The notes under the pieces are model-generated. The model did not search any database and was not told the origin of the DNA. It worked only from the letters and a program-made list of their open reading frames with translations. From positions 186,001 to 250,000 of the forward strand of contig JACRQE010000003.1 in NCBI GenBank assembly GCA_016222815.1: a stretch of DNA of 64,000 nucleotides, written 5' to 3'. Numbering within the stretch: the first letter of the stretch is position 1; each line of letters opens with the position of its first letter. The DNA comes from Candidatus Uhrbacteria bacterium. Lineage in GTDB: Bacteria; Patescibacteriota; Patescibacteriia; 2-12-FULL-60-25. The position numbers and the translations under genes were made by a program. Positions 1 to 64,000 of the stretch are shown here, in pieces.

Positions 1-1
1 A

Positions 2-1258
2 ACGTTCCAGAGCGGCGGTTTCGCCGCCGCCGGTGATCTCGATGGTGATGGTACTGACGAAGTCATCGTCGGTTCCGGTCCAGCTCGCGGGGCGGAAGTC
101 AGGATATATACGTCCGAGGGTTTGCTTTTACGTAAGTTCTCGCCTTACTCAACCAAATTCCAAGGTGGAGTCCGTGTGGCTGCCGGTGATTTGGATGGCG
201 ACGGTAAAGCTGAAATCGTGACTGCTCCCGGTCCGGGAATGGAGCCTCGGCTCAAAGTCTTCGATTCCGCCGGTAAAGAAAAAGTGAAGGACGGCACTTT
301 GGCGTATGCTGCGTCGCTGCAAGTCGGCGTCAGGGTGACACTTGGCGACATTGATGGTGATGGCGTCTTGGACATCCTGACCTCGCCTGGTCCTGGCGGC
401 CGGGCGCATATCCGCTCTTTCGACTCCAAGCTTTCACCTAAGGGTTTTTCGTTCTTCGCATTCCCGGGCGAGATGAAGGATGGCGTGACTGTTGCTGCCT
501 TACGCTCCGCATCGGGAACGCGTTTGGTTATCGCACCCGAATCCTGGACCACTTCGACTGCCAGGCTGTTCGATCCGGCTGATTTGGATGCGCCGATCAT
601 CGAGCTCCATCCGTTCCCTGATGCCTCTTCCACCCATCTTGGTTTGACAGTGGCCGCCTTTGACGTCGAAGGCGACGGCGTCGATGAACTCGTAGCTGCA
701 CGTAACGGCCAGACTGCGCCGGAGATCCGGATCTTCGACCAAACCGGTTGGGAAAGGGGGAGGTATCTCGTCCTAGACGCGAACTTCCGCGGTGCTTTGT
801 CCATGGTCTCGTCCAGAAGCGGCGCAAATGGTCGGGAATTGGTCATCATGCCACTCGCTCCGATCATTGTCCGATTCCTGGACCTCCCTAAATTCATCGA
901 AGTCAACCTGACTGAACAGCGTCTGTATGCCTGGGAGCACGGCCGTCTGGCCCGCACGTTTTTGGTCTCCACCGGTGTCCGCAAATATCCGACCCCTGTC
1001 ATGGAGACCAAAGTCCTGGCCAAAATTCCCATGATGGATTACCGCGGGTATTACGGACCCAATAATCCTGATAATTACTTCCTCCGCAACGTCAAAAACA
1101 ATCTCCGCATCCGCGGCTCCATCCTCATCCACTACGCCTATTGGCACAACAACTTCGGCCATCGCATGAGCCACGGCTGCATCAATGTCGGCAACAAGGA
1201 TTCGGATTGGATTTTCGCCTGGGCTGATGTCGGCACGCCGGTCAGCGTCCACTACTAG
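2..1258 (+). CDS. FG-GAP repeat protein with C-terminal L,D-transpeptidase domain (5' truncated)
   Basis: The frame is open from the window edge, so the N-terminus lies upstream and 418 residues are visible. The first ~280 residues hold repeated FG-GAP/VCBS blades with the calcium-binding pattern DxDGDG (GDLDGDGTDE, GDLDGDGKAE, GDIDGDGVLD). The last ~120 residues are a YkuD-type L,D-transpeptidase: an IHYAYW histidine followed by SHGCIN with the catalytic Cys. Such enzymes make 3-3 peptidoglycan cross-links or attach proteins to the wall, outside the membrane. The propeller probably positions the enzyme on the envelope (inference). It converges with the next gene, with 1 nt between the stop codons. 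A secretion signal is expected in the missing part. Confidence 0.88.
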   Translation, partial: TFQSGGFAAAGDLDGDGTDEVIVGSGPARGAEVRIYTSEGLLLRKFSPYSTKFQGGVRVAAGDLDGDGKAEIVTAPGPGMEPRLKVFDSAGKEKVKDGTLAYAASLQVGVRVTLGDIDGDGVLDILTSPGPGGRAHIRSFDSKLSPKGFSFFAFPGEMKDGVTVAALRSASGTRLVIAPESWTTSTARLFDPADLDAPIIELHPFPDASSTHLGLTVAAFDVEGDGVDELVAARNGQTAPEIRIFDQTGWERGRYLVLDANFRGALSMVSSRSGANGRELVIMPLAPIIVRFLDLPKFIEVNLTEQRLYAWEHGRLARTFLVSTGVRKYPTPVMETKVLAKIPMMDYRGYYGPNNPDNYFLRNVKNNLRIRGSILIHYAYWHNNFGHRMSHGCINVGNKDSDWIFAWADVGTPVSVHY

Positions 1259-1259
1259 G

Positions 1260-1865
1260 TTATTTGAACTCCACGACGATCGTCTTGCCTTGCGCTACGT
1301 ATCCCAAAATCCGCGTCGCGTCTTCCTTGGCACGCAGATCCGCCCGCTCCACCAGCTCCGGCTGCTTGGCGGCTTTTTCCGCTTCCTGCGTAAGGATTTG
1401 GAGCGATTCATTGTAGCCGTTGTCGCTGTCCGTGAGCCTCTTCAAAATCCCTTTTTCGTTGTTCACCTCCAATGGCCCGACCAGTCTGGTGTTGAACAGG
1501 GACGAGCGCGGTATTTTTACTTTTATCGTGTCGCCTTCGATGAGCACATCTTCCTGGGTCACTTTGGCGAAATCCAAACCCGTATTCACTTCCATAGTGC
1601 CGCGCGCCGTGATGGTTTGGCCGAAGAAGAAGTCCTTGAGCGCACTGCCGGTCGTCTTCTTGATCACCACCGGCTGGTCGAACATGAAGGTCTGGGTCAC
1701 CAAAAAACCCCGGTCGTGCAGGGCGGTAAGGATGGCCTGCGACGAGATTTCGGTCTTCATTTCCGGTTTAGGGCTGAAGGTCTTGTATCCGACCAAAATG
1801 CCCAGGGCGAACAAAATCGAGGCTAAAACGGCTCCGCCAACGGCTATCCATAAGGCTTTTTTCAT
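1260..1865 (-). CDS. DUF4230 family membrane-anchored protein
   Basis: A 201-residue protein with a single N-terminal membrane segment (about residues 4-26) and an extracytoplasmic domain resembling DUF4230, a family of unknown function common in bacterial envelopes. Recognisable features are a beta-rich central part (TMEVNTGLDFAKV, DTIKVKIPRSSLF) and a long C-terminal helical segment. I chose the ATG at 1865 (MKKALW) because it places the membrane helix at the N-terminus; a longer start at 1904 adds 13 residues that look non-coding. It is transcribed away from tRNA-Thr and shares that intergenic region with it. Confidence 0.75.
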   Translation of the reverse strand: MKKALWIAVGGAVLASILFALGILVGYKTFSPKPEMKTEISSQAILTALHDRGFLVTQTFMFDQPVVIKKTTGSALKDFFFGQTITARGTMEVNTGLDFAKVTQEDVLIEGDTIKVKIPRSSLFNTRLVGPLEVNNEKGILKRLTDSDNGYNESLQILTQEAEKAAKQPELVERADLRAKEDATRILGYVAQGKTIVVEFK

Positions 1866-1926
1866 ATGTAAATAGCTTACATCACGGCGCCGACTTTGTC
1901 CCAATTCCGTGGTTTTGCTGTAGGAA

Positions 1927-1955
1927 TTGACGATTTTAGCGTTTCGGGGTAGTAT
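1927..1955 (+). promoter_or_regulatory. Predicted promoter of tRNA-Thr
   Basis: TTGACG at 1927-1932 and TAGTAT at 1950-1955 are separated by exactly 17 nt, a sigma-70 layout, about 31 nt upstream of the tRNA. A second -10-like box, TACATT, lies at 1961-1966. Confidence 0.5.
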
Positions 1956-1986
1956 TTCGCTACATTAAAACGCGTGAGTCCGTCGG

Positions 1987-2061
1987 GCCGACGTAGCTCA
2001 GCGGTAGAGCAGCGGTTTTGTAAACCGTTGGTCGCCGGTTCGATCCCGGCCGTCGGCTCCA
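1987..2061 (+). tRNA. tRNA-Thr (anticodon TGT)
   Basis: Cloverleaf read by eye. The acceptor arm GCCGACG pairs with CGTCGGC at 2051-2057. The anticodon loop TTTGTAA presents TGT between a five-pair stem. The T arm contains GGTTCGATCC, and the CCA end is encoded at 2059-2061. The rpmG start codon follows 15 nt later, so the two may be co-transcribed. Confidence 0.95.
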
Positions 2062-2076
2062 TCCTAATCATCCAAT

Positions 2077-2232
2077 ATGCCTCAAGATAACATGATAAAG
2101 CTCGAGTGCACCGCTTGCCGCAGGGTGAACTACCACTCGAAAAAGAACAAGAAGACGCTCAAGACGCGGCTTGAGCTCAAGAAGTTCTGCAGACACTGCA
2201 AACAGACCCAGCCGCACAAGGAAACGAAATAA
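2077..2232 (+). CDS. rpmG: 50S ribosomal protein L33
   Basis: A 51-residue zinc-ribbon ribosomal protein. It has the L33 pattern: two CxxC knuckles (CTAC near residue 11, CRHC near residue 38), the YHSKKNKK basic stretch, and a LELKKFC segment before the second knuckle. L33 sits near the E site of the large subunit. Four cysteines are kept, so this is the zinc-binding form. It follows tRNA-Thr directly and ends at a strong terminator. Confidence 0.95.
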   Translation: MPQDNMIKLECTACRRVNYHSKKNKKTLKTRLELKKFCRHCKQTQPHKETK

Positions 2233-2237
2233 CAGAA

Positions 2238-2266
2238 ATGCCCCGATGGCCATCGGGGCATTTTCT
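2238..2266 (+). terminator. Rho-independent terminator after rpmG
   Basis: An 11-pair stem (TGCCCCGATGG with its complement, 2239-2260) has almost no loop and is followed by TTTTCTT. It closes the tRNA-Thr/rpmG unit. Confidence 0.8.
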
Positions 2267-2297
2267 TGCCGCACTTTGCCTCATCCGCCAGGTCGGC

Positions 2298-2303
2298 TAC
2301 ACT
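2298..2303 (+). promoter_or_regulatory. -10 box nearly abutting the 2313 start codon
   Basis: TACACT ends 9 nt before the ATG at 2313 and lies just after a terminator. Transcription would start at or next to the start codon. Confidence 0.35.
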
Positions 2304-2312
2304 GGGTCTGCT

Positions 2313-2651
2313 ATGGAATTCCCTAAGCCCCCGCCGCTCAAAGTCAAGCCGCCGTGCCCGGCCGTGGCCCACAAATGGTTAGGCGTCGAGCCGCGTGTGG
2401 TCAGGCTTGTGGTCATGGTCTCCATCGCGTTTTGGACCAGCCTTATTCTCGGACCCTTGCTCTTGGCCCTGGCTTTCAGCTGGCACCTGCTCCAAGACAA
2501 GCTGCTGCTTAAAGTAGTCGCTATCGTCGTCATTATCCTCGCGTTCTACGTGGGTTACTCGATGGGCGTCTGGGCGGCCAACAACATCATCTTCCGGGGA
2601 CTAATCCAAAAAGCCGTCAAAGGCAAAATCGACAAGGCAGAACAACTATGA
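2313..2651 (+). CDS. Small two-helix membrane protein
   Basis: A 112-residue protein with a proline-rich cytoplasmic N-terminus (MEFPKPPPLKVKPP) and two hydrophobic segments at about residues 29-58 and 65-90. The start is the ATG directly after a predicted -10 box; an upstream in-frame start would run through the rpmG terminator. The stop overlaps the next start (ATGA), so it is translationally coupled to the HD hydrolase. I do not recognise the family. Confidence 0.7.
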   Translation: MEFPKPPPLKVKPPCPAVAHKWLGVEPRVVRLVVMVSIAFWTSLILGPLLLALAFSWHLLQDKLLLKVVAIVVIILAFYVGYSMGVWAANNIIFRGLIQKAVKGKIDKAEQL

Positions 2652-3205
2652 ACGATTTTTATCCCGCCATCGTCGTCCGCGCCCTGGAACTGGCTGCCCA
2701 TTGGCACGAAGGTCAGGTGCGCAAACATCCGTTTGAACTCATCCCGTACATCGCCCATCCGGCCGGCGTAGGTTTCTTGTTGCAGAAAGCGGGTTATCCG
2801 GACGAAGTGGTCGCCGCCGGCATCCTGCACGACATCCTCGAAGACTGCGGCGTTTTGGAGGACCAGTTGGCCGCCGCGACTTCGGTCCGCATCGCCCGCC
2901 TGGTGTCCGAAGTCACCGAACCCGAGATTTTGGATTGGAAAAACAAGAAGCAAGGTTTCCTCGTCAAGCTCGCCGGAGCTTCGGATGAGGCGCTGGCCAT
3001 CAAATCAGCCGACCATCTCTACAACCTTCACAGTATCCTGCAAGCTGCCCAAGCCTCGACCGATGTCTGGGTGCTTTTCGGAGCCGGACGCGAGGATAAG
3101 CTCGGTTATGAACAAAGCATCTTCGAACTGGTGAAAGATAGGGTGCGTCCGGAGCTCGCGCAAGCCCATGCAAAAGCGCTTGAGGAAGTCGAAAAACTGA
3201 TTTGA
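2648..3205 (+). CDS. HD-domain hydrolase, RelA/SpoT-HD or Mesh1-like
   Basis: A 185-residue protein resembling the metal-dependent HD domain that hydrolyses (p)ppGpp in SpoT/Mesh1. Seen directly: HEGQVRK near residue 19, PYIAHP near 33, and the metal-binding pair in AAGILHDILED near residues 55-65. A later KSADHLYNLHSI segment matches the KlADr.hN position of the family. There is no synthetase, TGS or ACT domain, so it is a stand-alone small alarmone hydrolase-type protein or another HD phosphohydrolase. It is coupled by ATGA to the upstream gene, and one base separates it from the nuclease gene. Confidence 0.8.
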   Translation: MNDFYPAIVVRALELAAHWHEGQVRKHPFELIPYIAHPAGVGFLLQKAGYPDEVVAAGILHDILEDCGVLEDQLAAATSVRIARLVSEVTEPEILDWKNKKQGFLVKLAGASDEALAIKSADHLYNLHSILQAAQASTDVWVLFGAGREDKLGYEQSIFELVKDRVRPELAQAHAKALEEVEKLI

Positions 3206-3206
3206 C

Positions 3207-4706
3207 ATGCCAGGACCAGCCAAAAAAAGCGCCGCTTCACCCTACGTCACGGCCACCGACATCTACAAATACATCCAATGCCCCCATTGGCCGTATTACG
3301 AACGCTACGCATCGCCTGCGGAAAAGAAGCTCAAGCGCGCCCAGACGCCGGCCGAGATCGCCCGACAGGAAGACGGCATCGCGCACGAAGCCGAGACCGT
3401 GGCCGCCCTCTTCTCCGGCCAGGAAGTCAAACGCGTCCCCGAAACCGCTGACCTCGAAAAAGATTTTGCGCAGACTCTCGAATGTATGAAGAAAGGCGCG
3501 CCTCTCATTTATCACGGCACGCTCGTCTCCGGCGAGTGGGCCGGCCGTCCGGATATTCTGGCGCGCCGCGAAGGGGAGAGCGACTTGGGTGCTTGGCACT
3601 ATGTCCCCATCGACGTCAAATCCACCCACGACATCGAGAAATACCAAAAGTTCCAATTGGCTTTCTACGCTGCTTTGCTCGAAAGAATCCAAGCCCGTGC
3701 ACCTTCCGAGACCGCCATCTATAACAGCGACCGTGAGTGTCTGTATTTCGATCCCGCTGACATCGCCGAGGAGTTCGCCGGATTCATGAAGGACCTGGAA
3801 ACATCTATCCATGGGAAAAAACCGGAGCTGGTCCTGCGTAAAGGCTGTTACGACGTCGGCCCCTGGGGAAATCTCTGCGAACGATCGGCTAAGGAAGCGG
3901 ACGATATCGCACTGCTCTACAACGTCAATGTCACCAAGCTCAAGACTTTGCGCGAATTGGGGATCCGCACAATCGCAGATGCGGCTGAAATGGACCCACT
4001 GGCGTTCACGGGAGAGACCAAAGGTTTGACGCTCCATTCTCTGGACACCATCAAGCTCCAAGCCCAGGCCCTCAAGTCCGGATCGGTCATCATCCGCAAA
4101 CCGGTCGAACTCCCGGCCGCCGAGTACGAAATCCACTTCGACATCGAAAGCTCGCCGCCGCATGGTATCGACTATCTCTACGGTCTGTTGATACGCGAAC
4201 CGGGAAAAAAGGATGAATATGTTCGTTTCGTATCACGGTCATCTTCAGAGGATGCGGAAGGGGAGATGTGGAGGAGATTCTTGGCCTGGCTCGAGACTCT
4301 GCCGCCCGAATACGTCGTGTATCATTATTCGCCTTATGAGTTGACTCGGCTGAAAACCCTCGAGAACCGCCACGGCACCAGCCATTGGCTCGACCTTTTC
4401 CGTTCCCATATGGTTGATTTGAGCATCTACGTAAAACATAACGTGACGTTCCCGCTCTATTTTTACGGTCTGAAACACGTCGCAAAATTCCTCGGTTTTA
4501 GCTGGCGCGGCGCTTTGGTCAAATCAGGCGGGGAATCTGTCGATCAGTTCGCGAAATTCCTCGAGACCAGCGACGAAGCCATCATCAAGGCCATCATCGA
4601 TTACAACGAAGACGATGTGCGTGCCACAGCCCACCTGAAAGATTGGTTGGCGCGTTACGCCCGCGAACAGATGGTCTACGAAAAAACATATCCGTGGAAT
4701 GTTTAG
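3207..4706 (+). CDS. RecB-like nuclease with RNase H-like domain (TM0106 family)
   Basis: 499 residues, the usual size for TM0106-type RecB nucleases. The N-terminal half has the PD-(D/E)xK core: GRPDIL (Asp116), IDVKST (Asp136, Lys138) and a QLAFYAAL helix (Gln150). A helix-hairpin-helix-like segment lies near 248-262 (LREL GIRTIADAAEMDP). The C-terminal half is a RNase H-like 3'-5' exonuclease fold: FDIES (Asp312, Glu314), YSPYE near 375 and DYNEDDV near the end. The role is probably DNA or RNA end processing in repair; the substrate is unknown. It is probably the last gene of the 2313-4706 unit. Confidence 0.85.
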   Translation: MPGPAKKSAASPYVTATDIYKYIQCPHWPYYERYASPAEKKLKRAQTPAEIARQEDGIAHEAETVAALFSGQEVKRVPETADLEKDFAQTLECMKKGAPLIYHGTLVSGEWAGRPDILARREGESDLGAWHYVPIDVKSTHDIEKYQKFQLAFYAALLERIQARAPSETAIYNSDRECLYFDPADIAEEFAGFMKDLETSIHGKKPELVLRKGCYDVGPWGNLCERSAKEADDIALLYNVNVTKLKTLRELGIRTIADAAEMDPLAFTGETKGLTLHSLDTIKLQAQALKSGSVIIRKPVELPAAEYEIHFDIESSPPHGIDYLYGLLIREPGKKDEYVRFVSRSSSEDAEGEMWRRFLAWLETLPPEYVVYHYSPYELTRLKTLENRHGTSHWLDLFRSHMVDLSIYVKHNVTFPLYFYGLKHVAKFLGFSWRGALVKSGGESVDQFAKFLETSDEAIIKAIIDYNEDDVRATAHLKDWLARYAREQMVYEKTYPWNV

Positions 4707-4825
4707 AAAAAGCTTGCCTGTGGATATTGTCTGAGTATTAAGACGGGTGTATACTTGTGATGCCAAAATTTTTATAGCTGTACTTTGTGATTGGCTGGTA
4801 TTTATAAATCGTCCGAAAAGCTGTG

Positions 4826-6394
4826 ATGAGGTTTGATTCTTTCACATCCATTCCCGTCCGGAAAAAAATCGCTACTGCCGTCATGGCTGTGTTTTTCGTA
4901 TCTTCATTTATCATCACAGACATCGGGACGGTCAGGGCCGAAGACGTACCGACCGGGACTTTGTATGTGGTTACCCAGGTCTTGAATAACAGCGGATCGG
5001 GATCCAAGTCTGCCGGTGATTTCACCATGACCATCACGGGCGCCAACCCGACGCCCGCCTCATTCGCCGGCACCCCCAATGTTACGGCAGTCACGGTTAA
5101 TGCGGATGAGATCTTTAGCGTGGATCAGACACTGGATGCCTCATACGACACGACATTCGGGGATGGCTGCTTCGGCAAAGTGACCGCTGGCGATAACGTG
5201 ACCTGCGTGGTCACGAGCGATGACATCGAATTTTTTGAAGCCACCACTGGAACCCTCGTCCTCGTCACCCAAGTCATCAATGACGACAGCGGAAGCAAGA
5301 GACCAGATGATTTTACGTCAGTCATCTCGACTGACAACACGACCGACCACGTCATGGGTTCTTCCGATGGGGCTACGGTCATCCTCCCGGCAGGGAGCTA
5401 TGACGTCTCTGAAATCGGGACTGACGGCTATGGTACGACCTTTAGCGCCGGATGTTCCGGCAGTCTGGCGGTCGGAGAGACGCGGACGTGTACCGTAACG
5501 AATGACGATATCTCGCCCTATGAGGCAACGACCGGTACCTTGTCCGTGGTGGTGCAGGTCCAGAATGGTTATGGCGGCACGAAAACATCTTCCGATTTTA
5601 CGCTGAACGTGACAGGGAATTCTCCGGTACCGAACTCCTTTTCCGGTTCAAGTGCGGGCACGGATGTGGTGTTGGTTGCAGGTTCGTATTCTGTCGATGC
5701 GGTGGCTGATGCGAATTACACCGAGAGCATAGGTCCGGGATGCAACGGCGCTATCGGGGTAGGCCAAAACCCTAGCTGTGTCATCACCGAAATCGAATAT
5801 CGTCCCGTCCCGAACGAAGGAACCAGTGGTAACGCCGGTGGAGGCGGAAGTGGCGGCGGCTGGGGAGTCTTGCCTAGTTCACCTTCCGCCGGATTGCAGA
5901 TAGACCAATCGTCGTCTGCGCCTTTGCCTGAAGTGTTGGGCATGTCCACCGATATGCCGTCCAACGATATTTCGACGGTGCAGCCCTCCTCGACTGTCAT
6001 CATTCAACCTCCGGAAGTCCTGACCGGTCAGGATTCCGCCGCTCCAAATCAACCGACCAGGAAGGTGGCACAGAAACGGTCTGTCATCTCTGCGGGTCTA
6101 AGTTTGGATTCTGCACCTGACCAATCGGCCGGGCTCGTCCTTGGCCAAACCTCCCCAAAACCAACGACCGATACGGGCCGTGTCACGTATGATCAGGCTA
6201 AAAAGCCGGATGTCGTGGAAGTTGCGGCCAAGAAATTTCCGCCTGCCGTGAAAAAACGATCTGCTTTAGCCTCGAACGGCATACCTACTGCGTTGGTTTC
6301 TCTCGCCATGCTTGTCGCCTTCTCTGGTTTGTGTCTGGCCGGTGCGAAGAACTTCCGCAGACCGCTGGAGACCAAAAGAACGAAACGGCGTTAG
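4826..6394 (+). CDS. Secreted prealbumin-like repeat protein with degenerate sorting signal
   Basis: About 522 residues (ATG at 4826; a GTG three bases earlier is possible). A signal segment (MAVFFVSSFIITDIG) is followed by three ~95-residue repeats of the kind TLxVVxQVxN...SxDFT...GSYxV...GCxG.....TCxVT. Each repeat has a Cys pair that could form a disulfide. Next come a Gly-rich hinge and a ~150-residue Pro/Ser/Thr-rich stalk. The end is a membrane helix and an Arg/Lys-rich tail. The pentapeptide LASNG, followed by IP, stands where the neighbour at 7840 has LPRTGIP, so a variant cell-wall sorting signal is plausible. Likely surface adhesin or stalk; the function is inferred. Confidence 0.8.
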   Translation: MRFDSFTSIPVRKKIATAVMAVFFVSSFIITDIGTVRAEDVPTGTLYVVTQVLNNSGSGSKSAGDFTMTITGANPTPASFAGTPNVTAVTVNADEIFSVDQTLDASYDTTFGDGCFGKVTAGDNVTCVVTSDDIEFFEATTGTLVLVTQVINDDSGSKRPDDFTSVISTDNTTDHVMGSSDGATVILPAGSYDVSEIGTDGYGTTFSAGCSGSLAVGETRTCTVTNDDISPYEATTGTLSVVVQVQNGYGGTKTSSDFTLNVTGNSPVPNSFSGSSAGTDVVLVAGSYSVDAVADANYTESIGPGCNGAIGVGQNPSCVITEIEYRPVPNEGTSGNAGGGGSGGGWGVLPSSPSAGLQIDQSSSAPLPEVLGMSTDMPSNDISTVQPSSTVIIQPPEVLTGQDSAAPNQPTRKVAQKRSVISAGLSLDSAPDQSAGLVLGQTSPKPTTDTGRVTYDQAKKPDVVEVAAKKFPPAVKKRSALASNGIPTALVSLAMLVAFSGLCLAGAKNFRRPLETKRTKRR

Positions 6395-7683
6395 AATTTC
6401 CAGAGCAACAGCGCCAAGAGCATGACTGACATGCCGTGCGCCAGGTGGGGATAAAGATGATGCGCTCGCCCTTCGAGTCTGCGCTTCATGACGATTGCGA
6501 TCAACAGGCTTATGGCCAAGAAAACGATCGTCAGTACGAATGTGCAGTTAACGGCGAAATTGATTCTTCCGCTGGTCAGCCAGTAAAGCAAAAAGCAGCC
6601 TTGGAATCGGGCATCAGGTACGAACATGTCCTGGGTATCTGCTTTGGGCAGGAGTTTTGCCAGTGCAGCTGTTTTTGGGGTTCCGTCTTTGCCGATCGCC
6701 GTGACCAAAAGCTCATCTCCGTTTGCGCCGCCGGTATCGGGGTTTACTTTGATGGTGGATTCCCACACGCCAGTCATTCGTTTTTGTGAGAGTTGCGCCT
6801 TCTCGGCGCCAAGGCTGACCCAAGCTTTGTCGGCATTTTTGATGGGCACACTGACTCTGACCTGTCCGTCGCCCGGTCTAATCTTTGCTCCCGCGGTGAC
6901 GATTTGTGGCGCATATCCATCCTGCAAAAATTGGCGATCCGTTGCGGGAAATGCGTCTGTTGAACCTGTCCCTTCGTCGATGGATATCCCTGCGACCTCG
7001 CCGGCCGGAGACCTTGATTTCGGTTTGCGTCCTTCATCGGTCCGCGGCTTAGTTCCGGTTGTCTGTGCCGTTTTGGGGGCTCCGAACATTTGCACGACGA
7101 TAATCGTCGGATAATCGTGGAACGTGCCTTCGCTTACGCCCACACCGACTTCCGAATATTTCGGGTTGATCAGATTCTGACGATGGTTCGGGCTCGCGAG
7201 CCAGCCTGACTCCACATCCTCTGCTTCGGTGAAATGGATGGCTAAGTTTTCGGCCGCTGATTTATATGCATATCCGCTGTCCGTTATCCACTTCCAGGGC
7301 AGCTCGCCACCTGGTCCGATATGCGAAAAATATTGCTTGGCCAACATGTCGTCGGCTTTCGCCTGGGCGGCATTCATCAATTTTATGTTCGTCGTCAACG
7401 TATCGATATTCAACTTTTCACGTTCGCGGTTTGTAAGTTCCACTATGTTTTGCGGAGTGATGGCGCTCGAGAACGCGTTGAAAGCCGGAATCATTATCGG
7501 TGCGGCGATCAGCAATGTCTTGAGCAAAAACAGCACGGCCGCATAGCCCAAGAGGGTGTGGTGCCTCAACACGTGCGGCACGTGCCCGTTGCCTTCATGC
7601 GGCACGAAGTGATCTTTTGCATGGCGTTTGACCGCGCGGGATGCGCGGACTAAAGGATGTCTAGCGTAGGTTTTTTTGGCCAT
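6391..7683 (-). CDS. CAP (SCP/PR1) domain membrane protein, paralogue 1
   Basis: 430 residues. A His/Lys-rich cytoplasmic N-terminus (VKRHAKDHFVPHEGN) is followed by a membrane helix near 45-70. The CAP domain lies at about 80-210: YFSHIGPGG, ENLAIHF, GWLASPNHRQNLI and GVGV...VVQMFG mark its conserved regions. After a ~70-residue Lys/Pro linker there is a ~90-residue beta domain and two C-terminal membrane helices. The start at 7683 (MAKKTYARHP) is chosen because it aligns with paralogue 2 at 12943. CAP proteins are extracytoplasmic and of varied function. It is convergent with the repeat protein upstream (4-nt overlap) and divergent from the 7840 gene. Confidence 0.85.
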   Translation of the reverse strand: MAKKTYARHPLVRASRAVKRHAKDHFVPHEGNGHVPHVLRHHTLLGYAAVLFLLKTLLIAAPIMIPAFNAFSSAITPQNIVELTNREREKLNIDTLTTNIKLMNAAQAKADDMLAKQYFSHIGPGGELPWKWITDSGYAYKSAAENLAIHFTEAEDVESGWLASPNHRQNLINPKYSEVGVGVSEGTFHDYPTIIVVQMFGAPKTAQTTGTKPRTDEGRKPKSRSPAGEVAGISIDEGTGSTDAFPATDRQFLQDGYAPQIVTAGAKIRPGDGQVRVSVPIKNADKAWVSLGAEKAQLSQKRMTGVWESTIKVNPDTGGANGDELLVTAIGKDGTPKTAALAKLLPKADTQDMFVPDARFQGCFLLYWLTSGRINFAVNCTFVLTIVFLAISLLIAIVMKRRLEGRAHHLYPHLAHGMSVMLLALLLWKF

Positions 7684-7839
7684 GTTTTTCGGATGTTTGG
7701 CTCCGGCTCTGATGGATGTCATCGATGGATTGGCTTAATGTACCATATTCGAGTTTCGCGATGAATAGCGCTTGGGTCTGTACAAATATTTTTCCAGCTG
7801 GCATAGTTCGACAAATTAATCAGCTTATCTATACCGAAA

Positions 7840-10800
7840 ATGAACAGCAGCAGCTTCTCCTTCAATTGGAGGAATATCGTGGTTCCGGTTGGTGTGGTTA
7901 TCAGCCTGGTCGTGAACGTCGGGTGGATCCCTGGCGCCAAGGCGGACTTGGTACCGCAGAAACACGTCCAGGTAAGGATGGAGGGTTTTAACCTTACCGG
8001 GACGTATTCGGTCGTAGGAGGCCAGCCTACTGGTGTCGGTCAGTTCAAGAACGGCAACGCCGGGGAATACCCCGAAGGCTCATGTATCCCATCGCTGATT
8101 AGCGTCAAAAACAATGACAATGCGGCCGGCGATATCCAGGTCACACCGTATTTTGATTACGGCAAAGATTCCAGTTTCGGCATCGTCAGCCTGAAGCAAA
8201 TCACGACCGGACTATCCGACCCTTCGGTGCAAGCCGACGATCTGAATGACTTCACTTATCCTGGAAGCGACCTCTCTACCGCCACCTCGTTCATGACTGA
8301 CGCAGGCGGAACGAATGCCGCCACGATCAGCGGTCCGTATTCGGGTCAGGATGGCGCTGGTGCTCCAGCTGTTGGGGATACTGTCAGGCATTACAATGTT
8401 CTTCTTCAGAATGTCGCGAAAGGCGAAACCGTCCTCGTCTTGTTTTGCGCCCAATTGCATGTGAATGCCTCTGAATACGGCGGCGGCGCTTCGATGAGCA
8501 TCCGGACGGGTGAAGGTGGTTCAGAGAACATCGCTGTCCAAGCCGTTAAACTTCTCGTCCTGCCTAAACTGACCTTGACTAAGGTGGTCGAGGGTGGGAC
8601 GGCCACGGCTGACCAATGGTCTTTCCATGTCTCGCCGTCCATCAGCGGCCAGTCTGATTTCCCGATCGCCGCAGGCCAGGACTCGGTCATCATCGACAAC
8701 ATAGAACCTGACGGAATATATGTCATAACCGAAACCGGGGGTCCGAGCAATTATCAGTTCAAAGGCGGCTCCGGCACGAACTGTGCCTTCAGCGGGTCTG
8801 CGGCATCAACGACTCTGGCTGCGGCCAAACCCCAACAGACCGCAACCTGTGTTTTCACCAATGAATACGTACCGCCGGTGGTCATGCCTAAATTGACCGT
8901 CACCAAGGTCGTGGTCAACGATAACGGCGGAACCGCGGTCGTCTCCGATTTCCCGCTCTTTGTCGACGGAAATCCGGTGACTTCCGGCCAGCAGAATGCC
9001 TTCGCCACCGGGACCCGTACGGTCAGCGAGACCGGCAGCTCCAGCTACACCCCGACATTCAGCGGTGATTGCGACAGCGCTGGCCAAGTTTCTTTGGCCG
9101 AAGGCGACGTAAAGTCCTGCACCGTAACGAACGACGACATCTATACTGCGACTACGGCTACGCTCACGGTCGTCAAACAGATCGTCAACGATAACGGCGG
9201 CACCAAGGTCTCTGGAGATTTCACCCTAAACGTCACAGGCTCCAACGTCTCGAATCCCAGTTTCGCGGGTTCGGCTTCAGGTGTTACGGTCACTTTGGAT
9301 GCCGGAGCCTACTCTGTGGATGAAAATTCCGACCCCGGCTACTCAAAGACTGTAGGCACGGGTTGTTTCGGCACCCTGACGGTCGGCCAGAGCCAGACCT
9401 GTACCATCACCAACGATGATGTCGATACCAGCAGCGGATGGACGGCCACGACCGGTACGCTCATGGTCATCAAACAGGTCGTGAACGACGACAGCGGCAC
9501 CAAATCTCCCGGCGACTTCACCCTTACCGTCAACGGTACGAATCCCTCACAGACAAGCTTCGCAGGTTCTACTTCGGGTGTCTCTGTCACATTGGACGCC
9601 GGTTCCTACACCGTGGATGAGAACGCCGATTCGGGCTATGCCAAGTCTTTAGGCGCGAACTGCTCGGGTACGCTAGCGGCCGGCGACACCAAGACCTGCA
9701 TCGTCACGAATGACGATATCTACACCGCGACGACCGCGACCCTGACCGTCATCAAACTTGTGGTCAACGATGATAATGGCAAGAAAGAACCGTCCGACTT
9801 CAAGTTGGACGTCAGTGGCACAAGTCCATTGCCTGCTTCTTTCGACGGTTCGAGTAGCGGGACCACGGTTGTTTTGGGCGCCGGGAGCTACTCTGTCACC
9901 GAGAAGGGCGGCGGAAATTATGATGCCTCATACAGTGCAGGCTGCTCGGGCACTATCGCCGCAGGCGAGTCCCGTACCTGCACGGTCACTAATGACGATC
10001 GTAAACCCGGAGGCGGCGGTGGGGGAGGCGGAGGAGGTTTCGAAGCCACCACCGGTACTTTGACCGTCATCAAGCTGGTCAAAAACGATTACGGCGGCAC
10101 CAAGCTTGCCGGAGACTTCACCCTGACCGTCAGTGGCACCAGTCCCTCATTGTCCAGTTTCGCCGGTTCCTCATCTGGCTCTGTCGTGGTCTTGGGCGCT
10201 GGCGCCTATCAAGTGGATGAAATCGAGGATTCCGCATATGCCAAATCTCTGGGAGCGGGTTGCACAGGCACGCTCGCCGCCGGAGAAAGCCTGACCTGTA
10301 CCGTGACCAACAGCCAAAAACCGACAAGCCCGGTGGATACGGCAGACCTGTCCGTGGCCAAGTCGGCCAGTGCTTCCAGCATCCAGACCGGTACGAGCCT
10401 CGATTATTTCATAGACCTGATAAATATCGGACCTGATGCCGCGACCAACGCCCAGGTTGCCGATGTCCTGCCGACCGGATTCATCTACCAATCGTCCGTG
10501 GCCAGCCAGGGTTTCTACTCGACGTCTACCGGCATTTGGACCGTGGGTGCCATGGCAGTCAATGCCACGGCGACGTTAAGCATGAACGTCACGGTCACGG
10601 CTGCAGCCGGTCTGTACGTCAACACCGCTACGGCGACTGCCCTGGAATACGACCCGGTCAGCGGCAATAATGTCACAAGCACCAGTGTCACGGTCACGGC
10701 TGCTGGGGGGTCAGGCGGTGGTGGTGGAGGTAGCGGCGGTGGGGGAGGCACTGTAGTTTACATCTATGACCCGCCGATTGGCGGCGGATCGGGCGGTTCA

Positions 10801-11028
10801 AACCCGGCGCCTGCAGTGAGCCCGGCTGTCCTGCCTCCGCCGGCAACCGAACCTGTCCCACAAGTTTTAGGTGCAGTTGATGAAGTCCTGGCGTTAGCCC
10901 CAGAAGCAGCACCTCCTGTGCCGCGTGTTTTGGGGGCAGTCGACGAATTGCCGCGCACCGGCATCCCGGCTTGGACCCTGTTGGCCGTCATATCAGCCGC
11001 AGTAGTCGCCTTGCGCCGCAAACAATAA
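7840..11028 (+). CDS. Large LPRTG-anchored surface protein with prealbumin-like and DUF11 repeats
   Basis: 1062 residues. Signal peptide, about residues 10-36 (cleavage near AKA). A ~200-residue N-terminal beta domain follows, then six prealbumin-like repeats (about residues 245-825). The four central ones are nearly identical in layout: TLTVIKxVVNDxxGxK...DFTL.V.G..P...SFxGSxSGxxVxLxAGxYxVxE...GC.GTLAAGxxxTCxVTNDD. Then a DUF11 domain (about 832-945), Gly-rich linkers, and a canonical sorting signal LPRTG at 1037-1041 with membrane helix and RRKQ tail. It is the obvious substrate candidate for the sortase 20 nt downstream. Role: surface fibre or adhesin (inference). Confidence 0.9.
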   Translation: MNSSSFSFNWRNIVVPVGVVISLVVNVGWIPGAKADLVPQKHVQVRMEGFNLTGTYSVVGGQPTGVGQFKNGNAGEYPEGSCIPSLISVKNNDNAAGDIQVTPYFDYGKDSSFGIVSLKQITTGLSDPSVQADDLNDFTYPGSDLSTATSFMTDAGGTNAATISGPYSGQDGAGAPAVGDTVRHYNVLLQNVAKGETVLVLFCAQLHVNASEYGGGASMSIRTGEGGSENIAVQAVKLLVLPKLTLTKVVEGGTATADQWSFHVSPSISGQSDFPIAAGQDSVIIDNIEPDGIYVITETGGPSNYQFKGGSGTNCAFSGSAASTTLAAAKPQQTATCVFTNEYVPPVVMPKLTVTKVVVNDNGGTAVVSDFPLFVDGNPVTSGQQNAFATGTRTVSETGSSSYTPTFSGDCDSAGQVSLAEGDVKSCTVTNDDIYTATTATLTVVKQIVNDNGGTKVSGDFTLNVTGSNVSNPSFAGSASGVTVTLDAGAYSVDENSDPGYSKTVGTGCFGTLTVGQSQTCTITNDDVDTSSGWTATTGTLMVIKQVVNDDSGTKSPGDFTLTVNGTNPSQTSFAGSTSGVSVTLDAGSYTVDENADSGYAKSLGANCSGTLAAGDTKTCIVTNDDIYTATTATLTVIKLVVNDDNGKKEPSDFKLDVSGTSPLPASFDGSSSGTTVVLGAGSYSVTEKGGGNYDASYSAGCSGTIAAGESRTCTVTNDDRKPGGGGGGGGGGFEATTGTLTVIKLVKNDYGGTKLAGDFTLTVSGTSPSLSSFAGSSSGSVVVLGAGAYQVDEIEDSAYAKSLGAGCTGTLAAGESLTCTVTNSQKPTSPVDTADLSVAKSASASSIQTGTSLDYFIDLINIGPDAATNAQVADVLPTGFIYQSSVASQGFYSTSTGIWTVGAMAVNATATLSMNVTVTAAAGLYVNTATATALEYDPVSGNNVTSTSVTVTAAGGSGGGGGGSGGGGGTVVYIYDPPIGGGSGGSNPAPAVSPAVLPPPATEPVPQVLGAVDEVLALAPEAAPPVPRVLGAVDELPRTGIPAWTLLAVISAAVVALRRKQ
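8884..10320 (+). repeat. Tandem coding repeats (prealbumin-like) within the LPRTG protein
   Basis: Five consecutive repeat units start near 8887, 9154, 9454, 9739 and 10051, with periods of about 285-312 nt. Units differ mainly in linkers: a Gly run at 10009-10038 precedes the last one. The same unit type occurs three times in the 4826 gene (near 4960, 5245, 5530). Confidence 0.8.
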
Positions 11029-11047
11029 GCATATATAAACAGACGGT

Positions 11048-11635
11048 ATGGAGCCGGGACAAAAGATCTTAGCCGGTTCGCTTGCCGTCTGTTTTGTTGT
11101 CGTCATCATGAACAGCGGGTATTTTTTGGCGCACCTGGATTATGCCATGGCACCTCCACATGTCTCGCCGCCACTGGTCGCGACAACGACAGCCCAGGAG
11201 GTCGGGGAGCCTAATCGTCTTACCATCGAAAGCCTGGGTATCGATGCACCTATCGTCTACATCGATGAAAAAAACGAAGCCGCTTATCAGTCTGCCCTCA
11301 AGAAGGGCGTCGTGCATTTTCCGGGGACCGCGTTTCCGGGAGAGCTCGGCAATGTCTACATCTTCGGCCACTCCAGTGATTTTTCCTGGGCTGAAAGCCC
11401 ATTCCGTTCCATCTTCGCTCTCCTGACTGAAATCAAAGTAGGGGACGCAATCAATATCAGCGATTCCGAGGGCAGGATCTTCCATTACTACGTCACCGGC
11501 ACTAAGGTCGTTTCGCCGAAAGACTTGAGCGTCCTCGACCAGTACGGCGATAAAAAAAAGATGCTGACCCTGCAGACTTCATATCCGCTGGGCACGGCCT
11601 TGAGACGGTTTTTGGTTGTTGCCGAGTCCGACTGA
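11048..11635 (+). CDS. Sortase-family protein with Ser in place of the catalytic Cys
   Basis: 195 residues: N-terminal membrane helix (about 8-28), then a class D/E-like sortase domain (about 57-193). Seen directly: RLTIESLGIDAPI at the start of the barrel, the catalytic-type His in VYIFGHSSDF (His108), and the basic residues Arg186/Arg187 in ALRRFLVV. The active-site strand reads LTLQTSYP, where sortases have TLxTC: the codon TCA at 11579-11581 gives Ser178 instead of Cys. Two base changes separate TCA from a Cys codon. It starts 20 nt after the LPRTG gene, so they form an operon. Either it is catalytically dead or altered, or it works as a binding scaffold. The stop abuts that of the convergent CAP gene. 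Confidence 0.88.
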   Translation: MEPGQKILAGSLAVCFVVVIMNSGYFLAHLDYAMAPPHVSPPLVATTTAQEVGEPNRLTIESLGIDAPIVYIDEKNEAAYQSALKKGVVHFPGTAFPGELGNVYIFGHSSDFSWAESPFRSIFALLTEIKVGDAINISDSEGRIFHYYVTGTKVVSPKDLSVLDQYGDKKKMLTLQTSYPLGTALRRFLVVAESD

Positions 11636-12943
11636 TTACATCTTGAAGAGCACTGCCGTAAGTCCGATCACGACCATTGTATGCAGGATGATGGTCGGCC
11701 GCTGGACATGGATTTTTATCAATATGGATATGAGCAGGCACGTCGCCAGGAATATCATGGTCATGATGTAGACCTGTCTGGCATGGTCGCGCAAACCTTC
11801 CAGCGGAATGAAACCGAACAGTCTATAGCTCGGTTCGGAATTCGGCGCCGCGAAGGCAAATAGCTCTTGGGCGTTGGCTTCGGGCGCGATCATGGCCACC
11901 GTTTCGCCAGAATTCAGACCGTCTGCGTTCCAGGCGGTGATGGTCAGCTTTTCTCCGCCTGGTGCAGCGGTGCGCGGGTCGAAAGCAAGTACGGCGCGCC
12001 AGGTTTGTCCGTCTTCCGCGGATTCAAGGTTGACTTGCTCCTCTCCGAGCTGGGCCATGGCCGAAGATGCGTTCTCGATGGTCAATGCGACTGAATAGCC
12101 TGGACCTTCAGGCTTGATCCGGGCGGTATCGCTGACGATTGCCGGAGGTTCCGATTTTTTTGCCGCCGGTTGCTGGGCAACCGTCTTTGTCGTAGTCTGC
12201 GTCTTTGATTTTACGCCGGCGACAGCCCCGGTAGTGGATGTCGTGACCACGACGGGTGTTGTCGTATTCTGTTTGGCCGGCGTCGGAGCGGTTTTCTCTG
12301 CTTCAGCTGCCGGCACATCCTTGGCGCCCACGGGCCGCCCGAACATCTGGACCACGACTATAGACGGATGCCCCTCGAATACGCCTTCTGCGATCCCGAC
12401 GCCAGTTTCTGTGAATTTCGTGCTGACGATGTTGGCGCGATGGCTCGGACTGGCCAGCCATCCGGCGAAAGTCCCTTCGGCCGTTGTGTAATGGACCGCA
12501 AGGTTTTCGCCCGAGATCGTGTATGCATAACCGGCTTGCCGGATCCAAGCCCAAGGCGTCGTGCCGCTCGGGCTGGTATGGGCGAAATATTGTTTCTCCA
12601 ACATGTCGGCGGCCTTGGCAGCTGCGGCGTTGGTCAGTTTGGTATTGGTTTTGAGCGGCGTCAGGCCTTGTCCGCTGCGCGCTTCGTTGGTCAAAGTGAT
12701 GATGTTGGCCTGGGTAATGGCTCCGGATAGGACGGAAGCGGACGGCAGGATGAGCGATACCGTGATGACGACCGCTTTGAGCAAGACCAAGGCGACGCTG
12801 TAACCTAAAAGCACGCGGTGCTTGAGCACGTGCGGGATATGGTTGTTTCCCTCATGCGGGATGAAGTGGTCCTTGGCGTGTCGGTGCACCGCCTTGGCCG
12901 CCCTCACCACCGGATGATGTCTTTTATCCTTGGTCGAAGCCAT
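11636..12943 (-). CDS. CAP (SCP/PR1) domain membrane protein, paralogue 2
   Basis: 435 residues with the same plan as the 6391-7683 protein: basic N-terminus (VHRHAKDHFIPHEGN), membrane helix near 45-70, CAP domain about 80-210 (YFAHTSPSG, ENLAVHY, GWLASPSHRANIV, VVQMFGRP), Thr/Ala/Pro linker, beta domain, and two C-terminal membrane helices. The two paralogues bracket the LPRTG protein and sortase, which suggests one envelope module (inference). It converges on the sortase gene with no bases between the stop codons. Confidence 0.85.
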   Translation of the reverse strand: MASTKDKRHHPVVRAAKAVHRHAKDHFIPHEGNNHIPHVLKHRVLLGYSVALVLLKAVVITVSLILPSASVLSGAITQANIITLTNEARSGQGLTPLKTNTKLTNAAAAKAADMLEKQYFAHTSPSGTTPWAWIRQAGYAYTISGENLAVHYTTAEGTFAGWLASPSHRANIVSTKFTETGVGIAEGVFEGHPSIVVVQMFGRPVGAKDVPAAEAEKTAPTPAKQNTTTPVVVTTSTTGAVAGVKSKTQTTTKTVAQQPAAKKSEPPAIVSDTARIKPEGPGYSVALTIENASSAMAQLGEEQVNLESAEDGQTWRAVLAFDPRTAAPGGEKLTITAWNADGLNSGETVAMIAPEANAQELFAFAAPNSEPSYRLFGFIPLEGLRDHARQVYIMTMIFLATCLLISILIKIHVQRPTIILHTMVVIGLTAVLFKM

Positions 12944-13108
12944 AGCCGAATTGATTGGTCAATTTAGCCGCAATTTCCTACCTCGTCAACTGTCTTCCAA
13001 GCCTAGTTTATCACACATATAAGCCCCGTCCCAATCGCGAAATGGCTTGCTTCCGCCCTTGATTAATCCAGGGCTGAATGTTATCCTGCCGACGCAATTC
13101 AGACCCAA

Positions 13109-13182
13109 GGGGGCTTCGTTCAATGGTAGGACGCTGGTCTCCAAAACCAGCGACGTAGGTTCGATTCCTACAGCCCCTGCCA
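13109..13182 (+). tRNA. tRNA-Trp (anticodon CCA)
   Basis: The acceptor arm GGGGGCT pairs with AGCCCCT (one G-U pair). The anticodon loop CTCCAAA sits on stem CTGGT/ACCAG, the T arm reads GGTTCGATTCC, and CCA is encoded at 13180-13182. A long hairpin begins inside its 3' end. Confidence 0.95.
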
Positions 13183-13219
13183 ATTCAAAATCCGCTGAAA
13201 GGCGGATTTTGAATTGGCA
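13178..13219 (+). terminator. Perfect 18-bp hairpin overlapping the tRNA-Trp CCA end
   Basis: The arms 13178-13195 and 13202-13219 are exact reverse complements with a 6-nt loop (TGAAAG). The left arm includes the last acceptor base, the discriminator base and the CCA of the tRNA. No T-run follows, so it may be a terminator or a processing structure. Confidence 0.5.
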
Positions 13220-13254
13220 TGAGTAGATCTGTTTCGTAAAGATTCTCTCCTCCT

Positions 13255-14091
13255 CTAAAACGCCATCATGATTATGCCGACTGCTACGGCGACGAAGGTG
13301 ATTATCTTGAGTTCGAGTTTCTTTTCGTGGAAAACTTTATTGCCGAACAAGATGCCCCAAAGCACCGCGAAGCTGCGCGTGGCGGCCAGGATGACCGAAG
13401 CGGGCGCGAAGAGGTAGGCGAAGCTGCCGATGAAGCTGTCGGTCGCATAAGACGCGGATTGCAGGAAGGGCAACCGACGGTTCAAGAGACGGAATGGATT
13501 CTCTTTGGCGATGAATACCGAACAGACGAGGAAGTAGGCCATCTGTGAACCTATGAGCACGAGCTGTTCCGCGGCCACGGAGTTCCAGACGGTCACGTGC
13601 CATTTGTAGATGGACAGGGTAATGGCGGCGTTGATGGCCGTGAAGGCGACCAAGCCCGCGCCCTTCTTCTCTATCCCATGGTTCATGAAAAGGAAAAACA
13701 ATGCGCACATGACCACGATGATCCCCGCGATCTGCCAAGGATTGATGGCATAGCCGGCGAGAAGGTCCAGGATGAGCAGCAACGGCAAGGTGCCGATACG
13801 GATAAAATTGAAGGTACTGCGCGACGCCACGGCCGTCCCTTTCATGGTGGCGTAAGCCTGGGCTATCGAAAGGGCGATGAGCAGCGCCAACGTGGGGAAC
13901 GAATCCGGATGCAACCTGAAAGACCCGCCATAACTGAAAGCAAAGACGAGGAAAAACGCCAAAGCGACCAGGCTGTTCTGGAAACCGACTGCATAAAAAC
14001 TCTCGACGCGTTTGGCGACCATCCACTTTTCCAAAGAACCGGAAATTTCCCCGAAAAAACTCGCGATGCCCTGGAGGATGATGCCAAACAT
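13255..14091 (-). CDS. EamA/DMT-superfamily permease-like protein
   Basis: 278 residues with about ten hydrophobic segments in two halves, the layout of EamA drug/metabolite transporters. The second half (YATDSFIGSFAYLFAPASVILAATRSFAVLWGILFGNKVFHEKK) fits the conserved C-terminal EamA repeat, where a small-residue helix precedes F.E. The substrate cannot be told. It is transcribed alone, toward tRNA-Trp. Confidence 0.75.
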   Translation of the reverse strand: MFGIILQGIASFFGEISGSLEKWMVAKRVESFYAVGFQNSLVALAFFLVFAFSYGGSFRLHPDSFPTLALLIALSIAQAYATMKGTAVASRSTFNFIRIGTLPLLLILDLLAGYAINPWQIAGIIVVMCALFFLFMNHGIEKKGAGLVAFTAINAAITLSIYKWHVTVWNSVAAEQLVLIGSQMAYFLVCSVFIAKENPFRLLNRRLPFLQSASYATDSFIGSFAYLFAPASVILAATRSFAVLWGILFGNKVFHEKKLELKIITFVAVAVGIIMMAF

Positions 14092-14173
14092 AATTTTCTG
14101 GATTTTAGCATGCGCTACGGTTTTTGGGGCGTGGTTCCAAATCAGTTACTTGGTATAAAGATCGGCCTGTTTA

Positions 14174-14182
14174 TGTTATTCT
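14174..14182 (+). promoter_or_regulatory. Extended -10 promoter of the 14212 gene
   Basis: TG-T-TATTCT, an extended -10 element, lies 29 nt before the ATG at 14212. Confidence 0.4.
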
Positions 14183-14211
14183 TTCCAGTGTTTAAGGACA
14201 GTTCAAAAAAT

Positions 14212-15837
14212 ATGCATAAAAAATTCTTGGTTCTTTCCCTTTTCGGGGTTTTGGCTTTTGCGCTATCCGCCTCGGCCGCGACTTCGGCCCAAAGATTGGG
14301 CGGCTACATCCTCTTGCAGGTCCAGGCCAACGGCGAAGCTTGGTACGTGGATCCGGTCACCTTGACCAGGAGTTATCTGAAGAATGGGGATGTGGCATAC
14401 AGCGCTCTGCGGCAATTCGGGCTGGGCATAAAGAACGCAGACCTCAACAAAATCCCGGTGGGCGTCGAGACCAGATTCAGCGACACCGATACCGACGGTG
14501 ACGGACTGTCAGATAAATTGGAAGAAGGCCTGAAGACCAGCTCGACGATCAGCGATTCCGACGGCGATGGGACTTCGGACGGACAAGAGGTGCTGGTTAA
14601 AAATACGAATCCTTTGGGCTCAGGCGGACTGGCATATGATTCGTCGTTGGTCACCAGATTAAAAGGCAGGATATTGCTCCAAATCGAATCCCGCGGTGAA
14701 GCGTGGTATCTGAATCCGAAGGACGGAAAACGGTATTACATGAAAGACGGGGATGCCGCCTACCAGATCATGCGGTTTTTGAGCCTCGGCATAACCGACT
14801 CTGACTTATCATCCATTTCGGTCAACGCTGATTTTGTCCCTGAACCTGCTGAAGAAGCGCCTAAGGCCGATGACGTCGTAACTCCTGAGCCGGTCGTTGA
14901 GAAGCCGATGGTTAGGGGAGTCGTCGACCCCGATTTCGTGGTCGAGACATACGATAAGACCAAGGCATTTGCCGGGACGACTTTATTCGCGGACAACCAC
15001 AATACTGCCAAGCCAAGGATAATCGAGGTCAATATGCTGGGCGAAATAATCTGGGAATACGATTTGCCGCAAGATTTGAAGACCTTCACCAATCCGGGTT
15101 TCGACGTCGAACAATTGCCGAACAAGAATATCCTGTTTGTGCTTCCCGGCAATGGCGTCTACGAAGTCAATCGGAATAAGGAAGTGGTCTGGTCCTACAA
15201 GACGACCAAAATCTCCCACGATGCTGACCGGCTGCCCAACGGAAACACTATATTCGTGTACGGCAACAACGACCTCATGAGCGACCCGCAGGTGACCGAG
15301 GTCAATCCGCAAGGAGTGGTCGTCTGGACATGGTATGCCAAAGACCATTTCAACCGCGCACCGTATTCGAGCATTATGAAACAGGGTTGGACGCACACGA
15401 ATGCCGTCTCCAGGTTGGGCAACGGGGATACCCTGATCAGCACGAGGAATTTCAACATGGTCGTCGAAGTTAATCCGAGCGGCGACGTCGTCAAGACGAT
15501 CGGTGAGGGCCTGATGGTCGAACAGCACGATCCGGTCCTGCTCGAGAACGGGAATTACCTGTTCGCCAACCACGGCGTCCCGGAAAAGGGAATCGAAATG
15601 GATGCTAATGGCAACGTCGTCTGGGAATATGCGGTCACTGACAGCAAACAATGGCCTGTCAGGGATGTGAACCGGCTATCGAATGGCGATACTCTGATAG
15701 TCAGCACGTCAAAGATAATCGAAGTAAACAAAGACAAGGTCGTGGTCTGGTCATTCTCCATAAAAGACACGAGCAGATTCGTCGGCACGGCTGGAGCCGG
15801 TTTGGGTTTCTATAAAGCCGAAAGGATCGCGGAATGA
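14212..15837 (+). CDS. Secreted protein with calcium-binding spacer and ASST-like beta-propeller
   Basis: 541 residues. Signal peptide (1-21, ending ASAA). A ~45-residue motif occurs twice, at about 25-80 and 145-200: GxILLQVxxxGEAWYxxPxxxxxYxxxGDxAYxxxRxxxLGIxxxDL. Between them lies a thrombospondin-3-like calcium-binding stretch (DTDTDGDGLSD, DSDGDGTSDGQE). The C-terminal ~300 residues are repeated blades of the type LPNGNTI....EVNPxGxVVWxY, resembling arylsulfotransferase or PQQ propellers. The ATG after the extended -10 box is chosen; the frame is open far upstream but there it is a shadow of the permease gene. Probably an extracytoplasmic binding or enzymatic protein. Confidence 0.78.
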   Translation: MHKKFLVLSLFGVLAFALSASAATSAQRLGGYILLQVQANGEAWYVDPVTLTRSYLKNGDVAYSALRQFGLGIKNADLNKIPVGVETRFSDTDTDGDGLSDKLEEGLKTSSTISDSDGDGTSDGQEVLVKNTNPLGSGGLAYDSSLVTRLKGRILLQIESRGEAWYLNPKDGKRYYMKDGDAAYQIMRFLSLGITDSDLSSISVNADFVPEPAEEAPKADDVVTPEPVVEKPMVRGVVDPDFVVETYDKTKAFAGTTLFADNHNTAKPRIIEVNMLGEIIWEYDLPQDLKTFTNPGFDVEQLPNKNILFVLPGNGVYEVNRNKEVVWSYKTTKISHDADRLPNGNTIFVYGNNDLMSDPQVTEVNPQGVVVWTWYAKDHFNRAPYSSIMKQGWTHTNAVSRLGNGDTLISTRNFNMVVEVNPSGDVVKTIGEGLMVEQHDPVLLENGNYLFANHGVPEKGIEMDANGNVVWEYAVTDSKQWPVRDVNRLSNGDTLIVSTSKIIEVNKDKVVVWSFSIKDTSRFVGTAGAGLGFYKAERIAE

Positions 15838-15849
15838 TGGACGCTAACC

Positions 15850-16254
15850 ATGAAATATCATATGCCCTACCAAACCAATATCGTTAAAGCGACAGCTGAC
15901 AACCAAGATTTTCGCCGCGTCCTTTTTACCGGAAGCAAATCCCAGCTCGTCGTGATGAGCATCCCACCTGGCGGGGAAATCGGACAGGAAACGCATGCGC
16001 ATGTCGAGCAGACGCTGTATTTCCAATCCGGAACCGGCGAGGCGATTATGGACGGCAAAACCACTCCGATCATCCCCGGCGACGTGGTCGTCGTGACCCC
16101 CGGCACCCAACACAACTTCATCAATACCGGGGATGTCCCGATGAAGGTCGCGACAGTCTACGCCCCGCCGAACCATATTGATGGCCGCATCCAGCCCACC
16201 AAGGCCGATGCCGACGCGGATGTCGAAGACGAAGCGTTCGGTGAGTCGCAGTAA
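15850..16254 (+). CDS. Cupin-domain protein
   Basis: 134 residues with a single small cupin barrel. The metal-binding motif 1 is seen as HAHVEQTLYFQSGTGE (His, His, Glu) and motif 2 as PGTQHNFINTG (His). The C-terminus is acidic and disordered (DADADVEDEAFGE). Cupins of this type are often sugar or small-molecule binding or isomerising proteins in the cytoplasm; the substrate is unknown. It starts 12 nt after the propeller gene and is probably in its operon. A downstream ATG at 15862 is an alternative start. Confidence 0.85.
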   Translation: MKYHMPYQTNIVKATADNQDFRRVLFTGSKSQLVVMSIPPGGEIGQETHAHVEQTLYFQSGTGEAIMDGKTTPIIPGDVVVVTPGTQHNFINTGDVPMKVATVYAPPNHIDGRIQPTKADADADVEDEAFGESQ

Positions 16255-16340
16255 AATCCGGAAAGACCGATCAGGACCGTAACAGAAGTCTTCAATCCGC
16301 AGCCTTACTTAGAAAGACGGCGGTTTTTTGCTGTTTGGTG

Positions 16341-16346
16341 TATCAT
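16341..16346 (+). promoter_or_regulatory. -10 box upstream of the zinc-ribbon gene
   Basis: TATCAT lies 14 nt before the ATG at 16361, preceded by TTTGGTG. Confidence 0.35.
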
Positions 16347-16360
16347 TGTCATATAAAAAT

Positions 16361-18121
16361 ATGCGCTGCCCGAAGTGCGACAAAAATATCAGTATCTGGA
16401 TTGAGTTTTGTCCGAAGTGCGGATCCAAAGTACCGCTCGAAAAAAGGAAAAAAGCCAAACTCCATCATTTCCTTAATGTGGGCTTAGTGTTTTTCCTTCT
16501 GGCCGTCTTCTCTGTCACCATGTATTTCCAGTTGGCGCGCGGTCTTGACCGGACAGTCGCAGGCATCATCTATACATTCGTCTTTTTGGCTTTCGGGCTT
16601 ACGATTCTTGTCCATATTCTCCTTTGGTGGCTCCGCATCCTGAAGCGCAATCGTGCGGTCGGTATAGCGCTTCCCGTCGTGTTGGTGCTATCCGCCGGGA
16701 TTTTCGCCGGCGCCGTAGTCTTGGAGCTCAAAGCCCGAGCTTTCGATTCTGCGCTCCGTCAGATACAGGGGAACATGGTCGAGGCATCGGTCGCCAGGAT
16801 AATGGCGGATTCCATCGCCGCGGGTGCGCCTATCCCTGGGTCGTCGGTCATGCGGGCCAAGGCCGCGGCGCAGATGGTGGATAATCGCCTACAGTTCCTT
16901 GTCGTGCCCGACGAACTGGAGCCGTACCGCAAATCGGTCCAGGATTGGGTTAAAGCCATGGTCAAATCTTTCGATACAAGCCAGGAATCCTGGAAAGACG
17001 TCCCGCCCGTGCCGGCCGATTTCACGCTGGCTGTCAGCCGACGGCGCACCGAGTCGCTTTTCCGCGACAGTCTTGACGACCTGGAGGAGCTGCGTTCATT
17101 CGGAGACAGCGCCATCGGGCGCAAAGACCGTGTGACTTTCATGTATATCGCGGCGAAACTTCTCACGCAGGCGCACTGGCTCAAGAACCTCGGATCGTTC
17201 AAAGATACGGGTTTCTTGTCCGTACTGCCGTCATTCGCCACGCCTGCACTTGCCGCTTCGGCTCCACCGGCTGTCGGACCGTCCAAACGCATCTGCATCG
17301 GCCGCGGTGGTACGCAGGTCGAAAACGTCCCTTCAGGCCAATATTGCATCGAAGATGCCGTCTCTCTCGTCCACGAAATCCAGGCCACTGCGATCCAGCT
17401 CGCCGCCGGGAATCCGAAAGCGCCGGATAAGTGGAACCAGGGTTGGCATCAGATGGAGGATATCGGAGCGATTGCCTATGGTACGCCCGACAGGCCGAAC
17501 GCCACGGCTCCGGCGACACAGGTATTCATTGACGCGTGCCATGCCAAAGGCGGAGTCGTTGGTGGAACCGGCGGCGTCAAGACCGGTCTGCCCACGACCG
17601 AATCCGGCTGGTCATGCGAATTCAAGATCAAAGACCCCGACCGCGTTTCGGATATCCCGTGCTGGGACTTGCTGACATATAGCGGAGGACGGTATATGGG
17701 CGGGAATAACGGTTGCGAGCAATTGAATCTGATGCCGCAATTGGACGCGGCGGCGCTTCAACGCGGCGGCGCGCAAACAGGCGTGAACGCGGATTACGCA
17801 TTCGGTACAGGCACTATCACGTGCTCCGGCGATTTCAGCCAAACCATAGATCTTCCGTCCGGAGTCGTCAGTATCCGCAACGGCATAGTCCAGACCACGG
17901 CGGGTCCGATACCTCTCAACGGGAATTCGGCGGTCTATCCTGTCTCCAGCGGCCAACAGGTGGGCGAGGATGGTTTCGCCAGCATAAACGAACTCGATAC
18001 CTTCACCTTTACCGAAGATACGTACACGGCAACCTATGCCGGCACCATCACGGTAACGCAAGCCGGTAGGACCAAGATCTCGTCCTGCTTCGGCTCTGCA
18101 GGCGGCGGTCGTATAAGGTGA
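16361..18121 (+). CDS. Zinc-ribbon membrane protein with large secreted C-terminal part
   Basis: 586 residues. It begins with a zinc ribbon (Cys3, Cys6, Cys17, Cys20: CPKC..CPKC), then three membrane helices near 32-55, 62-87 and 95-118. A ~170-residue helical region follows, then a Cys-containing Gly/Thr-rich C-terminal half (CIGRGG, YCIED, SWSCEFKI, DIPCWDL, NNGCEQ, ITCSGDF, SSCFGS). The number of cysteines in the outer part suggests disulfides. I do not recognise the family; a pilin-like or envelope role is only a guess. The start codon directly begins the zinc ribbon. Confidence 0.7.
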   Translation: MRCPKCDKNISIWIEFCPKCGSKVPLEKRKKAKLHHFLNVGLVFFLLAVFSVTMYFQLARGLDRTVAGIIYTFVFLAFGLTILVHILLWWLRILKRNRAVGIALPVVLVLSAGIFAGAVVLELKARAFDSALRQIQGNMVEASVARIMADSIAAGAPIPGSSVMRAKAAAQMVDNRLQFLVVPDELEPYRKSVQDWVKAMVKSFDTSQESWKDVPPVPADFTLAVSRRRTESLFRDSLDDLEELRSFGDSAIGRKDRVTFMYIAAKLLTQAHWLKNLGSFKDTGFLSVLPSFATPALAASAPPAVGPSKRICIGRGGTQVENVPSGQYCIEDAVSLVHEIQATAIQLAAGNPKAPDKWNQGWHQMEDIGAIAYGTPDRPNATAPATQVFIDACHAKGGVVGGTGGVKTGLPTTESGWSCEFKIKDPDRVSDIPCWDLLTYSGGRYMGGNNGCEQLNLMPQLDAAALQRGGAQTGVNADYAFGTGTITCSGDFSQTIDLPSGVVSIRNGIVQTTAGPIPLNGNSAVYPVSSGQQVGEDGFASINELDTFTFTEDTYTATYAGTITVTQAGRTKISSCFGSAGGGRIR

Positions 18122-18164
18122 ATCTCCATCCTTAGGCTGAAAAGTGCCTAACCGGCGCATTCCG

Positions 18165-18173
18165 TGATATGGT
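18165..18173 (+). promoter_or_regulatory. Extended -10 box 6 nt before the LRR lipoprotein start
   Basis: TG-A-TATGGT is followed after 6 nt by the ATG at 18180, which would give a leaderless mRNA. Confidence 0.35.
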
Positions 18174-18179
18174 GTACTT

Positions 18180-18662
18180 ATGAAACACATCATCGCATTT
18201 TGTCTGTCCATCGCCATCCTGGGCGCAGGGTGTTCGACGGACGCAACGTCGCTAAGCGGTCCGTCCGCGGTGCAGAAGAAACCGGCTAGCGGGACGATGC
18301 TCGATTTGAGCGGTCGGGGTTTGACTTCCATTCCCATGGACGTCTTCTCGCGTTCGGAGCTGACCGGCCTTGATCTGTCGGACAACCTGCTTACCGGCGC
18401 GCCGCAATCCCAGATCGGCCAATTGAAAAATCTCAAGACTTTAGATTTGAGCAACAACTCTCTGACCGGTTTGCCGGCCGAACTCGGCCAACTGGACAAA
18501 CTTGAGACGCTCGATGTCTCGAATAACCAGTTGACCGGTTTGCCCATGGAGCTTGGCAACCTGACACAGCTTCGCGTCCTGGACATCACGGGCAACAAAT
18601 ATTCCGCCAGGGATCTTGATGAGATCGCTAAGAAACTGACGGCTACGGAGATAAGGCGTTGA
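18180..18662 (+). CDS. Leucine-rich-repeat lipoprotein
   Basis: 160 residues. The lipobox LGAGC ends with Cys18, the predicted lipid-anchored residue. About five leucine-rich repeats follow from residue 40: LDLSGRGLTSIP, LDLSDNLLTGAP, LDLSNNSLTGLP, LDVSNNQLTGLP, LDITGNKYS. LRR domains are protein-binding, so this is probably an envelope adaptor or adhesin. The repeats near the middle are almost identical at DNA level. The next gene starts 16 nt downstream. Confidence 0.88.
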   Translation: MKHIIAFCLSIAILGAGCSTDATSLSGPSAVQKKPASGTMLDLSGRGLTSIPMDVFSRSELTGLDLSDNLLTGAPQSQIGQLKNLKTLDLSNNSLTGLPAELGQLDKLETLDVSNNQLTGLPMELGNLTQLRVLDITGNKYSARDLDEIAKKLTATEIRR

Positions 18663-18677
18663 TGAAGATATTTAATT

Positions 18678-19136
18678 ATGCGCAACAGGTTCATCCTCTC
18701 GATAATCAACATATTGGTCTTGTGCGTCGTGATATTCGGCGTAAGTTCATATTTCATCTACCACAGCCAATTCATCGGTTTCGTCATTTTGGGATTAGGG
18801 ATCCTTTGCCTCGTCTCGCTCATTCCGTTCCGGGTTTCTCTGGAGAGCGTCTGGCCGGATATCGTCTTCGGTTTGATCGATAACGGAATCTTGGCGGTGA
18901 TGGCGATCTTCGGCGGTGAAATCGGAGGGGTCATCGGAGCAGTGATCGGGGGAGTAGTCGGTAACGCGATTACCGACGGGATCGCCGGAATTTTTGAGGG
19001 CTGGTTAGCAGAGAGGAATCACAAGAAGTCGACAGGCGATGGACGCACTGTACTCGGTTCCGCTGTCGGCAAAATGTCGGGCTGTTTATTGAGCGCCGGT
19101 GTGGTGTTGACATTCGCGAATATATTAGGGCTTTGA
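18678..19136 (+). CDS. Small membrane protein with glycine-zipper segment
   Basis: 152 residues with two N-terminal helices (about 6-28 and 33-50), then a Gly-rich hydrophobic segment GGEIGGVIGAVIGGVVGNAI near 77-96, like a glycine zipper, and a last hydrophobic stretch near 134-152. The family is not recognised. It follows the LRR lipoprotein closely and may share its transcript. Confidence 0.65.
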   Translation: MRNRFILSIINILVLCVVIFGVSSYFIYHSQFIGFVILGLGILCLVSLIPFRVSLESVWPDIVFGLIDNGILAVMAIFGGEIGGVIGAVIGGVVGNAITDGIAGIFEGWLAERNHKKSTGDGRTVLGSAVGKMSGCLLSAGVVLTFANILGL

Positions 19137-19225
19137 TCATCCGTTTTTCGGTCATCCGAGTCGTTTGTCATTTATGGATAGCGTTTTTCCTTCCAGGAAC
19201 AGCGTAAATGGCATAAACTGCCTGC

Positions 19226-19843
19226 ATGTTTGGCCTCACCAAAGATGAACTGCGCCTGCTTCGCGGCCTCGATTCGGCCGGGAAGATCCAGGATTATCTC
19301 GATTCCATCACCATCAACCATGAACCCGAGGGCGACACCTGTTTATCGCCGCGTCGCGTCATGCGTGAACGCCGCGCCCATTGCCTTGAAAGCGCAATGC
19401 TGGCCGCTGTGGCGTTCCGTCTCCACGGCCAACCGCCGCTGGTCCTGGACCTCACGAGCAACGTCCACGATTTCGACCACGTCATCGCTTTGTACAAGCG
19501 CCACGGTTGTTGGGGCGCTGTCTCCAAGACCAACCACGCCGTCCTGCGTTTCCGCGAACCGGTCTACCGCACTCTGCGCGAACTTGTGCTCTCGTATTTC
19601 CATGAGTACTTCAACGAAGACGGATATAAGACCCTGCGCAGTTATTCGCGGCCGGTAGACCTCTCACGTTTCGACTCCCAAGGCTGGATCACTAGCGAAG
19701 ACGACGTCTGGTTCGTCGAGCGTTATCTCTACGACGTAAAACATTATCCGCTCCTTAATCGTGCCCAGATCGCCACGCTCCGGAAAGCCCATCCCATGGA
19801 GATGAAAGCCGGCGAGATCGTGGAATGGAAAGCTGCGGGATGA
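19226..19843 (+). CDS. Conserved hypothetical protein, possibly transglutaminase-like
   Basis: 205 residues, soluble, no signal. The central part RRAHCLESAMLAAVAF (Cys near residue 53), then LDLTSNVHDFDHVIALY (His near 85) and a GAVSKTNHAVLRFR strand resemble the Cys-His-(Asp) order of transglutaminase/papain-like folds. A tentative reading of a catalytic triad is possible; no function is claimed. A -10-like box (TGG-CATAAA, 19209-19217) ends 8 nt before the ATG. Confidence 0.65.
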   Translation: MFGLTKDELRLLRGLDSAGKIQDYLDSITINHEPEGDTCLSPRRVMRERRAHCLESAMLAAVAFRLHGQPPLVLDLTSNVHDFDHVIALYKRHGCWGAVSKTNHAVLRFREPVYRTLRELVLSYFHEYFNEDGYKTLRSYSRPVDLSRFDSQGWITSEDDVWFVERYLYDVKHYPLLNRAQIATLRKAHPMEMKAGEIVEWKAAG

Positions 19844-19867
19844 TTACGGCGGTGCTACCATGCTTTC

Positions 19868-21100
19868 ATGGCCTCGGAACAGTTGACTCCATTGGACCAA
19901 ACGCCCCAAAAATCGCGGAGTTTTTATTTTTCGGGTTCAATCGCCATCCTGATCCTTTTGGGTGGGATTGGGGGATTGGTCTTCAGTCGTCATGCATTCG
20001 CCCCGGCCAGCCAGTCGTCTTCTCCAGTCACATCTTCCACGCCCGATATCATGGAAGCGACCTCCACAGCGGAAACCGCACCGGTCGCACCGGCCATGTT
20101 CCATATTCCGCTACCCGAAGAAGTTAGAGGCATCTACTGGACTGGCTATACCGCCGGTTCAAAGCGTGCCGAAGAATTGATGGCTTACGCCTCATCCTCC
20201 AGACTGAATGCCATCGTGATTGATTTGAAATTGGACGACGGCGACCTTGCGTTCGTCCCGAACGATCCCGCTCTCCAGGAACTCGCTCCCAAGGATCCTG
20301 TCATCAGGGACCTGGATGGTCTGCTCAAAAAGCTCGCTGATCTGAACCTCTACCGCATCGCCCGTATCGCTGTCATGCGCGACAAAGCGTACGGCGTACT
20401 CCATCCTGACACGGTCCTGCGCACGGCTGGCGGGGGAGTCTGGCACGACCGGACAGGCATGCCTTGGCTCGACCCTGCATCTCCCAAAGTCGCTGACTAT
20501 TCTTTGGCTTTGGCGCGCGAGGCCTATGTCCGTGGTTTCGACGAAATCCAATTCGATTATGTCCGTTTCGCTTCGGACGGCGTGCTCTCCGCCATCCGCT
20601 ATCCGGTCTACGACGGCAAACAGACCAAATCCGAAGCCATGCGCGATTTCTTCAAGAAAGTCGGCGGCACTCTCCAGTCCGAAAAAATCCCGGTCTCATT
20701 CGACCTGTTCGGCCTCACCTTCGTGAACAATGATGGTTTGGGCATCGGCCAACGCCTGACAGATGTCTATCCTTACGCAGACTTCGTCTCGCCCATGGCT
20801 TACCCGTCGCACTACGCCAAAGGTTTCCAGGGTTTCGCCAATCCCGCGCTCTATCCTTATGAAGTGGTCAAACACACCTTGGATTCCGGAATCGGGATCG
20901 TCCAATCTGCGGATTCGAGCACCACGCCGGAAGCGGTCAGATATAAATCCCGACCTTGGATCCAGGATTTTGACATGGGTGCCATCTACGACGCCGCAAA
21001 GGTGCAGGCTCAAATCAAAGCGGCGCGCGACGCTGGCGCTTCAGGCTGGATGCTCTGGAACGCCTCTAACGTCTACACCCCTACTAGATACGCGAAATGA
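19868..21100 (+). CDS. DUF4015 putative glycoside hydrolase, membrane anchored
   Basis: 410 residues with one N-terminal membrane helix (about 22-42) and a Ser/Thr linker. The large domain matches DUF4015, a TIM-barrel putative glycosidase: VRGIYWTGYTAGS at its start, NAIVIDLKLDDG, the barrel-strand motif FDEIQFDYVRFASDG, PVSFDLFGLT, DFVSPMAYPSHYAKG, and ASGWMLWNASNVY at its end. The acidic residues in FDYVRF and in the D/E-rich strands are the likely active-site positions. It would act outside the membrane on a wall or surface glycan; the substrate is unknown. Its stop overlaps a possible upstream start of the sigma gene. Confidence 0.85.
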   Translation: MASEQLTPLDQTPQKSRSFYFSGSIAILILLGGIGGLVFSRHAFAPASQSSSPVTSSTPDIMEATSTAETAPVAPAMFHIPLPEEVRGIYWTGYTAGSKRAEELMAYASSSRLNAIVIDLKLDDGDLAFVPNDPALQELAPKDPVIRDLDGLLKKLADLNLYRIARIAVMRDKAYGVLHPDTVLRTAGGGVWHDRTGMPWLDPASPKVADYSLALAREAYVRGFDEIQFDYVRFASDGVLSAIRYPVYDGKQTKSEAMRDFFKKVGGTLQSEKIPVSFDLFGLTFVNNDGLGIGQRLTDVYPYADFVSPMAYPSHYAKGFQGFANPALYPYEVVKHTLDSGIGIVQSADSSTTPEAVRYKSRPWIQDFDMGAIYDAAKVQAQIKAARDAGASGWMLWNASNVYTPTRYAK

Positions 21101-21150
21101 CGACGGAAGAATGGCATTTTATTTATGGGCGCTTATTTGATATTATTCCG

Positions 21151-21915
21151 ATGAATAAAAAAAACCATATGATGGAAATGCCCCAAGTTTCTCCCTTCAC
21201 CGAATCACCGCGCAAGCCTGACGATGCAGCATCGCTCAGCAAAGAGCGGTACATCGCAACGGTCAACGCTTTTTTTGCGGAAAACCGCGCCAAGCTGGTG
21301 AAGATCGCACGGAAATATCTAAGTAAAACGGGTATCGCATTCGATCCGCGCACGGACGCCGAAGATGTGGTCCATGATGCGCTCCAAAAAATCTTGGATT
21401 ACACGAAGTCCGAGAACTTCATCCCTTACGTCATCGAAACTCCGCATGCCTTCGTGGTCACGGTCATGAGGAACATCATGATAGATCGCGTCAGGTACGG
21501 GCACCGCGAAGTCCCGACCGGGCTCGGTGTCCACGGAGACATAAACCAAGGAGGTGCGGAGAACGAACTACTGTATGGTTCCGTGCCGCCTTCTCCCGAA
21601 GAAACGCTGATGATGACGCCGGATAAGGAGTTAAGTGCGTTCTTGTTCGAAGACGGGGAGTTCGAAGGCAAGAAATACGATGCCGGCAACAAATCACAGA
21701 AGAATAAAGACATGGATCTGCTCATCCTCAAAAGCTATGCACATGGCGAGACAGGCGCCCAGACGGCTGAACGGCTAATGCATTTGGGCTATTTCGAATA
21801 CGACATGAACGACGAACGCGACCGCAAAAAGGCCGTGAACCTGGTGCAACAGAGGCTGAGTAGGGTCTTGGATGATGTCCGCGGCCAGCTTGGCGTAAAA
21901 CGCGACAGCAAATAA
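21151..21915 (+). CDS. Sigma-70 family RNA polymerase sigma factor (divergent)
   Basis: About 254 residues from the ATG at 21151; an in-frame ATG at 21097 overlapping the previous stop is an alternative. Region 2 is visible as RTDAEDVVHDALQKILDY with PHAFVVTVMRNIMIDRVR. The C-terminal AHGETGAQTAERLMHLGYF...AVNLVQQRLSRVLDDVRGQLG fits a variant region 4. An unusually long acidic insert (about residues 125-185) separates them. It would redirect RNA polymerase to a small regulon. No anti-sigma gene is adjacent. It ends at a terminator. Confidence 0.75.
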   Translation: MNKKNHMMEMPQVSPFTESPRKPDDAASLSKERYIATVNAFFAENRAKLVKIARKYLSKTGIAFDPRTDAEDVVHDALQKILDYTKSENFIPYVIETPHAFVVTVMRNIMIDRVRYGHREVPTGLGVHGDINQGGAENELLYGSVPPSPEETLMMTPDKELSAFLFEDGEFEGKKYDAGNKSQKNKDMDLLILKSYAHGETGAQTAERLMHLGYFEYDMNDERDRKKAVNLVQQRLSRVLDDVRGQLGVKRDSK

Positions 21916-21926
21916 TCTTCCGCGCT

Positions 21927-21965
21927 GAACCCTTGACAACCGCCAAGGGTTCTGTTAGTTTTTGT
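21927..21965 (+). terminator. Terminator after the sigma factor gene
   Basis: A 9-pair stem (21927-21935 with 21944-21952) and an 8-nt loop are followed by TGTTAGTTTTTG. The TTGACA inside it is probably part of the stem rather than a -35 box. Confidence 0.7.
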
Positions 21966-22007
21966 AATCATACCGCAATCGATAATGGATTCGCGGCTGA
22001 AACATAC

Positions 22008-22142
22008 ATGAAACTCAACCAAAACATCTCCACCACCCACGCTTACGGCGCTTTTATCGCGCCTTGGATGCGCGTGCCCGAGTTCCGTGCTCTTGTCGTT
22101 GCCGGATACCGTGGTTTTGGGCGGGATATCAAGAAATGTTGA
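22008..22142 (+). CDS. Possible 44-residue small protein between two terminators
   Basis: An open frame from ATG 22008 to TGA 22142 codes for a short basic, aromatic peptide (ending RGFGRDIKKC). It is bounded by a terminator on each side and preceded by a -10-like TGTAAT at 21963-21968. No homology is recognised. It could instead be untranslated leader or an ncRNA gene. Confidence 0.3.
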   Translation: MKLNQNISTTHAYGAFIAPWMRVPEFRALVVAGYRGFGRDIKKC

Positions 22143-22166
22143 GATAATTTTTTTGCTCGACGGTTC

Positions 22167-22200
22167 AAATATCCTGCCCACCGGCAGGATATTTTGTTCT
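22167..22200 (+). terminator. Terminator or attenuator just upstream of the ABC exporter
   Basis: A 12-pair stem (22167-22178 with 22183-22194) with a CACC loop is followed by TGTTCT. It ends 27 nt before the exporter start, so it either ends the upstream unit or attenuates the exporter gene. Confidence 0.6.
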
Positions 22201-22221
22201 TCGACAAGGAGCGGAAAAAAG

Positions 22222-24168
22222 ATGTCATTCGATGCGCTTGAAAACAGGAAGATCGCGAAGACGTGGAAGGAATATCTGGGCGATTCCAAGATGAGCCTCA
22301 TGGTCATCCTCTGGGTTTGGCGCGAACTCATCGGACCGCGGAGCAAACAAATCGCCCTCCGCATGGTCGTGGCTGGTTTGGTCGCGACCCTGCTCGCCAT
22401 CGGCCAAGCCTGGCCATTCGCCTGGGTCATCAACGGCGTCATCGCCCGCGATCTCCACCGGTCACTGTTCGGGCTCGCTGCCTTCGCGGCCTGCCTTTTG
22501 TCCAGCCAGCTCTTCGCCTACTGGTTCATGATGTGCCGCGAACGCATGATCGGCGAGAACACTACCCAGCGCGACCGCCGCATGAACCAACTGTTCTTCG
22601 CCAAGTCGCTCGGCCAGCACATGCGCGACGGCAGCGCGCTGTCCGTCGGCGGCATGGAAAAAGCCAAGGGCAAAGTGAATTTCATCCAGGACATGATGAT
22701 CTTCAACGGCCTCTCCGCCGTCCTCGATTTGTTGGTGGTCTACGTCTTCATCTGGACCATCTCCACAGTCGCGGCCCTGGCCATGACCCTGCTCGTCGTT
22801 CTCATGATCTTGAACGCTCTCCACTTGAGCCAGCGCTGTATCGAGGTCTGCGTCCCCATCGAAATCGACTTCAGCCGCTACAATCGGCGCCAAGCCGAAC
22901 TCTGGGAGAAGGTCGAACGGGTCAAGACCAACGGCAAGGAAGCCGAAGAGATCGAGCGGGGGAGCGCCTGGTCCAAAGACATCTTCGTCCGCGACTTCAA
23001 CTTCTGGGCCTGGTTCATCCGTATGTCCAACTGGCGCGGACTTGTCGAAAAACTTGTCCTCGTGGCCACGATCGGTTATGGCGTGTGGCGCGTCTGGCAT
23101 GGCGATTGGACCCTCGGCCTGCTCTACCCGCTCTTCAGCTGGTGCGGCATGTTCGCCAACAACCTCTGGCGCCTGGCATCCATCGAGCGTGACCTCAACT
23201 GGGCATTGCCGTCGGTTAAAGCCATGAAGGATGCGCTGACCATGGCTCCGGATGTGGTGGATAAGTCTGATGCGACCGAAATCCCGTCTACCGAACCAAT
23301 CCGCATCGAGTTCCAAGCCGTGGGCCACACTTACACAGTCGGCGTTTTGGACGGCGAGGAGCAAGTCGTCGAGGAAGACGCGGAAGTGCTCAAGAACGTG
23401 AGCTTCACGGTCGAACCGGGAGAAAAAGTCGCACTCATCGGTCCGAGCGGCGCAGGCAAGACCACGGTCATGCGCCTGCTCCAGCGCTACATGGACCCTG
23501 ACCAGGGAGCAGTGCTCGTGAACGGCCGCGACCTGCGCGACGTCAAGCTCGCTTCCTGGATCCAGGCCCTGGCCTACATCCCGCAACAAGCGCAAATCCT
23601 CGACGGCACAATCAAATCCAACCTGCTCTACGGCTTGCCGGAAGGGGAGCGTCACCGCGTCTTGGACGAAAATCTTTGGGGTTTGATGGGCCGCTTGTGC
23701 ATCGACTTCGGCCGCCGCTTGGCCAAGAATAAGCTCGAGACCAAAGTCGGACGCAACGGCATCAAGCTCTCTGGCGGCGAAGCCCAGCGCCTCATGATCG
23801 GCGCCGCGGCCATGCGCAAGCCGCGCTTCATGCTCATTGACGAGGCGACCTCGAGCTTGGATTCCACGACCGAGAAAGTCGTCCAGCGCGGATTGGCCGA
23901 GGTTCTTTCCGGAGATATGGGGGCGCTCATCATCGCACACCGTTTGAGCACTGTCCGCCATCTCTGCACCAAGTTCGTGGTGCTCAAGCCAAGCGGCAGC
24001 GTCACGAACGGTTCATCGCAGGTCGAGGCCGTCGCAGGCTCGTTCGAAGAGCTCTACCGCCTTTCACCCACGTTCCGCCAGTTGGCGCAGGACCAGGGCG
24101 TAGCCATCTCCAAGACCGTTCGCCCGAAATTGCGTCGTTTACGCAGTTTGCGCCCGCTAGCCAGCTGA
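22222..24168 (+). CDS. ABC exporter (fused membrane and ATPase domains)
   Basis: 648 residues. The ATG at 22222 is chosen because AAGGAGCGG lies 8-16 nt upstream; the frame is open further up but through a terminator hairpin. A transmembrane domain (about 30-330) with roughly six helices precedes a nucleotide-binding domain (about 370-620): Walker A GPSGAGKTT, Q-loop IPQQAQ, signature LSGGEAQR, Walker B FMLIDEAT, and H-loop IAHRLST. It is a half-transporter that would work as a dimer exporting lipid, peptide or drug. No partner half gene is adjacent, so a homodimer is likely. The substrate is unknown. Confidence 0.92.
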   Translation: MSFDALENRKIAKTWKEYLGDSKMSLMVILWVWRELIGPRSKQIALRMVVAGLVATLLAIGQAWPFAWVINGVIARDLHRSLFGLAAFAACLLSSQLFAYWFMMCRERMIGENTTQRDRRMNQLFFAKSLGQHMRDGSALSVGGMEKAKGKVNFIQDMMIFNGLSAVLDLLVVYVFIWTISTVAALAMTLLVVLMILNALHLSQRCIEVCVPIEIDFSRYNRRQAELWEKVERVKTNGKEAEEIERGSAWSKDIFVRDFNFWAWFIRMSNWRGLVEKLVLVATIGYGVWRVWHGDWTLGLLYPLFSWCGMFANNLWRLASIERDLNWALPSVKAMKDALTMAPDVVDKSDATEIPSTEPIRIEFQAVGHTYTVGVLDGEEQVVEEDAEVLKNVSFTVEPGEKVALIGPSGAGKTTVMRLLQRYMDPDQGAVLVNGRDLRDVKLASWIQALAYIPQQAQILDGTIKSNLLYGLPEGERHRVLDENLWGLMGRLCIDFGRRLAKNKLETKVGRNGIKLSGGEAQRLMIGAAAMRKPRFMLIDEATSSLDSTTEKVVQRGLAEVLSGDMGALIIAHRLSTVRHLCTKFVVLKPSGSVTNGSSQVEAVAGSFEELYRLSPTFRQLAQDQGVAISKTVRPKLRRLRSLRPLAS

Positions 24169-24175
24169 ACTCCTC

Positions 24176-24212
24176 AAAGCCCCGGACCACACTTTGGTCC
24201 GGGGCTTTTCCA
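24176..24212 (+). terminator. Terminator after the ABC exporter
   Basis: A 14-pair stem (24176-24189 with 24195-24208) and a 5-nt loop are followed by a short T stretch. Confidence 0.85.
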
Positions 24213-24243
24213 TCTTGGTAATGCAGACATGCTTGGTCATTCG

Positions 24244-24252
24244 TGATATTCT
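24244..24252 (+). promoter_or_regulatory. Extended -10 promoter of the PAS histidine kinase
   Basis: TG-A-TATTCT lies 38 nt upstream of the ATG at 24291, after a terminator. Confidence 0.45.
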
Positions 24253-24290
24253 AAAGACGCAGTCTGCGCCCTTTGGGCGTCAATTTCCAT

Positions 24291-26129
24291 ATGTCACCAA
24301 AAACGAAGACGAAATCCGTTGCAGCGTACGACCTCGGCAAACTTCTGCATGATGTCATCGGCGAGATGCACGAAGGGGTCCGGGTAGTCGGCCGCGACTG
24401 GCGCTACTTGTACGTGAACACCGCCGCCGCGCGCCAATGCATGGTCGACAGAAAGAAGATGCTCGGCAAACCCATCACCGATTGTCACCAGGGGATAGAA
24501 AAAACCGTTTTGTTTTCCAAGCTGAAACAAAGCATGGCGCAAAAGAAGAGTTTCAGATTGGAACACGAGTATGTGTTGCCAGACAAGTCGACGCGTACCT
24601 TTGAATGTTATCTGCATCCGGTCAGCGAAGGCGTCCTCATTTTGTCTTTTGACGTAACCAAACAAAAGATTGCCCAGCGCGAACTCGCGGAGTCAGAAGC
24701 GAAATTCCGGGCACTGGTAGAGAAATCCCTCGTGGGGGTTTATCTTATTCAGGATGGCGTTTTCAAGTACGCAAATCCCAAGCTCGGGAAAATCTTCGGC
24801 TACAAAGCCGGTGATTTGGTGAAAGGCATGGGACCGCGAGATCTGGTCTATCCGTCGGATTGGCCTCTGGTCCAGGAAAACCTGAAGAGACGCATCACCG
24901 GAGAAATCGACACCGTCCATTATCGGTTCAACGGCATAAGGTCTGATAAGAAAGTCATCCGTATCGAAGCTCTTGGTTCGCGGACCATATACAACGGCAG
25001 GCCGGCGGTCATCGGATCGCTGTTCGACGTGACCGATGAGGAGCGAAAGGATTTCGAGATTAAACAGCGGGCCGACGAGCTGATCAAATTCAAACAAGCA
25101 GTGGAAGGCTCTTCTGACGAGATCGTATTCACGGACTTGGATGGACGTATCGTCTATGCGAATCCTGCTCTCCTGAAACTGACCGGCTACTCGATGGATG
25201 AGGTTATGGGCAAGAAGCCGTGGGACCTGTGGTTGAAATCCGACCAACCCATGGATTACGAAAAGCTCCTGCAGAAACTCCTGGTCGACAAGAAGCCTCT
25301 CTCCGGCGAATACGTCAACCACAAAAAGAACAAGGGTGTCTATATATCGCGGACCACGACTTCGCCCATCATGGATAAACAGGGGAACGTCATCTATTTC
25401 GTCAGTGTGGGTGTGGATGTGACGCGTGAAAGGGAGATTGACCGCATGAAGATCGAATTCGTGTCCGTGGCCTCGCATCAGATGAGGACGCCGTTGACCG
25501 GCGTCAAGTGGTTGGCCGACCTCCTGCTCACCGAAGGTGCTGACGAGCTTTCGGTCAAGCATCGCAAGATGGTCCAGGAGATCTTCCAGATGAACGAACG
25601 CATGATCCGGCTGGTCAACGACCTCTTGGACGTCTCGTTCATCGAGACTGGACACAGGTTCGCGGTCAAACGCGTGCCGGGCGATCTGGCGGCCGCTGTC
25701 AGGGATGCGGTATCGGATTCGGCGATCATGGCTAACGACAAGCGTATCCACGTGGTCATGTCGCGGACCATGCCCAAGAGCCTTAAATGCAATTTTGATG
25801 AACCTAAAATCCGTCAGGTCCTGCTTAGCCTCATGAATAACGCCATTGATTATTCTCCTCCGAACTCGCGCGTGACGATCGGTTGCCGGCGTGTGCACTC
25901 GGAGGTCGTATGTTCGGTCGCGGACCAGGGCGTCGGCATACCCAAGAAGCAGCAGCCGCGTATCTTCGAAAAATTCTTCAGGGCCGATAATGTCCTCCCG
26001 CTCAAGCCCGGCGGCACCGGTCTGGGCTTGTTCATCGCCAAAGCCATCGTCGACAGCCATGGCGGCCGCATCTGGTTCGAATCCAAGGCCGGTAAAGGTA
26101 CGACTTTCTTTTTCTCCTTGCCTGTATGA
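24291..26129 (+). CDS. Soluble PAS-domain sensor histidine kinase
   Basis: 612 residues, no membrane segment. Three PAS domains lie at about 15-125, 135-245 and 255-380. A HisKA dimerisation domain near 385-450 has the H-box SVASHQMRTPLTG. A HATPase domain occupies about 495-612: N-box LMNNAIDYSP, G1 DQGVGIPK, F-box IFEKFFRA, and G2 GTGLGLFIAK. It senses cytoplasmic signals and phosphorylates a receiver, most likely the product of the next gene, whose ATG overlaps its stop. The ATG at 24291 is preferred over an in-frame TTG 18 nt upstream. Confidence 0.92.
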   Translation: MSPKTKTKSVAAYDLGKLLHDVIGEMHEGVRVVGRDWRYLYVNTAAARQCMVDRKKMLGKPITDCHQGIEKTVLFSKLKQSMAQKKSFRLEHEYVLPDKSTRTFECYLHPVSEGVLILSFDVTKQKIAQRELAESEAKFRALVEKSLVGVYLIQDGVFKYANPKLGKIFGYKAGDLVKGMGPRDLVYPSDWPLVQENLKRRITGEIDTVHYRFNGIRSDKKVIRIEALGSRTIYNGRPAVIGSLFDVTDEERKDFEIKQRADELIKFKQAVEGSSDEIVFTDLDGRIVYANPALLKLTGYSMDEVMGKKPWDLWLKSDQPMDYEKLLQKLLVDKKPLSGEYVNHKKNKGVYISRTTTSPIMDKQGNVIYFVSVGVDVTREREIDRMKIEFVSVASHQMRTPLTGVKWLADLLLTEGADELSVKHRKMVQEIFQMNERMIRLVNDLLDVSFIETGHRFAVKRVPGDLAAAVRDAVSDSAIMANDKRIHVVMSRTMPKSLKCNFDEPKIRQVLLSLMNNAIDYSPPNSRVTIGCRRVHSEVVCSVADQGVGIPKKQQPRIFEKFFRADNVLPLKPGGTGLGLFIAKAIVDSHGGRIWFESKAGKGTTFFFSLPV

Positions 26130-26494
26130 AGAAAATCCTTATCGTAGAGGACGAAGTTCTGTTGTTGAACACTCTTGCTTCCCAGCTATCCGGCGCGGAA
26201 TTCGAAGTCACGACCGCGACTGACGGTAAAGCTGGTCTCGAGGCGGCGTTGAAGGAGCGCCCTGATCTGATCTTGCTGGACCTCCTGATGCCGATCATGG
26301 ACGGGTTGACCATGCTCGCCAAGCTGCGCGAAGACACGTGGGGCAAAACGGCTGTCGTCTTCATCCTGACAAATTTCAGCACCGATGAGCGTCTCGAAAA
26401 AGCCAAGCAACTCGGGACTGAACAATATTTGGTCAAGTCGGACCTTAAATTGAGCGAAATCGTGGACAAGGTCAAGAAGCGGATGGGAAAGTAG
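26126..26494 (+). CDS. Single-domain response regulator (CheY-like)
   Basis: 122 residues forming only a receiver domain. It has the acidic pair in IVEDE (Asp9), the phospho-acceptor Asp52 in LLDLLMP, Thr in FILTNFS and Lys in LVKSD. There is no output domain. It overlaps the kinase gene by 4 nt (ATGA), so it is its cognate partner. Its output must come by protein contact or phosphorelay. Confidence 0.93.
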   Translation: MKKILIVEDEVLLLNTLASQLSGAEFEVTTATDGKAGLEAALKERPDLILLDLLMPIMDGLTMLAKLREDTWGKTAVVFILTNFSTDERLEKAKQLGTEQYLVKSDLKLSEIVDKVKKRMGK

Positions 26495-26518
26495 GGGAGA
26501 GACAAATTGTAATTTCAT

Positions 26519-29302
26519 ATGCCTAAAAAATCTTCGTTCAAGTCTCTGGCTGTCTGGATGGCCGCTGGAGTCCTGTTCGCCGGTGTGCTCGGCGCGACTT
26601 CCTATTTGGCTAACGCCCAAGAGACTCCCTCCGGCGGACCACCGGCAGACATCCAAAAAGGTCCCACGGCCGAAGAGCTCGCGGCTTTCGAGAACGAAGT
26701 CGGCGCTCCCATCGACGCCTTTAACCAGGGGCAAACCGAGCCTCCCGCCATCCCGGAGCCGGAATTCGTATCCGACGACATCAAAAAGCTCGTACCCGAA
26801 TCCGATCTGCTGAAACTCTACTGCGCCATGACCCGCTGGAAGAGCGGGGACTTTTTCTTGGCTATGGATGCGCTCAAGAAATTCCTCATTCCTGCCGTGG
26901 AAAAAGCCCGCGCCCAAGGTGTCGACATCTCCGTACCCGACGTGGGCGGCATGACATCCGAAGGCACCAAGAGGGTGAATTCCATCTGTGCGGCCAAGAC
27001 CGTGGCTGATGCCGAAAAACAGATCAAGGACTTCATCCAGTGGGGCAAGGATTCGTCCATGGCCAGCATGGGCAACCAGCGTTCCGAGATGGAGGCCAAG
27101 ATGCGGGCTTTAGGCGACGGCATCAAGACCAAAGTCAAGTCCCAACTCCAACCGTTCATCGATGTCGAAACGGCCAAGATCGAACCGGAAATCAACGCCC
27201 AAGCCGAAGCTATCGCCCAATCCGTGGTCGCGCCGTACCAGGGCCAGCAGGGTGAAGGCAGTTCGCCCCCGGATCCCGTGGCCATCCAAGCCGAAGTCGA
27301 AGCCGCGATCAATGCCCAGCTTGGTCCGATCATCGAAGCCAAGAAGGCGGAAATCGAAAAGAAAATCCGCGCCAAAGCCGACGAGATCGTGGCGCCGGAC
27401 AAGAAGAAGATGGAGGATATCGGAAATCTGTTCATCGGTTTGGACAAAAAGATAAACGATGCCATCAGATCCGGCGCCGGACGCTATGCTAAAGAGAAGA
27501 AAGAGGCACTGACTTTGCGCCGCGATCTGATCCTGAAGCTGATGGATATCAACATCGCCGAAGCCGGTAAACAGCTTGACGCTAACGCCGCCCAAATCGA
27601 AGATGCCAAGAAATCCGACCCGTCAGTCAAGAGCATTGCCGATCTCAAGGCCGAACTGGTTCAGGACCGGAAAGATCTCCAAACCAAGCTCGACGGCTAT
27701 CTGGCTAATGATGACGAAGCCGGCCTGGCTTTAGCCATGCAGGATTTCAGCGATAAATGGGAAAAGATCCAACAGCAGGCTGAAAAAGCCGCGACCGAAC
27801 CTCTCTCTAAAATATGCGAACAAGCCATGCCACAATTCGACTTGGCCAAATCGCAGATCCAGCCGGCCATCACCCAGATCCAATCGCTTCAGTCCCAATG
27901 CGCGGACAGCGCCGACCCGCAATGCGAGCAAATCAATCTCTTGGCTGTGCGCTTCAGCACCATCACCGACAAATCCAACGACATATTGACCGAGATGGAT
28001 TTGGCGAAAAGCATGTGCGCGTCGTCGGCAACGGACCCGAACGAGCTCCTGTCCCTGTTCCAAAAAATCCAGAACGACGGCCAGGATGCCATGGTCATGG
28101 GTCAAGCCCTTGATGCCGACCGCTCAAAAGTCTTGGTCAACTCGGTTAAATCCGCTTGCGACCAAGCCTTGCCCCAGCTCCGGGCCGCGCGCGTCGAGAT
28201 TCAGAACAACGATCTGGTCGTCCTCAAATCCAACCTCGACCGCTGTGCCGGCAAAACGGACGCGGAATGCCTGGTAGTGAATGCGGTCGGTGGCGATTAT
28301 GCGAATTTCAAAGCCTCGGCCGATTCGTTCGTCACAAGCATCGACCGCGTGACATCTCTCTGCCAGAAATCCAAAGACGAAAATGATTTCGAGAAAATCT
28401 TCTCCACGCTGAACGAACTGAACTCCCAGGCTGACGGCCTCATGGCGCAGGCGGATGACCTCAAGACCAGGCAAGCGGAAAGCTCTGAATCGCGCTGTTC
28501 CGCGGTCAAGGAAAAATTGCCTGATGCCCGCAAGCAAGTCGCTGAAGGCCTGAAACAGGGGAGTACGGTTTGGAACAGCCTGTGCAATAACCGCAAGACC
28601 GTCTGCGACGACATCCGTAAACTTACCGCTGCGTACGACGAACTCAAAAAACAGGCGAATGCGGTCATGGCGCAGGCCGCAGCCGCAGAGGGCGACTGCA
28701 AACTGCCGTACAGGGCTACACACGACGCTGATCTCACCAAGCATTTGGCCGACATGCAGACTGCAGCTGATGCCATGAAGAAAGCGGCTGACGACCTCAA
28801 GAAACAGGCCGATGCTTTGCCCAAAGGCACGGGCATCTGGATCGAAGCCGAAAACGAAGACAGTTTCTACATCAAGCCGGTAGGCTCGCGCCCGGCAATC
28901 AACATGAAAGAGACGAATCCGTCCTGGCGTCCGCCATATTTCGGTACAGGGGATTGGTACTTGGCGGTCGAGGGCGAGTGGCTGGGTTATCCTCTGAACA
29001 TCCCAAAAGACGGCGTCTACAACGTATGGGTTCGCGACTATGTGGATAAGTTCCAGCCGCGCGGCGTCAGACGCATCATCTTGTCCTTTGACGGAAAGAT
29101 TTACGCCGTCACTCCCGAAACTACGGTACCGTCACCGGGCGATAAAGGCGCTTTCGGTTGGCACAAGGTCGGTTCCGGGATCAAGCTCACGGCCGGCATC
29201 AGCCATCGTCTCCAGGTAACCAAAGAAAAGACCACGGTCGGCGCCGCCATCCTGGACGCTTTCTACCTGACGACCGGCACCGAGACCCCGCCGGAGAAAT
29301 AA
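26519..29302 (+). CDS. Large secreted helical protein with C-terminal carbohydrate-binding-like domain
   Basis: 927 residues. An N-terminal signal or anchor helix (about 10-33) is followed by ~720 residues that are mainly long Ala/Lys/Glu/Gln-rich helices, probably coiled coil (about 160-450, 480-760). Cys residues recur with spacing that suggests three related units (CEQAMPQFDLAKSQI, CDQALPQLRAARVEI, CSAVKEKLPDARKQV). The last ~155 residues (GIWIEAENEDSFYIKPVG ... LDAFYLTTG) resemble a CBM6/35-like jelly roll. Likely an extended envelope spacer holding a glycan-binding head; the function is inferred. It lies 24 nt after the response regulator and could be read on the same transcript. Confidence 0.72.
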   Translation: MPKKSSFKSLAVWMAAGVLFAGVLGATSYLANAQETPSGGPPADIQKGPTAEELAAFENEVGAPIDAFNQGQTEPPAIPEPEFVSDDIKKLVPESDLLKLYCAMTRWKSGDFFLAMDALKKFLIPAVEKARAQGVDISVPDVGGMTSEGTKRVNSICAAKTVADAEKQIKDFIQWGKDSSMASMGNQRSEMEAKMRALGDGIKTKVKSQLQPFIDVETAKIEPEINAQAEAIAQSVVAPYQGQQGEGSSPPDPVAIQAEVEAAINAQLGPIIEAKKAEIEKKIRAKADEIVAPDKKKMEDIGNLFIGLDKKINDAIRSGAGRYAKEKKEALTLRRDLILKLMDINIAEAGKQLDANAAQIEDAKKSDPSVKSIADLKAELVQDRKDLQTKLDGYLANDDEAGLALAMQDFSDKWEKIQQQAEKAATEPLSKICEQAMPQFDLAKSQIQPAITQIQSLQSQCADSADPQCEQINLLAVRFSTITDKSNDILTEMDLAKSMCASSATDPNELLSLFQKIQNDGQDAMVMGQALDADRSKVLVNSVKSACDQALPQLRAARVEIQNNDLVVLKSNLDRCAGKTDAECLVVNAVGGDYANFKASADSFVTSIDRVTSLCQKSKDENDFEKIFSTLNELNSQADGLMAQADDLKTRQAESSESRCSAVKEKLPDARKQVAEGLKQGSTVWNSLCNNRKTVCDDIRKLTAAYDELKKQANAVMAQAAAAEGDCKLPYRATHDADLTKHLADMQTAADAMKKAADDLKKQADALPKGTGIWIEAENEDSFYIKPVGSRPAINMKETNPSWRPPYFGTGDWYLAVEGEWLGYPLNIPKDGVYNVWVRDYVDKFQPRGVRRIILSFDGKIYAVTPETTVPSPGDKGAFGWHKVGSGIKLTAGISHRLQVTKEKTTVGAAILDAFYLTTGTETPPEK

Positions 29303-29306
29303 ACAT

Positions 29307-29957
29307 ATGGCCACACAACCATCTATGCCAAAAGGCAACCTCCAGTGGAAGCCCACGCCCGAGCAGATGCATAACCGTCGGCTGGCTGTAGCTTACTTGT
29401 TGGTCGTCGCGCTGGGCGTCTCTTTCACGGTCTACGTCTCGACCGCGGCGGTCAGCTCATCCAAAACCACGACAGCCAAAATCCCGAAAAAAGCGCCGGT
29501 GACGAAAATCCCCAGGCCGCCGGTCTCCGAAATAACCAAGAAGCTTGACGCCATCAAAATCAAGATTCCAATTTTCGATTTATCCTCCTCGCCCGTCCCG
29601 AACCTCAAGATTTCTCCCTTGAATCTCTCTTTGCCGCAGTTGCCAGGCAAAGGCATGCTCAAGAATTTTGGTGTGGATAAGGACGTGTCATACAAAGGAG
29701 GGGCTGTCGAGATACCGATCCCCGAAGTCGATGTCACCAAATATCTGCCCACGGATATCCCAAGCGGGGGAGCTCCGGCCGACATCCCGACCGGCAGCGC
29801 ACCATCCTCCCCATCTGCCGAGACTCCCTCTGCATCGGAGCAATCCCAGGTAAACCAAGCGAATTGCGCCCAATTCAGCGGCATCCCGAGCTGTTCTTAC
29901 GTCGGCGACTCGAATGGCCAGACTTTGTGTAGCGAATGCAAAGCTGCTGGATTTTAA
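29307..29957 (+). CDS. Membrane-anchored Pro/Lys-rich protein
   Basis: 216 residues: one membrane helix near 25-47, then a Lys/Pro/Ile-rich low-complexity outer region (KIPKKAPVTKIPRPP, KIKIPIFDL) and a Ser/Pro linker. It ends with a small Cys-rich motif (NCAQFSGIPSCSYVGDSNGQTLCSECKAAGF; four Cys). No family is recognised. It starts 4 nt after the 927-residue protein and belongs to that operon. Confidence 0.68.
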   Translation: MATQPSMPKGNLQWKPTPEQMHNRRLAVAYLLVVALGVSFTVYVSTAAVSSSKTTTAKIPKKAPVTKIPRPPVSEITKKLDAIKIKIPIFDLSSSPVPNLKISPLNLSLPQLPGKGMLKNFGVDKDVSYKGGAVEIPIPEVDVTKYLPTDIPSGGAPADIPTGSAPSSPSAETPSASEQSQVNQANCAQFSGIPSCSYVGDSNGQTLCSECKAAGF

Positions 29958-30019
29958 TCCCTTTACCTTTCCGTGATGTCTGGCTACAATCTTCGCATAA
30001 TCAGCTCCAATTATCACCT

Positions 30020-31558
30020 ATGACGATTCGTAATAGATTTCTAGGCTGGACTTTCGTGTCCTCTTTCCTTTTCCTGTTGGCGCCTTTCATGGTCCAGGCC
30101 GTGGGCATTTCCCCTGTCCTGATTGAGGCTAAAGGCCTGCTTCAGAACAGCTCTGTCTCCAGGAAGGTCTACCTGACGCGCAGCAATCCAGCCGAAGAAG
30201 AAGGTGGAATCGTCAAAGTCAGCGGACCTGCCGCCCAATATATCCGGTTGCCGAACAACGGCACGTTGGTCTTGCCTAAAGGCATGTACAACACTGCGTA
30301 CGAGTTCTTTATCGAACCTGGTACCTTGGGCGCCGGCGAATATACGGCAAAAATCCAGGTCGCGCCTACCGCTGCCAAAGGCGGTGCAGGTGGTTCGGGA
30401 TCAGCTATTCTTACAGGCGCACAAGCTGACATAAGATTCACGGTCACGACAGAAGCCGTCGAGCTGTTCGAAATCGGCAATCCGGTGGTCCGTGAAACCG
30501 AAGAGGGTCAAATCCTGGACTTCACCTACCAGTTGAACAACAAAGGCAACGTGGATACGCGGCCGAGCAAAATCGAGCTCACGATATCTGATGAGCATGA
30601 TCCGAAGTTCTCCTATGCCGAAACCATTGCTGGCGATACCTTGAAGATCGTGAAGGCGCTGTCCACCGACTCTGATGACGTACCGACCAAAGCCCAGTTG
30701 GCTCCCGGTTCCTATATCCTGAAGCTCAAATTCTACGGTAAAGATACGTCAAAACCTGTCTTTGAATCACGGGATCTGCGTTTCCATGTCTACCCCAAGG
30801 GAACCCTTGCCCAGACCGGTGAATTGCAGACTTTCGTGTCCGATAAAAAGGAATACGACGGGGGAGAGCTGGTCGGATTCAAAGGCGCTTTCAAGAATAC
30901 TGGCAGCGTTGGTTTGACCGTAACGTTTGACATCAGCATCTACCAAGGAGATAAGCGCCTGGAAGTCTTGAGCACCAATCCGACATTCCTGGGTGTGGGC
31001 AAAACCACGAATTTCGAAAAAACTTATCGACCGCCCACCGCCGGAGATTACCGTGCCGTAGCCGTCGCAAGCTTTGGTGCAACCAGGAGTGAAGGAGTCG
31101 AAGCTCTGTTCAAGGTCAAACCCGAACTTCCGACGACAACAGTCCTGCCGATTTTGGCCGGCGGTCTGGTCCTGCTCGTCATCATCATCCTCTTGCTCCT
31201 CCGCCGTAGGCGCAAACATGCGCAAGCTAAAATGAACCAACCGAAACCCCCGGCAACTCCGCCCACACCCCCTGCTTCGACTCCGCCGCCTGCACCTCCG
31301 GTCACGCCAACACCTCCAGTAGCTCCTCCGCCTGCGCCTCCTGTTCCTCCAGCTCCTCCGATTCCGCAACCGCCAGCTCCCCCTGCGCCTCCGGTTGTTC
31401 CTCCGCAGCCCCCAGTAGTTCCTCCTCCGCCCCAGGTTCCTCCAGCGGCGCCGACTCCGCCTGCTCCTCCCGCGCCTCCGGTGGCTCCTCCGACTCCGCC
31501 TGCTCCGCCTCCGGCTCCTCCGGTCGCGCCAGCTCCTCCTGCTCCTCCAGCTAAATGA
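30020..31558 (+). CDS. Envelope protein with WxL/NEW-like beta domains and cytoplasmic proline-rich tail
   Basis: 512 residues from ATG 30020 (chosen to begin just before the signal helix, about 8-30). The outer part consists of about three immunoglobulin-like beta domains (about 32-370), starting ISPVLIEAKGLL, similar in style to DUF916/COG1470-type proteins. A membrane helix near 375-395 is followed by RRRRK. The last ~115 residues are almost entirely Pro and Ala (PPAPPAPP units) and should face the cytoplasm by the positive-inside rule. The tail could bind partners with proline-recognising domains (inference). Confidence 0.75.
   Translation: MTIRNRFLGWTFVSSFLFLLAPFMVQAVGISPVLIEAKGLLQNSSVSRKVYLTRSNPAEEEGGIVKVSGPAAQYIRLPNNGTLVLPKGMYNTAYEFFIEPGTLGAGEYTAKIQVAPTAAKGGAGGSGSAILTGAQADIRFTVTTEAVELFEIGNPVVRETEEGQILDFTYQLNNKGNVDTRPSKIELTISDEHDPKFSYAETIAGDTLKIVKALSTDSDDVPTKAQLAPGSYILKLKFYGKDTSKPVFESRDLRFHVYPKGTLAQTGELQTFVSDKKEYDGGELVGFKGAFKNTGSVGLTVTFDISIYQGDKRLEVLSTNPTFLGVGKTTNFEKTYRPPTAGDYRAVAVASFGATRSEGVEALFKVKPELPTTTVLPILAGGLVLLVIIILLLLRRRRKHAQAKMNQPKPPATPPTPPASTPPPAPPVTPTPPVAPPPAPPVPPAPPIPQPPAPPAPPVVPPQPPVVPPPPQVPPAAPTPPAPPAPPVAPPTPPAPPPAPPVAPAPPAPPAK
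31255..31555 (+). repeat. Low-complexity CCTCCN/GCTCCN tract coding for a Pro/Ala tail
   Basis: About 300 nt of near-periodic Pro (CCN) and Ala (GCN) codons, strongly pyrimidine-rich on the + strand. It gives a false Arg/Ser-rich frame on the other strand. Confidence 0.85.
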
Positions 31559-31562
31559 CATC

Positions 31563-31600
31563 AAAAATACCGCCCATGGATTTTGGGCGGTATTTTGTTT
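31563..31600 (+). terminator. Terminator after the proline-tail gene
   Basis: A 12-pair stem (31564-31575 with 31585-31596) is followed by GTTTCC. The stem begins with A and ends with TTTT, so it could work in both directions. Confidence 0.75.
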
Positions 31601-31604
31601 CCTG

Positions 31605-31613
31605 TGCTATAAT
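31605..31613 (+). promoter_or_regulatory. Extended -10 promoter before paralogue array member 1
   Basis: TGC-TATAAT, a perfect extended -10, lies 16 nt upstream of the ATG at 31630. The flanking TGTGCTATA is repeated upstream of members 2 and 5. Confidence 0.65.
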
Positions 31614-31629
31614 CTGTCATGAAACTGCC

Positions 31630-32688
31630 ATGGAAAATAAATTAAAATCTCGAAAGAATTTTAGCTTGTTGTTTGCGCTGGCAGGCTTTATGGTTTTAGT
31701 CTCAGCCGGATTCGCCTACACGACAAAAGCTGATGTCATAATCCAAAGGTTGATCGCCGGAAACACGCCTCCCGAGATGGATGAAGTAATTGTGTCCCTG
31801 ATTGAGGACGGACCGCAGGTCGATGAAGTGACTTTGACCGAAAAAGTCGATACGGATTTATATATATACGGATCTTACACGGACCAGAACGGCTGTCATG
31901 ACGCCAAGAGGGTAGATGTCGTGGTCCATCGCGCCGATGTCGGTGCCGATTGCCTGGCTAATCCGCTCAATTGCTACCGTGTCAGCGCTGATGTATTCAC
32001 GGCATGCTCTGCGGTTAATGACACGACCGGTGAATTTGAAGCAGAGGTGCCGCTTCAGAGTTTTGCTAATCCGACCGATGCCGGAAGCGATAACGAAGAC
32101 ACCTATTGGGTCGCCCGGGCCACGATCGTGGACCAGGATGATGCGACAGATTCTGCCGATAGCGATGATTTTGAGGTGAACAGCTTGGCGGCCTTGGGCG
32201 TCACCGCAAATCTGGATTTTGGTTCGCTTCAGTTGGGCGAGATATCCGAACCGAAGGTGATTTACATGGCTAATTATGGTAATCGCTCTGTCGTGCCGTA
32301 CTGCGTCGCTGAATCCAACTTCACCTGTTCCGGCGGCGAGGTCGGCGTCATCGAGGCTACGCAGCTCCGTATGAACAGTAAAGCCCAAGTAGATAAATAT
32401 CTGACGCCGATTCAGGGCGACAGGATAAATAACATCACTTCCATAACCAGCCCGAATGCCCTGACTTCCGACTCCGACATTGATTTAACGCCCGAAGAGA
32501 ATGAAGAGCTTTGGGGTCTTGGTCTGGCTATGGAAACCGATGTTACGCAGTCTTATTACAATAGCATCCCTCCTGGAGATGATCCTGACGAGTCCATCCT
32601 GCCTGTCTACTTCACGCTCAAAGTACCGCCGAGCGGGGTCGAGGGTGCGTGCTCGACCATCATGCGCGTAACTGCCGTCGCGCAGTAG
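31630..32688 (+). CDS. Secreted array protein 1 (DxNGC family)
   Basis: 352 residues, first of five tandem paralogues. Signal helix about 12-34. Domain 1 carries the family motif (DQNGCHDAKRVDVVV) with several Cys, and the middle reads NPTDAGSDNEDTYWVARATIVD. After the family hinge VNSLAALGV comes a second beta domain (DFGSLQLGE...VIYMANYGN), ending LKVPPSGVEGACSTIMRVTAV. This is the most divergent member. ATG 31630 follows the promoter and begins the signal sequence. No known family is recognised; it is a secreted beta-sandwich protein, possibly a surface-layer or fibre subunit (inference). Confidence 0.75.
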   Translation: MENKLKSRKNFSLLFALAGFMVLVSAGFAYTTKADVIIQRLIAGNTPPEMDEVIVSLIEDGPQVDEVTLTEKVDTDLYIYGSYTDQNGCHDAKRVDVVVHRADVGADCLANPLNCYRVSADVFTACSAVNDTTGEFEAEVPLQSFANPTDAGSDNEDTYWVARATIVDQDDATDSADSDDFEVNSLAALGVTANLDFGSLQLGEISEPKVIYMANYGNRSVVPYCVAESNFTCSGGEVGVIEATQLRMNSKAQVDKYLTPIQGDRINNITSITSPNALTSDSDIDLTPEENEELWGLGLAMETDVTQSYYNSIPPGDDPDESILPVYFTLKVPPSGVEGACSTIMRVTAVAQ

Positions 32689-32697
32689 GGGAAAATG

Positions 32698-32706
32698 TGC
32701 TATACT
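32698..32706 (+). promoter_or_regulatory. Extended -10 promoter before array member 2
   Basis: TGC-TATACT lies about 52 nt upstream of the ATG at 32759, in the same TGTGCTATA context as members 1 and 5. Confidence 0.6.
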
Positions 32707-32758
32707 CTCATCTGTGGATAAGTGACTTTATTCAACCTAATAATTCATTCTTATTTCT

Positions 32759-33766
32759 ATGCCAGAGCAAAAGTCTCAAGTCTCTGCCATGACCGCGCTA
32801 GGCGTGCTCTTCACGCTTATAGCCGTCGTCGCGTTAGTCGCTTTAGTCATGCTTAAGTCCAAAGCCGATACGGCTACGGAAACGGCCAATGTCGGTAATG
32901 ATGCGCCGGCCGTCGTTTCAATCTCAGCTATCGACCTAGATGGCGCAGGTACTGAAATCTTGTCTGGTACATTGACCCCGGTCGAGGGTGACATCAACTA
33001 CGTAATCGTCAGCGGCGTGGTGTCTGACCCAAATGGTTGCGAAGATATCGATTGGATACACGGAGTGGCTTACAGGTCTGGCGTCACGAGTGCTTGTGCT
33101 TCCGATAATAACAACTGTTCCACTTTCTCGCAGACATTGGAAGTCATGAAAGCCAATAGTCCGACGAACCCGTGCACTGGGGCTGGCGACACGGATATAT
33201 CCTATAGTGTCCGGTTACCGTTCTATAACTTTGTGGATCCGACCGATGCCGGGACTGCCGGAAAAGCCAACGATTATGCGGATCAGGAGTGGGTGATTGA
33301 ACTCAATGTAACCGATAATGCCACCTTAACTGACACCGTAACCCCGATTTTCGAAGTCGCCAGTTTAGCCGCTTTCAGCACTGCAGCTTCGATTAATTAC
33401 GGAACCGTAGCTCTGGGCGCTGATTCAAGTGAGCAGACCGTGACTTTCGAGAATACCGGTAACATGTATGTGGACTCAACGGTAGCTGCCAGCGGAAACA
33501 TGACTGAGCCCAGCGGCAACTACGATGTGATCCCGGCCGGTAACGTCCACTACTCGCTGACTCAAGGCTTCACCTATGGGACAGCCACGGCCACGGTCAT
33601 CACGCCGTCGACCTCCGACCTCGTCCTGCAATTGCCTCAACAGTTGGTTGACGCTGGTCCGTTTACTGCGCCAACGGTTGACAGCTATTGGGTTCTCCGC
33701 ATGCCGTCTTCCGGCGTGAACGGGACCTACAGCAACACGCTGACCTTCACGGCCCAGTCGTACTAA
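32759..33766 (+). CDS. Secreted array protein 2 (DxNGC family)
   Basis: 335 residues. Signal helix about 10-35 (LGVLFTLIAVVALVALVMLKSKADT). Domain 1 has the motif DPNGCEDIDWIHGVAY with Cys pairs (NNNCSTF, NPCTGAGD), then FVDPTDAG. The hinge is EVASLAAFSTAASINYGTVALG and domain 2 contains VTFENTGNMYVDSTV. The end is LRMPSSGVNGTYSNTLTFTAQSY. Very close in plan to array protein 5, including SINYGTVALxAxS and the phrase MTEPSGNxDVIPAxNVHYS. A terminator follows. Confidence 0.78.
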   Translation: MPEQKSQVSAMTALGVLFTLIAVVALVALVMLKSKADTATETANVGNDAPAVVSISAIDLDGAGTEILSGTLTPVEGDINYVIVSGVVSDPNGCEDIDWIHGVAYRSGVTSACASDNNNCSTFSQTLEVMKANSPTNPCTGAGDTDISYSVRLPFYNFVDPTDAGTAGKANDYADQEWVIELNVTDNATLTDTVTPIFEVASLAAFSTAASINYGTVALGADSSEQTVTFENTGNMYVDSTVAASGNMTEPSGNYDVIPAGNVHYSLTQGFTYGTATATVITPSTSDLVLQLPQQLVDAGPFTAPTVDSYWVLRMPSSGVNGTYSNTLTFTAQSY

Positions 33767-33777
33767 GCAATAAGAGC

Positions 33778-33818
33778 TAAAAAAACGATTCCCCGGATAT
33801 AGGGGAATCGTTTTATTT
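33778..33818 (+). terminator. Terminator between array members 2 and 3
   Basis: A 13-pair stem (33782-33794 with 33802-33814) with a 7-nt loop is followed by ATTT. Confidence 0.85.
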
Positions 33819-33819
33819 A

Positions 33820-33828
33820 TGATATCAT
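33820..33828 (+). promoter_or_regulatory. Extended -10 promoter before array member 3
   Basis: TG-A-TATCAT directly follows the terminator and lies 19 nt before the ATG at 33848. It makes the in-frame GTG at 33833 an unlikely start, since that lies at or above the expected transcription start. Confidence 0.5.
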
Positions 33829-33847
33829 TGGCGTGGATGTCAGTGTT

Positions 33848-34816
33848 ATGTCGAGAGACTCCTTAATCGCTAAACTAGCTAAGATTATAGGCACGACGTC
33901 AGCTGTTTTCGCTCTCGCCGTGCTTTTGGTCGTCGTTCGTTTAAACTCGTTGGCTGAAACGACTGTAACCTCGGAACTGCAGACCACGGCGGACAATTCG
34001 GCGCCGGTTATCGATTCCCTGGTCGTTTCTGACCAAGAGAACGGGTCGCTCATCGCCGAGTTCATCCCGAACGAAGGAACCACAAAGGATCTGTACGTCT
34101 ATGGCACAGCCTCTGACGATAACGGCTGCAGCGACATCACCTTGATTACAGTTTGGGTCTTCCATGCGCCGACCATGCCCGAAGGTCCGCGGCCGACCGA
34201 TAACAATGATACGTACCATGTGGATGCCACTATAAGCGGGTGTACCGGAGCTGGAGACAACGGCTTGAATTACCAGGCCATCATACCCATAGCGAACTAT
34301 GTCGACCCGACCGACGCAGGTAGTCCCTATCCGACCGAAACCTGGACCGCCATCGTCCTCATCAATGACGACACGCGGGACGGAATGTCCCTGCAGAATT
34401 TCGAGATCAACAGCTTGGCCGCGTTCGATACGGACAGCTTCATAACCTACGGCGTGTTGGACTTGGGCGAAATATCAACTGAACAAACGATAAATTTCAC
34501 GAACACCGGCAACCACCGGGTCAACGCCATCATCTTGGCCACCAGTACGCGCAGTGGCGACATGGTTTCCAATCTTCCCGGTTTTTCCGATATCCCGGCC
34601 GGTAATGTCCATTTTTCTTTGACCAGCGATAGCTATGACCGTGGCATACCGGTAAGCGGAATTAGTCCCTACTATCTGAACATTAACCTGCCAGAGCAGA
34701 CGGATGATCTGTCGCCAGCCCCCCAGGTCGCGACATATTGGAGAATAAAAATCCCGGATACCGGCGTGAGCGGCACCTACACCAATTCTTTGGATTTTAT
34801 CGCGGTTTCTTATTGA
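33848..34816 (+). CDS. Secreted array protein 3 (DxNGC family)
   Basis: 322 residues from ATG 33848. Signal helix about 8-33. Motif DDNGCSDITLITVWVF with ISGCTGAGDN, then YVDPTDAGSPYPTETWTAIVLI. Hinge INSLAAFDTDSFITYGVLDLGEIS, domain 2 INFTNTGNHRVNAII, and end IKIPDTGVSGTYTNSLDFIAVSY. Eleven bases separate it from array protein 4, so the two are probably co-transcribed. Confidence 0.78.
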   Translation: MSRDSLIAKLAKIIGTTSAVFALAVLLVVVRLNSLAETTVTSELQTTADNSAPVIDSLVVSDQENGSLIAEFIPNEGTTKDLYVYGTASDDNGCSDITLITVWVFHAPTMPEGPRPTDNNDTYHVDATISGCTGAGDNGLNYQAIIPIANYVDPTDAGSPYPTETWTAIVLINDDTRDGMSLQNFEINSLAAFDTDSFITYGVLDLGEISTEQTINFTNTGNHRVNAIILATSTRSGDMVSNLPGFSDIPAGNVHFSLTSDSYDRGIPVSGISPYYLNINLPEQTDDLSPAPQVATYWRIKIPDTGVSGTYTNSLDFIAVSY

Positions 34817-34827
34817 GATGAATAGTT

Positions 34828-35766
34828 ATGCCGAAGCATAAACGACCGCATTCATCCCTATCTGCTACCCTCGCCCTTATCGGATTGGGTACGTTTATAC
34901 TCGTCGTATTAGTCGCCAAGCCGTACCAGGCTAGTGCTGATGTACCGCCTACGGTAGATTCCGTGGCTGTTACTGATCAATCCTATAATGACATCCTGTC
35001 CTTAGGCCTGCATCCGATTGAGGCTGGTACGCTGAATGTTACGGTACATGGCCAGGTTTCGGACGGGGATGGTTGTTCCAATATCGATTACGTCGATGTC
35101 TATATGTATCGATCAAGCGTCTGGCCGATGACCGGAGCCAACTGTGCGCTTGATGAAAATAACTGTTATGGCACTACATTGTTGGCCCAAGAACTGACTA
35201 ATTGCGGCAGAGGTGCCACGGCCGACTATTCGGTTACATTCGAGACCAAGAATTTCATCGATCCGACCGATGTCGGGACTTATGCTTCCGACACCTGGAT
35301 TGTCCGCGTCAAGGTGATGGATTCCCAATACAATAACGTGACCCATGATTCCTCGGTTTTCGAAGTCCAGAGCCTGGCGGCTTTCACGGTCACGCCGGTG
35401 TTGGATTTCGGTACCGTTGGCTTGGGTGGATATTCGCAGTATCAGACCGTGACATTCACGAATACCGGCAACACCAACCTGAATACGAACGTCAGAGTCG
35501 ATGGACCTCTTATATCCGATCGGGAGGGCTTCAGCATCATACCGCTGGACAACGTAAGATATGGCCTGAACTATGGTTTTGAGTTTTCAACCGGGGCGGC
35601 GATTTCTACATCCGACACCCTGCTGTCCATCCAGTTGCCCCAGCAGGTTACCGCAAACGGGGGGATTCCCCCGACCGAAGAAGCTTTTTTTCAGCTTTTG
35701 ATGCCTGCAACCGGCGTCAGGGGAAATTACCATAACACCCTTACCTTCACGGCCGTCGGTTATTGA
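34828..35766 (+). CDS. Secreted array protein 4 (DxNGC family)
   Basis: 312 residues, the shortest member. Signal helix about 12-32. Motif DGDGCSNIDYVDVYMY with Cys at NCALDENNCYG and TNCGRG, then FIDPTDVGTYASDTWIVRVKV. Hinge VQSLAAFTVTPVLDFGTVGLG, domain 2 VTFTNTGNTNLNTNV, and end LLMPATGVRGNYHNTLTFTAVGY. It has no promoter of its own in the 11-nt gap from member 3. Confidence 0.78.
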   Translation: MPKHKRPHSSLSATLALIGLGTFILVVLVAKPYQASADVPPTVDSVAVTDQSYNDILSLGLHPIEAGTLNVTVHGQVSDGDGCSNIDYVDVYMYRSSVWPMTGANCALDENNCYGTTLLAQELTNCGRGATADYSVTFETKNFIDPTDVGTYASDTWIVRVKVMDSQYNNVTHDSSVFEVQSLAAFTVTPVLDFGTVGLGGYSQYQTVTFTNTGNTNLNTNVRVDGPLISDREGFSIIPLDNVRYGLNYGFEFSTGAAISTSDTLLSIQLPQQVTANGGIPPTEEAFFQLLMPATGVRGNYHNTLTFTAVGY

Positions 35767-35822
35767 TGTCAACTTGGAGACTATTTCGAGCTTGTTGACA
35801 GGGGACAGGGGATTGGGGCATG

Positions 35823-35831
35823 TGCTATAAT
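35823..35831 (+). promoter_or_regulatory. Extended -10 promoter before array member 5
   Basis: TGC-TATAAT, preceded by GCATG, lies about 48 nt before the ATG at 35880. Confidence 0.65.
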
Positions 35832-35879
35832 AGGTCCAGTCATATTTAACAGCAGTCATCATCATCATTTAATATTTAT

Positions 35880-36860
35880 ATGCCAGAGAACAAGCCTTCC
35901 ATCCTGCCTCCCTGGCCAAGCTACCTGTTTACGCTTATCGCACTCGTAGCCTTGGTCACGCTGGTCAGGGTCAAATCAATCGCGGATACCGCGGAACAAC
36001 AGGTAGATGTGACGCCAGCGAATCCGGTTTTCGATTCGCTCACAGCCAATACCGACGCCGGTACCCACAATATCCTGACGGGGAATTTCATTCCCGTCGA
36101 AGCCGGTAATAATTCCGTCCGGGTGACCGCCCAGATCAGCGATCCGAACGGTTGTGCTAATATCAGCAATGTTGCGATTACCCTGTTCTCTACCGGTTAT
36201 GACTACACCCAGGGCGATCTCCAATGGAAATCCTACTCAGGCGCAGTCCCGTCTACTGACGGCGTCCATTTTACGGATTGTACCGGAGCGGCTGATACTT
36301 CAGCCCAAGTCTATCTGGATTATCCGTTGCGCAGTTTCGTGAATCCTGGAGACTGGACCATCCGTGTCGAAATCACGGATTTTGATGGCTTGATAACGGT
36401 CGACACCAGTAATCATTTCACGGTCAATTCCTTGGCAGCTTTCAGCACTGATGGTTCTATTGATTACGGAACCGTGGCTCTCAGTGCTGTATCTCTCGAA
36501 AAGACTTTGACCTTTACTAACACCGGTAATGTCTCCGTGGATGCGACAGTGAAAGCCTCGACCCAGGGAGCGCTAGTCGGCGATATGACCGAGCCGTCAG
36601 GGAACTTTGATGTCATCCCCGCCAGCAATGTCCATTATTCCAAGACCAGCGGTTTCGTTCATGCGGCAGGGGCGGCAGTCAGCAAGCTCACCGCCCAGGA
36701 CTTTGCCATCAATCTGCCGAACCAGACGGTAGACGACATTATCCCAGGGGAGAACGCCCCGACGGTGCCGACCTATTGGAAGCTTCTCATGCCTGACTCT
36801 GGTGTGAATGGGCAATATTCAAACACGCTCGAGCTGACGGCTGTTACCTGGGTCCCATAA
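35880..36860 (+). CDS. Secreted array protein 5 (DxNGC family)
   Basis: 326 residues. Signal helix about 12-32. Motif DPNGCANISNVAITLF, then DCTGAADTSAQVYL and FVNPGDWTIRVEITD (the otherwise shared PTDAG is shortened). Hinge VNSLAAFSTDGSIDYGTVALSAVS, domain 2 LTFTNTGNVSVDATV, MTEPSGNFDVIPASNVHYS, and end LLMPDSGVNGQYSNTLELTAVTW. Closest to member 2 by shared phrases, so one of the two is probably a recent duplicate. A strong terminator follows. Confidence 0.78.
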   Translation: MPENKPSILPPWPSYLFTLIALVALVTLVRVKSIADTAEQQVDVTPANPVFDSLTANTDAGTHNILTGNFIPVEAGNNSVRVTAQISDPNGCANISNVAITLFSTGYDYTQGDLQWKSYSGAVPSTDGVHFTDCTGAADTSAQVYLDYPLRSFVNPGDWTIRVEITDFDGLITVDTSNHFTVNSLAAFSTDGSIDYGTVALSAVSLEKTLTFTNTGNVSVDATVKASTQGALVGDMTEPSGNFDVIPASNVHYSKTSGFVHAAGAAVSKLTAQDFAINLPNQTVDDIIPGENAPTVPTYWKLLMPDSGVNGQYSNTLELTAVTWVP

Positions 36861-36887
36861 ATAGGCTGATCATAAACCGACAAATAA

Positions 36888-36926
36888 CAAACAAACCCCT
36901 CCGCAATTTCGGAGGGGTTTGTTTTG
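36888..36926 (+). terminator. Terminator after the paralogue array
   Basis: A 13-pair stem (36891-36903 with 36910-36922) is followed by a TTTTG stretch. Confidence 0.85.
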
Positions 36927-36927
36927 A

Positions 36928-36936
36928 TGGTATACT
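36928..36936 (+). promoter_or_regulatory. Extended -10 element facing an antisense gene
   Basis: TGG-TATACT on the + strand lies directly after the terminator. The next + gene (lepB) is about 400 nt away, and the gene in between is on the minus strand. Confidence 0.35.
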
Positions 36937-36971
36937 TTCAATCGCGAAGCACCATAAGATGGATGGTCAGT

Positions 36972-37313
36972 TCAGTACCTCAGCATGGCGATCGCAATCA
37001 ATATCAGGAATGCGAAGAGCGCGAGGTAAAAAACGAGCCTGACCCGGTTATACTCCCTTTGGAAGGCGGTATATGAAACCTGGAAAGTCCCGCCCTCGGC
37101 GCGTGGCGCCAGTTGGCTGAATGACGTCTGTGGATCCTTGGTCAGGATGGCCGGCAAGTTCCTCGGGTTCTCGCTCGTGATGAAGGCATATAAGCCGGTC
37201 GCGGTCGAAAAACCGGTGATGAAACCCCAGGACGCCTGGTGCCGGATTATCCCCAGGGAAGTTACCTTGATGGCGTAGGCGATTGATTGGATGGTGGCTA
37301 AGAAATTATCCAT
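36972..37313 (-). CDS. Small membrane protein
   Basis: 113 residues: an amphipathic N-terminus, a hydrophobic segment near 25-45 (WGFITGFSTATGLYAFIT), a soluble middle, and a C-terminal membrane helix near 92-111 (LVFYLALFAFLILIAIAM). The family is not recognised. It is divergent from lepB with 19 nt between the two start codons. Confidence 0.62.
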   Translation of the reverse strand: MDNFLATIQSIAYAIKVTSLGIIRHQASWGFITGFSTATGLYAFITSENPRNLPAILTKDPQTSFSQLAPRAEGGTFQVSYTAFQREYNRVRLVFYLALFAFLILIAIAMLRY

Positions 37314-37332
37314 ACTGAACTAAACACCAGTT

Positions 37333-37854
37333 ATGTGGTTGATCCTGATCAGGCAGTACATCTCCAAGGCATTATTCATCGTATTGAACATCATCTTGTT
37401 CGTATTTTTCATTCGTTTTTTCATCGCCGACTTCGGTGTCATCAGCGGACCGTCCATGGAACCTACGTTCAACGATGCGGAGTTCTTCATAGTCTCGAAA
37501 TGGCCGCTGTTTTTCCGTCCGTTGGAACGTTTTGAGCTCGTCCAGGTCATCAATGTCAAACAACCTGATTCGCTGCTCGTCAAACGGGTCATCGGACTTC
37601 CCGGCGAAACCGTCTACTTCACCCAAAACAAGGTTTGTATCAAGAACCGCGAGAATCCATCCGGTAAGTGTCTGGAAGAGCCCTATCTCGCTCCCCAGTC
37701 CATCACCCGGCCAAGCGCCGAAAACTATGCCGAAACCTTCGTGCCCCCGGGCTACTACTATCTGATGGGGGATAATCGTGCCATCAGCGCAGATTCGCGC
37801 GAGTACGGACCGGTGCCGCGAAAATATATCTTAGGTTCGGCGGTTAAATTATAA
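37333..37854 (+). CDS. lepB: Signal peptidase I
   Basis: 173 residues, a short type I signal peptidase. An N-terminal membrane anchor (about 10-32) is followed by the catalytic Ser41 in SGPSMEPT and the general base Lys84 in LLVKRVIGLPGE. The GDNR...DSREYGPV box lies near the C-terminus. It removes signal peptides from the many exported proteins encoded around it. It ends by a 6-nt overlap with the convergent gene at 37849. Confidence 0.95.
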   Translation: MWLILIRQYISKALFIVLNIILFVFFIRFFIADFGVISGPSMEPTFNDAEFFIVSKWPLFFRPLERFELVQVINVKQPDSLLVKRVIGLPGETVYFTQNKVCIKNRENPSGKCLEEPYLAPQSITRPSAENYAETFVPPGYYYLMGDNRAISADSREYGPVPRKYILGSAVKL

Positions 37855-38805
37855 CGCCTTGTCCGCTTTATTGCGATAGGTGATTTTCTTCTCGCCGATA
37901 TTCGTCTCAGACAGCAGGCCGGTATAGGATCTGCTGGCTAATTCGTATATCCCGATCCGATCCGGCTCTTTTATCAACAGGTGGGCTCCGTCATTCAGCC
38001 AATAGAGCGTACTCGTCACGGGCACCCGATGGACTGACCAGCCGGACGAATCACGGATGAATGCCAGGTTGTAGATGTGCAGGAACGTCTTGTGTTCAGG
38101 TGTGGAAATCTCGTTCTGATCCAATTCCGGATCGTCTCTCAGGATCTTTTCTGCCTGCCTGTGGAGTTTGGGGTTATTCTCTACCGTGATTTCCTTCGGT
38201 TCCGCCATGCCCTTTTCCCAGGGATCCACTGAGTATAGCGTTCCGGATGCTGTCTGAGCTAGTAATTCGTGTCCATTATCAGGATTCCATCTGCCCTTCG
38301 TGACATTTTCGGCATTGATCGCTAGGCAGTCGGCCGGACCTTTTTGCGCCCACTCCATCACGCAAAAGTTGGTTTTGTCTCCATCTTGCATGCCGAACAA
38401 CATATATGCCTGGTTGTAGCTTATCTGGACCGAAGTCACCGGTTTATCGAGTTTGTCCAACGGCACGCTGAATATCTTGTCGTTCTTGACCATGTAGAGG
38501 TGTTGACCGGTTGTCGATGAATATCCCTCCGGGAACTTCCCGACCAGCATCAGGTCACCCTGTGCCGTATATGATGATTTCCAGTCACCGGCGATGAACT
38601 GTTCCTTCCCGTCCTTGAGACGCTCGAGCAAAATCCCTTGGCGACCTTCGCGTGAGACGTCGTGTATGGAAATCAATTGTGGGAATGTCGTCCATTTTAT
38701 CTTATCCAGACTCGATTCCCTGACGGGTATCATGTATGTCGAAACTAGCGTAAGCGCTGCAAGGATTGGCAGCCCCAGAATCGGGACTAAAACTGTTATT
38801 TTCAT
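37849..38805 (-). CDS. Membrane-anchored propeller-like protein
   Basis: 318 residues from the ATG at 38805 (a TTG 9 nt upstream is possible). An N-terminal helix (about 4-24) precedes an extracytoplasmic domain with repeated strands such as GDLMLVGKFPEG, SVQISYNQAYMLFGMQDG, GRWNPDNGHELLAQTASGTLYSVD and TSTLYWLNDGAHLLIKEPDRIGIYEL, in the style of a WD40/TolB-like beta-propeller. Function unknown; perhaps a binding or scaffold protein. Confidence 0.68.
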   Translation of the reverse strand: MKITVLVPILGLPILAALTLVSTYMIPVRESSLDKIKWTTFPQLISIHDVSREGRQGILLERLKDGKEQFIAGDWKSSYTAQGDLMLVGKFPEGYSSTTGQHLYMVKNDKIFSVPLDKLDKPVTSVQISYNQAYMLFGMQDGDKTNFCVMEWAQKGPADCLAINAENVTKGRWNPDNGHELLAQTASGTLYSVDPWEKGMAEPKEITVENNPKLHRQAEKILRDDPELDQNEISTPEHKTFLHIYNLAFIRDSSGWSVHRVPVTSTLYWLNDGAHLLIKEPDRIGIYELASRSYTGLLSETNIGEKKITYRNKADKAL

Positions 38806-38821
38806 ATTAACCAAAATCTTA

Positions 38822-38876
38822 GACTAAAAACGCCCGTATTGCCATCCCCAAGCGGGGGACAAACCGGGCGTTTGGA
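38822..38876 (-). terminator. Terminator for the small minus-strand gene at 38887
   Basis: A 9-pair outer stem (38828-38836 with 38865-38873) holds an inner CCCC/GGGG hairpin. Read on the minus strand it is followed by TTTTTAG. Confidence 0.7.
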
Positions 38877-38886
38877 ATCTCTTATC

Positions 38887-39126
38887 TTAGCGCTTTACGG
38901 TGACCGACTGTTTGACCTGGTTCATGTCAGGCGTGCGGACCGTCGCGCGGACCGTATCCTTGCTCGACTTCTTGAGCGGCATCTGGCGGACCGTATTCCT
39001 GGCCGAGGTGTTCAAGGATTTAGGTGCGGCCTTACCGCCCATGAGGACCGTGAAAGCCAGGGCTAAAACGAGTAACAGGGCGACGATGCCCGAGATGACC
39101 GCGTATGTCTTTTTGCCATCATTCAT
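38887..39126 (-). CDS. Small membrane protein
   Basis: 79 residues: membrane helix near 8-30 (YAVISGIVALLLVLALAFTVLMGG), then a basic Ser/Thr/Val-rich tail (KSSKDTVRATVRTP). No family is recognised. It has its own terminator, which supports a real gene. Upstream lies a ~225-nt region shared with the divergent response regulator. Confidence 0.6.
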   Translation of the reverse strand: MNDGKKTYAVISGIVALLLVLALAFTVLMGGKAAPKSLNTSARNTVRQMPLKKSSKDTVRATVRTPDMNQVKQSVTVKR

Positions 39127-39272
39127 ACATTTTGAATGAAATTATCTTTAAGGGATAATGAATTAATTAAACGCTTCGATATGAGTATAGCAGATTTTTA
39201 TCTGCTGGAAAAGATTCTAGGGTGACATGTGGATAACTTTACTCAAAATCGGCACTTGTTTCCGCTGTAACT

Positions 39273-39302
39273 TTAAACTCTGGTCCAGACGTGTTAAACT
39301 CT
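39273..39302 (+). promoter_or_regulatory. Direct repeat TTAAACTCT with extended -10, upstream of the receiver gene
   Basis: TTAAACTCT occurs at 39273-39281 and 39294-39302, exactly 21 bp apart (two helical turns). The second copy overlaps an extended -10, TG-T-TAAACT (39292-39300). The layout suits an operator or two -10 boxes for the gene at 39352. Confidence 0.4.
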
Positions 39303-39351
39303 TTCTGTTGATGGATATATTTATCCTTCCGCATATCTATTTTAATGCATT

Positions 39352-39720
39352 ATGAAAATCCTTATCGTCGAAGACGAACAAGCCTTGGCCGACATCCTGC
39401 ACGATGAATTCGTCAGGGCAGGCTCCGAGGTCCAGATGGCCTATGACGGCCAAGAGGCTATTGATGTTTTAAAGACCAGCGTCCCAGACGTCATCTTGCT
39501 GGATCTGCTGTTGCCGAAAAAAGACGGTTTCGAGGTACTCGGTGAAATGCAGAAAGACGAGCGATTGAAAGCTGTGCCCGTGGTCATCCTCTCCAACCTT
39601 GCCCAGGACGAAGACGTAAAGCGCGGATTGAGCCTGGGAGCCAAGGATTATTTCGTGAAAACCCGTCTGTCCCTGAAGGAAGTCGTGGAGAAAGCGACTA
39701 AGTACGCTAACAAACAATGA
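39352..39720 (+). CDS. Single-domain response regulator
   Basis: 122 residues, a receiver only: acidic pair in IVEDE, phospho-acceptor Asp51 in LLDLLLPKKDG, Ser in ILSNLA, and Lys in FVKTR. There is no DNA-binding output. It is the first gene of a four-gene receiver/kinase/kinase/receiver cluster and closely resembles the third receiver at 43197, so signals may branch between them. Confidence 0.93.
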   Translation: MKILIVEDEQALADILHDEFVRAGSEVQMAYDGQEAIDVLKTSVPDVILLDLLLPKKDGFEVLGEMQKDERLKAVPVVILSNLAQDEDVKRGLSLGAKDYFVKTRLSLKEVVEKATKYANKQ

Positions 39721-39739
39721 TCTTAAGCCGTAAGGGCTT

Positions 39740-40501
39740 ATGCAAAAATCCAAAACTCACCGCAAAAATGATGGGAGACTTGGTAACCATAGGGTCAAAT
39801 GGGCCGACAGGATAAAGGATGAGTTCATCTCCCTGGCGTCGCATCAGCTTCGGACCCCGCTTTCGGTCATCAAATGGTATTCAGAGATTTTGGAGTCCGA
39901 CAGTTTAGGCGAACTCAACCCTGCGCAACTGGCGCATCTTCGCCAAATCAAAGAATATAACCAACATCTCATCGATCTGGTCGAAGGGTTGTTGAGCGTC
40001 GCGCGCATAGACCAGGGCAAAATCGTCCCGGCCGCCCAGGAAGTCAATGTGGAAGTCGCGATCGGACATTTGTTGGCTAAGCTTGGTCCGGCCATAAAAC
40101 AGAAAAGACTCAAGCTGGCTTTCCCGAAAGGGCATCCGGTCGGCAGTATCCTGATGGATCCCCAGGTGCTCGATGTGGTCCTGCAGAATCTTTTCACTAA
40201 CGCGGTCGATTACTCAGCCGAGGGCGGCGAGTTCGGCTACGACCTTGAGGCGAACGGCCTGCTGGTCATCACGGTTTGGGATAAAGGTTGCGGTATCCCG
40301 CGCGAGGAGCAGTCCCATCTCTACGAAAAGTTTTTCCGCGGTTCGAATGCCCGTCGCATGAAGCCGAACGGCACTGGTTTGGGTCTATACATGGTCAAGA
40401 TGCTTGTCGAAGCTGCCGGCGGCGCTATTGGTTTCGAATCCAGTGAAGGTAAGGGTACGAAGTTCGTGGTGAGCTTGCCGTACGGCCTGAAGAAAGGTTA
40501 G
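39740..40501 (+). CDS. Sensor-less soluble histidine kinase
   Basis: 253 residues. The protein starts almost directly with HisKA (DEFISLASHQLRTPLSV, His35), then the ATPase domain: N-box LFTNAVDYS, G1 DKGCGIPREE, F-box LYEKFFRGS, and G2 GTGLGLYMVK. There is no PAS, GAF or membrane segment; it has only ~25 basic residues before HisKA. Either its input comes through a partner protein or it serves as a phosphate source or sink for the neighbouring receivers. It is 19 nt after the receiver gene. Confidence 0.9.
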   Translation: MQKSKTHRKNDGRLGNHRVKWADRIKDEFISLASHQLRTPLSVIKWYSEILESDSLGELNPAQLAHLRQIKEYNQHLIDLVEGLLSVARIDQGKIVPAAQEVNVEVAIGHLLAKLGPAIKQKRLKLAFPKGHPVGSILMDPQVLDVVLQNLFTNAVDYSAEGGEFGYDLEANGLLVITVWDKGCGIPREEQSHLYEKFFRGSNARRMKPNGTGLGLYMVKMLVEAAGGAIGFESSEGKGTKFVVSLPYGLKKG

Positions 40502-40509
40502 CGTTCGAT

Positions 40510-43191
40510 ATGAAAAAAAACATTGTGCCGTCCGGCCATCCAAAAAACGAGGTCGCAATCGTCAAAACTTACGCCGACACCCTCCTCCAGACCATGCGGG
40601 AGCCGTTTTTGGTGCTCAATTCTAGCCTGAAGGCCGTCTACTTCAACAAACCTTTCGAAAGGCGTTTTCGTCTAAAACGGAAGAGTGTAATCGGAATCTC
40701 TATCGCCGAAATGGGTGAGCTTCGCTTCGCTGATTCCGAGTTCCTGAAACGATTAAGGCTGGTTTCAAAGACGGGTAAGGGTTTTGAGGCGTATGAACTG
40801 CGGTTGAAGTGCGGCCATCGGGGCAATTGCATTTTTAAGGTCAACGCCCGCGGCCTACGTCTCCCTAAAGACGCGCTCAAAAACATCTCCAGCGCCGCCG
40901 TCAAATTCGACGGGTCAAAGTTCATCCTGCTGGGATTCGAGGACATCTCCGAGAAGAAGATTTTCTCCGAACAATTCAGCATAACCGAAAGCCGCTTCCG
41001 TAAGCTCTTTGAGTCAGCCAAGGTCGGTATTTTGGTCCTGGATGCGCTCACTGGTGAGGTCCTGGATGTCAATGAACATTCCGTGAAGATGTTCGGTTAT
41101 CCTTTGCCTGAAGTGTTGGGCAAGAGGGTTTGGGAGCTTGAAGCCGTCAAGGACGTCAAACAGGCGAAAAATGCTTTGAAGCAACTGCAGAACAACAAAA
41201 TCGTGAGGATTCCGGACATGCCGCTTAAGACTAAGGATGGGCGCACTCTCCACGTCGAATTCGCCAGCAACGTCTACGGTTACAACCATCTCAAGGTCAT
41301 CCAATGCCAGCTGCGTGACATAACGGACAAGCTCCGGGCCCAAGAGGCTCTCCGCATCAGCGAGGAGCGCTACCGCAGGATTTTTGATGAAGGCGTTTTG
41401 GGCATGGCTATCTCGGATAGGCAGCTGCATTTCATAAAAGTCAACCGGCGGTTTTGCCGCATGTTGGGCTATTCTGAAAAAGAGCTGAAGAAACGCACAT
41501 TCAAGGACATTTCGCATCCCGCTTCCCTGGAAAAAGACATCAGGAACATCCGGTTGATGCTCGACGGCAAGAAAACGTCCTATCAGACCGTCAAGCGCTA
41601 TATCCGTAAGGATGGTGAAATCATCTGGGCCAATACCCACGTCAACTACATCCGCGGCGGAAACGGTCAGTCGGATTTTCTTCAGGCGTTGGTCGAGGAC
41701 ATAACGACCCAAAAAACTGCGGAGATAAAACTCCAGATTAACGCCGCCAAGTACCGCGGCCTGTACGATTCAATAAGTGATGGCATCGTGCGCTTCGATT
41801 TGCAGGGAAAATTCCTGGAATGCAACAGCAGCTTCCGAAAAATGCTGGGGTATTCGATGAAGAATCTGGGGAAACTGTCTTATTACCAGGTCACTTCCGA
41901 AAAAAACCGCAGCGCCCAGGACGCCCGTCTCAAGGAGCAGGTCCTGAAACGCGGCTATACCAACCTGTACGAAGAGAGTTTCATCAAAAAAGATGGCGGT
42001 GAGCTGTCATGTGAGGCCAAACTTTGGCTCACGCGCGATTCACAAGGAAAACCCGAAAGCGTCTGGGGAGTCATCCGCGATGTCACCAGGAGGAAGATGA
42101 CGGAAGCGGCTTTGCAATCGTCCGAATCCAAGTACCGCGGCCTGTATGACTCGATCAAAGATGGTATCGAGATGACCGACGTCCACGGCCGCTTCGTGGA
42201 ATCGAATAAAGCCTATCAGGAGATGCTTGGTTATACGGATAAGGAGTTGAAGAAAATGACTTACCACGACATTACTCCTGAAAAATGGCGGGATATCGAA
42301 CTCGATATACTCACGAACCAGCTCCTGAAGCAGGGATTCTCCGGCGAATACGAAAAGGAATATATCCGCAAGGATGGCACGGTTTTTCCGGTTTCCAGCC
42401 GCCTCTGGATGATCAGGGATGAAAAAGGCCATCCGATCGGTTCTTGGGGCATCGTCCGTGACATCACTGAACGCAAAAAGATCGAGCGTCTTAAGGATGA
42501 TTTCGCCTCCTTGGCCAGCCATCAGCTCCGTACGCCTTTGACCGGCACCAAGTGGTTGGTCGAGACCATCCAGGACGGTCAGCTCGGCCCGTTGACCCAG
42601 AAACAGAAAGAATATGTCGACAATATCTATCAGACCAACGAGCGCATGATCCAGCTGGTCAGCGACATGCTCGACGTCATCCATCTGGAGAGCGGAAAAG
42701 TGGCTTTTGCCCGCGAACCGGTCCCGGTCTGTGAAGTTCTCGATAACCTGATCGTCATGCTCAAGACTGCGGCTGAAAAAAGACAGGTCAAAATCGTGGT
42801 CGACTGCGGCCGCCTGCACTCGCCTAAGATAGTCGCAGATTCCAAGCGTCTCCAGACTGTCTTGGAGTGCCTGGTCAGTAACGCCATCGAGTATTCCCCG
42901 ACGGGTAAGGATGTTTTTGTCGAAGTCGTCGAAGAACCGGATACTGTGAGCTTCATCGTCAAAGACTCGGGCATCGGTATCCCCAAGGCCGAACAGGAGC
43001 ATATTTTCGAAAGGTTCTATCGAGCGTCTAATGCCAAGTCCCAGAAGGCGAACGGCACCGGCCTGGGTCTCGCCATCGCCCAGATGTTGGCCAAAGAGAT
43101 GGGCGGCTTGATTACGTTCAAATCAGAAGAGGGGAAGGGATCGGACTTCATCTTGCGCATGCCAGTCCGCGGACGCCCCAAGACCGATTGA
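40510..43191 (+). CDS. Multi-PAS soluble histidine kinase
   Basis: 893 residues, no membrane segment. About five PAS/PAC units occupy roughly 20-145, 155-280, 285-405, 410-530 and 535-655. The last two are near-duplicates (KYRGLYDSIxDGI ... YxEExxxKDGxEL/VFPVS.. LW..RD). HisKA lies near 660-725 (H-box ASLASHQLRTPLTG) and the ATPase domain near 770-885 (LVSNAIEYSP, DSGIGIPKAE, IFERFYRAS, GTGLGLAIAQ). It starts 8 nt after the sensor-less kinase and ends 5 nt before the last receiver, so all four genes form one operon. Confidence 0.92.
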   Translation: MKKNIVPSGHPKNEVAIVKTYADTLLQTMREPFLVLNSSLKAVYFNKPFERRFRLKRKSVIGISIAEMGELRFADSEFLKRLRLVSKTGKGFEAYELRLKCGHRGNCIFKVNARGLRLPKDALKNISSAAVKFDGSKFILLGFEDISEKKIFSEQFSITESRFRKLFESAKVGILVLDALTGEVLDVNEHSVKMFGYPLPEVLGKRVWELEAVKDVKQAKNALKQLQNNKIVRIPDMPLKTKDGRTLHVEFASNVYGYNHLKVIQCQLRDITDKLRAQEALRISEERYRRIFDEGVLGMAISDRQLHFIKVNRRFCRMLGYSEKELKKRTFKDISHPASLEKDIRNIRLMLDGKKTSYQTVKRYIRKDGEIIWANTHVNYIRGGNGQSDFLQALVEDITTQKTAEIKLQINAAKYRGLYDSISDGIVRFDLQGKFLECNSSFRKMLGYSMKNLGKLSYYQVTSEKNRSAQDARLKEQVLKRGYTNLYEESFIKKDGGELSCEAKLWLTRDSQGKPESVWGVIRDVTRRKMTEAALQSSESKYRGLYDSIKDGIEMTDVHGRFVESNKAYQEMLGYTDKELKKMTYHDITPEKWRDIELDILTNQLLKQGFSGEYEKEYIRKDGTVFPVSSRLWMIRDEKGHPIGSWGIVRDITERKKIERLKDDFASLASHQLRTPLTGTKWLVETIQDGQLGPLTQKQKEYVDNIYQTNERMIQLVSDMLDVIHLESGKVAFAREPVPVCEVLDNLIVMLKTAAEKRQVKIVVDCGRLHSPKIVADSKRLQTVLECLVSNAIEYSPTGKDVFVEVVEEPDTVSFIVKDSGIGIPKAEQEHIFERFYRASNAKSQKANGTGLGLAIAQMLAKEMGGLITFKSEEGKGSDFILRMPVRGRPKTD

Positions 43192-43196
43192 CCCAT

Positions 43197-43610
43197 ATGA
43201 AAAGGATTCTTATCGTCGAAGACGAAGTGTTTTTGGTCCAGGTCCTGCAGGATAACCTAGCATCCGCAGGTTATGAGATCGATACGGCACAGGACGGCGA
43301 GACCGCTCTCGAAAAACTGCGCGTCTGCTGCCCGGACCTCATGCTCCTGGATTTGTTGATCCCGAAAATCGACGGATTCCATGTATTGGAAACCGTCCGG
43401 AAAGACACCAGGCTCAAATCCATCCCCGTTTACATAATCTCCAACCTAAGCAGCGATACCGAAATCAAGCGGGCTTTGGATTTGGGCGCCGACGGTTATT
43501 ACATCAAATCCGAACACCCCATAAAAGAAATCGTGGGTATCGTCATCCAGCGGCTCGAAAAGGGAAAAATCGAAGAATGTCGGGAACCGCGGACTTGTCC
43601 CGGTGTGTAA
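43197..43610 (+). CDS. Single-domain response regulator
   Basis: 137 residues from ATG 43197; an in-frame TTG overlapping the kinase stop is less likely. Receiver: IVEDE, Asp52 in LLDLLIPKIDG, Ser in IISNLS, and Lys in YIKSE. A ~15-residue polar extension follows the receiver. Probable partner of the multi-PAS kinase. Confidence 0.92.
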   Translation: MKRILIVEDEVFLVQVLQDNLASAGYEIDTAQDGETALEKLRVCCPDLMLLDLLIPKIDGFHVLETVRKDTRLKSIPVYIISNLSSDTEIKRALDLGADGYYIKSEHPIKEIVGIVIQRLEKGKIEECREPRTCPGV

Positions 43611-43698
43611 TCGCTGTGGGGCACGGACCCATGAAATGTCGCTTTGAATACGGTCTCCTTTGACATTTTCGTCCCGCGTGTCATTCTTTTCTCGTTCC

Positions 43699-44286
43699 AT
43701 GGACCAATCCAATCCAGATGCTGATTTGGTAAAAGCCTATCTGCGCGGCGATGATGACGCGTTGCGTTTTTTGTATGAACGCCATATCCCGGGCGTCTTC
43801 AACTTCATTTCGCGCCTTGCTCCTCCCGAATTGGACGCCGAAGACATAGTCCAGGATGCTTTCATCAAAGCCTGGCGCAGTCTGAATCGATTCGACCAGA
43901 GTCGGAGTTTCAAGACCTGGCTGTTCACTATCGCCAAAAACACCTTGCTGGATCGCGTTAAGGCAAAAAAATCCATCCCGTTCTCGTTTTTGGATTCTGC
44001 GGACGGCGAGTCACCGTCCAATATCGAACCGGTTGACGGTCAGCCCTTGCCCGACGCCGCGCTCCAGCTCCTCGAATCCGACAAAGCCGCTTCTGATTTG
44101 TTGGATAAATTGGATCCAGGAAAGCGGGCGGTTGTGGTCATGCACGTCCTGGAAGACCTGTCGTTCCGCCAAATCGGAGAAGTTTTGGGCGAACCGATGG
44201 ATACGGTGAAAACGCGCTACCGCCGGGCAATCCAAGCGCTTTCGAAGCATCTCAAGGATATGCCTGGAACCAATAATCTTGGCTGA
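43699..44286 (+). CDS. ECF-type RNA polymerase sigma factor
   Basis: 195 residues from ATG 43699. Region 2 is at about 10-95 (LRFLYERHIPGVFNFISRL, DAEDIVQDAFIKAWRSL, FKTWLFTIAKNTLLDRVKAKK). Region 4 is at about 130-190 (LDPGKRAVVVMHVLEDLSFRQIGEVLGEPMDTVKTRYRRAI). It lies 11 nt before a membrane protein that starts with a cytoplasmic segment, the usual sigma/anti-sigma pairing. Envelope stress is a plausible input (inference). Confidence 0.92.
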   Translation: MDQSNPDADLVKAYLRGDDDALRFLYERHIPGVFNFISRLAPPELDAEDIVQDAFIKAWRSLNRFDQSRSFKTWLFTIAKNTLLDRVKAKKSIPFSFLDSADGESPSNIEPVDGQPLPDAALQLLESDKAASDLLDKLDPGKRAVVVMHVLEDLSFRQIGEVLGEPMDTVKTRYRRAIQALSKHLKDMPGTNNLG

Positions 44287-44297
44287 AATAAGCAAAT

Positions 44298-44771
44298 ATG
44301 AACCAAATCGACGCAGTTGAGCGTAAAAAAGATGAATATATGGCCGAAAGTCTCGAAAAGGCTTTGGCGAAAATACCAGCCAAACTTCCGCCCCCTGGCA
44401 TGTACGGGCGCATTCGGTCGGGTATAGACGCCGAGATCCAGCTCCGCAGCTTGCGGCGCAAGGCTTTTGGTTTTGCCTCCGGTTTTGTGGTTCTGACGGC
44501 TGTGGTCGCGGTTTTCTGGAGTGTCTTGGCTCAAGAACTCGCCCAATCGGCTTTCTTTGACTATCTGAAGGTGCTGTGGATGGATCGCGATGTGGTGGCG
44601 GCCAACTGGAGCTCGATCGGATCAAGCTTGCTGGAATCTTTGCCCGTGGTGAACTTGATGGTCTGGCTCCTGTTCTCGTTCTTCGGCATCGGTTTGGTCT
44701 GGATATTGGTCCAGACCTGGAGCAAGACGCACCCGCATAACGGCTCGAACCATCTGGCGATATATACCTAA
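44298..44771 (+). CDS. Probable membrane anti-sigma factor
   Basis: 157 residues. A ~60-residue cytoplasmic N-terminal part (EKALAKIPAKLPPPGMYGRIRSGIDAEIQ) has the position and size of an anti-sigma domain, without a zinc-binding HxxxCxxC. Two membrane helices lie near 55-77 and 113-140. The role is assigned mainly from its place right after the ECF sigma gene. Confidence 0.6.
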   Translation: MNQIDAVERKKDEYMAESLEKALAKIPAKLPPPGMYGRIRSGIDAEIQLRSLRRKAFGFASGFVVLTAVVAVFWSVLAQELAQSAFFDYLKVLWMDRDVVAANWSSIGSSLLESLPVVNLMVWLLFSFFGIGLVWILVQTWSKTHPHNGSNHLAIYT

Positions 44772-44774
44772 AAT

Positions 44775-45248
44775 ATGGAATCATCCAAAAAATCGAAAAT
44801 TATCTGGGGGATACTGATGGCTATCCTGACTTTGGTCATCCTCCTCGCGGTGTACCAGATCGGGACGATCATAGGTTTTCGACAGGCGCGTTTCGCCTGC
44901 CAATGGGGTGAGAAGTACGGCATCATGATCGGTATGCCTCTACATGCTCCGGGTTCCGGGCCTGGCGGGCCTATGTTCGATTTTCCGCGTCGCGGCATCC
45001 CGAGTCCGAATGGCGCCAACGGCATCGTGGTCTCCATTACAGGCCGCGGTTTCGTGGTCAAAGGGGATGATGGCATCGAAAAGACGGTCATCATCTCGTC
45101 CAGCACGCAGATGCGCAAAGGCGGTTCCGATGCCCGGCTGATCGATGTCCTGCCCGAAGACAGGGTCGTGATATTCGGCGCGCCGGATGACGCCGGCGAG
45201 ATAGTCGCCGGATTCATCCGGGTCTTTGACCACAACCTCATGAAATAA
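44775..45248 (+). CDS. Membrane-anchored protein with small C-terminal beta domain
   Basis: 157 residues: membrane helix about 9-33, a Gly/Pro-rich spacer (HAPGSGPGGPMFDFPRRG), then a ~75-residue beta domain (GIVVSITGRGFVVKGDDGIEKTVIISSSTQMRKG...DVLPEDRVVIFGAPDDAGEIVAGFIRVF) resembling DUF5666-like OB or beta modules. Three bases separate it from the anti-sigma candidate, so it is the third gene of that operon and may be the signal-sensing partner (inference). Confidence 0.65.
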   Translation: MESSKKSKIIWGILMAILTLVILLAVYQIGTIIGFRQARFACQWGEKYGIMIGMPLHAPGSGPGGPMFDFPRRGIPSPNGANGIVVSITGRGFVVKGDDGIEKTVIISSSTQMRKGGSDARLIDVLPEDRVVIFGAPDDAGEIVAGFIRVFDHNLMK

Positions 45249-45340
45249 CTGTTAAAGGTTCAGGTTAAATTTTCGGATAAGATTCGAATGAGAAACCGGC
45301 ATGGTCTCCCTTTAGTAAATTCGCTTATTTTCGTCAATAG

Positions 45341-45346
45341 TATACA
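45341..45346 (+). promoter_or_regulatory. -10 box 10 nt upstream of the helicase start
   Basis: TATACA ends 10 nt before the ATG at 45357, giving a very short leader. Confidence 0.35.
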
Positions 45347-45356
45347 CTTGGGCCAT

Positions 45357-46622
45357 ATGGGACAAACAACTCAATTACCTCCAGGTTTTTATGGTTTGGG
45401 CATTGCACCTAAAATGCTCGATATTTTGTGGAAGCTTAAGTTCAAGACACCGACGCCGATCCAGCAGAAATCCATCCCCATTGCCATCGAAGGCAAAGAT
45501 ATCATCGGCGTGGCGCAGACCGGCACCGGCAAGACGCTGGCTTTCGGCATCCCGCTAATCCAGCGCTTGGCCCAGGCCAAAGGCAGGGGATTGGTCATCC
45601 TTCCGACCCGCGAATTGGCGCTCCAGGCCGATGAAGTCTTCCAGCAAGTCGGCCGTCAAATCGGTCTGCGCACGGCCGTGCTCATCGGCGGCGCATCCAT
45701 GGGCATGCAGATCCAGATGATCCGCAAGAATCCGCACGTGCTCATCGTCACCCCCGGCCGCTTGATCGACCACTTGGAGCAAAAGACGGTCAATCTTTCG
45801 GATGTGAAGATCCTTGTTTTGGATGAAGCTGACCGCATGTTGGATATGGGCTTCGCGCCGCAAATCAAGCGTATCCTCCAGACCGTGCCTAAAGACAGGC
45901 AGACCATGTTATTTTCCGCCACCATGCCATCCGAGATTCTGAAAATCGCCAGTACCTATATGAAGCTGCCGGTCCAGATCGAGATCGCTCGTTCCGGCAC
46001 AACAGCCGAAAAAGTCACGCAGGAGCTTTACGTGGTCAAGAAAGATGATAAGTCTCGGCTGTTGGACAAAATCCTGTCCGAAAACCGCGGCTCCGTCTTG
46101 GTTTTTACCCGGACAAAGCATGGAGCCACGAAGATCGCCCGGACCATCCGCAATATGGGGCACACTTCGGCCGAAATCCACTCAAACAGGTCATTGAACC
46201 AACGGCGTGAGGCTTTGGACGGTTTCAAGAGCGGTAAATACCGCGTGTTGGTCGCCACGGACATCGCAGCCCGAGGTTTGGACGTCAAAGACATCGAACT
46301 GGTGGTCAACTTCGACTTGCCGTCACAAGCCGAGGACTATGTGCACCGCATCGGTCGCACCGGCCGGGCAGGACGCCCGGGTCGTGCCATCTCCATCGCC
46401 ACTCCAGACCAGCGCAAAGAGGTCCAGGAAATCGAACGCCTGACCCGCTCGTATCTCCCCGTCACTAAACTGCCGGAGTTGCCGGCTCCCCGTCCCCTGA
46501 TGGCCGAACAGCCACAGCCGTTCAGACCTTCAGGAGGTCGTGGCCAGTCCAGACCCGGCTCCCAATCTCGCCGTCCGTCTTCCGGCGGCCGCCCGCCGCG
46601 CCACTTCGGTCGTAGGCGCTGA
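45357..46622 (+). CDS. DEAD-box ATP-dependent RNA helicase
   Basis: 421 residues from ATG 45357. The motifs occur in order: Q-motif (FKTPTPIQQKSIP), I AQTGTGKT, Ia PTRELA, Ib TPGR, II DEAD, III SAT, IV LVFTRTK, V ATDIAARGLD, and VI HRIGRTGRAG. A ~60-residue basic Pro/Arg/Gly-rich tail (SGGRGQSRPGSQSRRPSSGGRPPRHFGRRR, residues only in short runs) is typical of RhlE/CshA-type helicases and binds RNA. Role: RNA remodelling in ribosome assembly or decay. Confidence 0.96.
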   Translation: MGQTTQLPPGFYGLGIAPKMLDILWKLKFKTPTPIQQKSIPIAIEGKDIIGVAQTGTGKTLAFGIPLIQRLAQAKGRGLVILPTRELALQADEVFQQVGRQIGLRTAVLIGGASMGMQIQMIRKNPHVLIVTPGRLIDHLEQKTVNLSDVKILVLDEADRMLDMGFAPQIKRILQTVPKDRQTMLFSATMPSEILKIASTYMKLPVQIEIARSGTTAEKVTQELYVVKKDDKSRLLDKILSENRGSVLVFTRTKHGATKIARTIRNMGHTSAEIHSNRSLNQRREALDGFKSGKYRVLVATDIAARGLDVKDIELVVNFDLPSQAEDYVHRIGRTGRAGRPGRAISIATPDQRKEVQEIERLTRSYLPVTKLPELPAPRPLMAEQPQPFRPSGGRGQSRPGSQSRRPSSGGRPPRHFGRRR

Positions 46623-46635
46623 ACTCATATCGCGC

Positions 46636-47016
46636 ATGGACAGGGATGAGTTCACAAGATGCGTCACAGATGCGTTAGACGAAATCACCCAGGATTTTCC
46701 TGGTGCATTGGAGAACCTGGCTGTCTGCATCGAAGAACGTTGCGGCAATATCCCCAAGAAGTCAGTCAAACTCCAGCGCGGCGAGACCCTCATGGGTTTG
46801 TATCAGGGCGTGCCGCGCACAGCCCGCTCGTTCAACGAAATCTGGATCATGCCGGATAAGATAACGCTGTTCATCCAGCCCATCCTGGCTGAAGCTAAGT
46901 TCGTCGGTCGTCCCGCTCCTGACATCATCCGTGAAGTCGTCTGGCACGAAGTCGGCCATCTCCTCGGCCTGGACGAAACCCGCGCCCGAGCCGCCGAAAG
47001 ACGGCGGCGGACTTGA
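46636..47016 (+). CDS. Zincin-like metallopeptidase family protein
   Basis: 126 residues. The HExxH motif is seen in VVWHEVGHLLGLDE, with the third ligand region downstream. The N-terminal MDRDEFTRCVTDALDEITQDFPGALENLAVCIEE matches the start of the small zincin_1 (DUF1025) family, usually ~120 residues. The ATG at 46636 is chosen on that basis; an upstream GTG at 46540 would overlap the helicase by 83 nt. The substrate is unknown. It is probably co-transcribed with the two genes that follow. Confidence 0.85.
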   Translation: MDRDEFTRCVTDALDEITQDFPGALENLAVCIEERCGNIPKKSVKLQRGETLMGLYQGVPRTARSFNEIWIMPDKITLFIQPILAEAKFVGRPAPDIIREVVWHEVGHLLGLDETRARAAERRRRT

Positions 47017-47018
47017 TT

Positions 47019-47270
47019 ATGCCCAAATGGTTCGTTTACATGGTCAAATGCCGGGACGGGACGCTCTATACCGGCATCACTAACGACCTTATTGCCCGAA
47101 TCGAGAAGCATAACTCGGGCAAAGGCGCCAAGTACACGCGGTCTCGGCGCCCTGTCGCGTTAGTCTGGTCCAAAACCGTCAGGACCGAATCCACTGCCCG
47201 GAAGCAAGAGGCCGGGCTCAAACGACTCGACCGAACAGCTAAATTAAAACTGATTGACCATGAAGATTGA
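47019..47270 (+). CDS. GIY-YIG nuclease-superfamily protein (UPF0213/YhbQ-like)
   Basis: 83 residues, a stand-alone GIY-YIG domain. It has FVYMVKCRDGTLYTGITNDLIARIEKHNSGKGAKYTRSRRPVALVW (read in parts), with the GIY-like Tyr-Met-Val, YTG, the Arg in ARIEKH, and the late Glu in RKQEAGLK. Homologues are small proteins of uncertain nuclease function. It overlaps the next gene by 11 nt. Confidence 0.9.
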   Translation: MPKWFVYMVKCRDGTLYTGITNDLIARIEKHNSGKGAKYTRSRRPVALVWSKTVRTESTARKQEAGLKRLDRTAKLKLIDHED

Positions 47271-48642
47271 ACTGACAGAACAATCCAAGAGGGCTTTGGA
47301 GCTCATGGACGGTGAAACACCATTTGTGTTCATTACCGGGCGAGCCGGCACCGGAAAGAGCACCTTATTGAAGCATTACCGCGATTCATGCGACCGGACT
47401 ATTCCTGTTTTAGCCCCGACCGGTGTCGCGGCCCTAAATGTCGGCGGCGAGACCATCCACCGTTTTTTTCGTTTCTCGCCAGAGATAAACATCCATTCTG
47501 CCAGGCGCAAAGGTGCCAACACAGACAACCCGATGTACGCGGCTTTGGACACGATCATCATCGATGAGATATCCATGGTCAGGGCCGACCTTATGGACTG
47601 CGTGGATGCTTTTCTGCGCACCGCCCGTCTGGCCGATAAACCGTTCGGGGGCGTCCGCATCATCGCCATTGGTGACCTGTTCCAGCTTCCGCCTGTCGTC
47701 ACCAAAGATGACCTGGCGTCGTTCGGCCAGATGTACAAAACCCCATACTTCTTTTCATCACGCGCCCTGCAGGAACTTCTGGACGCAGGTCAGGTGGCGT
47801 TTCTTGAACTTGATAAAGTGTTCCGCCAAAAAGATAAGAAGTTCATCAATCTCCTCAACGGTATCCGCGACCAAAGTATTTCTCCTTCAAATCTCGATGT
47901 ATTGAATGGCCAGGTCAAGCGCGGAGCTCTCCCCGAAGACGCCATCATCCTTACGCCGACGAACCGCGCGGCCGACCTCATCAATGACCGTCGTCTAGTC
48001 TCGCTTCTCTCGAAAGCGAAACGCTTCGAAGGGCACGCCTCGGGAGATTTCGGCGACCGCGACATGCCGACCGATTTGGTCCTCCGCCTCAAGCGCGGGG
48101 CGCGCGTCATGTGCATGGTCAACGACCCGGCCGGCGCTTATGTCAACGGCAGTTTGGGTTGGGTCAAAGGTTTCGAGGACGAAGATGTCTTGGTCGAACT
48201 GGATGATGGCCCCGTGGTGCGCATCGGTGAGCACGTCTGGAACCTGTTCCGCAGCAGCTTCAACGTCCGTTCCGGCCAAATCGAGCTCGAAAAGCTGGGT
48301 AGCTTCGCCCAGATCCCGCTCCGCCTGGCTTGGGCTATCACCATCCACAAAAGCCAGGGCAAGACGTTCGATCAAGCCGTTATCGACCTGGACCGCGGAG
48401 CCTTTGCCGCCGGCCAGGTTTATGTGGCATTAAGCCGCTGTCGCTCGCTTGACGGTCTGCGCCTTACCAAACCCGTGACCATGGAACAGGTCATTTTGGA
48501 TGATTGCATCTTGGACTTTTTGGCCGATATGCGCGGTGAAAGGGGAGGGAGGCTTGACCTATTCGGTTCCGCCGAATCCCACGGCATGGATATCGAAATT
48601 CCATCTTCGACCGATGCGGTCTACATCGAGGATCCGAATTAA
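47260..48642 (+). CDS. Pif1/RecD-like DNA helicase
   Basis: 460 residues, superfamily 1B. Walker A GRAGTGKST (residues 28-36), APTGVAAL, Walker B IIIDEISMV, motif III GDLFQLPPVV, motif IV-like TPTNRAAD, and near the end AITIHKSQGKTFD and YVALSRCRSLDGL, which define Pif1 and RecD2-type helicases. It unwinds DNA with 5'-3' polarity in homologues. The start at 47260 overlaps the GIY-YIG gene, suggesting coupled translation. A trailing ~35 residues have no family match. Confidence 0.92.
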   Translation: MKIELTEQSKRALELMDGETPFVFITGRAGTGKSTLLKHYRDSCDRTIPVLAPTGVAALNVGGETIHRFFRFSPEINIHSARRKGANTDNPMYAALDTIIIDEISMVRADLMDCVDAFLRTARLADKPFGGVRIIAIGDLFQLPPVVTKDDLASFGQMYKTPYFFSSRALQELLDAGQVAFLELDKVFRQKDKKFINLLNGIRDQSISPSNLDVLNGQVKRGALPEDAIILTPTNRAADLINDRRLVSLLSKAKRFEGHASGDFGDRDMPTDLVLRLKRGARVMCMVNDPAGAYVNGSLGWVKGFEDEDVLVELDDGPVVRIGEHVWNLFRSSFNVRSGQIELEKLGSFAQIPLRLAWAITIHKSQGKTFDQAVIDLDRGAFAAGQVYVALSRCRSLDGLRLTKPVTMEQVILDDCILDFLADMRGERGGRLDLFGSAESHGMDIEIPSSTDAVYIEDPN

Positions 48643-48643
48643 G

Positions 48644-48693
48644 CAAAACGCCCCGATCGCGCCACGTTCTTCGTGGTGGCCATCGGGGCGTCT
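48644..48693 (-). terminator. Bidirectional terminator between the helicase and kinase genes
   Basis: The outer stem 48648-48657/48682-48691 encloses an inner stem (48662-48666/48672-48676). Read on the minus strand it is followed by TTTTGCTT, so it mainly ends the kinase transcript. Confidence 0.7.
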
Positions 48694-48702
48694 AAAGTAG
48701 GT

Positions 48703-51003
48703 TCATTCCGGAATCACCCGGAAAAAGATCGTTTCGTTGCCGTCAGTCACCTCCGTCTTATCGTAGCGGAGCCGGAAGCGACTGCCGTCTTTCGCTTGGA
48801 GCAGGGTATCCCGGTCAAACGGCGCGAGGATCGTTGCGTCCAGGAGTCGTGCGGCAATCTCCTCCGGCTGGTCGTACTTCCTGACTCGGGCCATCTTGGT
48901 TTCGCCATCCAACTCCGTGACAGCGACAATGACTTTGCCGGGCAGGAACTCGACCGGCGTTTCGTAATAACGATCCCGCAACTCCTGGAACGTCATGATG
49001 TCTGCGACGCCCTCGGCTGCCAGGCGATGCATCGTCTTTACGTCGCCCTTTTTGACGGCCAGTCTTAGCGTCTCGCCCCACGAGCGATCTTCGTATTCCT
49101 CGCTTTGCTTCCCGAAGACTGACTTCTGATCCAGGACGAGCATGCCTTGGAAAAGCTCCCTGATCGTGGGATTCGAGGAGGCGACCGCTGTCACATCCTC
49201 CCGTCCCGGCATCATGGCGAAGTGCAGATGGTGTTCCTCATCGGTTTCGAAATACGGTGTCAGCATGAAGCTGAACGAACCGGGGTCGTATCCCCGCGCC
49301 AGGAGCGAACGTGCCACCATTTTCATCACGAGCCACTTGGGCAGTGGGTCGCGGTCTGTGCTGGTGTAGGAACGTTGGAGCGAGATCCTGACGTGGTAGC
49401 CGAGGTCCAATAGCCGGCCGATGTAGTCGATGTGGCCGCTGTGCGGGATGCCCATGCGAGCCGGAAAGATGACCGTATTCTTCTCCTTCCGGTTCCTGGC
49501 CGCGCGGCGCTGGAGTTTCTGGTTCTCGTGTGTCTCTCCATCCCTGGAAAGCACCTTAACGACGTCTTCGGCGCTCGGCCTTACGTCGGGTTCCTTCTCC
49601 AGCATCCACCTGATGAGCAACAGTCTTTCGTCGTCGAAGTCCTTCGCCGGATCGTGCTCGTAGGGGAGCATGGCGTTGGCCAAAGCGAATTTGAGCACGG
49701 CCTGCTCGCGGTGGTCGTCTCCGTGGAGTAGCTCGTCGGAAGACACGAAGGGCATCTTGCCGTAGAGAAGCTGATGGAACAGCAGACCGAGTTGGAAGAT
49801 GTCACTGACGGTGCCTGCCTGCGTGCCTATGGTAACTTCGGGCGGAGCGAACTTCGGATCCAGGATATAGGCCGTGGCATATTCTCCTTCCTTATCACGC
49901 CGGCTGGCGTTGAAGTCGAACAGGCTCACGCCGTCACTGTTGACCATGACGTTTTCCGGCCGCAGATCCAGGTACATGACGCCTCGGCCGTGCAGCTCTC
50001 CCAGGATTTCGGCGATAGCTCGGATCACGGCGCAAGCGCTGTCCTTATCCATCAGCTGACCGGGATGGACGTAATCGGCCAACGATTGGCCGTAGACGCA
50101 TGACCTGACCAAGAAGACAGTTCCGTCGTCGAGTTCGATTTCGCCGTAATACTTGGGCACGTTTTTGACACCGGAGAGCAAGGGGAAGATGTCTGTCTCC
50201 ACGTCCAGTTCCGCGCCGATCCGTTCTTCCTCGTGCATCAGGACTTCTTTGAAGACCTTGATGATCCCGTCGCTATCCAGCGCGAGGTAGATGTTGCTGC
50301 AACGCGTCAGGCCTTCTTTGCCTTTCGCCAGTTGCCGTAGGATGCGGATCCCTTTCTCTTGGGCATATCGGCGAAACTGGTTATCGACTTCAGCTCTCGC
50401 ATCCGATGGAGTCGGGACTACGGCGTCGCGTCCTTCGGCCATGGCTTTCAGCAGGGCGAGTCTGACTTGCGGATACGACGGGTCGTTTTCCGCCTCATCG
50501 ACTGCTTCCATCCAGAATTTTTCCTGGTCCGGAAACTCCTGGGCGACCAGGATCTTCAGGGTGTTGACGTCCTTGGTATCCACGAAAGACACACCCTTGG
50601 TTTCGTCTTCGTAAATATCGAACCAGCGGATTCCGAAGTCCCGTAACCATTCTGCGAATTCCGGGACCATGAGCTCAGGCAATCCCTGGATTCCTCCGAC
50701 ACGTCGGATTTCCTGGACTGCGGAAAGCTCTCCGAACTTCATCGCCGTAGCGAGGATGTCATCAAGCACGCCGTGGAGCTTGAGTTTGCAGAACCAGCGA
50801 ATCACCGGCAGGAGATGCCGGCCGTCGCCCGAAAAGCAGGCCTGATGCGCGGTTATCGCGGTCATCTCTGCCAAGAACTTTGTTTTCTCATCGCCGACAA
50901 ATTCGTCGGCGGCGCGGTCGATGGCTTGCCACATGGCCGGACCTTCAAGTCCGACAGCGGCCGAGATGATCTGCCTGAAGATTGTCTCCTTGATGTCGGG
51001 CAT
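48703..51003 (-). CDS. Ser/Thr protein kinase fused to a NadM-like nucleotidyltransferase domain
   Basis: 766 residues from ATG 51003 (AAGGA lies 8 nt upstream; a start at 51048 lacks this). Residues 1-220: helical, unrecognised. Residues 225-490: a protein kinase with Lys249 (IIKVFKE), Glu near 265, the catalytic loop YLDLRPENV (Asp346, Asn351), DFN (Asp363), APPE near 386, and SDIFQLGLLFHQLLYGKMPF; it looks active. Residues 508-640: a nucleotidylyltransferase fold with HSGH at 521-524, SLQRSYTSTDRDPLP at 541-555, and NPTIRELF at 611-618 matching the T-x-I-R signature of NMN adenylyltransferases. The last ~130 residues are unknown. It is the last gene of the minus-strand cassette. The kinase may act on, or be modified by, the transferase (inference). 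Confidence 0.88.
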   Translation of the reverse strand: MPDIKETIFRQIISAAVGLEGPAMWQAIDRAADEFVGDEKTKFLAEMTAITAHQACFSGDGRHLLPVIRWFCKLKLHGVLDDILATAMKFGELSAVQEIRRVGGIQGLPELMVPEFAEWLRDFGIRWFDIYEDETKGVSFVDTKDVNTLKILVAQEFPDQEKFWMEAVDEAENDPSYPQVRLALLKAMAEGRDAVVPTPSDARAEVDNQFRRYAQEKGIRILRQLAKGKEGLTRCSNIYLALDSDGIIKVFKEVLMHEEERIGAELDVETDIFPLLSGVKNVPKYYGEIELDDGTVFLVRSCVYGQSLADYVHPGQLMDKDSACAVIRAIAEILGELHGRGVMYLDLRPENVMVNSDGVSLFDFNASRRDKEGEYATAYILDPKFAPPEVTIGTQAGTVSDIFQLGLLFHQLLYGKMPFVSSDELLHGDDHREQAVLKFALANAMLPYEHDPAKDFDDERLLLIRWMLEKEPDVRPSAEDVVKVLSRDGETHENQKLQRRAARNRKEKNTVIFPARMGIPHSGHIDYIGRLLDLGYHVRISLQRSYTSTDRDPLPKWLVMKMVARSLLARGYDPGSFSFMLTPYFETDEEHHLHFAMMPGREDVTAVASSNPTIRELFQGMLVLDQKSVFGKQSEEYEDRSWGETLRLAVKKGDVKTMHRLAAEGVADIMTFQELRDRYYETPVEFLPGKVIVAVTELDGETKMARVRKYDQPEEIAARLLDATILAPFDRDTLLQAKDGSRFRLRYDKTEVTDGNETIFFRVIPE

Positions 51004-51071
51004 CTTATTTTCCTTGTGAAGGGCCGAGCGGACTTGGATACGCCTCACTTTGAGCCGTAGCCAACACGGTC

Positions 51072-51087
51072 GGTTGGTATGGAAAAG
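51072..51087 (-). promoter_or_regulatory. Shared leader motif, copy upstream of the kinase-transferase gene
   Basis: Read on the minus strand: GCCCTTTTCC then ATACCAACC, about 85 nt before the start codon. It is the 3' part of a hairpin-like GGGCCG...CGGCCC arrangement that could also terminate part of the transcript. Related copies precede three further genes. Confidence 0.45.
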
Positions 51088-51128
51088 GGCCGTACCGCGG
51101 ATGTGCAGTGCGGCCCTGGCAGGTCGGA

Positions 51129-52160
51129 TCAGCTGAAGATCTTGTCGAGCATCTTCTGGACGTCCTCTTCCGGTGCTTCGACGTATTTGCCGAAGCGACG
51201 GATGGCTTCCCGAGCGCTCGTGTCCGTGTTGGCCCCGAAGATGGGTTCAGCCAGCCACTTCTCGTAGAGCGTCATGAGGAACGCCTCGACGGTCTGTACT
51301 CCCTGGTGGCGGGCGATGAGAAAGAGCAGGGAATTTCCCGTGATGCCGCAGCGGTGCTCGTGGCTCTTGATGGCCGAGAGGTCGATCAGGTCAAAGGGCA
51401 GGCGTTTCTTGTCCAGAATGAACTTCTTCTGGAGTTCGGCGCAATCCCGCTCGGCTCCGCAGCCGATGACCTCGAACGAGAGGAAAGTCTCGTGCACGCG
51501 TTTGAGCGACTCCTTCCAGTCGCGCTGGTGCGGGCAACCCCCGTCTCCGCGCAAGCCCATGCCGTGCGCCACTACGTCGGTCACCAGATAGAGGCGCCGT
51601 TCCTGCACATGACCGAATGGCAGGTCACAGGCGTCCCACAGGGCGCACTCGATAGCTTCCGGCTCATCGCCGCCACCGGCTTTGTCGACGTGTCGGATGG
51701 AGGAATGGAGGATCTTGTCGCCTTGCTCGTCCGGTGCCACGTAATCCACAGCCTGCCAGATGCGCGGGCCGTCGCAGTGGTCCGAGAAATAGACGAAGCA
51801 AATCCGCGACGCCGGATCGATGGCCTTGAGTACGGCCAACAGATATCCCGAGGACTTTTTGAGGTGCTCGGCGATCTTCTCGTTGCTCCCGGAGTTGTCG
51901 ATGAGCACGATATGTACCCGCTCGGCTTTCTCGTCCGGAGCATTGACCTTGAGCCTGACGAGCGAACTGTCGTACACCTCTCGCTCGTCCCGTTTGGGCG
52001 GTGTGCGATATGGCTCTTCGACGATCTTGCGTTTGTCATCTTCGATGCGCGCCGACCGCTCCCTTCGCGCCTTGCTGACCACGGCTGGGTCGCTGTCGGT
52101 CAGGGAACGGACTGCTTCTTCGGTGCGGGCTCTGTACGTGTGATGGCTGGAACCGCTCAT
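51129..52160 (-). CDS. VWA-domain protein
   Basis: 343 residues from ATG 52160, with GAGGAG 8-13 nt upstream. A ~75-residue polar N-terminal segment precedes a von Willebrand A domain (about 80-300). The MIDAS metal site DNSGS is at 88-92, with a later Thr-Asp (LVTDVVAHGMG). No signal peptide or membrane helix, so it is cytoplasmic. VWA proteins in bacterial cassettes commonly act as metal-dependent docking partners for kinases or AAA ATPases. Here it is paired with the kinase-transferase gene downstream (125-nt gap with its own leader motif). Confidence 0.88.
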   Translation of the reverse strand: MSGSSHHTYRARTEEAVRSLTDSDPAVVSKARRERSARIEDDKRKIVEEPYRTPPKRDEREVYDSSLVRLKVNAPDEKAERVHIVLIDNSGSNEKIAEHLKKSSGYLLAVLKAIDPASRICFVYFSDHCDGPRIWQAVDYVAPDEQGDKILHSSIRHVDKAGGGDEPEAIECALWDACDLPFGHVQERRLYLVTDVVAHGMGLRGDGGCPHQRDWKESLKRVHETFLSFEVIGCGAERDCAELQKKFILDKKRLPFDLIDLSAIKSHEHRCGITGNSLLFLIARHQGVQTVEAFLMTLYEKWLAEPIFGANTDTSAREAIRRFGKYVEAPEEDVQKMLDKIFS

Positions 52161-52179
52161 GCGCAAATCTCCTCTTGTT

Positions 52180-52199
52180 CGTGACGGTTGGAAAGGGCT
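52180..52199 (-). promoter_or_regulatory. Shared leader motif, copy upstream of the VWA gene
   Basis: On the minus strand GCCCTTTCC then AACC lies about 38 nt before the ATG at 52160. Confidence 0.45.
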
Positions 52200-52292
52200 G
52201 GGGCTTCGGCCCAAATATTCGACAGGGTCGAATCCTTGGGGGAAGGGCGCAGGGTCGGATGACTCTGCGCCGTAGTAGGTGGGAAGGTGCGT

Positions 52293-53573
52293 TCAGTCCT
52301 GGTCGTAGCGGCGGAACGGCTGGCCGTCGTCGCCGCTGTTGTCGCGCTTCTTGCCGGTCGCGGGCTTGGCGGCGCTGTCCATCAGGCCTTGCCAGGGGAT
52401 GGTCATCCCCACGTTCTGCAGGGCGATGAGGAACGCGGGCTCCTTCTCGGGGCTGACGTTCCCGGCGCCGAATTCGAGGATGGACAGGACGTAGGAGGAC
52501 AGGTCCTTCTCCATCCGGCTGTAGTCGGCCGAGACCGCGGCGCCGAGCTTCTTGAGCATGTCCTCGCGATTGGCCGCGCCGATGGCAGCGGGCAAACGAT
52601 CGTCTTTCAGGATTTCCTTGATGCGCAGCGTGTCGTCGGCCAGCGCCCGGGCAACCGGGATGCCGGTGCCTCGGAAAATCTTGTTGACGCCGTCGATCAC
52701 TCCGGAGGCCGCGTCGCGCATGGGTGCAATGTCCGGATGGTCCATCATCCCGGGGACGCCTGCGCCGCCACCGCCGAACATCACCGAGATACCGGCCATG
52801 AGGGCGCCGGGATTGGCCATGCGGTCCTGCCAGGTCTTCTGCCAGGCGGTTGCCTTCGACTGGAATCCGTAGAGCAGACCCCAGATGCCCTGCATGCGGC
52901 CGAGCAGCTTCTGCTTGCGCGGCTCGCTGATGTGGATGCCCTTGGCGCCAATCGCGTCCAGGACTTCGGCGTAGCGCCGCTGGTTCACCCTCCTCTGCAG
53001 CTCGTAGAAGGCGTCTGGGGCTGGCTCGTCCAGGGACTCCGCATGCTCTTCCATGAGTGCTGAAATCCTGGCCGGAAGTTCGTCGATCCCCATCTTGCTG
53101 CCCAAGAGCACGCGCAGTGCAGCGTTGATCTCGGTACCTTCGACCTTCCTCACACCGCCGACGCGCAGGGCATCGAACAGGCTCTCGTCCGTCGGTGCCT
53201 GGGGCAGGACAATCATACTCATGTTGGCCGGAGCTGCCTTGGCGGCAGGCTCGGGCGTCGTCGGCTTGGCCGGCGTGAGCGTCGCGCGCATGTCCTTGAT
53301 GGCCTTGTTCAGCTTGGCCGGGGGCACGCCCGCGCCGACAGCGTCCTTGATCATCTCGTTGGGGCAGCACTCGGTGTCGGCGAGGGTATCGAGGCCGTCG
53401 TCCGTGGATTCGCCCACGGCTCCGACGAGGCACTTGGTCACTTCCTCGTAAGGCTTGTTGATGGCCTTGGCGAAGGCGCCGACGATCTGCTGCCACTTGG
53501 TGGAGCCGACGGGCGGTGTCGCGGTTGCGGTTTCGGTCACGGTTGCTGTGGTCTCTTCGGGCTTGTCGCTCAT
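52293..53573 (-). CDS. Unrecognised cassette protein (426 residues)
   Basis: 426 residues, soluble. An acidic/Thr-rich N-terminus is followed by a conserved-looking helical part (about 25-105, KWQQIVGAFAKAINKPYEEVTKCLVGAVGE), an Ala/Pro linker, and then a long helical C-terminal part (about 120-395) with a Gly-rich patch (MFGGGGAGVPGMMDHPD) and a polar end (GKKRDNSGDDGQPFRRYDQD). No domain is recognised. It is the first gene of the VWA/kinase cassette, preceded by two tandem promoters and a dyad, and has a good Shine-Dalgarno (GAGGTGAG). Base composition is more G+C-rich than its surroundings. Possible effector or substrate of the cassette (inference). Confidence 0.72.
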   Translation of the reverse strand: MSDKPEETTATVTETATATPPVGSTKWQQIVGAFAKAINKPYEEVTKCLVGAVGESTDDGLDTLADTECCPNEMIKDAVGAGVPPAKLNKAIKDMRATLTPAKPTTPEPAAKAAPANMSMIVLPQAPTDESLFDALRVGGVRKVEGTEINAALRVLLGSKMGIDELPARISALMEEHAESLDEPAPDAFYELQRRVNQRRYAEVLDAIGAKGIHISEPRKQKLLGRMQGIWGLLYGFQSKATAWQKTWQDRMANPGALMAGISVMFGGGGAGVPGMMDHPDIAPMRDAASGVIDGVNKIFRGTGIPVARALADDTLRIKEILKDDRLPAAIGAANREDMLKKLGAAVSADYSRMEKDLSSYVLSILEFGAGNVSPEKEPAFLIALQNVGMTIPWQGLMDSAAKPATGKKRDNSGDDGQPFRRYDQD

Positions 53574-53589
53574 GACGTTCTCTCACCTC

Positions 53590-53609
53590 GTTTTGGTGGA
53601 AAGGGCTTT
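53590..53609 (-). promoter_or_regulatory. Shared leader motif, copy upstream of the 426-residue protein gene
   Basis: On the minus strand GCCCTTTCCACCAA, followed by ACGAGGTGAG (Shine-Dalgarno), lies about 33 nt before the ATG. Confidence 0.5.
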
Positions 53610-53662
53610 GGCGGAGTATCCGTTACCATCGGTCTGGTCCGTTCCCCCCGGGCCGATGGGCT

Positions 53663-53708
53663 ATCTAATCGCAAGCTGACTATTACGTCAATCTTGCGAT
53701 ATTGTCAA
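53663..53708 (-). promoter_or_regulatory. Tandem promoters overlapped by a 33-bp dyad
   Basis: Minus strand: TTGACA (53703-53708), 17 nt, TAATAG (53680-53685); and TTGACG (53686-53691), 17 nt, TTAGAT (53663-53668). Over both lies an inverted repeat with arms ATCGCAAG (53668-53675) and CTTGCGAT (53693-53700) and inner arms TGAC/GTCA (53677-53680, 53687-53690). This is a strong candidate for a repressor operator on the cassette promoter. It accounts for most of the ~320-nt gap between genes, together with a terminator at its other end. Confidence 0.65.
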
Positions 53709-53854
53709 GCCGACCATGTCGAATATGTCAGGCCGCGACACATCCTGTGTTTCGAGGCCTTTCGGACGTCTGTTCAGCCGTCGGACCGGTTGAGCAAATG
53801 GTGATCGGCGTGTGTAATAAATGTCGCGAATGTTCGATGAAAGCTCTTTCGGAT

Positions 53855-53885
53855 AAAAAAGCAGGGGCGAATTTTCATTCGCCCC
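53855..53885 (-). terminator. Terminator of the 53894-54469 gene
   Basis: A 9-pair stem (53864-53872 with 53877-53885) has a 4-nt loop. Read on the minus strand it is followed by TGCTTTTTT. Confidence 0.85.
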
Positions 53886-53893
53886 GCGTGGGT

Positions 53894-54469
53894 TCAGAAG
53901 TGGACTGGTTCGCCCGGATGGTTCCAGTCGAAGAAAGCCCGCCGCTCCCGATCCGAAATGTCCGTGCAGCCGTCGACCGCCTTGAGCTCGCCGACATCCT
54001 TGCCCGGATAGATGGTCGCGATATAGGCGTACCAGGCTTCGTCGGACTTGCGGAAGGTGATGGCCACGGTGATGGTCTTGGTCAGCGGCGCCTCGTTGTC
54101 CCGGCTGATCACGCGGCGGGCCGTGACGGATTTGTTGAGCGGAAATGTCTCGAGCTCGTCAGGCTTGAACAGCTCCAGGTCCGTGGTCGTGCTCCAGCCT
54201 ACGTAATCCCGCAGGTCAAAGCTCTTGCGCAACACGAACTGCTTCTTTTCCGCTTCGCCCTGGATTGCCGTCCAGCAGATTCGGAGAAGTTGGACGCTGA
54301 TTTCCATGTCGTCCATGAAATCTTTGTAGCACCCGTAACGCAGGAAATTGCCGGCCTTGGCGTACGAGCGGCCGCGGAAACAGGTTCCGTTCAGGCGCGT
54401 CTCGACTTCGCTGGTCATGACGATGTAGACCGGCGTCTTGTCTGGCATCCTGCAGATGAAGGTCCGCAT
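53894..54469 (-). CDS. Unrecognised soluble protein sharing the cassette leader
   Basis: 191 residues from ATG 54469, fixed by a TTGACA/TACCTT promoter, the leader motif and GAGG upstream; the frame is open further but overlaps the divergent gene. A compact alpha/beta protein with three conserved-looking Cys/Trp patches (TCFRGRSYAKAGNFLRYGCYKDF, LLRICWTAIQGEAEKK, DLRDYVGWSTTTDLEL) and a C-terminal WYAYIATIYPGKDVGEL. No family is recognised. It has its own promoter and terminator. The shared leader places it in the same regulon as the VWA/kinase genes. Confidence 0.7.
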   Translation of the reverse strand: MRTFICRMPDKTPVYIVMTSEVETRLNGTCFRGRSYAKAGNFLRYGCYKDFMDDMEISVQLLRICWTAIQGEAEKKQFVLRKSFDLRDYVGWSTTTDLELFKPDELETFPLNKSVTARRVISRDNEAPLTKTITVAITFRKSDEAWYAYIATIYPGKDVGELKAVDGCTDISDRERRAFFDWNHPGEPVHF

Positions 54470-54485
54470 CTCTGTCGTGCCTCGT

Positions 54486-54544
54486 TGAAGTTGGTGGAAA
54501 GGACGTTGATGATTGAAGGTAGTGCAATTTTTCGGTTCTGTCAA
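54486..54544 (-). promoter_or_regulatory. Promoter and leader motif of the 54469 gene
   Basis: Minus strand: TTGACA (54539-54544), 17 nt, TACCTT (54516-54521), then GTCCTTTCCACCAAC about 35 nt before the ATG. It lies back-to-back with the promoter of the divergent kinase-like gene. Confidence 0.6.
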
Positions 54545-54577
54545 CTCCGTCCGCCCTGGCCAGATGTCGATGCGGAA

Positions 54578-54586
54578 TGATATCCT
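54578..54586 (+). promoter_or_regulatory. Extended -10 box 9 nt before the 54596 start
   Basis: TG-A-TATCCT ends 9 nt before the ATG, so the mRNA would begin within a few bases of the start codon. Confidence 0.5.
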
Positions 54587-54595
54587 TTGTTCGCT

Positions 54596-56305
54596 ATGTC
54601 TGAACGACCGCCCGATGGCAATCCTAAAATTGGCGATAGCGCCAAAGTACAAGGTTGGAATGATTTCCAGTCTTTTGCCAAAACGCACGTCAATGTCTTG
54701 TTGGACCAAGAGGATTGGAAGCAGTCGGGCCTTCCGGATGCATACGGCATACGCTCGGTCGGTCCGGAAGACAGATGGCTGATCTACTGCCACGAATTTG
54801 AAGGAAAGAGATTGCTGGGTTTTAAGCTCTTCTCCGCCACAGGCGAGCTGTTGGATTTCGCGGAACGTCCGACCGAAGACAAAGGAATTCCTTTGGTTGA
54901 AGGGATGGAAGTCAGGCCTGCTAAACCGTCTGCGCGGGTGCTGCCCGAGACCCAGCCTTTTTCCGGCCCGCCGAGCGAAGAAGATATCCAGGAAAAACCC
55001 CTGTCCCGCGAAACGGTCGAGCGCCTTATCCTGGAAGTCCTGCTCATCCAGCATGCTGACCGCATCAATGAAGGTAATAACGGGATCATATTTTCCCTCC
55101 GCATCAACGAGTTGAGCAAAGAGGCGCTGGACGTCCTGATCAAGCTCGGCATCCTCTCGCCCGAAGAGGACGTCGATCGGGTGGTGAAGCTCCTGAAGAT
55201 CGGTTCGCCTGGAAAGCTCAAGAAAGAATACGATTTGTGCGCAAAGGCCTGTTCCACGGTCAAGCGCAAAGTTGCCGAAGACCCAAGCGCCTTCGCCGAC
55301 ATACCCCAGCCGCGCTATTACGACTCCCTCAAGATTACCCCTTTTTTCCAGCAGACCTTCATGACCCAGCACGATGTCCAGCTGTCGGGCGGTGAAATCG
55401 AAATCATGGTCATGGACAAGGTTGAGGGTACGGATGTCGACACCCTGCTTCTGCGTGAGTTCCTGCGGCGCAATCCGAATTCTCCCTTCCTCAAACAGCC
55501 GAAAAAAGTCGACGTTTTGTCGTTCGAGGATCTCGAGGGGACAGCCATGTCGTCCCTTGGTTTTAAGCGCCTAACAGGCAAAAGGCGTTCCCAGTGGTCA
55601 GATGACGATTGGAAGGAGTACGTCAGGTTCCGCAAAGATATGGAGGGTTTCCTGCATAACACGGATTTCCGCATCGATATGTCCCTCTTCGACGCCGTCG
55701 AACGGAGCATCCACGCGATTTATGACGAAGCCGGTGTCGCCTGGGGAGACGGGAATTTGCGGAATATCATGCTCGAAGGTCCGCATGGTTTGGATGAGGG
55801 TGGCTCACTCAAAGGTAAAGCTTGGCTGATTGATTTCGGCGGAGCGGAGTTCGGTCCCCAGGCCGCGGATCCGGCAAAAATGCGCCAGCAGGTTTTGGCT
55901 GCAGTTGGGCGCCTCAAGAACCTGTTCGGTCTCGAGCGCCGTCGGCCCGCGGCCCAGGAGGATTTGGCCAAGAAAATCACCGCTGAAAGGAAGGCTAGGT
56001 ACGTCAAAGCCGACAAACTCACCGTCCGCCTAGCTGACCAGTTTACGTCTGACCTGAAGAGCCGCGACAGCCTGCCCTTGAACCTTGTGGTCCATCGCGT
56101 CATCACTTCCGGCAGACAGCATTATGAAGCCATTGACCGCGTGCTCCACCATCTGGCCCAAAGCGATCCGGCTGCCAAACAAAAAGTCATCGCCAGTCTC
56201 CTTTCATGGTTGACCGATAAGGAGGAGCTGGCCTATATGGAAAAAGTGAACGTAAGCCTGCGTCAGAATCTTGAAGGTTTGCTCGACGATCTCCAACACA
56301 GTTGA
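54596..56305 (+). CDS. Atypical kinase-like phosphotransferase
   Basis: 569 residues from ATG 54596. The N-terminal ~110 residues are unrecognised and are followed by a helical middle. The C-terminal half has kinase/APH-type signatures: MVMDKVEGTDVDTLLLREF (hinge region), AWGDGNLRNIML (catalytic-loop Asp and Asn, with WGDGN in place of HGDLxxxN), and WLIDFGGAEFG (DFG). A canonical Gly-rich loop is not obvious, so a RIO/APH-like or degenerate kinase is likely. Substrate unknown. It is divergent from the 54469 gene across a 126-nt shared promoter region, which puts it next to the VWA/kinase cassette. Confidence 0.75.
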   Translation: MSERPPDGNPKIGDSAKVQGWNDFQSFAKTHVNVLLDQEDWKQSGLPDAYGIRSVGPEDRWLIYCHEFEGKRLLGFKLFSATGELLDFAERPTEDKGIPLVEGMEVRPAKPSARVLPETQPFSGPPSEEDIQEKPLSRETVERLILEVLLIQHADRINEGNNGIIFSLRINELSKEALDVLIKLGILSPEEDVDRVVKLLKIGSPGKLKKEYDLCAKACSTVKRKVAEDPSAFADIPQPRYYDSLKITPFFQQTFMTQHDVQLSGGEIEIMVMDKVEGTDVDTLLLREFLRRNPNSPFLKQPKKVDVLSFEDLEGTAMSSLGFKRLTGKRRSQWSDDDWKEYVRFRKDMEGFLHNTDFRIDMSLFDAVERSIHAIYDEAGVAWGDGNLRNIMLEGPHGLDEGGSLKGKAWLIDFGGAEFGPQAADPAKMRQQVLAAVGRLKNLFGLERRRPAAQEDLAKKITAERKARYVKADKLTVRLADQFTSDLKSRDSLPLNLVVHRVITSGRQHYEAIDRVLHHLAQSDPAAKQKVIASLLSWLTDKEELAYMEKVNVSLRQNLEGLLDDLQHS

Positions 56306-56321
56306 ACATCATCCAGAAAGG

Positions 56322-56349
56322 CGAAGACCGCTCACGGGAGCGGTCTTTG
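56322..56349 (+). terminator. Hairpin after the kinase-like gene
   Basis: A 10-pair stem (56324-56333 with 56338-56347) ends in TTT. The A-rich other side may also serve the convergent small gene. Confidence 0.6.
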
Positions 56350-56351
56350 AG

Positions 56352-56561
56352 TCATGGGAATACGGCGAAGAGCGCGTTTCCTTTGTAGATGTGTGGTTCT
56401 TGTTGGGTGAAAAAATCCACTCCTTTTCCGTCGGCTGAAGGCTTGGCCAGCCAGCCGTTGGTTTCACGGGCATTGCGGATCACGAGACCGATGCTTGTTT
56501 TGCAGCTCGAACTCAATGATTCAGGGAAAGGGAAGTTGGTTTCATCAAAAAGTACAGCCAT
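56352..56561 (-). CDS. Small hypothetical protein (69 residues)
   Basis: 69 residues, soluble, no signal (MAVLFDETNFPFPESL ... NALFAVFP). The family is unknown. Its reality is supported by a well-spaced promoter ending 7 nt before the ATG and by a hairpin just beyond its stop. It would have a leaderless mRNA. Confidence 0.5.
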   Translation of the reverse strand: MAVLFDETNFPFPESLSSSCKTSIGLVIRNARETNGWLAKPSADGKGVDFFTQQEPHIYKGNALFAVFP

Positions 56562-56568
56562 ACTGGAT

Positions 56569-56597
56569 TTGGTACATCAGAAATGCTGTCTTGTCAA
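56569..56597 (-). promoter_or_regulatory. Promoter of the 69-residue gene
   Basis: Minus strand: TTGACA (56592-56597), 17 nt, TACCAA (56569-56574), then 7 nt to the ATG at 56561. Confidence 0.5.
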
Positions 56598-56661
56598 TAC
56601 CAATCACGGAAACTTAACGACCGGTTGAGTAAAACTTTCGTCCATGCGAAAATATCCACAT

Positions 56662-57114
56662 ATGCCCAATCGCGAACCCAAACATCCTATCTTCGAATAT
56701 TCGCAAATCACGGACCAAATCTTCATCGGCACTAACGCCTGTTGCCAGATGCATTTCAAGCAGGAGCTCCTGGACAAAGGGGTGTCGCGCGACATCTCCC
56801 TCGAAAGCGAAATGATCGACCAACCTTATGGAGTCGAGACTTTTGTGTGGTTGCCGACGCCAGACAAACACCCTCCGTCTTCGGATAATGTAAAAATTGG
56901 CACGGTGGCTTTGTCGGAGATGCTTGCCCAAGGCCAAAAAATCTACATCCACTGCAAGAACGGCCACGGCAGGGCGCCGACTTTTTTCGCTGCCTTCCTC
57001 ATTTCGCGGGGGATGTCGGCTGATCAGGCCCTTGGGTTGATCAAAGCCAAGCGACCCTCCATCCATCTCGAGCAAGGCCAGTTGGATTTTTTGGAGGATT
57101 TCGGGAAAACATGA
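56662..57114 (+). CDS. Dual-specificity protein phosphatase-like protein
   Basis: 150 residues from ATG 56662 (ATG 56644 is possible but lies over the likely -10 region). The PTP signature HCxxGxxR is present as IHCKNGHGRAPT (Cys98, Arg104). The preceding general-acid Asp is probably in LPTPDKHPP. This is the compact dual-specificity phosphatase fold, usually removing phosphate from Ser/Thr/Tyr or from lipids and RNA. Its place beside two kinase-type genes suggests a counter-acting role (inference). Confidence 0.88.
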   Translation: MPNREPKHPIFEYSQITDQIFIGTNACCQMHFKQELLDKGVSRDISLESEMIDQPYGVETFVWLPTPDKHPPSSDNVKIGTVALSEMLAQGQKIYIHCKNGHGRAPTFFAAFLISRGMSADQALGLIKAKRPSIHLEQGQLDFLEDFGKT

Positions 57115-57121
57115 TCAGGTT

Positions 57122-57676
57122 TCAGATTTTCGGCATCGAATACTTGCAGCCGCAGTATGTCTGGCGGTAGATGTTAGCCGCCTTGGCTCGTTCCTGCGAC
57201 AAGTTCTCGCCGTTCTGTTTCTTCCAATCGCGCCCTAAAAAGTTCAAACCGTAACGGTCGGCAAGCAGCGCGCCGATTTCGTTGATCATTTCCGAGTTCT
57301 TCCGTCGGCTGACGCTCAAGGTCGTGGCGATCCAGGCGAATCCGTTTTCCTTGGCGTGGGCGAAAGTCCGGTCTAGCCTGAAGTTGATGCACTGCCTGCA
57401 GCGTGGACCATTCTCGCCGTCTTGCTCCCGGCCCCTGACCGCCGCCTCCCATTCGTCAGGGGAGTAGCGCGGCTCGATGAACGGCAGGCCGTATTTCCGT
57501 GCCATGGTCTTAGCCGCATCCAACCGGCGGAAATACTCCTCCTGCGGGAAGATGTTCGAATTCTCGTAGAACACGGTCACTTCAAAATCCGGAATCAGCA
57601 ATTCCGGCACATATGCACTGCACACGCCGCAACAGGCGTGGAGCAGGAGGCGGGGCTTATCGCCGATTTCTCCCAT
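57122..57676 (-). CDS. queH: Epoxyqueuosine reductase QueH
   Basis: 184 residues, full length for QueH (DUF208). N-terminal LLLHACCGVCSAYVPELL (Cys15, Cys16, Cys19), FYENSNIFPQEEYFRRLDA, CRQCINFRL in the middle, and YCGCKYS (Cys175, Cys177) near the end supply the iron-sulfur and metal ligands. It catalyses the last step of queuosine formation on tRNA, replacing QueG. No other queuosine genes are in the window, so the cell may obtain precursors or has the rest elsewhere. Confidence 0.94.
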   Translation of the reverse strand: MGEIGDKPRLLLHACCGVCSAYVPELLIPDFEVTVFYENSNIFPQEEYFRRLDAAKTMARKYGLPFIEPRYSPDEWEAAVRGREQDGENGPRCRQCINFRLDRTFAHAKENGFAWIATTLSVSRRKNSEMINEIGALLADRYGLNFLGRDWKKQNGENLSQERAKAANIYRQTYCGCKYSMPKI

Positions 57677-57707
57677 GTCTCCAGAGTTACAGTTTGCTTC
57701 TTTACCG

Positions 57708-58904
57708 TCAAATCACCGCAGTTTTCCGTTTGCCGCCCATGCCGGCCAGTGCGGACAAAACCAAGAATCCTAAAAGCGACCCGACGGCGGAAATCCGGAA
57801 AGCGGTTTCGGGGGACATGCTGTCCCAGACCCGACCCAAGGCATAACCGCCGATTATCACGGCCAAGCCTATCAGGGTGTAGTATATACCGTATGCCGTG
57901 CCGCGATTTTGGACCGGTGCCAGGTCGGCGATAATGGCCCTCCCCGAACCCTCGGTCAAAGCATAGAACAGGCCATACAGGGCGAATAACACCAAAGTCG
58001 CCGCGATGTTCGGATCGAATGAAAAGCCGAACTCAACAATGGCTAGGACGAGCCAACCGGCGGCGATGAGCGGCGCTTTCCCGATCCTGTCCGAGAGTAT
58101 GCCCAGAGGGTAGGAGAGTAGGGCATAAAGTAAAGTGAATCCTGCGAACAAAACCGGAATCCATTGGATCGATACGCCGATATCGTGTGCCCTTACCAGG
58201 AACAATGAATCATTGATCTTGGTTAGCATAGCCAGCGACATGCCGATAGCGAAAAACCAAAATCGCCAGCCGAGGTGCGCCATAGCGGTACCTCGTACTT
58301 CGTACCTCGTACTCTGCTTTTCTTTTATCCCGAACCAAATTAGAGCCAATGCGATTACTCCCGGAATGGCCGCAATGGCGAAGATGATATGGTATGACTT
58401 GATTGAAACTGAAAGCAGGATGAGCACGCCGGCCGCAGTCAAAGGGCCCAGAACCGAGCCCAAAGTATCTATCAAGCGTTGAAAGCCGAACGCCCGTCCT
58501 CTGATTCCCGCCTCTGCAGAATCAGCCACCAGGGCATCTCTCGGCGCATCCTTCATGCCTTTACCGACACCGTCGATAGTCCTCAAGAACGCGATAGCTG
58601 GCAAGCCTCCGACGAGCGCCAGCAGAGGTCTGGAGACCGAAGACAAAGCATAGCCGAGGAAGACGAAGAACTTCCGGTTCCGGTAACGGTCAGAAAGTAT
58701 GCCGGACGCGAACCTAAAGATGCTCATCGCGCCTTGCAGCAGTCCGTCAGCCAAGCCGATTCCTGCTGTGCTCACACCGAGCATGGCTAAATAAGCGGGG
58801 AGCACTGGCGTTATGAGGTCTTGTCCGAAGCCCGATGCTAAAGCCACGAAAGCGATGATGATTACGTTGCGTGGTATCTTGGGGCGAGTGGACATGGTGC
58901 TCAT
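57708..58904 (-). CDS. MFS transporter
   Basis: 398 residues with about twelve membrane helices in two halves. The loop 2-3 motif of the major facilitator superfamily is seen as GILSDRYRNRK and its second-half copy as GILSDRIGKA. The loop GVGKGMKDAPRDALVADS matches a subgroup of bacterial MFS exporters related to tetracycline/quinolone pumps (DUF of the 'ERIPKDAPRDAL' type). The substrate is unknown. A short run TACGAGGT/ACGAAGT at 58290-58312 appears duplicated within it. It is upstream of queH on the same strand with a 31-nt gap. Confidence 0.88.
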   Translation of the reverse strand: MSTMSTRPKIPRNVIIIAFVALASGFGQDLITPVLPAYLAMLGVSTAGIGLADGLLQGAMSIFRFASGILSDRYRNRKFFVFLGYALSSVSRPLLALVGGLPAIAFLRTIDGVGKGMKDAPRDALVADSAEAGIRGRAFGFQRLIDTLGSVLGPLTAAGVLILLSVSIKSYHIIFAIAAIPGVIALALIWFGIKEKQSTRYEVRGTAMAHLGWRFWFFAIGMSLAMLTKINDSLFLVRAHDIGVSIQWIPVLFAGFTLLYALLSYPLGILSDRIGKAPLIAAGWLVLAIVEFGFSFDPNIAATLVLFALYGLFYALTEGSGRAIIADLAPVQNRGTAYGIYYTLIGLAVIIGGYALGRVWDSMSPETAFRISAVGSLLGFLVLSALAGMGGKRKTAVI

Positions 58905-58940
58905 GATAACGTTTCAGGAGTGTTATTAAAAGAAAACATT

Positions 58941-59020
58941 CTGTCGTCCCACGGCTTGACCGGGGGATCTGACCTAGGGAGCTGATTGTAAGTTTCCCCG
59001 GTTCAACCGGGGAATGACAG
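58941..59020. repeat. 80-bp palindromic intergenic element (REP/MITE-like)
   Basis: The two ends are imperfect inverted copies: CTGTC-rTCCC at 58941 and GGGAATGACAG at 59010-59020. Each end contains its own small hairpin (CGGCTTGACCGG, CCCCGGTTCAACCGGGG). There is no coding capacity. It lies between the divergent MFS gene and the 59051 gene. Confidence 0.6.
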
Positions 59021-59036
59021 ATGTTGGCCCCAGCGC

Positions 59037-59042
59037 TATATT
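59037..59042 (+). promoter_or_regulatory. -10 box 8 nt before the 59051 start
   Basis: TATATT ends 8 nt before the ATG, directly beyond the palindromic element. Confidence 0.35.
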
Positions 59043-59050
59043 CTGAACAT

Positions 59051-59386
59051 ATGAAAACACCAAAACTCTATCTCGTCAGTTTAGCCAGTACGGCTGGCGT
59101 AATCTTCTACATCTCGTTTGTGGCTTGGCTCATGACGAATCTCGGCGGCTGGATAGATGTGCCTAATCAGAAATTGATCGGCCCCCTGATCTTCCTCACG
59201 CTGTTCGTCCTGTCTGCGACAGTCGTCGGTTCGCTCGTCCTGGGCTATCCGATTTGGCTGTATTTCGAGAACAAGAAAAAAGACGCTGTCCGGCTATTCG
59301 GCTACAACGTCGTTTTCCTGTTTCTGATGTTGGTTTTGTTGGTGGCCCTGGCCGCCGTTTCTCTCCCGAAGTGGCAACTTGATTAA
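59051..59386 (+). CDS. Small three-helix membrane protein
   Basis: 111 residues with three hydrophobic segments at about 6-30, 42-68 and 84-106. The positive loop YFENKKKDAVRLFGYN lies between helices two and three. The family is unknown. ATG 59051 follows a -10 box; an earlier in-frame ATG at 59021 would lie within the palindromic element's edge. It overlaps the convergent gene by 4 nt. Confidence 0.62.
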   Translation: MKTPKLYLVSLASTAGVIFYISFVAWLMTNLGGWIDVPNQKLIGPLIFLTLFVLSATVVGSLVLGYPIWLYFENKKKDAVRLFGYNVVFLFLMLVLLVALAAVSLPKWQLD

Positions 59387-59736
59387 CCCAGTTTCTTGAA
59401 CTTCACCGTGAACAGCGGTTCGTATTTGACGTCGAACTCGTCCGTGATTTCGATCGTTTCGCCCTTCATCAAAGAATTCAGCGCCAAGTCGCTCATGAGC
59501 TGGATATCGGTCTGGATGTCGGTCTTTATCTGCTCCATCAGGGCCATGTCGTTCTCGAAATCACGCTTGATTTCTGCTTCCAAAGATTTTTTCTTCTCCT
59601 TCAGGCGGTTATATTCCTCGACCAAATCCTGATATGGCTTGGAGTTGGTGAATGCGTCGCGTAGCGACTCGTTTATCTTTTTCTTCTCGTGTTTCTTTGT
59701 CTTGACGCGGTTGAAGATGTCTTGGAGTTCTGGCAT
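59383..59736 (-). CDS. Small coiled-coil protein
   Basis: 117 residues from ATG 59736. The first ~85 residues are a charged helix pair (MPELQDIFNRVKTKKHEKKKINESLRDAF ... YNRLKEKKKSLEAEIKRDF), probably an antiparallel coiled coil. The end is a short beta segment (GETIEITDEFDVKYEPLFTVKFKKLG). No signal. The function is unknown; similar short helical proteins are frequent in CPR genomes (general impression, not searched). Confidence 0.65.
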   Translation of the reverse strand: MPELQDIFNRVKTKKHEKKKINESLRDAFTNSKPYQDLVEEYNRLKEKKKSLEAEIKRDFENDMALMEQIKTDIQTDIQLMSDLALNSLMKGETIEITDEFDVKYEPLFTVKFKKLG

Positions 59737-59837
59737 AGATGTCCAAAGTGATTTAAGTGGCCGTAGTCTAGCACGCTGTACAGCAATCGGCATGTGGACG
59801 AGTGATTATCTCCGTCATCAAATCACTGCGAATGCGT

Positions 59838-59843
59838 TATACT
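59838..59843 (+). promoter_or_regulatory. -10 box 8 nt before the 59852 start
   Basis: TATACT ends 8 nt before the ATG, so a leaderless mRNA is predicted. Confidence 0.5.
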
Positions 59844-59851
59844 GCTTACAT

Positions 59852-61318
59852 ATGAAATACAGGTTTATCCTCGCCCTGATCGGTGCCGCTGTAGGCGGTC
59901 TTTTTGTGCTGCAACCCGTCCTGGCCAACGACGGTCCGACTTTTGCCCAATTTGGGGCGGTAAAACCGGCAGTGGAATCGGTCATCAGCATGGATAAAGA
60001 GTTGGTGGAATTCATAGTCCCGGAAAATCCAAACCAATCCATCCCGGCCAAGGCCACTTTCTGGTTCAGCAACCCGACCGACAAGGATGTCGAAGTTCAA
60101 TCCATCTTCCCTCTGACATTCGTGGGTCCTGGTGCCTATGGTATGCCGAATACTTATGCCGAAAACGTCTCGGCTAAAGTGGATGGTTTGACCGTCAAAG
60201 GAGAAGTGAAGTATGAAGAATTTCCTTACAGAAGCGCTTTAGAACCGGGAGAACTGGAGCCGAAAAAAGCCGAAGGCTATGTCTTTCCTTTCAAAGTTCC
60301 GGCCAAAAAGACCACGGTAGTTGTTGTCGAATTCGATGCCCCATTGAGCCAGGTTGAATATTTGACCTTCAACTATTACATCGGCTCCGGTGCTGGTTGG
60401 GCGGGGCCAATCAAAGAGGCCAAATTCGTGGTCCATTATCCGTATCGACTTAAAGCCGGTTGGATTATAGCGGATTCCTGGTACGACGGCGCCGGAGGAT
60501 ATAAGGCCGAAGGTTGGGGTAAAGATACGGTCCAGGAAAAGGATTATATTTTGACCCTGGCGAATATAGAGCCCAATGATGCGAACAGTGTCATCAACTT
60601 CGACATCCTGCCTCCGTCGAACGCCAAACAGCTGATGGCCGCAGAAAAGGGGATGGCGTCTTTCAAGACACCGGAGCAATGGTGGAACCTGGCCCGAGTT
60701 TATCGTTCGTTCGAATTCGAGAACGGACAGTTCGATGCTTACCGACCGCGATTTGCCGTTGACGGTTATTGGATGGCGATAGACGAATATCTCGCGGCGA
60801 AAGAACTCGATCCGTTCAAACCGGTTGATTATCGCCAAGCTACCGAGCTGGCCGAGCTCTATTCCGACCATTGGGCATCCAACGCGACGCAAGAGGACTT
60901 ACAGTTTTATGACCTCGATAGGTTCGATAAATTGTTCACCTTCCTCGAAACGCGCACGACAGAATGGTGGGGAGTCGACCTCCATCGCCTCGAGGGGCTG
61001 CTGGCTTTGGGTAGACAATGGCGGGACGGACGCGCCGTCTATCAGCCGGGTTATGTGCCGCCAGCGAAGCCGGCAGAGGAGAATATTGAAGGATATAAAG
61101 CTCAGCTTCAAGCATTCAGCGAGCAGGTTGATCAGCTCAAGAATCAACGGCAGGCGCTGGTCCAGAAGCTGGATATCCTTGAATCCGCTGGAAAGGCACG
61201 GGCTGCTTCAAGTACCCGCAGTATCGATCCGATTTCTGCATTTTTACTGGTTTTGGGAGGTGTTTTAGCAGGCTTCGCTTCTGTAGCGCTCATCAAATAC
61301 GTCTTTGCTAAGCGCTAG
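59852..61318 (+). CDS. Membrane-anchored envelope protein with beta domain and coiled-coil stalk
   Basis: 488 residues from ATG 59852. Signal peptide 1-25 (LQPVLA-ND). An outer domain (about 40-260) is rich in beta strands and aromatic residues (LTFNYYIGSGAGWAGPIKEAKFVVHYPY). A helical part (about 265-410) contains aromatic repeats (EQWWNLARVYRSF, DHWASNATQEDL), then a coiled coil near 425-455 (QLQAFSEQVDQLKNQRQALVQKL). A C-terminal membrane helix (about 462-484) leaves a short cytoplasmic tail. So it is a type I membrane protein. No family is recognised. Confidence 0.7.
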   Translation: MKYRFILALIGAAVGGLFVLQPVLANDGPTFAQFGAVKPAVESVISMDKELVEFIVPENPNQSIPAKATFWFSNPTDKDVEVQSIFPLTFVGPGAYGMPNTYAENVSAKVDGLTVKGEVKYEEFPYRSALEPGELEPKKAEGYVFPFKVPAKKTTVVVVEFDAPLSQVEYLTFNYYIGSGAGWAGPIKEAKFVVHYPYRLKAGWIIADSWYDGAGGYKAEGWGKDTVQEKDYILTLANIEPNDANSVINFDILPPSNAKQLMAAEKGMASFKTPEQWWNLARVYRSFEFENGQFDAYRPRFAVDGYWMAIDEYLAAKELDPFKPVDYRQATELAELYSDHWASNATQEDLQFYDLDRFDKLFTFLETRTTEWWGVDLHRLEGLLALGRQWRDGRAVYQPGYVPPAKPAEENIEGYKAQLQAFSEQVDQLKNQRQALVQKLDILESAGKARAASSTRSIDPISAFLLVLGGVLAGFASVALIKYVFAKR

Positions 61319-61364
61319 GATAGCAGCGAACCTTGACCATGGGCTTAAACCTGTCGTTCGGCAG

Positions 61365-61373
61365 TGGTATAAT
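61365..61373 (+). promoter_or_regulatory. Extended -10 promoter of the 61417 gene
   Basis: TGG-TATAAT lies 43 nt before the ATG at 61417. Confidence 0.6.
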
Positions 61374-61416
61374 CCGGACATAATTATTCTATTGCCCGGT
61401 TTCACGGGTTGCTGAT

Positions 61417-61665
61417 ATGTCGGAAACATCGATACTGACCAAAACTAAAACGAGGACCATCGTCATCATCGGCGCTATCGCCGCGGCGGCTTTGGCTCTT
61501 GCGGCGGGCTTCGCCTATTTCAATGTGACGCGTCCGCCAAAGGTCTGCGTCGGAGGCCCTAGGGCATTGCAGGGCAAATACTGCACGAGCAACAGGGATT
61601 GTCTGGGCGGACAGTGCTTATATCGGCCGTTGACCAACCCGACCTCTCCGACCAAGAAGTACTGA
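61417..61665 (+). CDS. Small membrane-anchored Cys-rich protein
   Basis: 82 residues: membrane helix about 13-36 (TIVIIGAIAAAALALAAGFAYF), then a short outer part with four Cys (KVCVGG, KYCTSNRDCLGGQCLY) resembling a small disulfide knot of the Dickkopf-like or EB-module kind (CxxxxDCxxGxxC). The function is unknown. It lies 37 nt upstream of the ligase-like gene and probably shares its transcript. Confidence 0.68.
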   Translation: MSETSILTKTKTRTIVIIGAIAAAALALAAGFAYFNVTRPPKVCVGGPRALQGKYCTSNRDCLGGQCLYRPLTNPTSPTKKY

Positions 61666-61702
61666 AATTCCGCGGGGGCTATCCCGTTGTTGGTTCTCTT
61701 GC

Positions 61703-63025
61703 ATGACCATACTGCTGGCGCTATTGGCGATTCTGCCCCTGGCTGTGAATTTTTGGGTTGAATTACCGTACGAACCGATAAAGATTCTGTTGATCGAAAT
61801 GCTGGCGGCCGTCTCATGTGCGGCCGCTTTTGTTTGGGTGTTTTTGAATAAGAAGAATCGCTCGAAAACGTCGGTTGTCGAAAGACTGGGTTGGGTTGAT
61901 TTTGCGGTCGCCGTCTGGTTCATCATCCTTGCGTTGTCCACGGTACAGTCCGATTCGCCGTACATGAGCTTCTGGAGCTCCGACGTCAGGGGAACTGGCT
62001 TGGCTTATTATGCCGCGCTTACCGCCCTGTACTTCATCGTGCGGTTCGGTGCTCGGACTAAAGATTGGTTAGTGTTCAGCCGCATATCCTGCGTGGTCGC
62101 TATATTGGTTTCAGTCTATGGTTTCCTGCAATGGCTTGGCCTGGATTTTGACGGTCTGGAACGCGCATTTCCGCTTTACGGCCGAACCGGTCCGACGCGC
62201 GCTTTCGCCACACTCGGACATCCTAACTTCCTCGGTACGTATCTCGCGCTCTTTGCTCCTTTTGGTGTCTATGTCTGGCTTAAGGACTCCCGCAAAGTCT
62301 GGCGCTTCCTTGGGGGTCTGGCAGTCGCATCTTCCGCCATCGCGGTTACGCTGACGTATTCCCGCGGCGCTTGGCTGGCATATCTCGGAGGGCTGGCTGT
62401 AGTCTGGTTTTTATGGGAACAGGGGAGATTTAGGAAATCAAAGAAAATCATCCTCGGATTTGGTCTGCTGTTGCTCATCGCAACAGGGCTGTTCGTGGCT
62501 GTTTATCCGCGATTGTTAAAATCCGACAACTCTTTTGTCTATCGGATAGCCTCGTCATTTGATTTCAGGCAAGGTTCCACGCTGGCACGGGTTTCGGAGT
62601 GGAAATACGCTTTGGGTTTGATCCTCCAGCGTCCAATCCTGGGTTATGGTATGGATACCTATGTCAATCATGCGATTAACCGGACTAAGGATCCCTTGGA
62701 GCGGAACCGAGACTGGCAGGAAGCCGACCCCTCGGTGGCCGATCGTTTGCATAACCTCTTTTTCGACATTGCCTGGTCTTCCGGTCTGGTCGGCCTGGCC
62801 GCCTTCTTCTTTCTCTTAGCCACCGTTTTACAAAGGTTAAGGAAGGTGTTCAAACAGCGCACTGAATTGCGTCATTGGATGGTTGCATTGTCAGGCACGC
62901 TGTTCGCCTACCTTCTTTCCAACCTAACCGGCTTTGACTTCAGTGCTTCAGGTTTATGGTTTTATCTGGTTTTAGCCGGAATTGTCGGATCAGAATATCA
63001 CCAAAATTCTTACAATTCAGCTTAA
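61703..63025 (+). CDS. O-antigen ligase/Wzy-type polymerase family protein
   Basis: 440 residues with 10-12 membrane helices. Family marks: the LGHPNFLGTYLALFAPF segment (about 165-180), TYSRGAWLAYLGG with the conserved Arg (about 214-226), a large outer loop (about 270-345), and RLHNLFFDIAWSSGLVGLAAF, the H-containing C-terminal Wzy_C motif. It would transfer or polymerise lipid-linked glycans on the outer face of the membrane. No other glycan-assembly gene is in this window. Confidence 0.88.
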   Translation: MTILLALLAILPLAVNFWVELPYEPIKILLIEMLAAVSCAAAFVWVFLNKKNRSKTSVVERLGWVDFAVAVWFIILALSTVQSDSPYMSFWSSDVRGTGLAYYAALTALYFIVRFGARTKDWLVFSRISCVVAILVSVYGFLQWLGLDFDGLERAFPLYGRTGPTRAFATLGHPNFLGTYLALFAPFGVYVWLKDSRKVWRFLGGLAVASSAIAVTLTYSRGAWLAYLGGLAVVWFLWEQGRFRKSKKIILGFGLLLLIATGLFVAVYPRLLKSDNSFVYRIASSFDFRQGSTLARVSEWKYALGLILQRPILGYGMDTYVNHAINRTKDPLERNRDWQEADPSVADRLHNLFFDIAWSSGLVGLAAFFFLLATVLQRLRKVFKQRTELRHWMVALSGTLFAYLLSNLTGFDFSASGLWFYLVLAGIVGSEYHQNSYNSA

Positions 63026-63043
63026 TTGAGCCAAGCGATACGC

Positions 63044-63072
63044 TTGACAATCTCGCCTGTATTTGCTAGCTT
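63044..63072 (+). promoter_or_regulatory. Promoter of the 63128 operon
   Basis: TTGACA (63044-63049), 17 nt, TAGCTT (63067-63072). The block CTTGACAATnTCGC is identical to the upstream promoter of the 426-residue cassette gene. A GGCCTTTAACA block at 63099-63110 weakly resembles the shared leader motif. Confidence 0.6.
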
Positions 63073-63127
63073 TTTATATTCCTTCGAATGGTCGGAGGAT
63101 TGGCCTTTAACATCTAGAGGCAAGTAA

Positions 63128-63865
63128 ATGAGTTCTAAACCGGAACGAGATCACCAACATCGGGCTACCCTGAACGAAGCCCACAAGCTTCTGCAAGGGA
63201 GATTGCTCCATAAGCGCGTGGCCAATTGTGATGAACCAAAGAAGGTCACCGAGCTGGTACGCCATCTCTACAGTCTCGTGCCGCGCGGCACAATCGTCAA
63301 ACTCTCGGGTATCGACGGCGGAATCCTCGGCCATTACAAACTTGGCTTGAGGTTCCCCGACGTCGTCCGCATGGTCGCCCTGCTCCTGGTCGCCGATGAA
63401 ATCCTGAAGGCGCGTGAACGGGGAACCCTGGAAGAGTTCGACTACCGTCGCCCAGCCAAGAAATTGGACGGCAAGAAGGTCGTCCTCGATGACATCGATC
63501 TATACAAACCGGGACGAACGCAGACGGGTTTGTCGACCAAGAAGTCCGACGAGGCGGCTGTATCACGGCCTGAAGTTGCCGCTTTGCCAAGCCCTACCAA
63601 AACCCTGCCGCCCAACATCATCGGGGCCCATCTCATCGCCCTCCGCGGTGCGGCAGACGCCTTCCGCGAGATGGTGAAGTTCGGCCAGGTACAGTTGCGG
63701 CCGGAAGACCGTGATCAGCTGGCCAGGATCGCCATCGCCCTGATCCGCCTGGGCAAGCTCGACTCCGAAGTCTTCGTCCGCGTACTCCGCGGCGAACCCC
63801 TTCTTGATGAGGACAAATCAGTGCTCGGTGTACTCAAGGCCTTTGGCCAAGGGAGAAAATCATGA
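63128..63865 (+). CDS. Unrecognised soluble protein (245 residues)
   Basis: 245 residues, no signal or membrane segment. The N-terminal half (about 1-110) contains an odd helix-turn-helix-like stretch (VRHLYSLVPRGTIVKLSGIDGGILGHYKLGLRFPDVVRMVALLLVADEIL), which could be a DNA- or protein-binding helix bundle. A Pro/Ser linker joins it to a helical C-terminal domain (about 165-243, IIGAHLIALRGAADAFREMVKFG). AGAGG lies 8-13 nt upstream of the ATG. Its stop overlaps the next start (ATGA). Confidence 0.65.
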   Translation: MSSKPERDHQHRATLNEAHKLLQGRLLHKRVANCDEPKKVTELVRHLYSLVPRGTIVKLSGIDGGILGHYKLGLRFPDVVRMVALLLVADEILKARERGTLEEFDYRRPAKKLDGKKVVLDDIDLYKPGRTQTGLSTKKSDEAAVSRPEVAALPSPTKTLPPNIIGAHLIALRGAADAFREMVKFGQVQLRPEDRDQLARIAIALIRLGKLDSEVFVRVLRGEPLLDEDKSVLGVLKAFGQGRKS

Positions 63866-64000
63866 CGCCACTGAAGGTCAGCCATAGCGAGGAGCTTTAC
63901 CGGGACCAGCTGGCAAGCCAGTTGTACCTGGACATCGCCGCCCTGCTCTGGGAGATCGTGCGCAACCACTGCATCGGATGCATGGTCGATTCCAAGACCT
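63862..64000 (+). CDS. Start of an unrecognised gene (truncated by the window end)
   Basis: 46 residues are visible, beginning MTPLKVSHSEELYRDQ and continuing through a helix (LYLDIAALLWEIVRNH) to CIGC before the edge. ATGA coupling with the previous gene and GGGAG upstream support the start. No family can be assigned. Confidence 0.6.
   Translation, partial: MTPLKVSHSEELYRDQLASQLYLDIAALLWEIVRNHCIGCMVDSKT

Follow-up and report, generated by a model that had tools for sequence, protein, structure and literature searches.

Sortases are, to our knowledge, described throughout as cysteine transpeptidases, and their cysteine is treated as indispensable. Here we analyze a sortase-like gene in a 64,000-nucleotide stretch of DNA from a Candidatus Uhrbacteria genome; "the window" refers to this whole stretch. 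The closest described relatives of its product are the sortases of PF04203 and TIGR01076 (MEROPS C60), among which classes D and C are the nearest curated classes. The window protein shares with them the predicted fold, an N-terminal anchor, the TLxT strand, the catalytic histidine and arginine, and an LPxTG partner. However, the nucleophile is cysteine in C60 sortases and serine in the window protein, which also scores far below the class cut-offs. Closest in a phylogenetic tree are patescibacterial cysteine sortases of a GHSS type (e.g., L006, L035, L044, L171 and L173), which share the GHSS motif and are 31-41% identical to the window protein (alignment A2). Unlike it, they keep the cysteine, lack Gln176 and Phe106, and have no directly adjacent LPxTG protein in the loci tested.

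Exchanges of cysteine and serine nucleophiles within one fold are known from protease clan PA, whose fold differs from that of sortases. We found no description in the literature of such an exchange in sortases, nor, in the open-licence literature, any description of serine-type sortases, including under the term "serine sortase". Rhombosortase, of the GlyGly-CTERM system (PMC3237569), is likewise a serine enzyme for which processing of a C-terminal sorting signal has been proposed. It is a rhomboid intramembrane protease with an unrelated fold and another signal. According to a study of protein families in CPR bacteria, over half of the CPR genomes encode a sortase family; in the excerpts considered here, the nucleophile is not mentioned (PMC6744442).

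Serine at the nucleophile position

The features of the gene are as follows, in window coordinates.

11048..11635, + strand: Ser-type sortase gene (195 aa; N-terminal membrane anchor, then the PF04203 domain)
11066..11149, + strand: predicted N-terminal membrane anchor (approximately residues 7-34; hydrophobic sequence; helices in the AlphaFold2 model, at low confidence)
11369..11371, + strand: His108, the catalytic histidine (GHSSDF), invariant in 42 Ser-sortases
11573..11575, + strand: Gln176 (LTLQTS), kept in every sequence of the main Ser clade and missing from the Cys relatives compared
11579..11581, + strand: codon 178, TCA (Ser), at the position of the catalytic cysteine; in an alignment with solved sortases, Ser178 falls on the cysteine of TLxTC
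11606..11608, + strand: Arg187, the catalytic arginine on strand b8, invariant in 42 Ser-sortases

The PF04203 profile from Pfam matches residues 58-193 with 82.6 bits (cut-off 26.6), and TIGR01076 matches with 48.6 bits, above its cut-off of 39.35. Scores for individual classes fall under their cut-offs (52.7 bits against 165 for class D, 44.3 against 160 for C, 43.8 against 160 for E and 40.8 against 166 for F). The cut-off of class GN is likewise far above the score, and the protein has no curated assignment among classes C, D, E, F and GN. An AlphaFold2 model built from a 56-row alignment has a pLDDT of 96-98 across most of the catalytic domain. Its top matches in the PDB are all sortases, of classes D, C, E and A, and it differs from Actinomyces oris SrtC-1 by an rmsd of 2.1 A. 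On the basis of this model, we are confident in predicting a sortase beta-barrel fold.

A first-pass annotation of the DNA had claimed that serine replaces the catalytic cysteine in a TLQTS strand, with the histidine and arginine of the family kept. The alignment to solved sortases bears out this claim: the end of strand b7, where cysteine sortases carry their nucleophilic cysteine, is occupied by Ser178, and His108 and Arg187 are both present. We also agree that TCA lies two changes away from TGC or TGT. The sole cysteine of the protein is Cys15, which is located in the membrane anchor, and no conserved cysteine column was found elsewhere in the alignment of the Ser clade. For these reasons, a displaced cysteine acting as a stand-in nucleophile is ruled out.

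Distribution and conservation of Ser-sortases

A profile with DNA patterns that skip the nucleophile position was used to scan 84,980 species genomes, and further searches covered 381 genomes from the class and 380 from the phylum; for the phylum, the top-ranking matches were read. Among the sequences read, there are at least 42 distinct Ser-sortases, versus 91 sequences with cysteine, histidine and arginine. Wherever the source of a Ser-sortase is named, it belongs to Patescibacteria (including Doudnabacteria, Veblenbacteria and a Parcubacteria bin), which are uncultivated bacteria of ultra-small size, and is a metagenome assembly; the remainder are bacterial bins. The sources comprise about a dozen families. 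A search of viral contigs found no relatives of the Ser-sortases. As judged from these sequences, the Ser-sortases are a widespread clade rather than one odd gene.

This distribution bears on whether the serine is real. The same-genus genome G001 encodes an orthologue that is 69% identical to the window sortase and also uses TCA, and 40 further distinct homologues share the serine, so a sequencing error, which the first-pass annotation had proposed to check by comparing orthologues, is excluded. All four TCN codons are used (TCT 16, TCA 12, TCC 10 and TCG 5, with the window sequence counted twice). More generally, there is next to no chance that the serine reflects a mistake in sequencing, assembly or annotation, or a reassigned codon, given that TCN occurs at the nucleophile codon in independent assemblies of 42 species-level genomes. 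We know of no code used by Patescibacteria in which TCN is not serine.

Across the 42 Ser-sortases, the nucleophile column is always serine, and never alanine, glycine or threonine, and the histidine and arginine are invariant. The main Ser clade (40 sequences) has the signature GHSSD...LTLQTS[YW]PxGTA, and its invariant residues include His108, Ser109, Ser110, Gln176, Thr177, Ser178, Pro180 and Arg187. Phe106 and Gln176 are typical of the Ser set; the closest Cys relatives have Thr, Ala or Ser at position 106 and Met, Ser, Ile, Val or Thr at position 176. Ala184 also separates the Ser set from these relatives, and Asp111 does so less sharply. However, a second pair of Ser-sortases (L007 and L114) has Thr106 and Val176, and Phe106 and Gln176 are therefore not strictly required as companions of the serine. 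Asp111 is replaced by asparagine in 3 of the 42 sequences and no aspartate is invariant; a Ser-His-Asp triad can therefore not be taken for granted.

These observations must be weighed against the possibility that the Ser-sortases are pseudoenzymes, which would bind LPRTG signals and hold or deliver the surface protein without cutting it. Serine in place of cysteine is a classic inactivating change, and the C184S variant of Staphylococcus aureus SrtA is less active than the natural enzyme (PMC4827206). Moreover, in some genomes the Ser-sortase is accompanied by another sortase, which could carry out the reaction. One of these is the window genome: its second sortase has cysteine and its own upstream LPNTG protein (L002, G000:C4:37787-41206), and thus two enzyme-substrate pairs coexist in this genome. 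However, in a pseudoenzyme the histidine and arginine would be free to drift, yet they are invariant in all 42 sequences; the decay of catalytic residues was not encountered, and the nucleophile position never holds alanine, glycine or threonine. In addition, the Ser-sortase is the sole PF04203 protein in 16 of the 18 genomes of the class that were examined, several of which are rated 100% complete. The Ser-sortases also contrast with a sortase relative in Propionibacteriaceae that the same search recovered (L095:5524-6402), which has tyrosine for the histidine and alanine for the cysteine and, going by these replacements, is likely a true pseudo-sortase. Overall, we regard the pseudoenzyme explanation as rather improbable.

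Evolutionary origins and selection

We built a tree with the nucleophile column removed, leaving 137 columns. In this tree, 39 Ser rows form one clade (bootstrap/SH-aLRT 100/97), and the pair L007 and L114 is placed within a group of Cys sortases (97/96). All Ser rows were joined in 0 of 200 bootstrap trees; an AU test of a single origin of Ser-sortases gave p = 0.13, i.e., a single origin is not rejected. The order of the forks around the Ser groups is weak, because the tree is based on only 137 columns. The placement of the pair suggests that it probably represents a second origin of Ser-sortases.

As judged from substitution rates, the sortase domain is under purifying selection: the two pairs with an estimable dS have dN/dS values of 0.09 and 0.19. 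Silent sites are saturated in four other pairs, with dN of 0.15-0.27, and dS is saturated between the window sortase and its same-genus orthologue.

Association with sorting-signal proteins

Upstream of the sortase gene, the window contains the following features.

7840..11028, + strand: likely substrate, a surface protein of 1062 aa that contains five SpaA_2 (prealbumin-like) repeats as well as a DUF11 domain
10948..10962, + strand: LPRTG motif of the substrate, 26 residues from the C-terminus, followed by a hydrophobic stretch and the basic tail RRKQ

The sorting signal is complete, with an LPxTG motif, a hydrophobic stretch and a basic tail (window positions 10948-11025). The gene had been noted to follow its likely LPRTG substrate closely, and there are indeed 19 nt from the end of the open reading frame at 7840-11028 to the ATG of the sortase. 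The locus L174, from the same genus, has the same arrangement of substrate and sortase. Two membrane proteins with CAP domains flank the pair in the window (6391-7722 and 11636-12943, both on the - strand); an open reading frame similar to the window CAP-domain protein also follows the sortase in L174. A tRNA-Trp (CCA) gene is located just past the downstream CAP gene (window 13109-13182). Another protein with SpaA_2 repeats, a membrane tail and a basic end, but no recognisable LPxTG motif, is encoded at 4823-6394 in the window (SALASNGIPTALVS).

Of 41 Ser loci, 25 have a gene directly upstream, on the same strand, that ends in a sorting signal and a hydrophobic stretch. The motif is LPRTG in 19 of these partners, LPVTG in three, LPKTG in one and TPRAG in two; the TPRAG partners (at loci L189 and L190) are exactly those of the second Ser pair (sortases L114 and L007). 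All partners but one either lie within 100 nt of the sortase or extend into its stop-to-stop frame. When 49 Cys loci were searched by the same signal test, no signal-bearing gene was found directly next to the sortase; six of these loci have a signal-like tail at a distance of 0.5-3 kb. Most partners of the Ser-sortases are large surface proteins, in which SpaA-like, DUF11, SdrD_B or PKD domains occur; some others are small and have no Pfam match. At one locus (L199 in G505, positions 8515-10083), the LPRTG end of a surface protein and the Ser-sortase occur in a single open reading frame with no stop between them, which, from the sequence, could be a fusion that exists in nature or could reflect the loss of a stop during assembly. 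We modeled this fusion with AlphaFold2 in search of docking of the LPRTG motif on the serine, and confidence was low before the helix.

There are 15 of the 41 Ser loci without an adjacent or fused LPxTG protein, of which one is near a contig end. These loci include six of families f24 and f53, plus some others. The pattern matches read in three genomes of f24/f53, and those read in genomes of f121, included no C-terminal LPRTG motif accompanied by a membrane tail. In f121, a small-genome family, the Ser-sortase is embedded in a cell-wall gene cluster: at each of the five loci, it has murG on one side and murC on the other (ftsW-murG-sortase-murC; L196, L204, L209, L210 and L211). In family f172, a similar uvrA-like gene adjoins the Ser-sortase, and a small LPRTG protein lies between them in some of the loci compared (L195 and L202 versus L198 and L200).

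Possible mechanism

Given these data, we think it likely that the window protein works as a membrane-anchored sortase with Ser178 as its nucleophile, paired with the LPRTG surface protein encoded upstream. The related Ser genes probably also encode working serine-type sortases. The first-pass annotation had left two options, a serine nucleophile or a pseudoenzyme that binds sorting signals. The comparison of orthologues favors the former at the level of sequence, in view of the invariant serine, histidine and arginine, the mostly sole sortase, purifying selection and the linkage to LPRTG proteins. An active serine enzyme would explain the catalytic invariance, the lack of a second sortase and the pairing with LPRTG proteins, none of which a pseudoenzyme explains well.

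In the mechanism that we propose, the sorting signal would bind the groove of the sortase, and Ser178 would attack the threonine carbonyl of LPRT|G, with His108 acting as general base and Arg187 stabilizing the oxyanion. The acyl-enzyme would be an ester rather than a thioester. This ester would then be resolved by an amine, probably one supplied by lipid II or peptidoglycan, which would leave the protein anchored to the wall.

Properties of a cysteine sortase may bear on this chemistry. The resting nucleophile of S. aureus SrtA is more than 99.9% protonated, and its histidine has a pKa of 6.3 (PMC8763382); therefore, at neutral pH, a neutral histidine faces a protonated nucleophile. By analogy, we infer that this resting state would correspond to the starting state of a serine enzyme, and would be nearer to serine enzymes than to papain-type enzymes. 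However, the reduced activity of the C184S variant implies that serine alone performs poorly in the old frame, and one must assume that other parts of the site compensate.

It is also conceivable that the ester is resolved mainly by water, in which case the enzyme would be a serine-type peptidase of sorting signals, and the LPRTG protein would be released or trimmed instead of anchored. This idea follows from established ester chemistry, and the sequence evidence for it is the same as for a transpeptidase, and so cannot separate the two. However, the linkage to murG and murC in five genomes suggests that peptidoglycan precursors serve as the acceptor, and it seems less useful for a sole sortase to shed its own partner. 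We therefore give the peptidase explanation a low probability.

The proposal that we favor, with fair confidence, is that the Ser-sortases are a natural family of transpeptidases that act through a Ser-O-acyl ester. The family would descend from Cys sortases, with at least one and probably two origins within Patescibacteria, and its members would often be the sole sortase of their genome and have a dedicated LPRTG protein.

Conclusions

In homology-based annotation, the Ser genes are labelled as plain sortases, and this hides the difference at the nucleophile. If our proposal is correct, the conserved Ser clade would mean that the sortase scaffold can run on an oxygen nucleophile, and would raise the question of how a weak active site manages the chemistry of converting an amide to an ester. 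Such an enzyme could potentially serve as an oxidation-proof ligase that is insensitive to thiol inhibitors. The finding also bears on how Patescibacteria may fix large proteins to their surface, a poorly known part of their biology.
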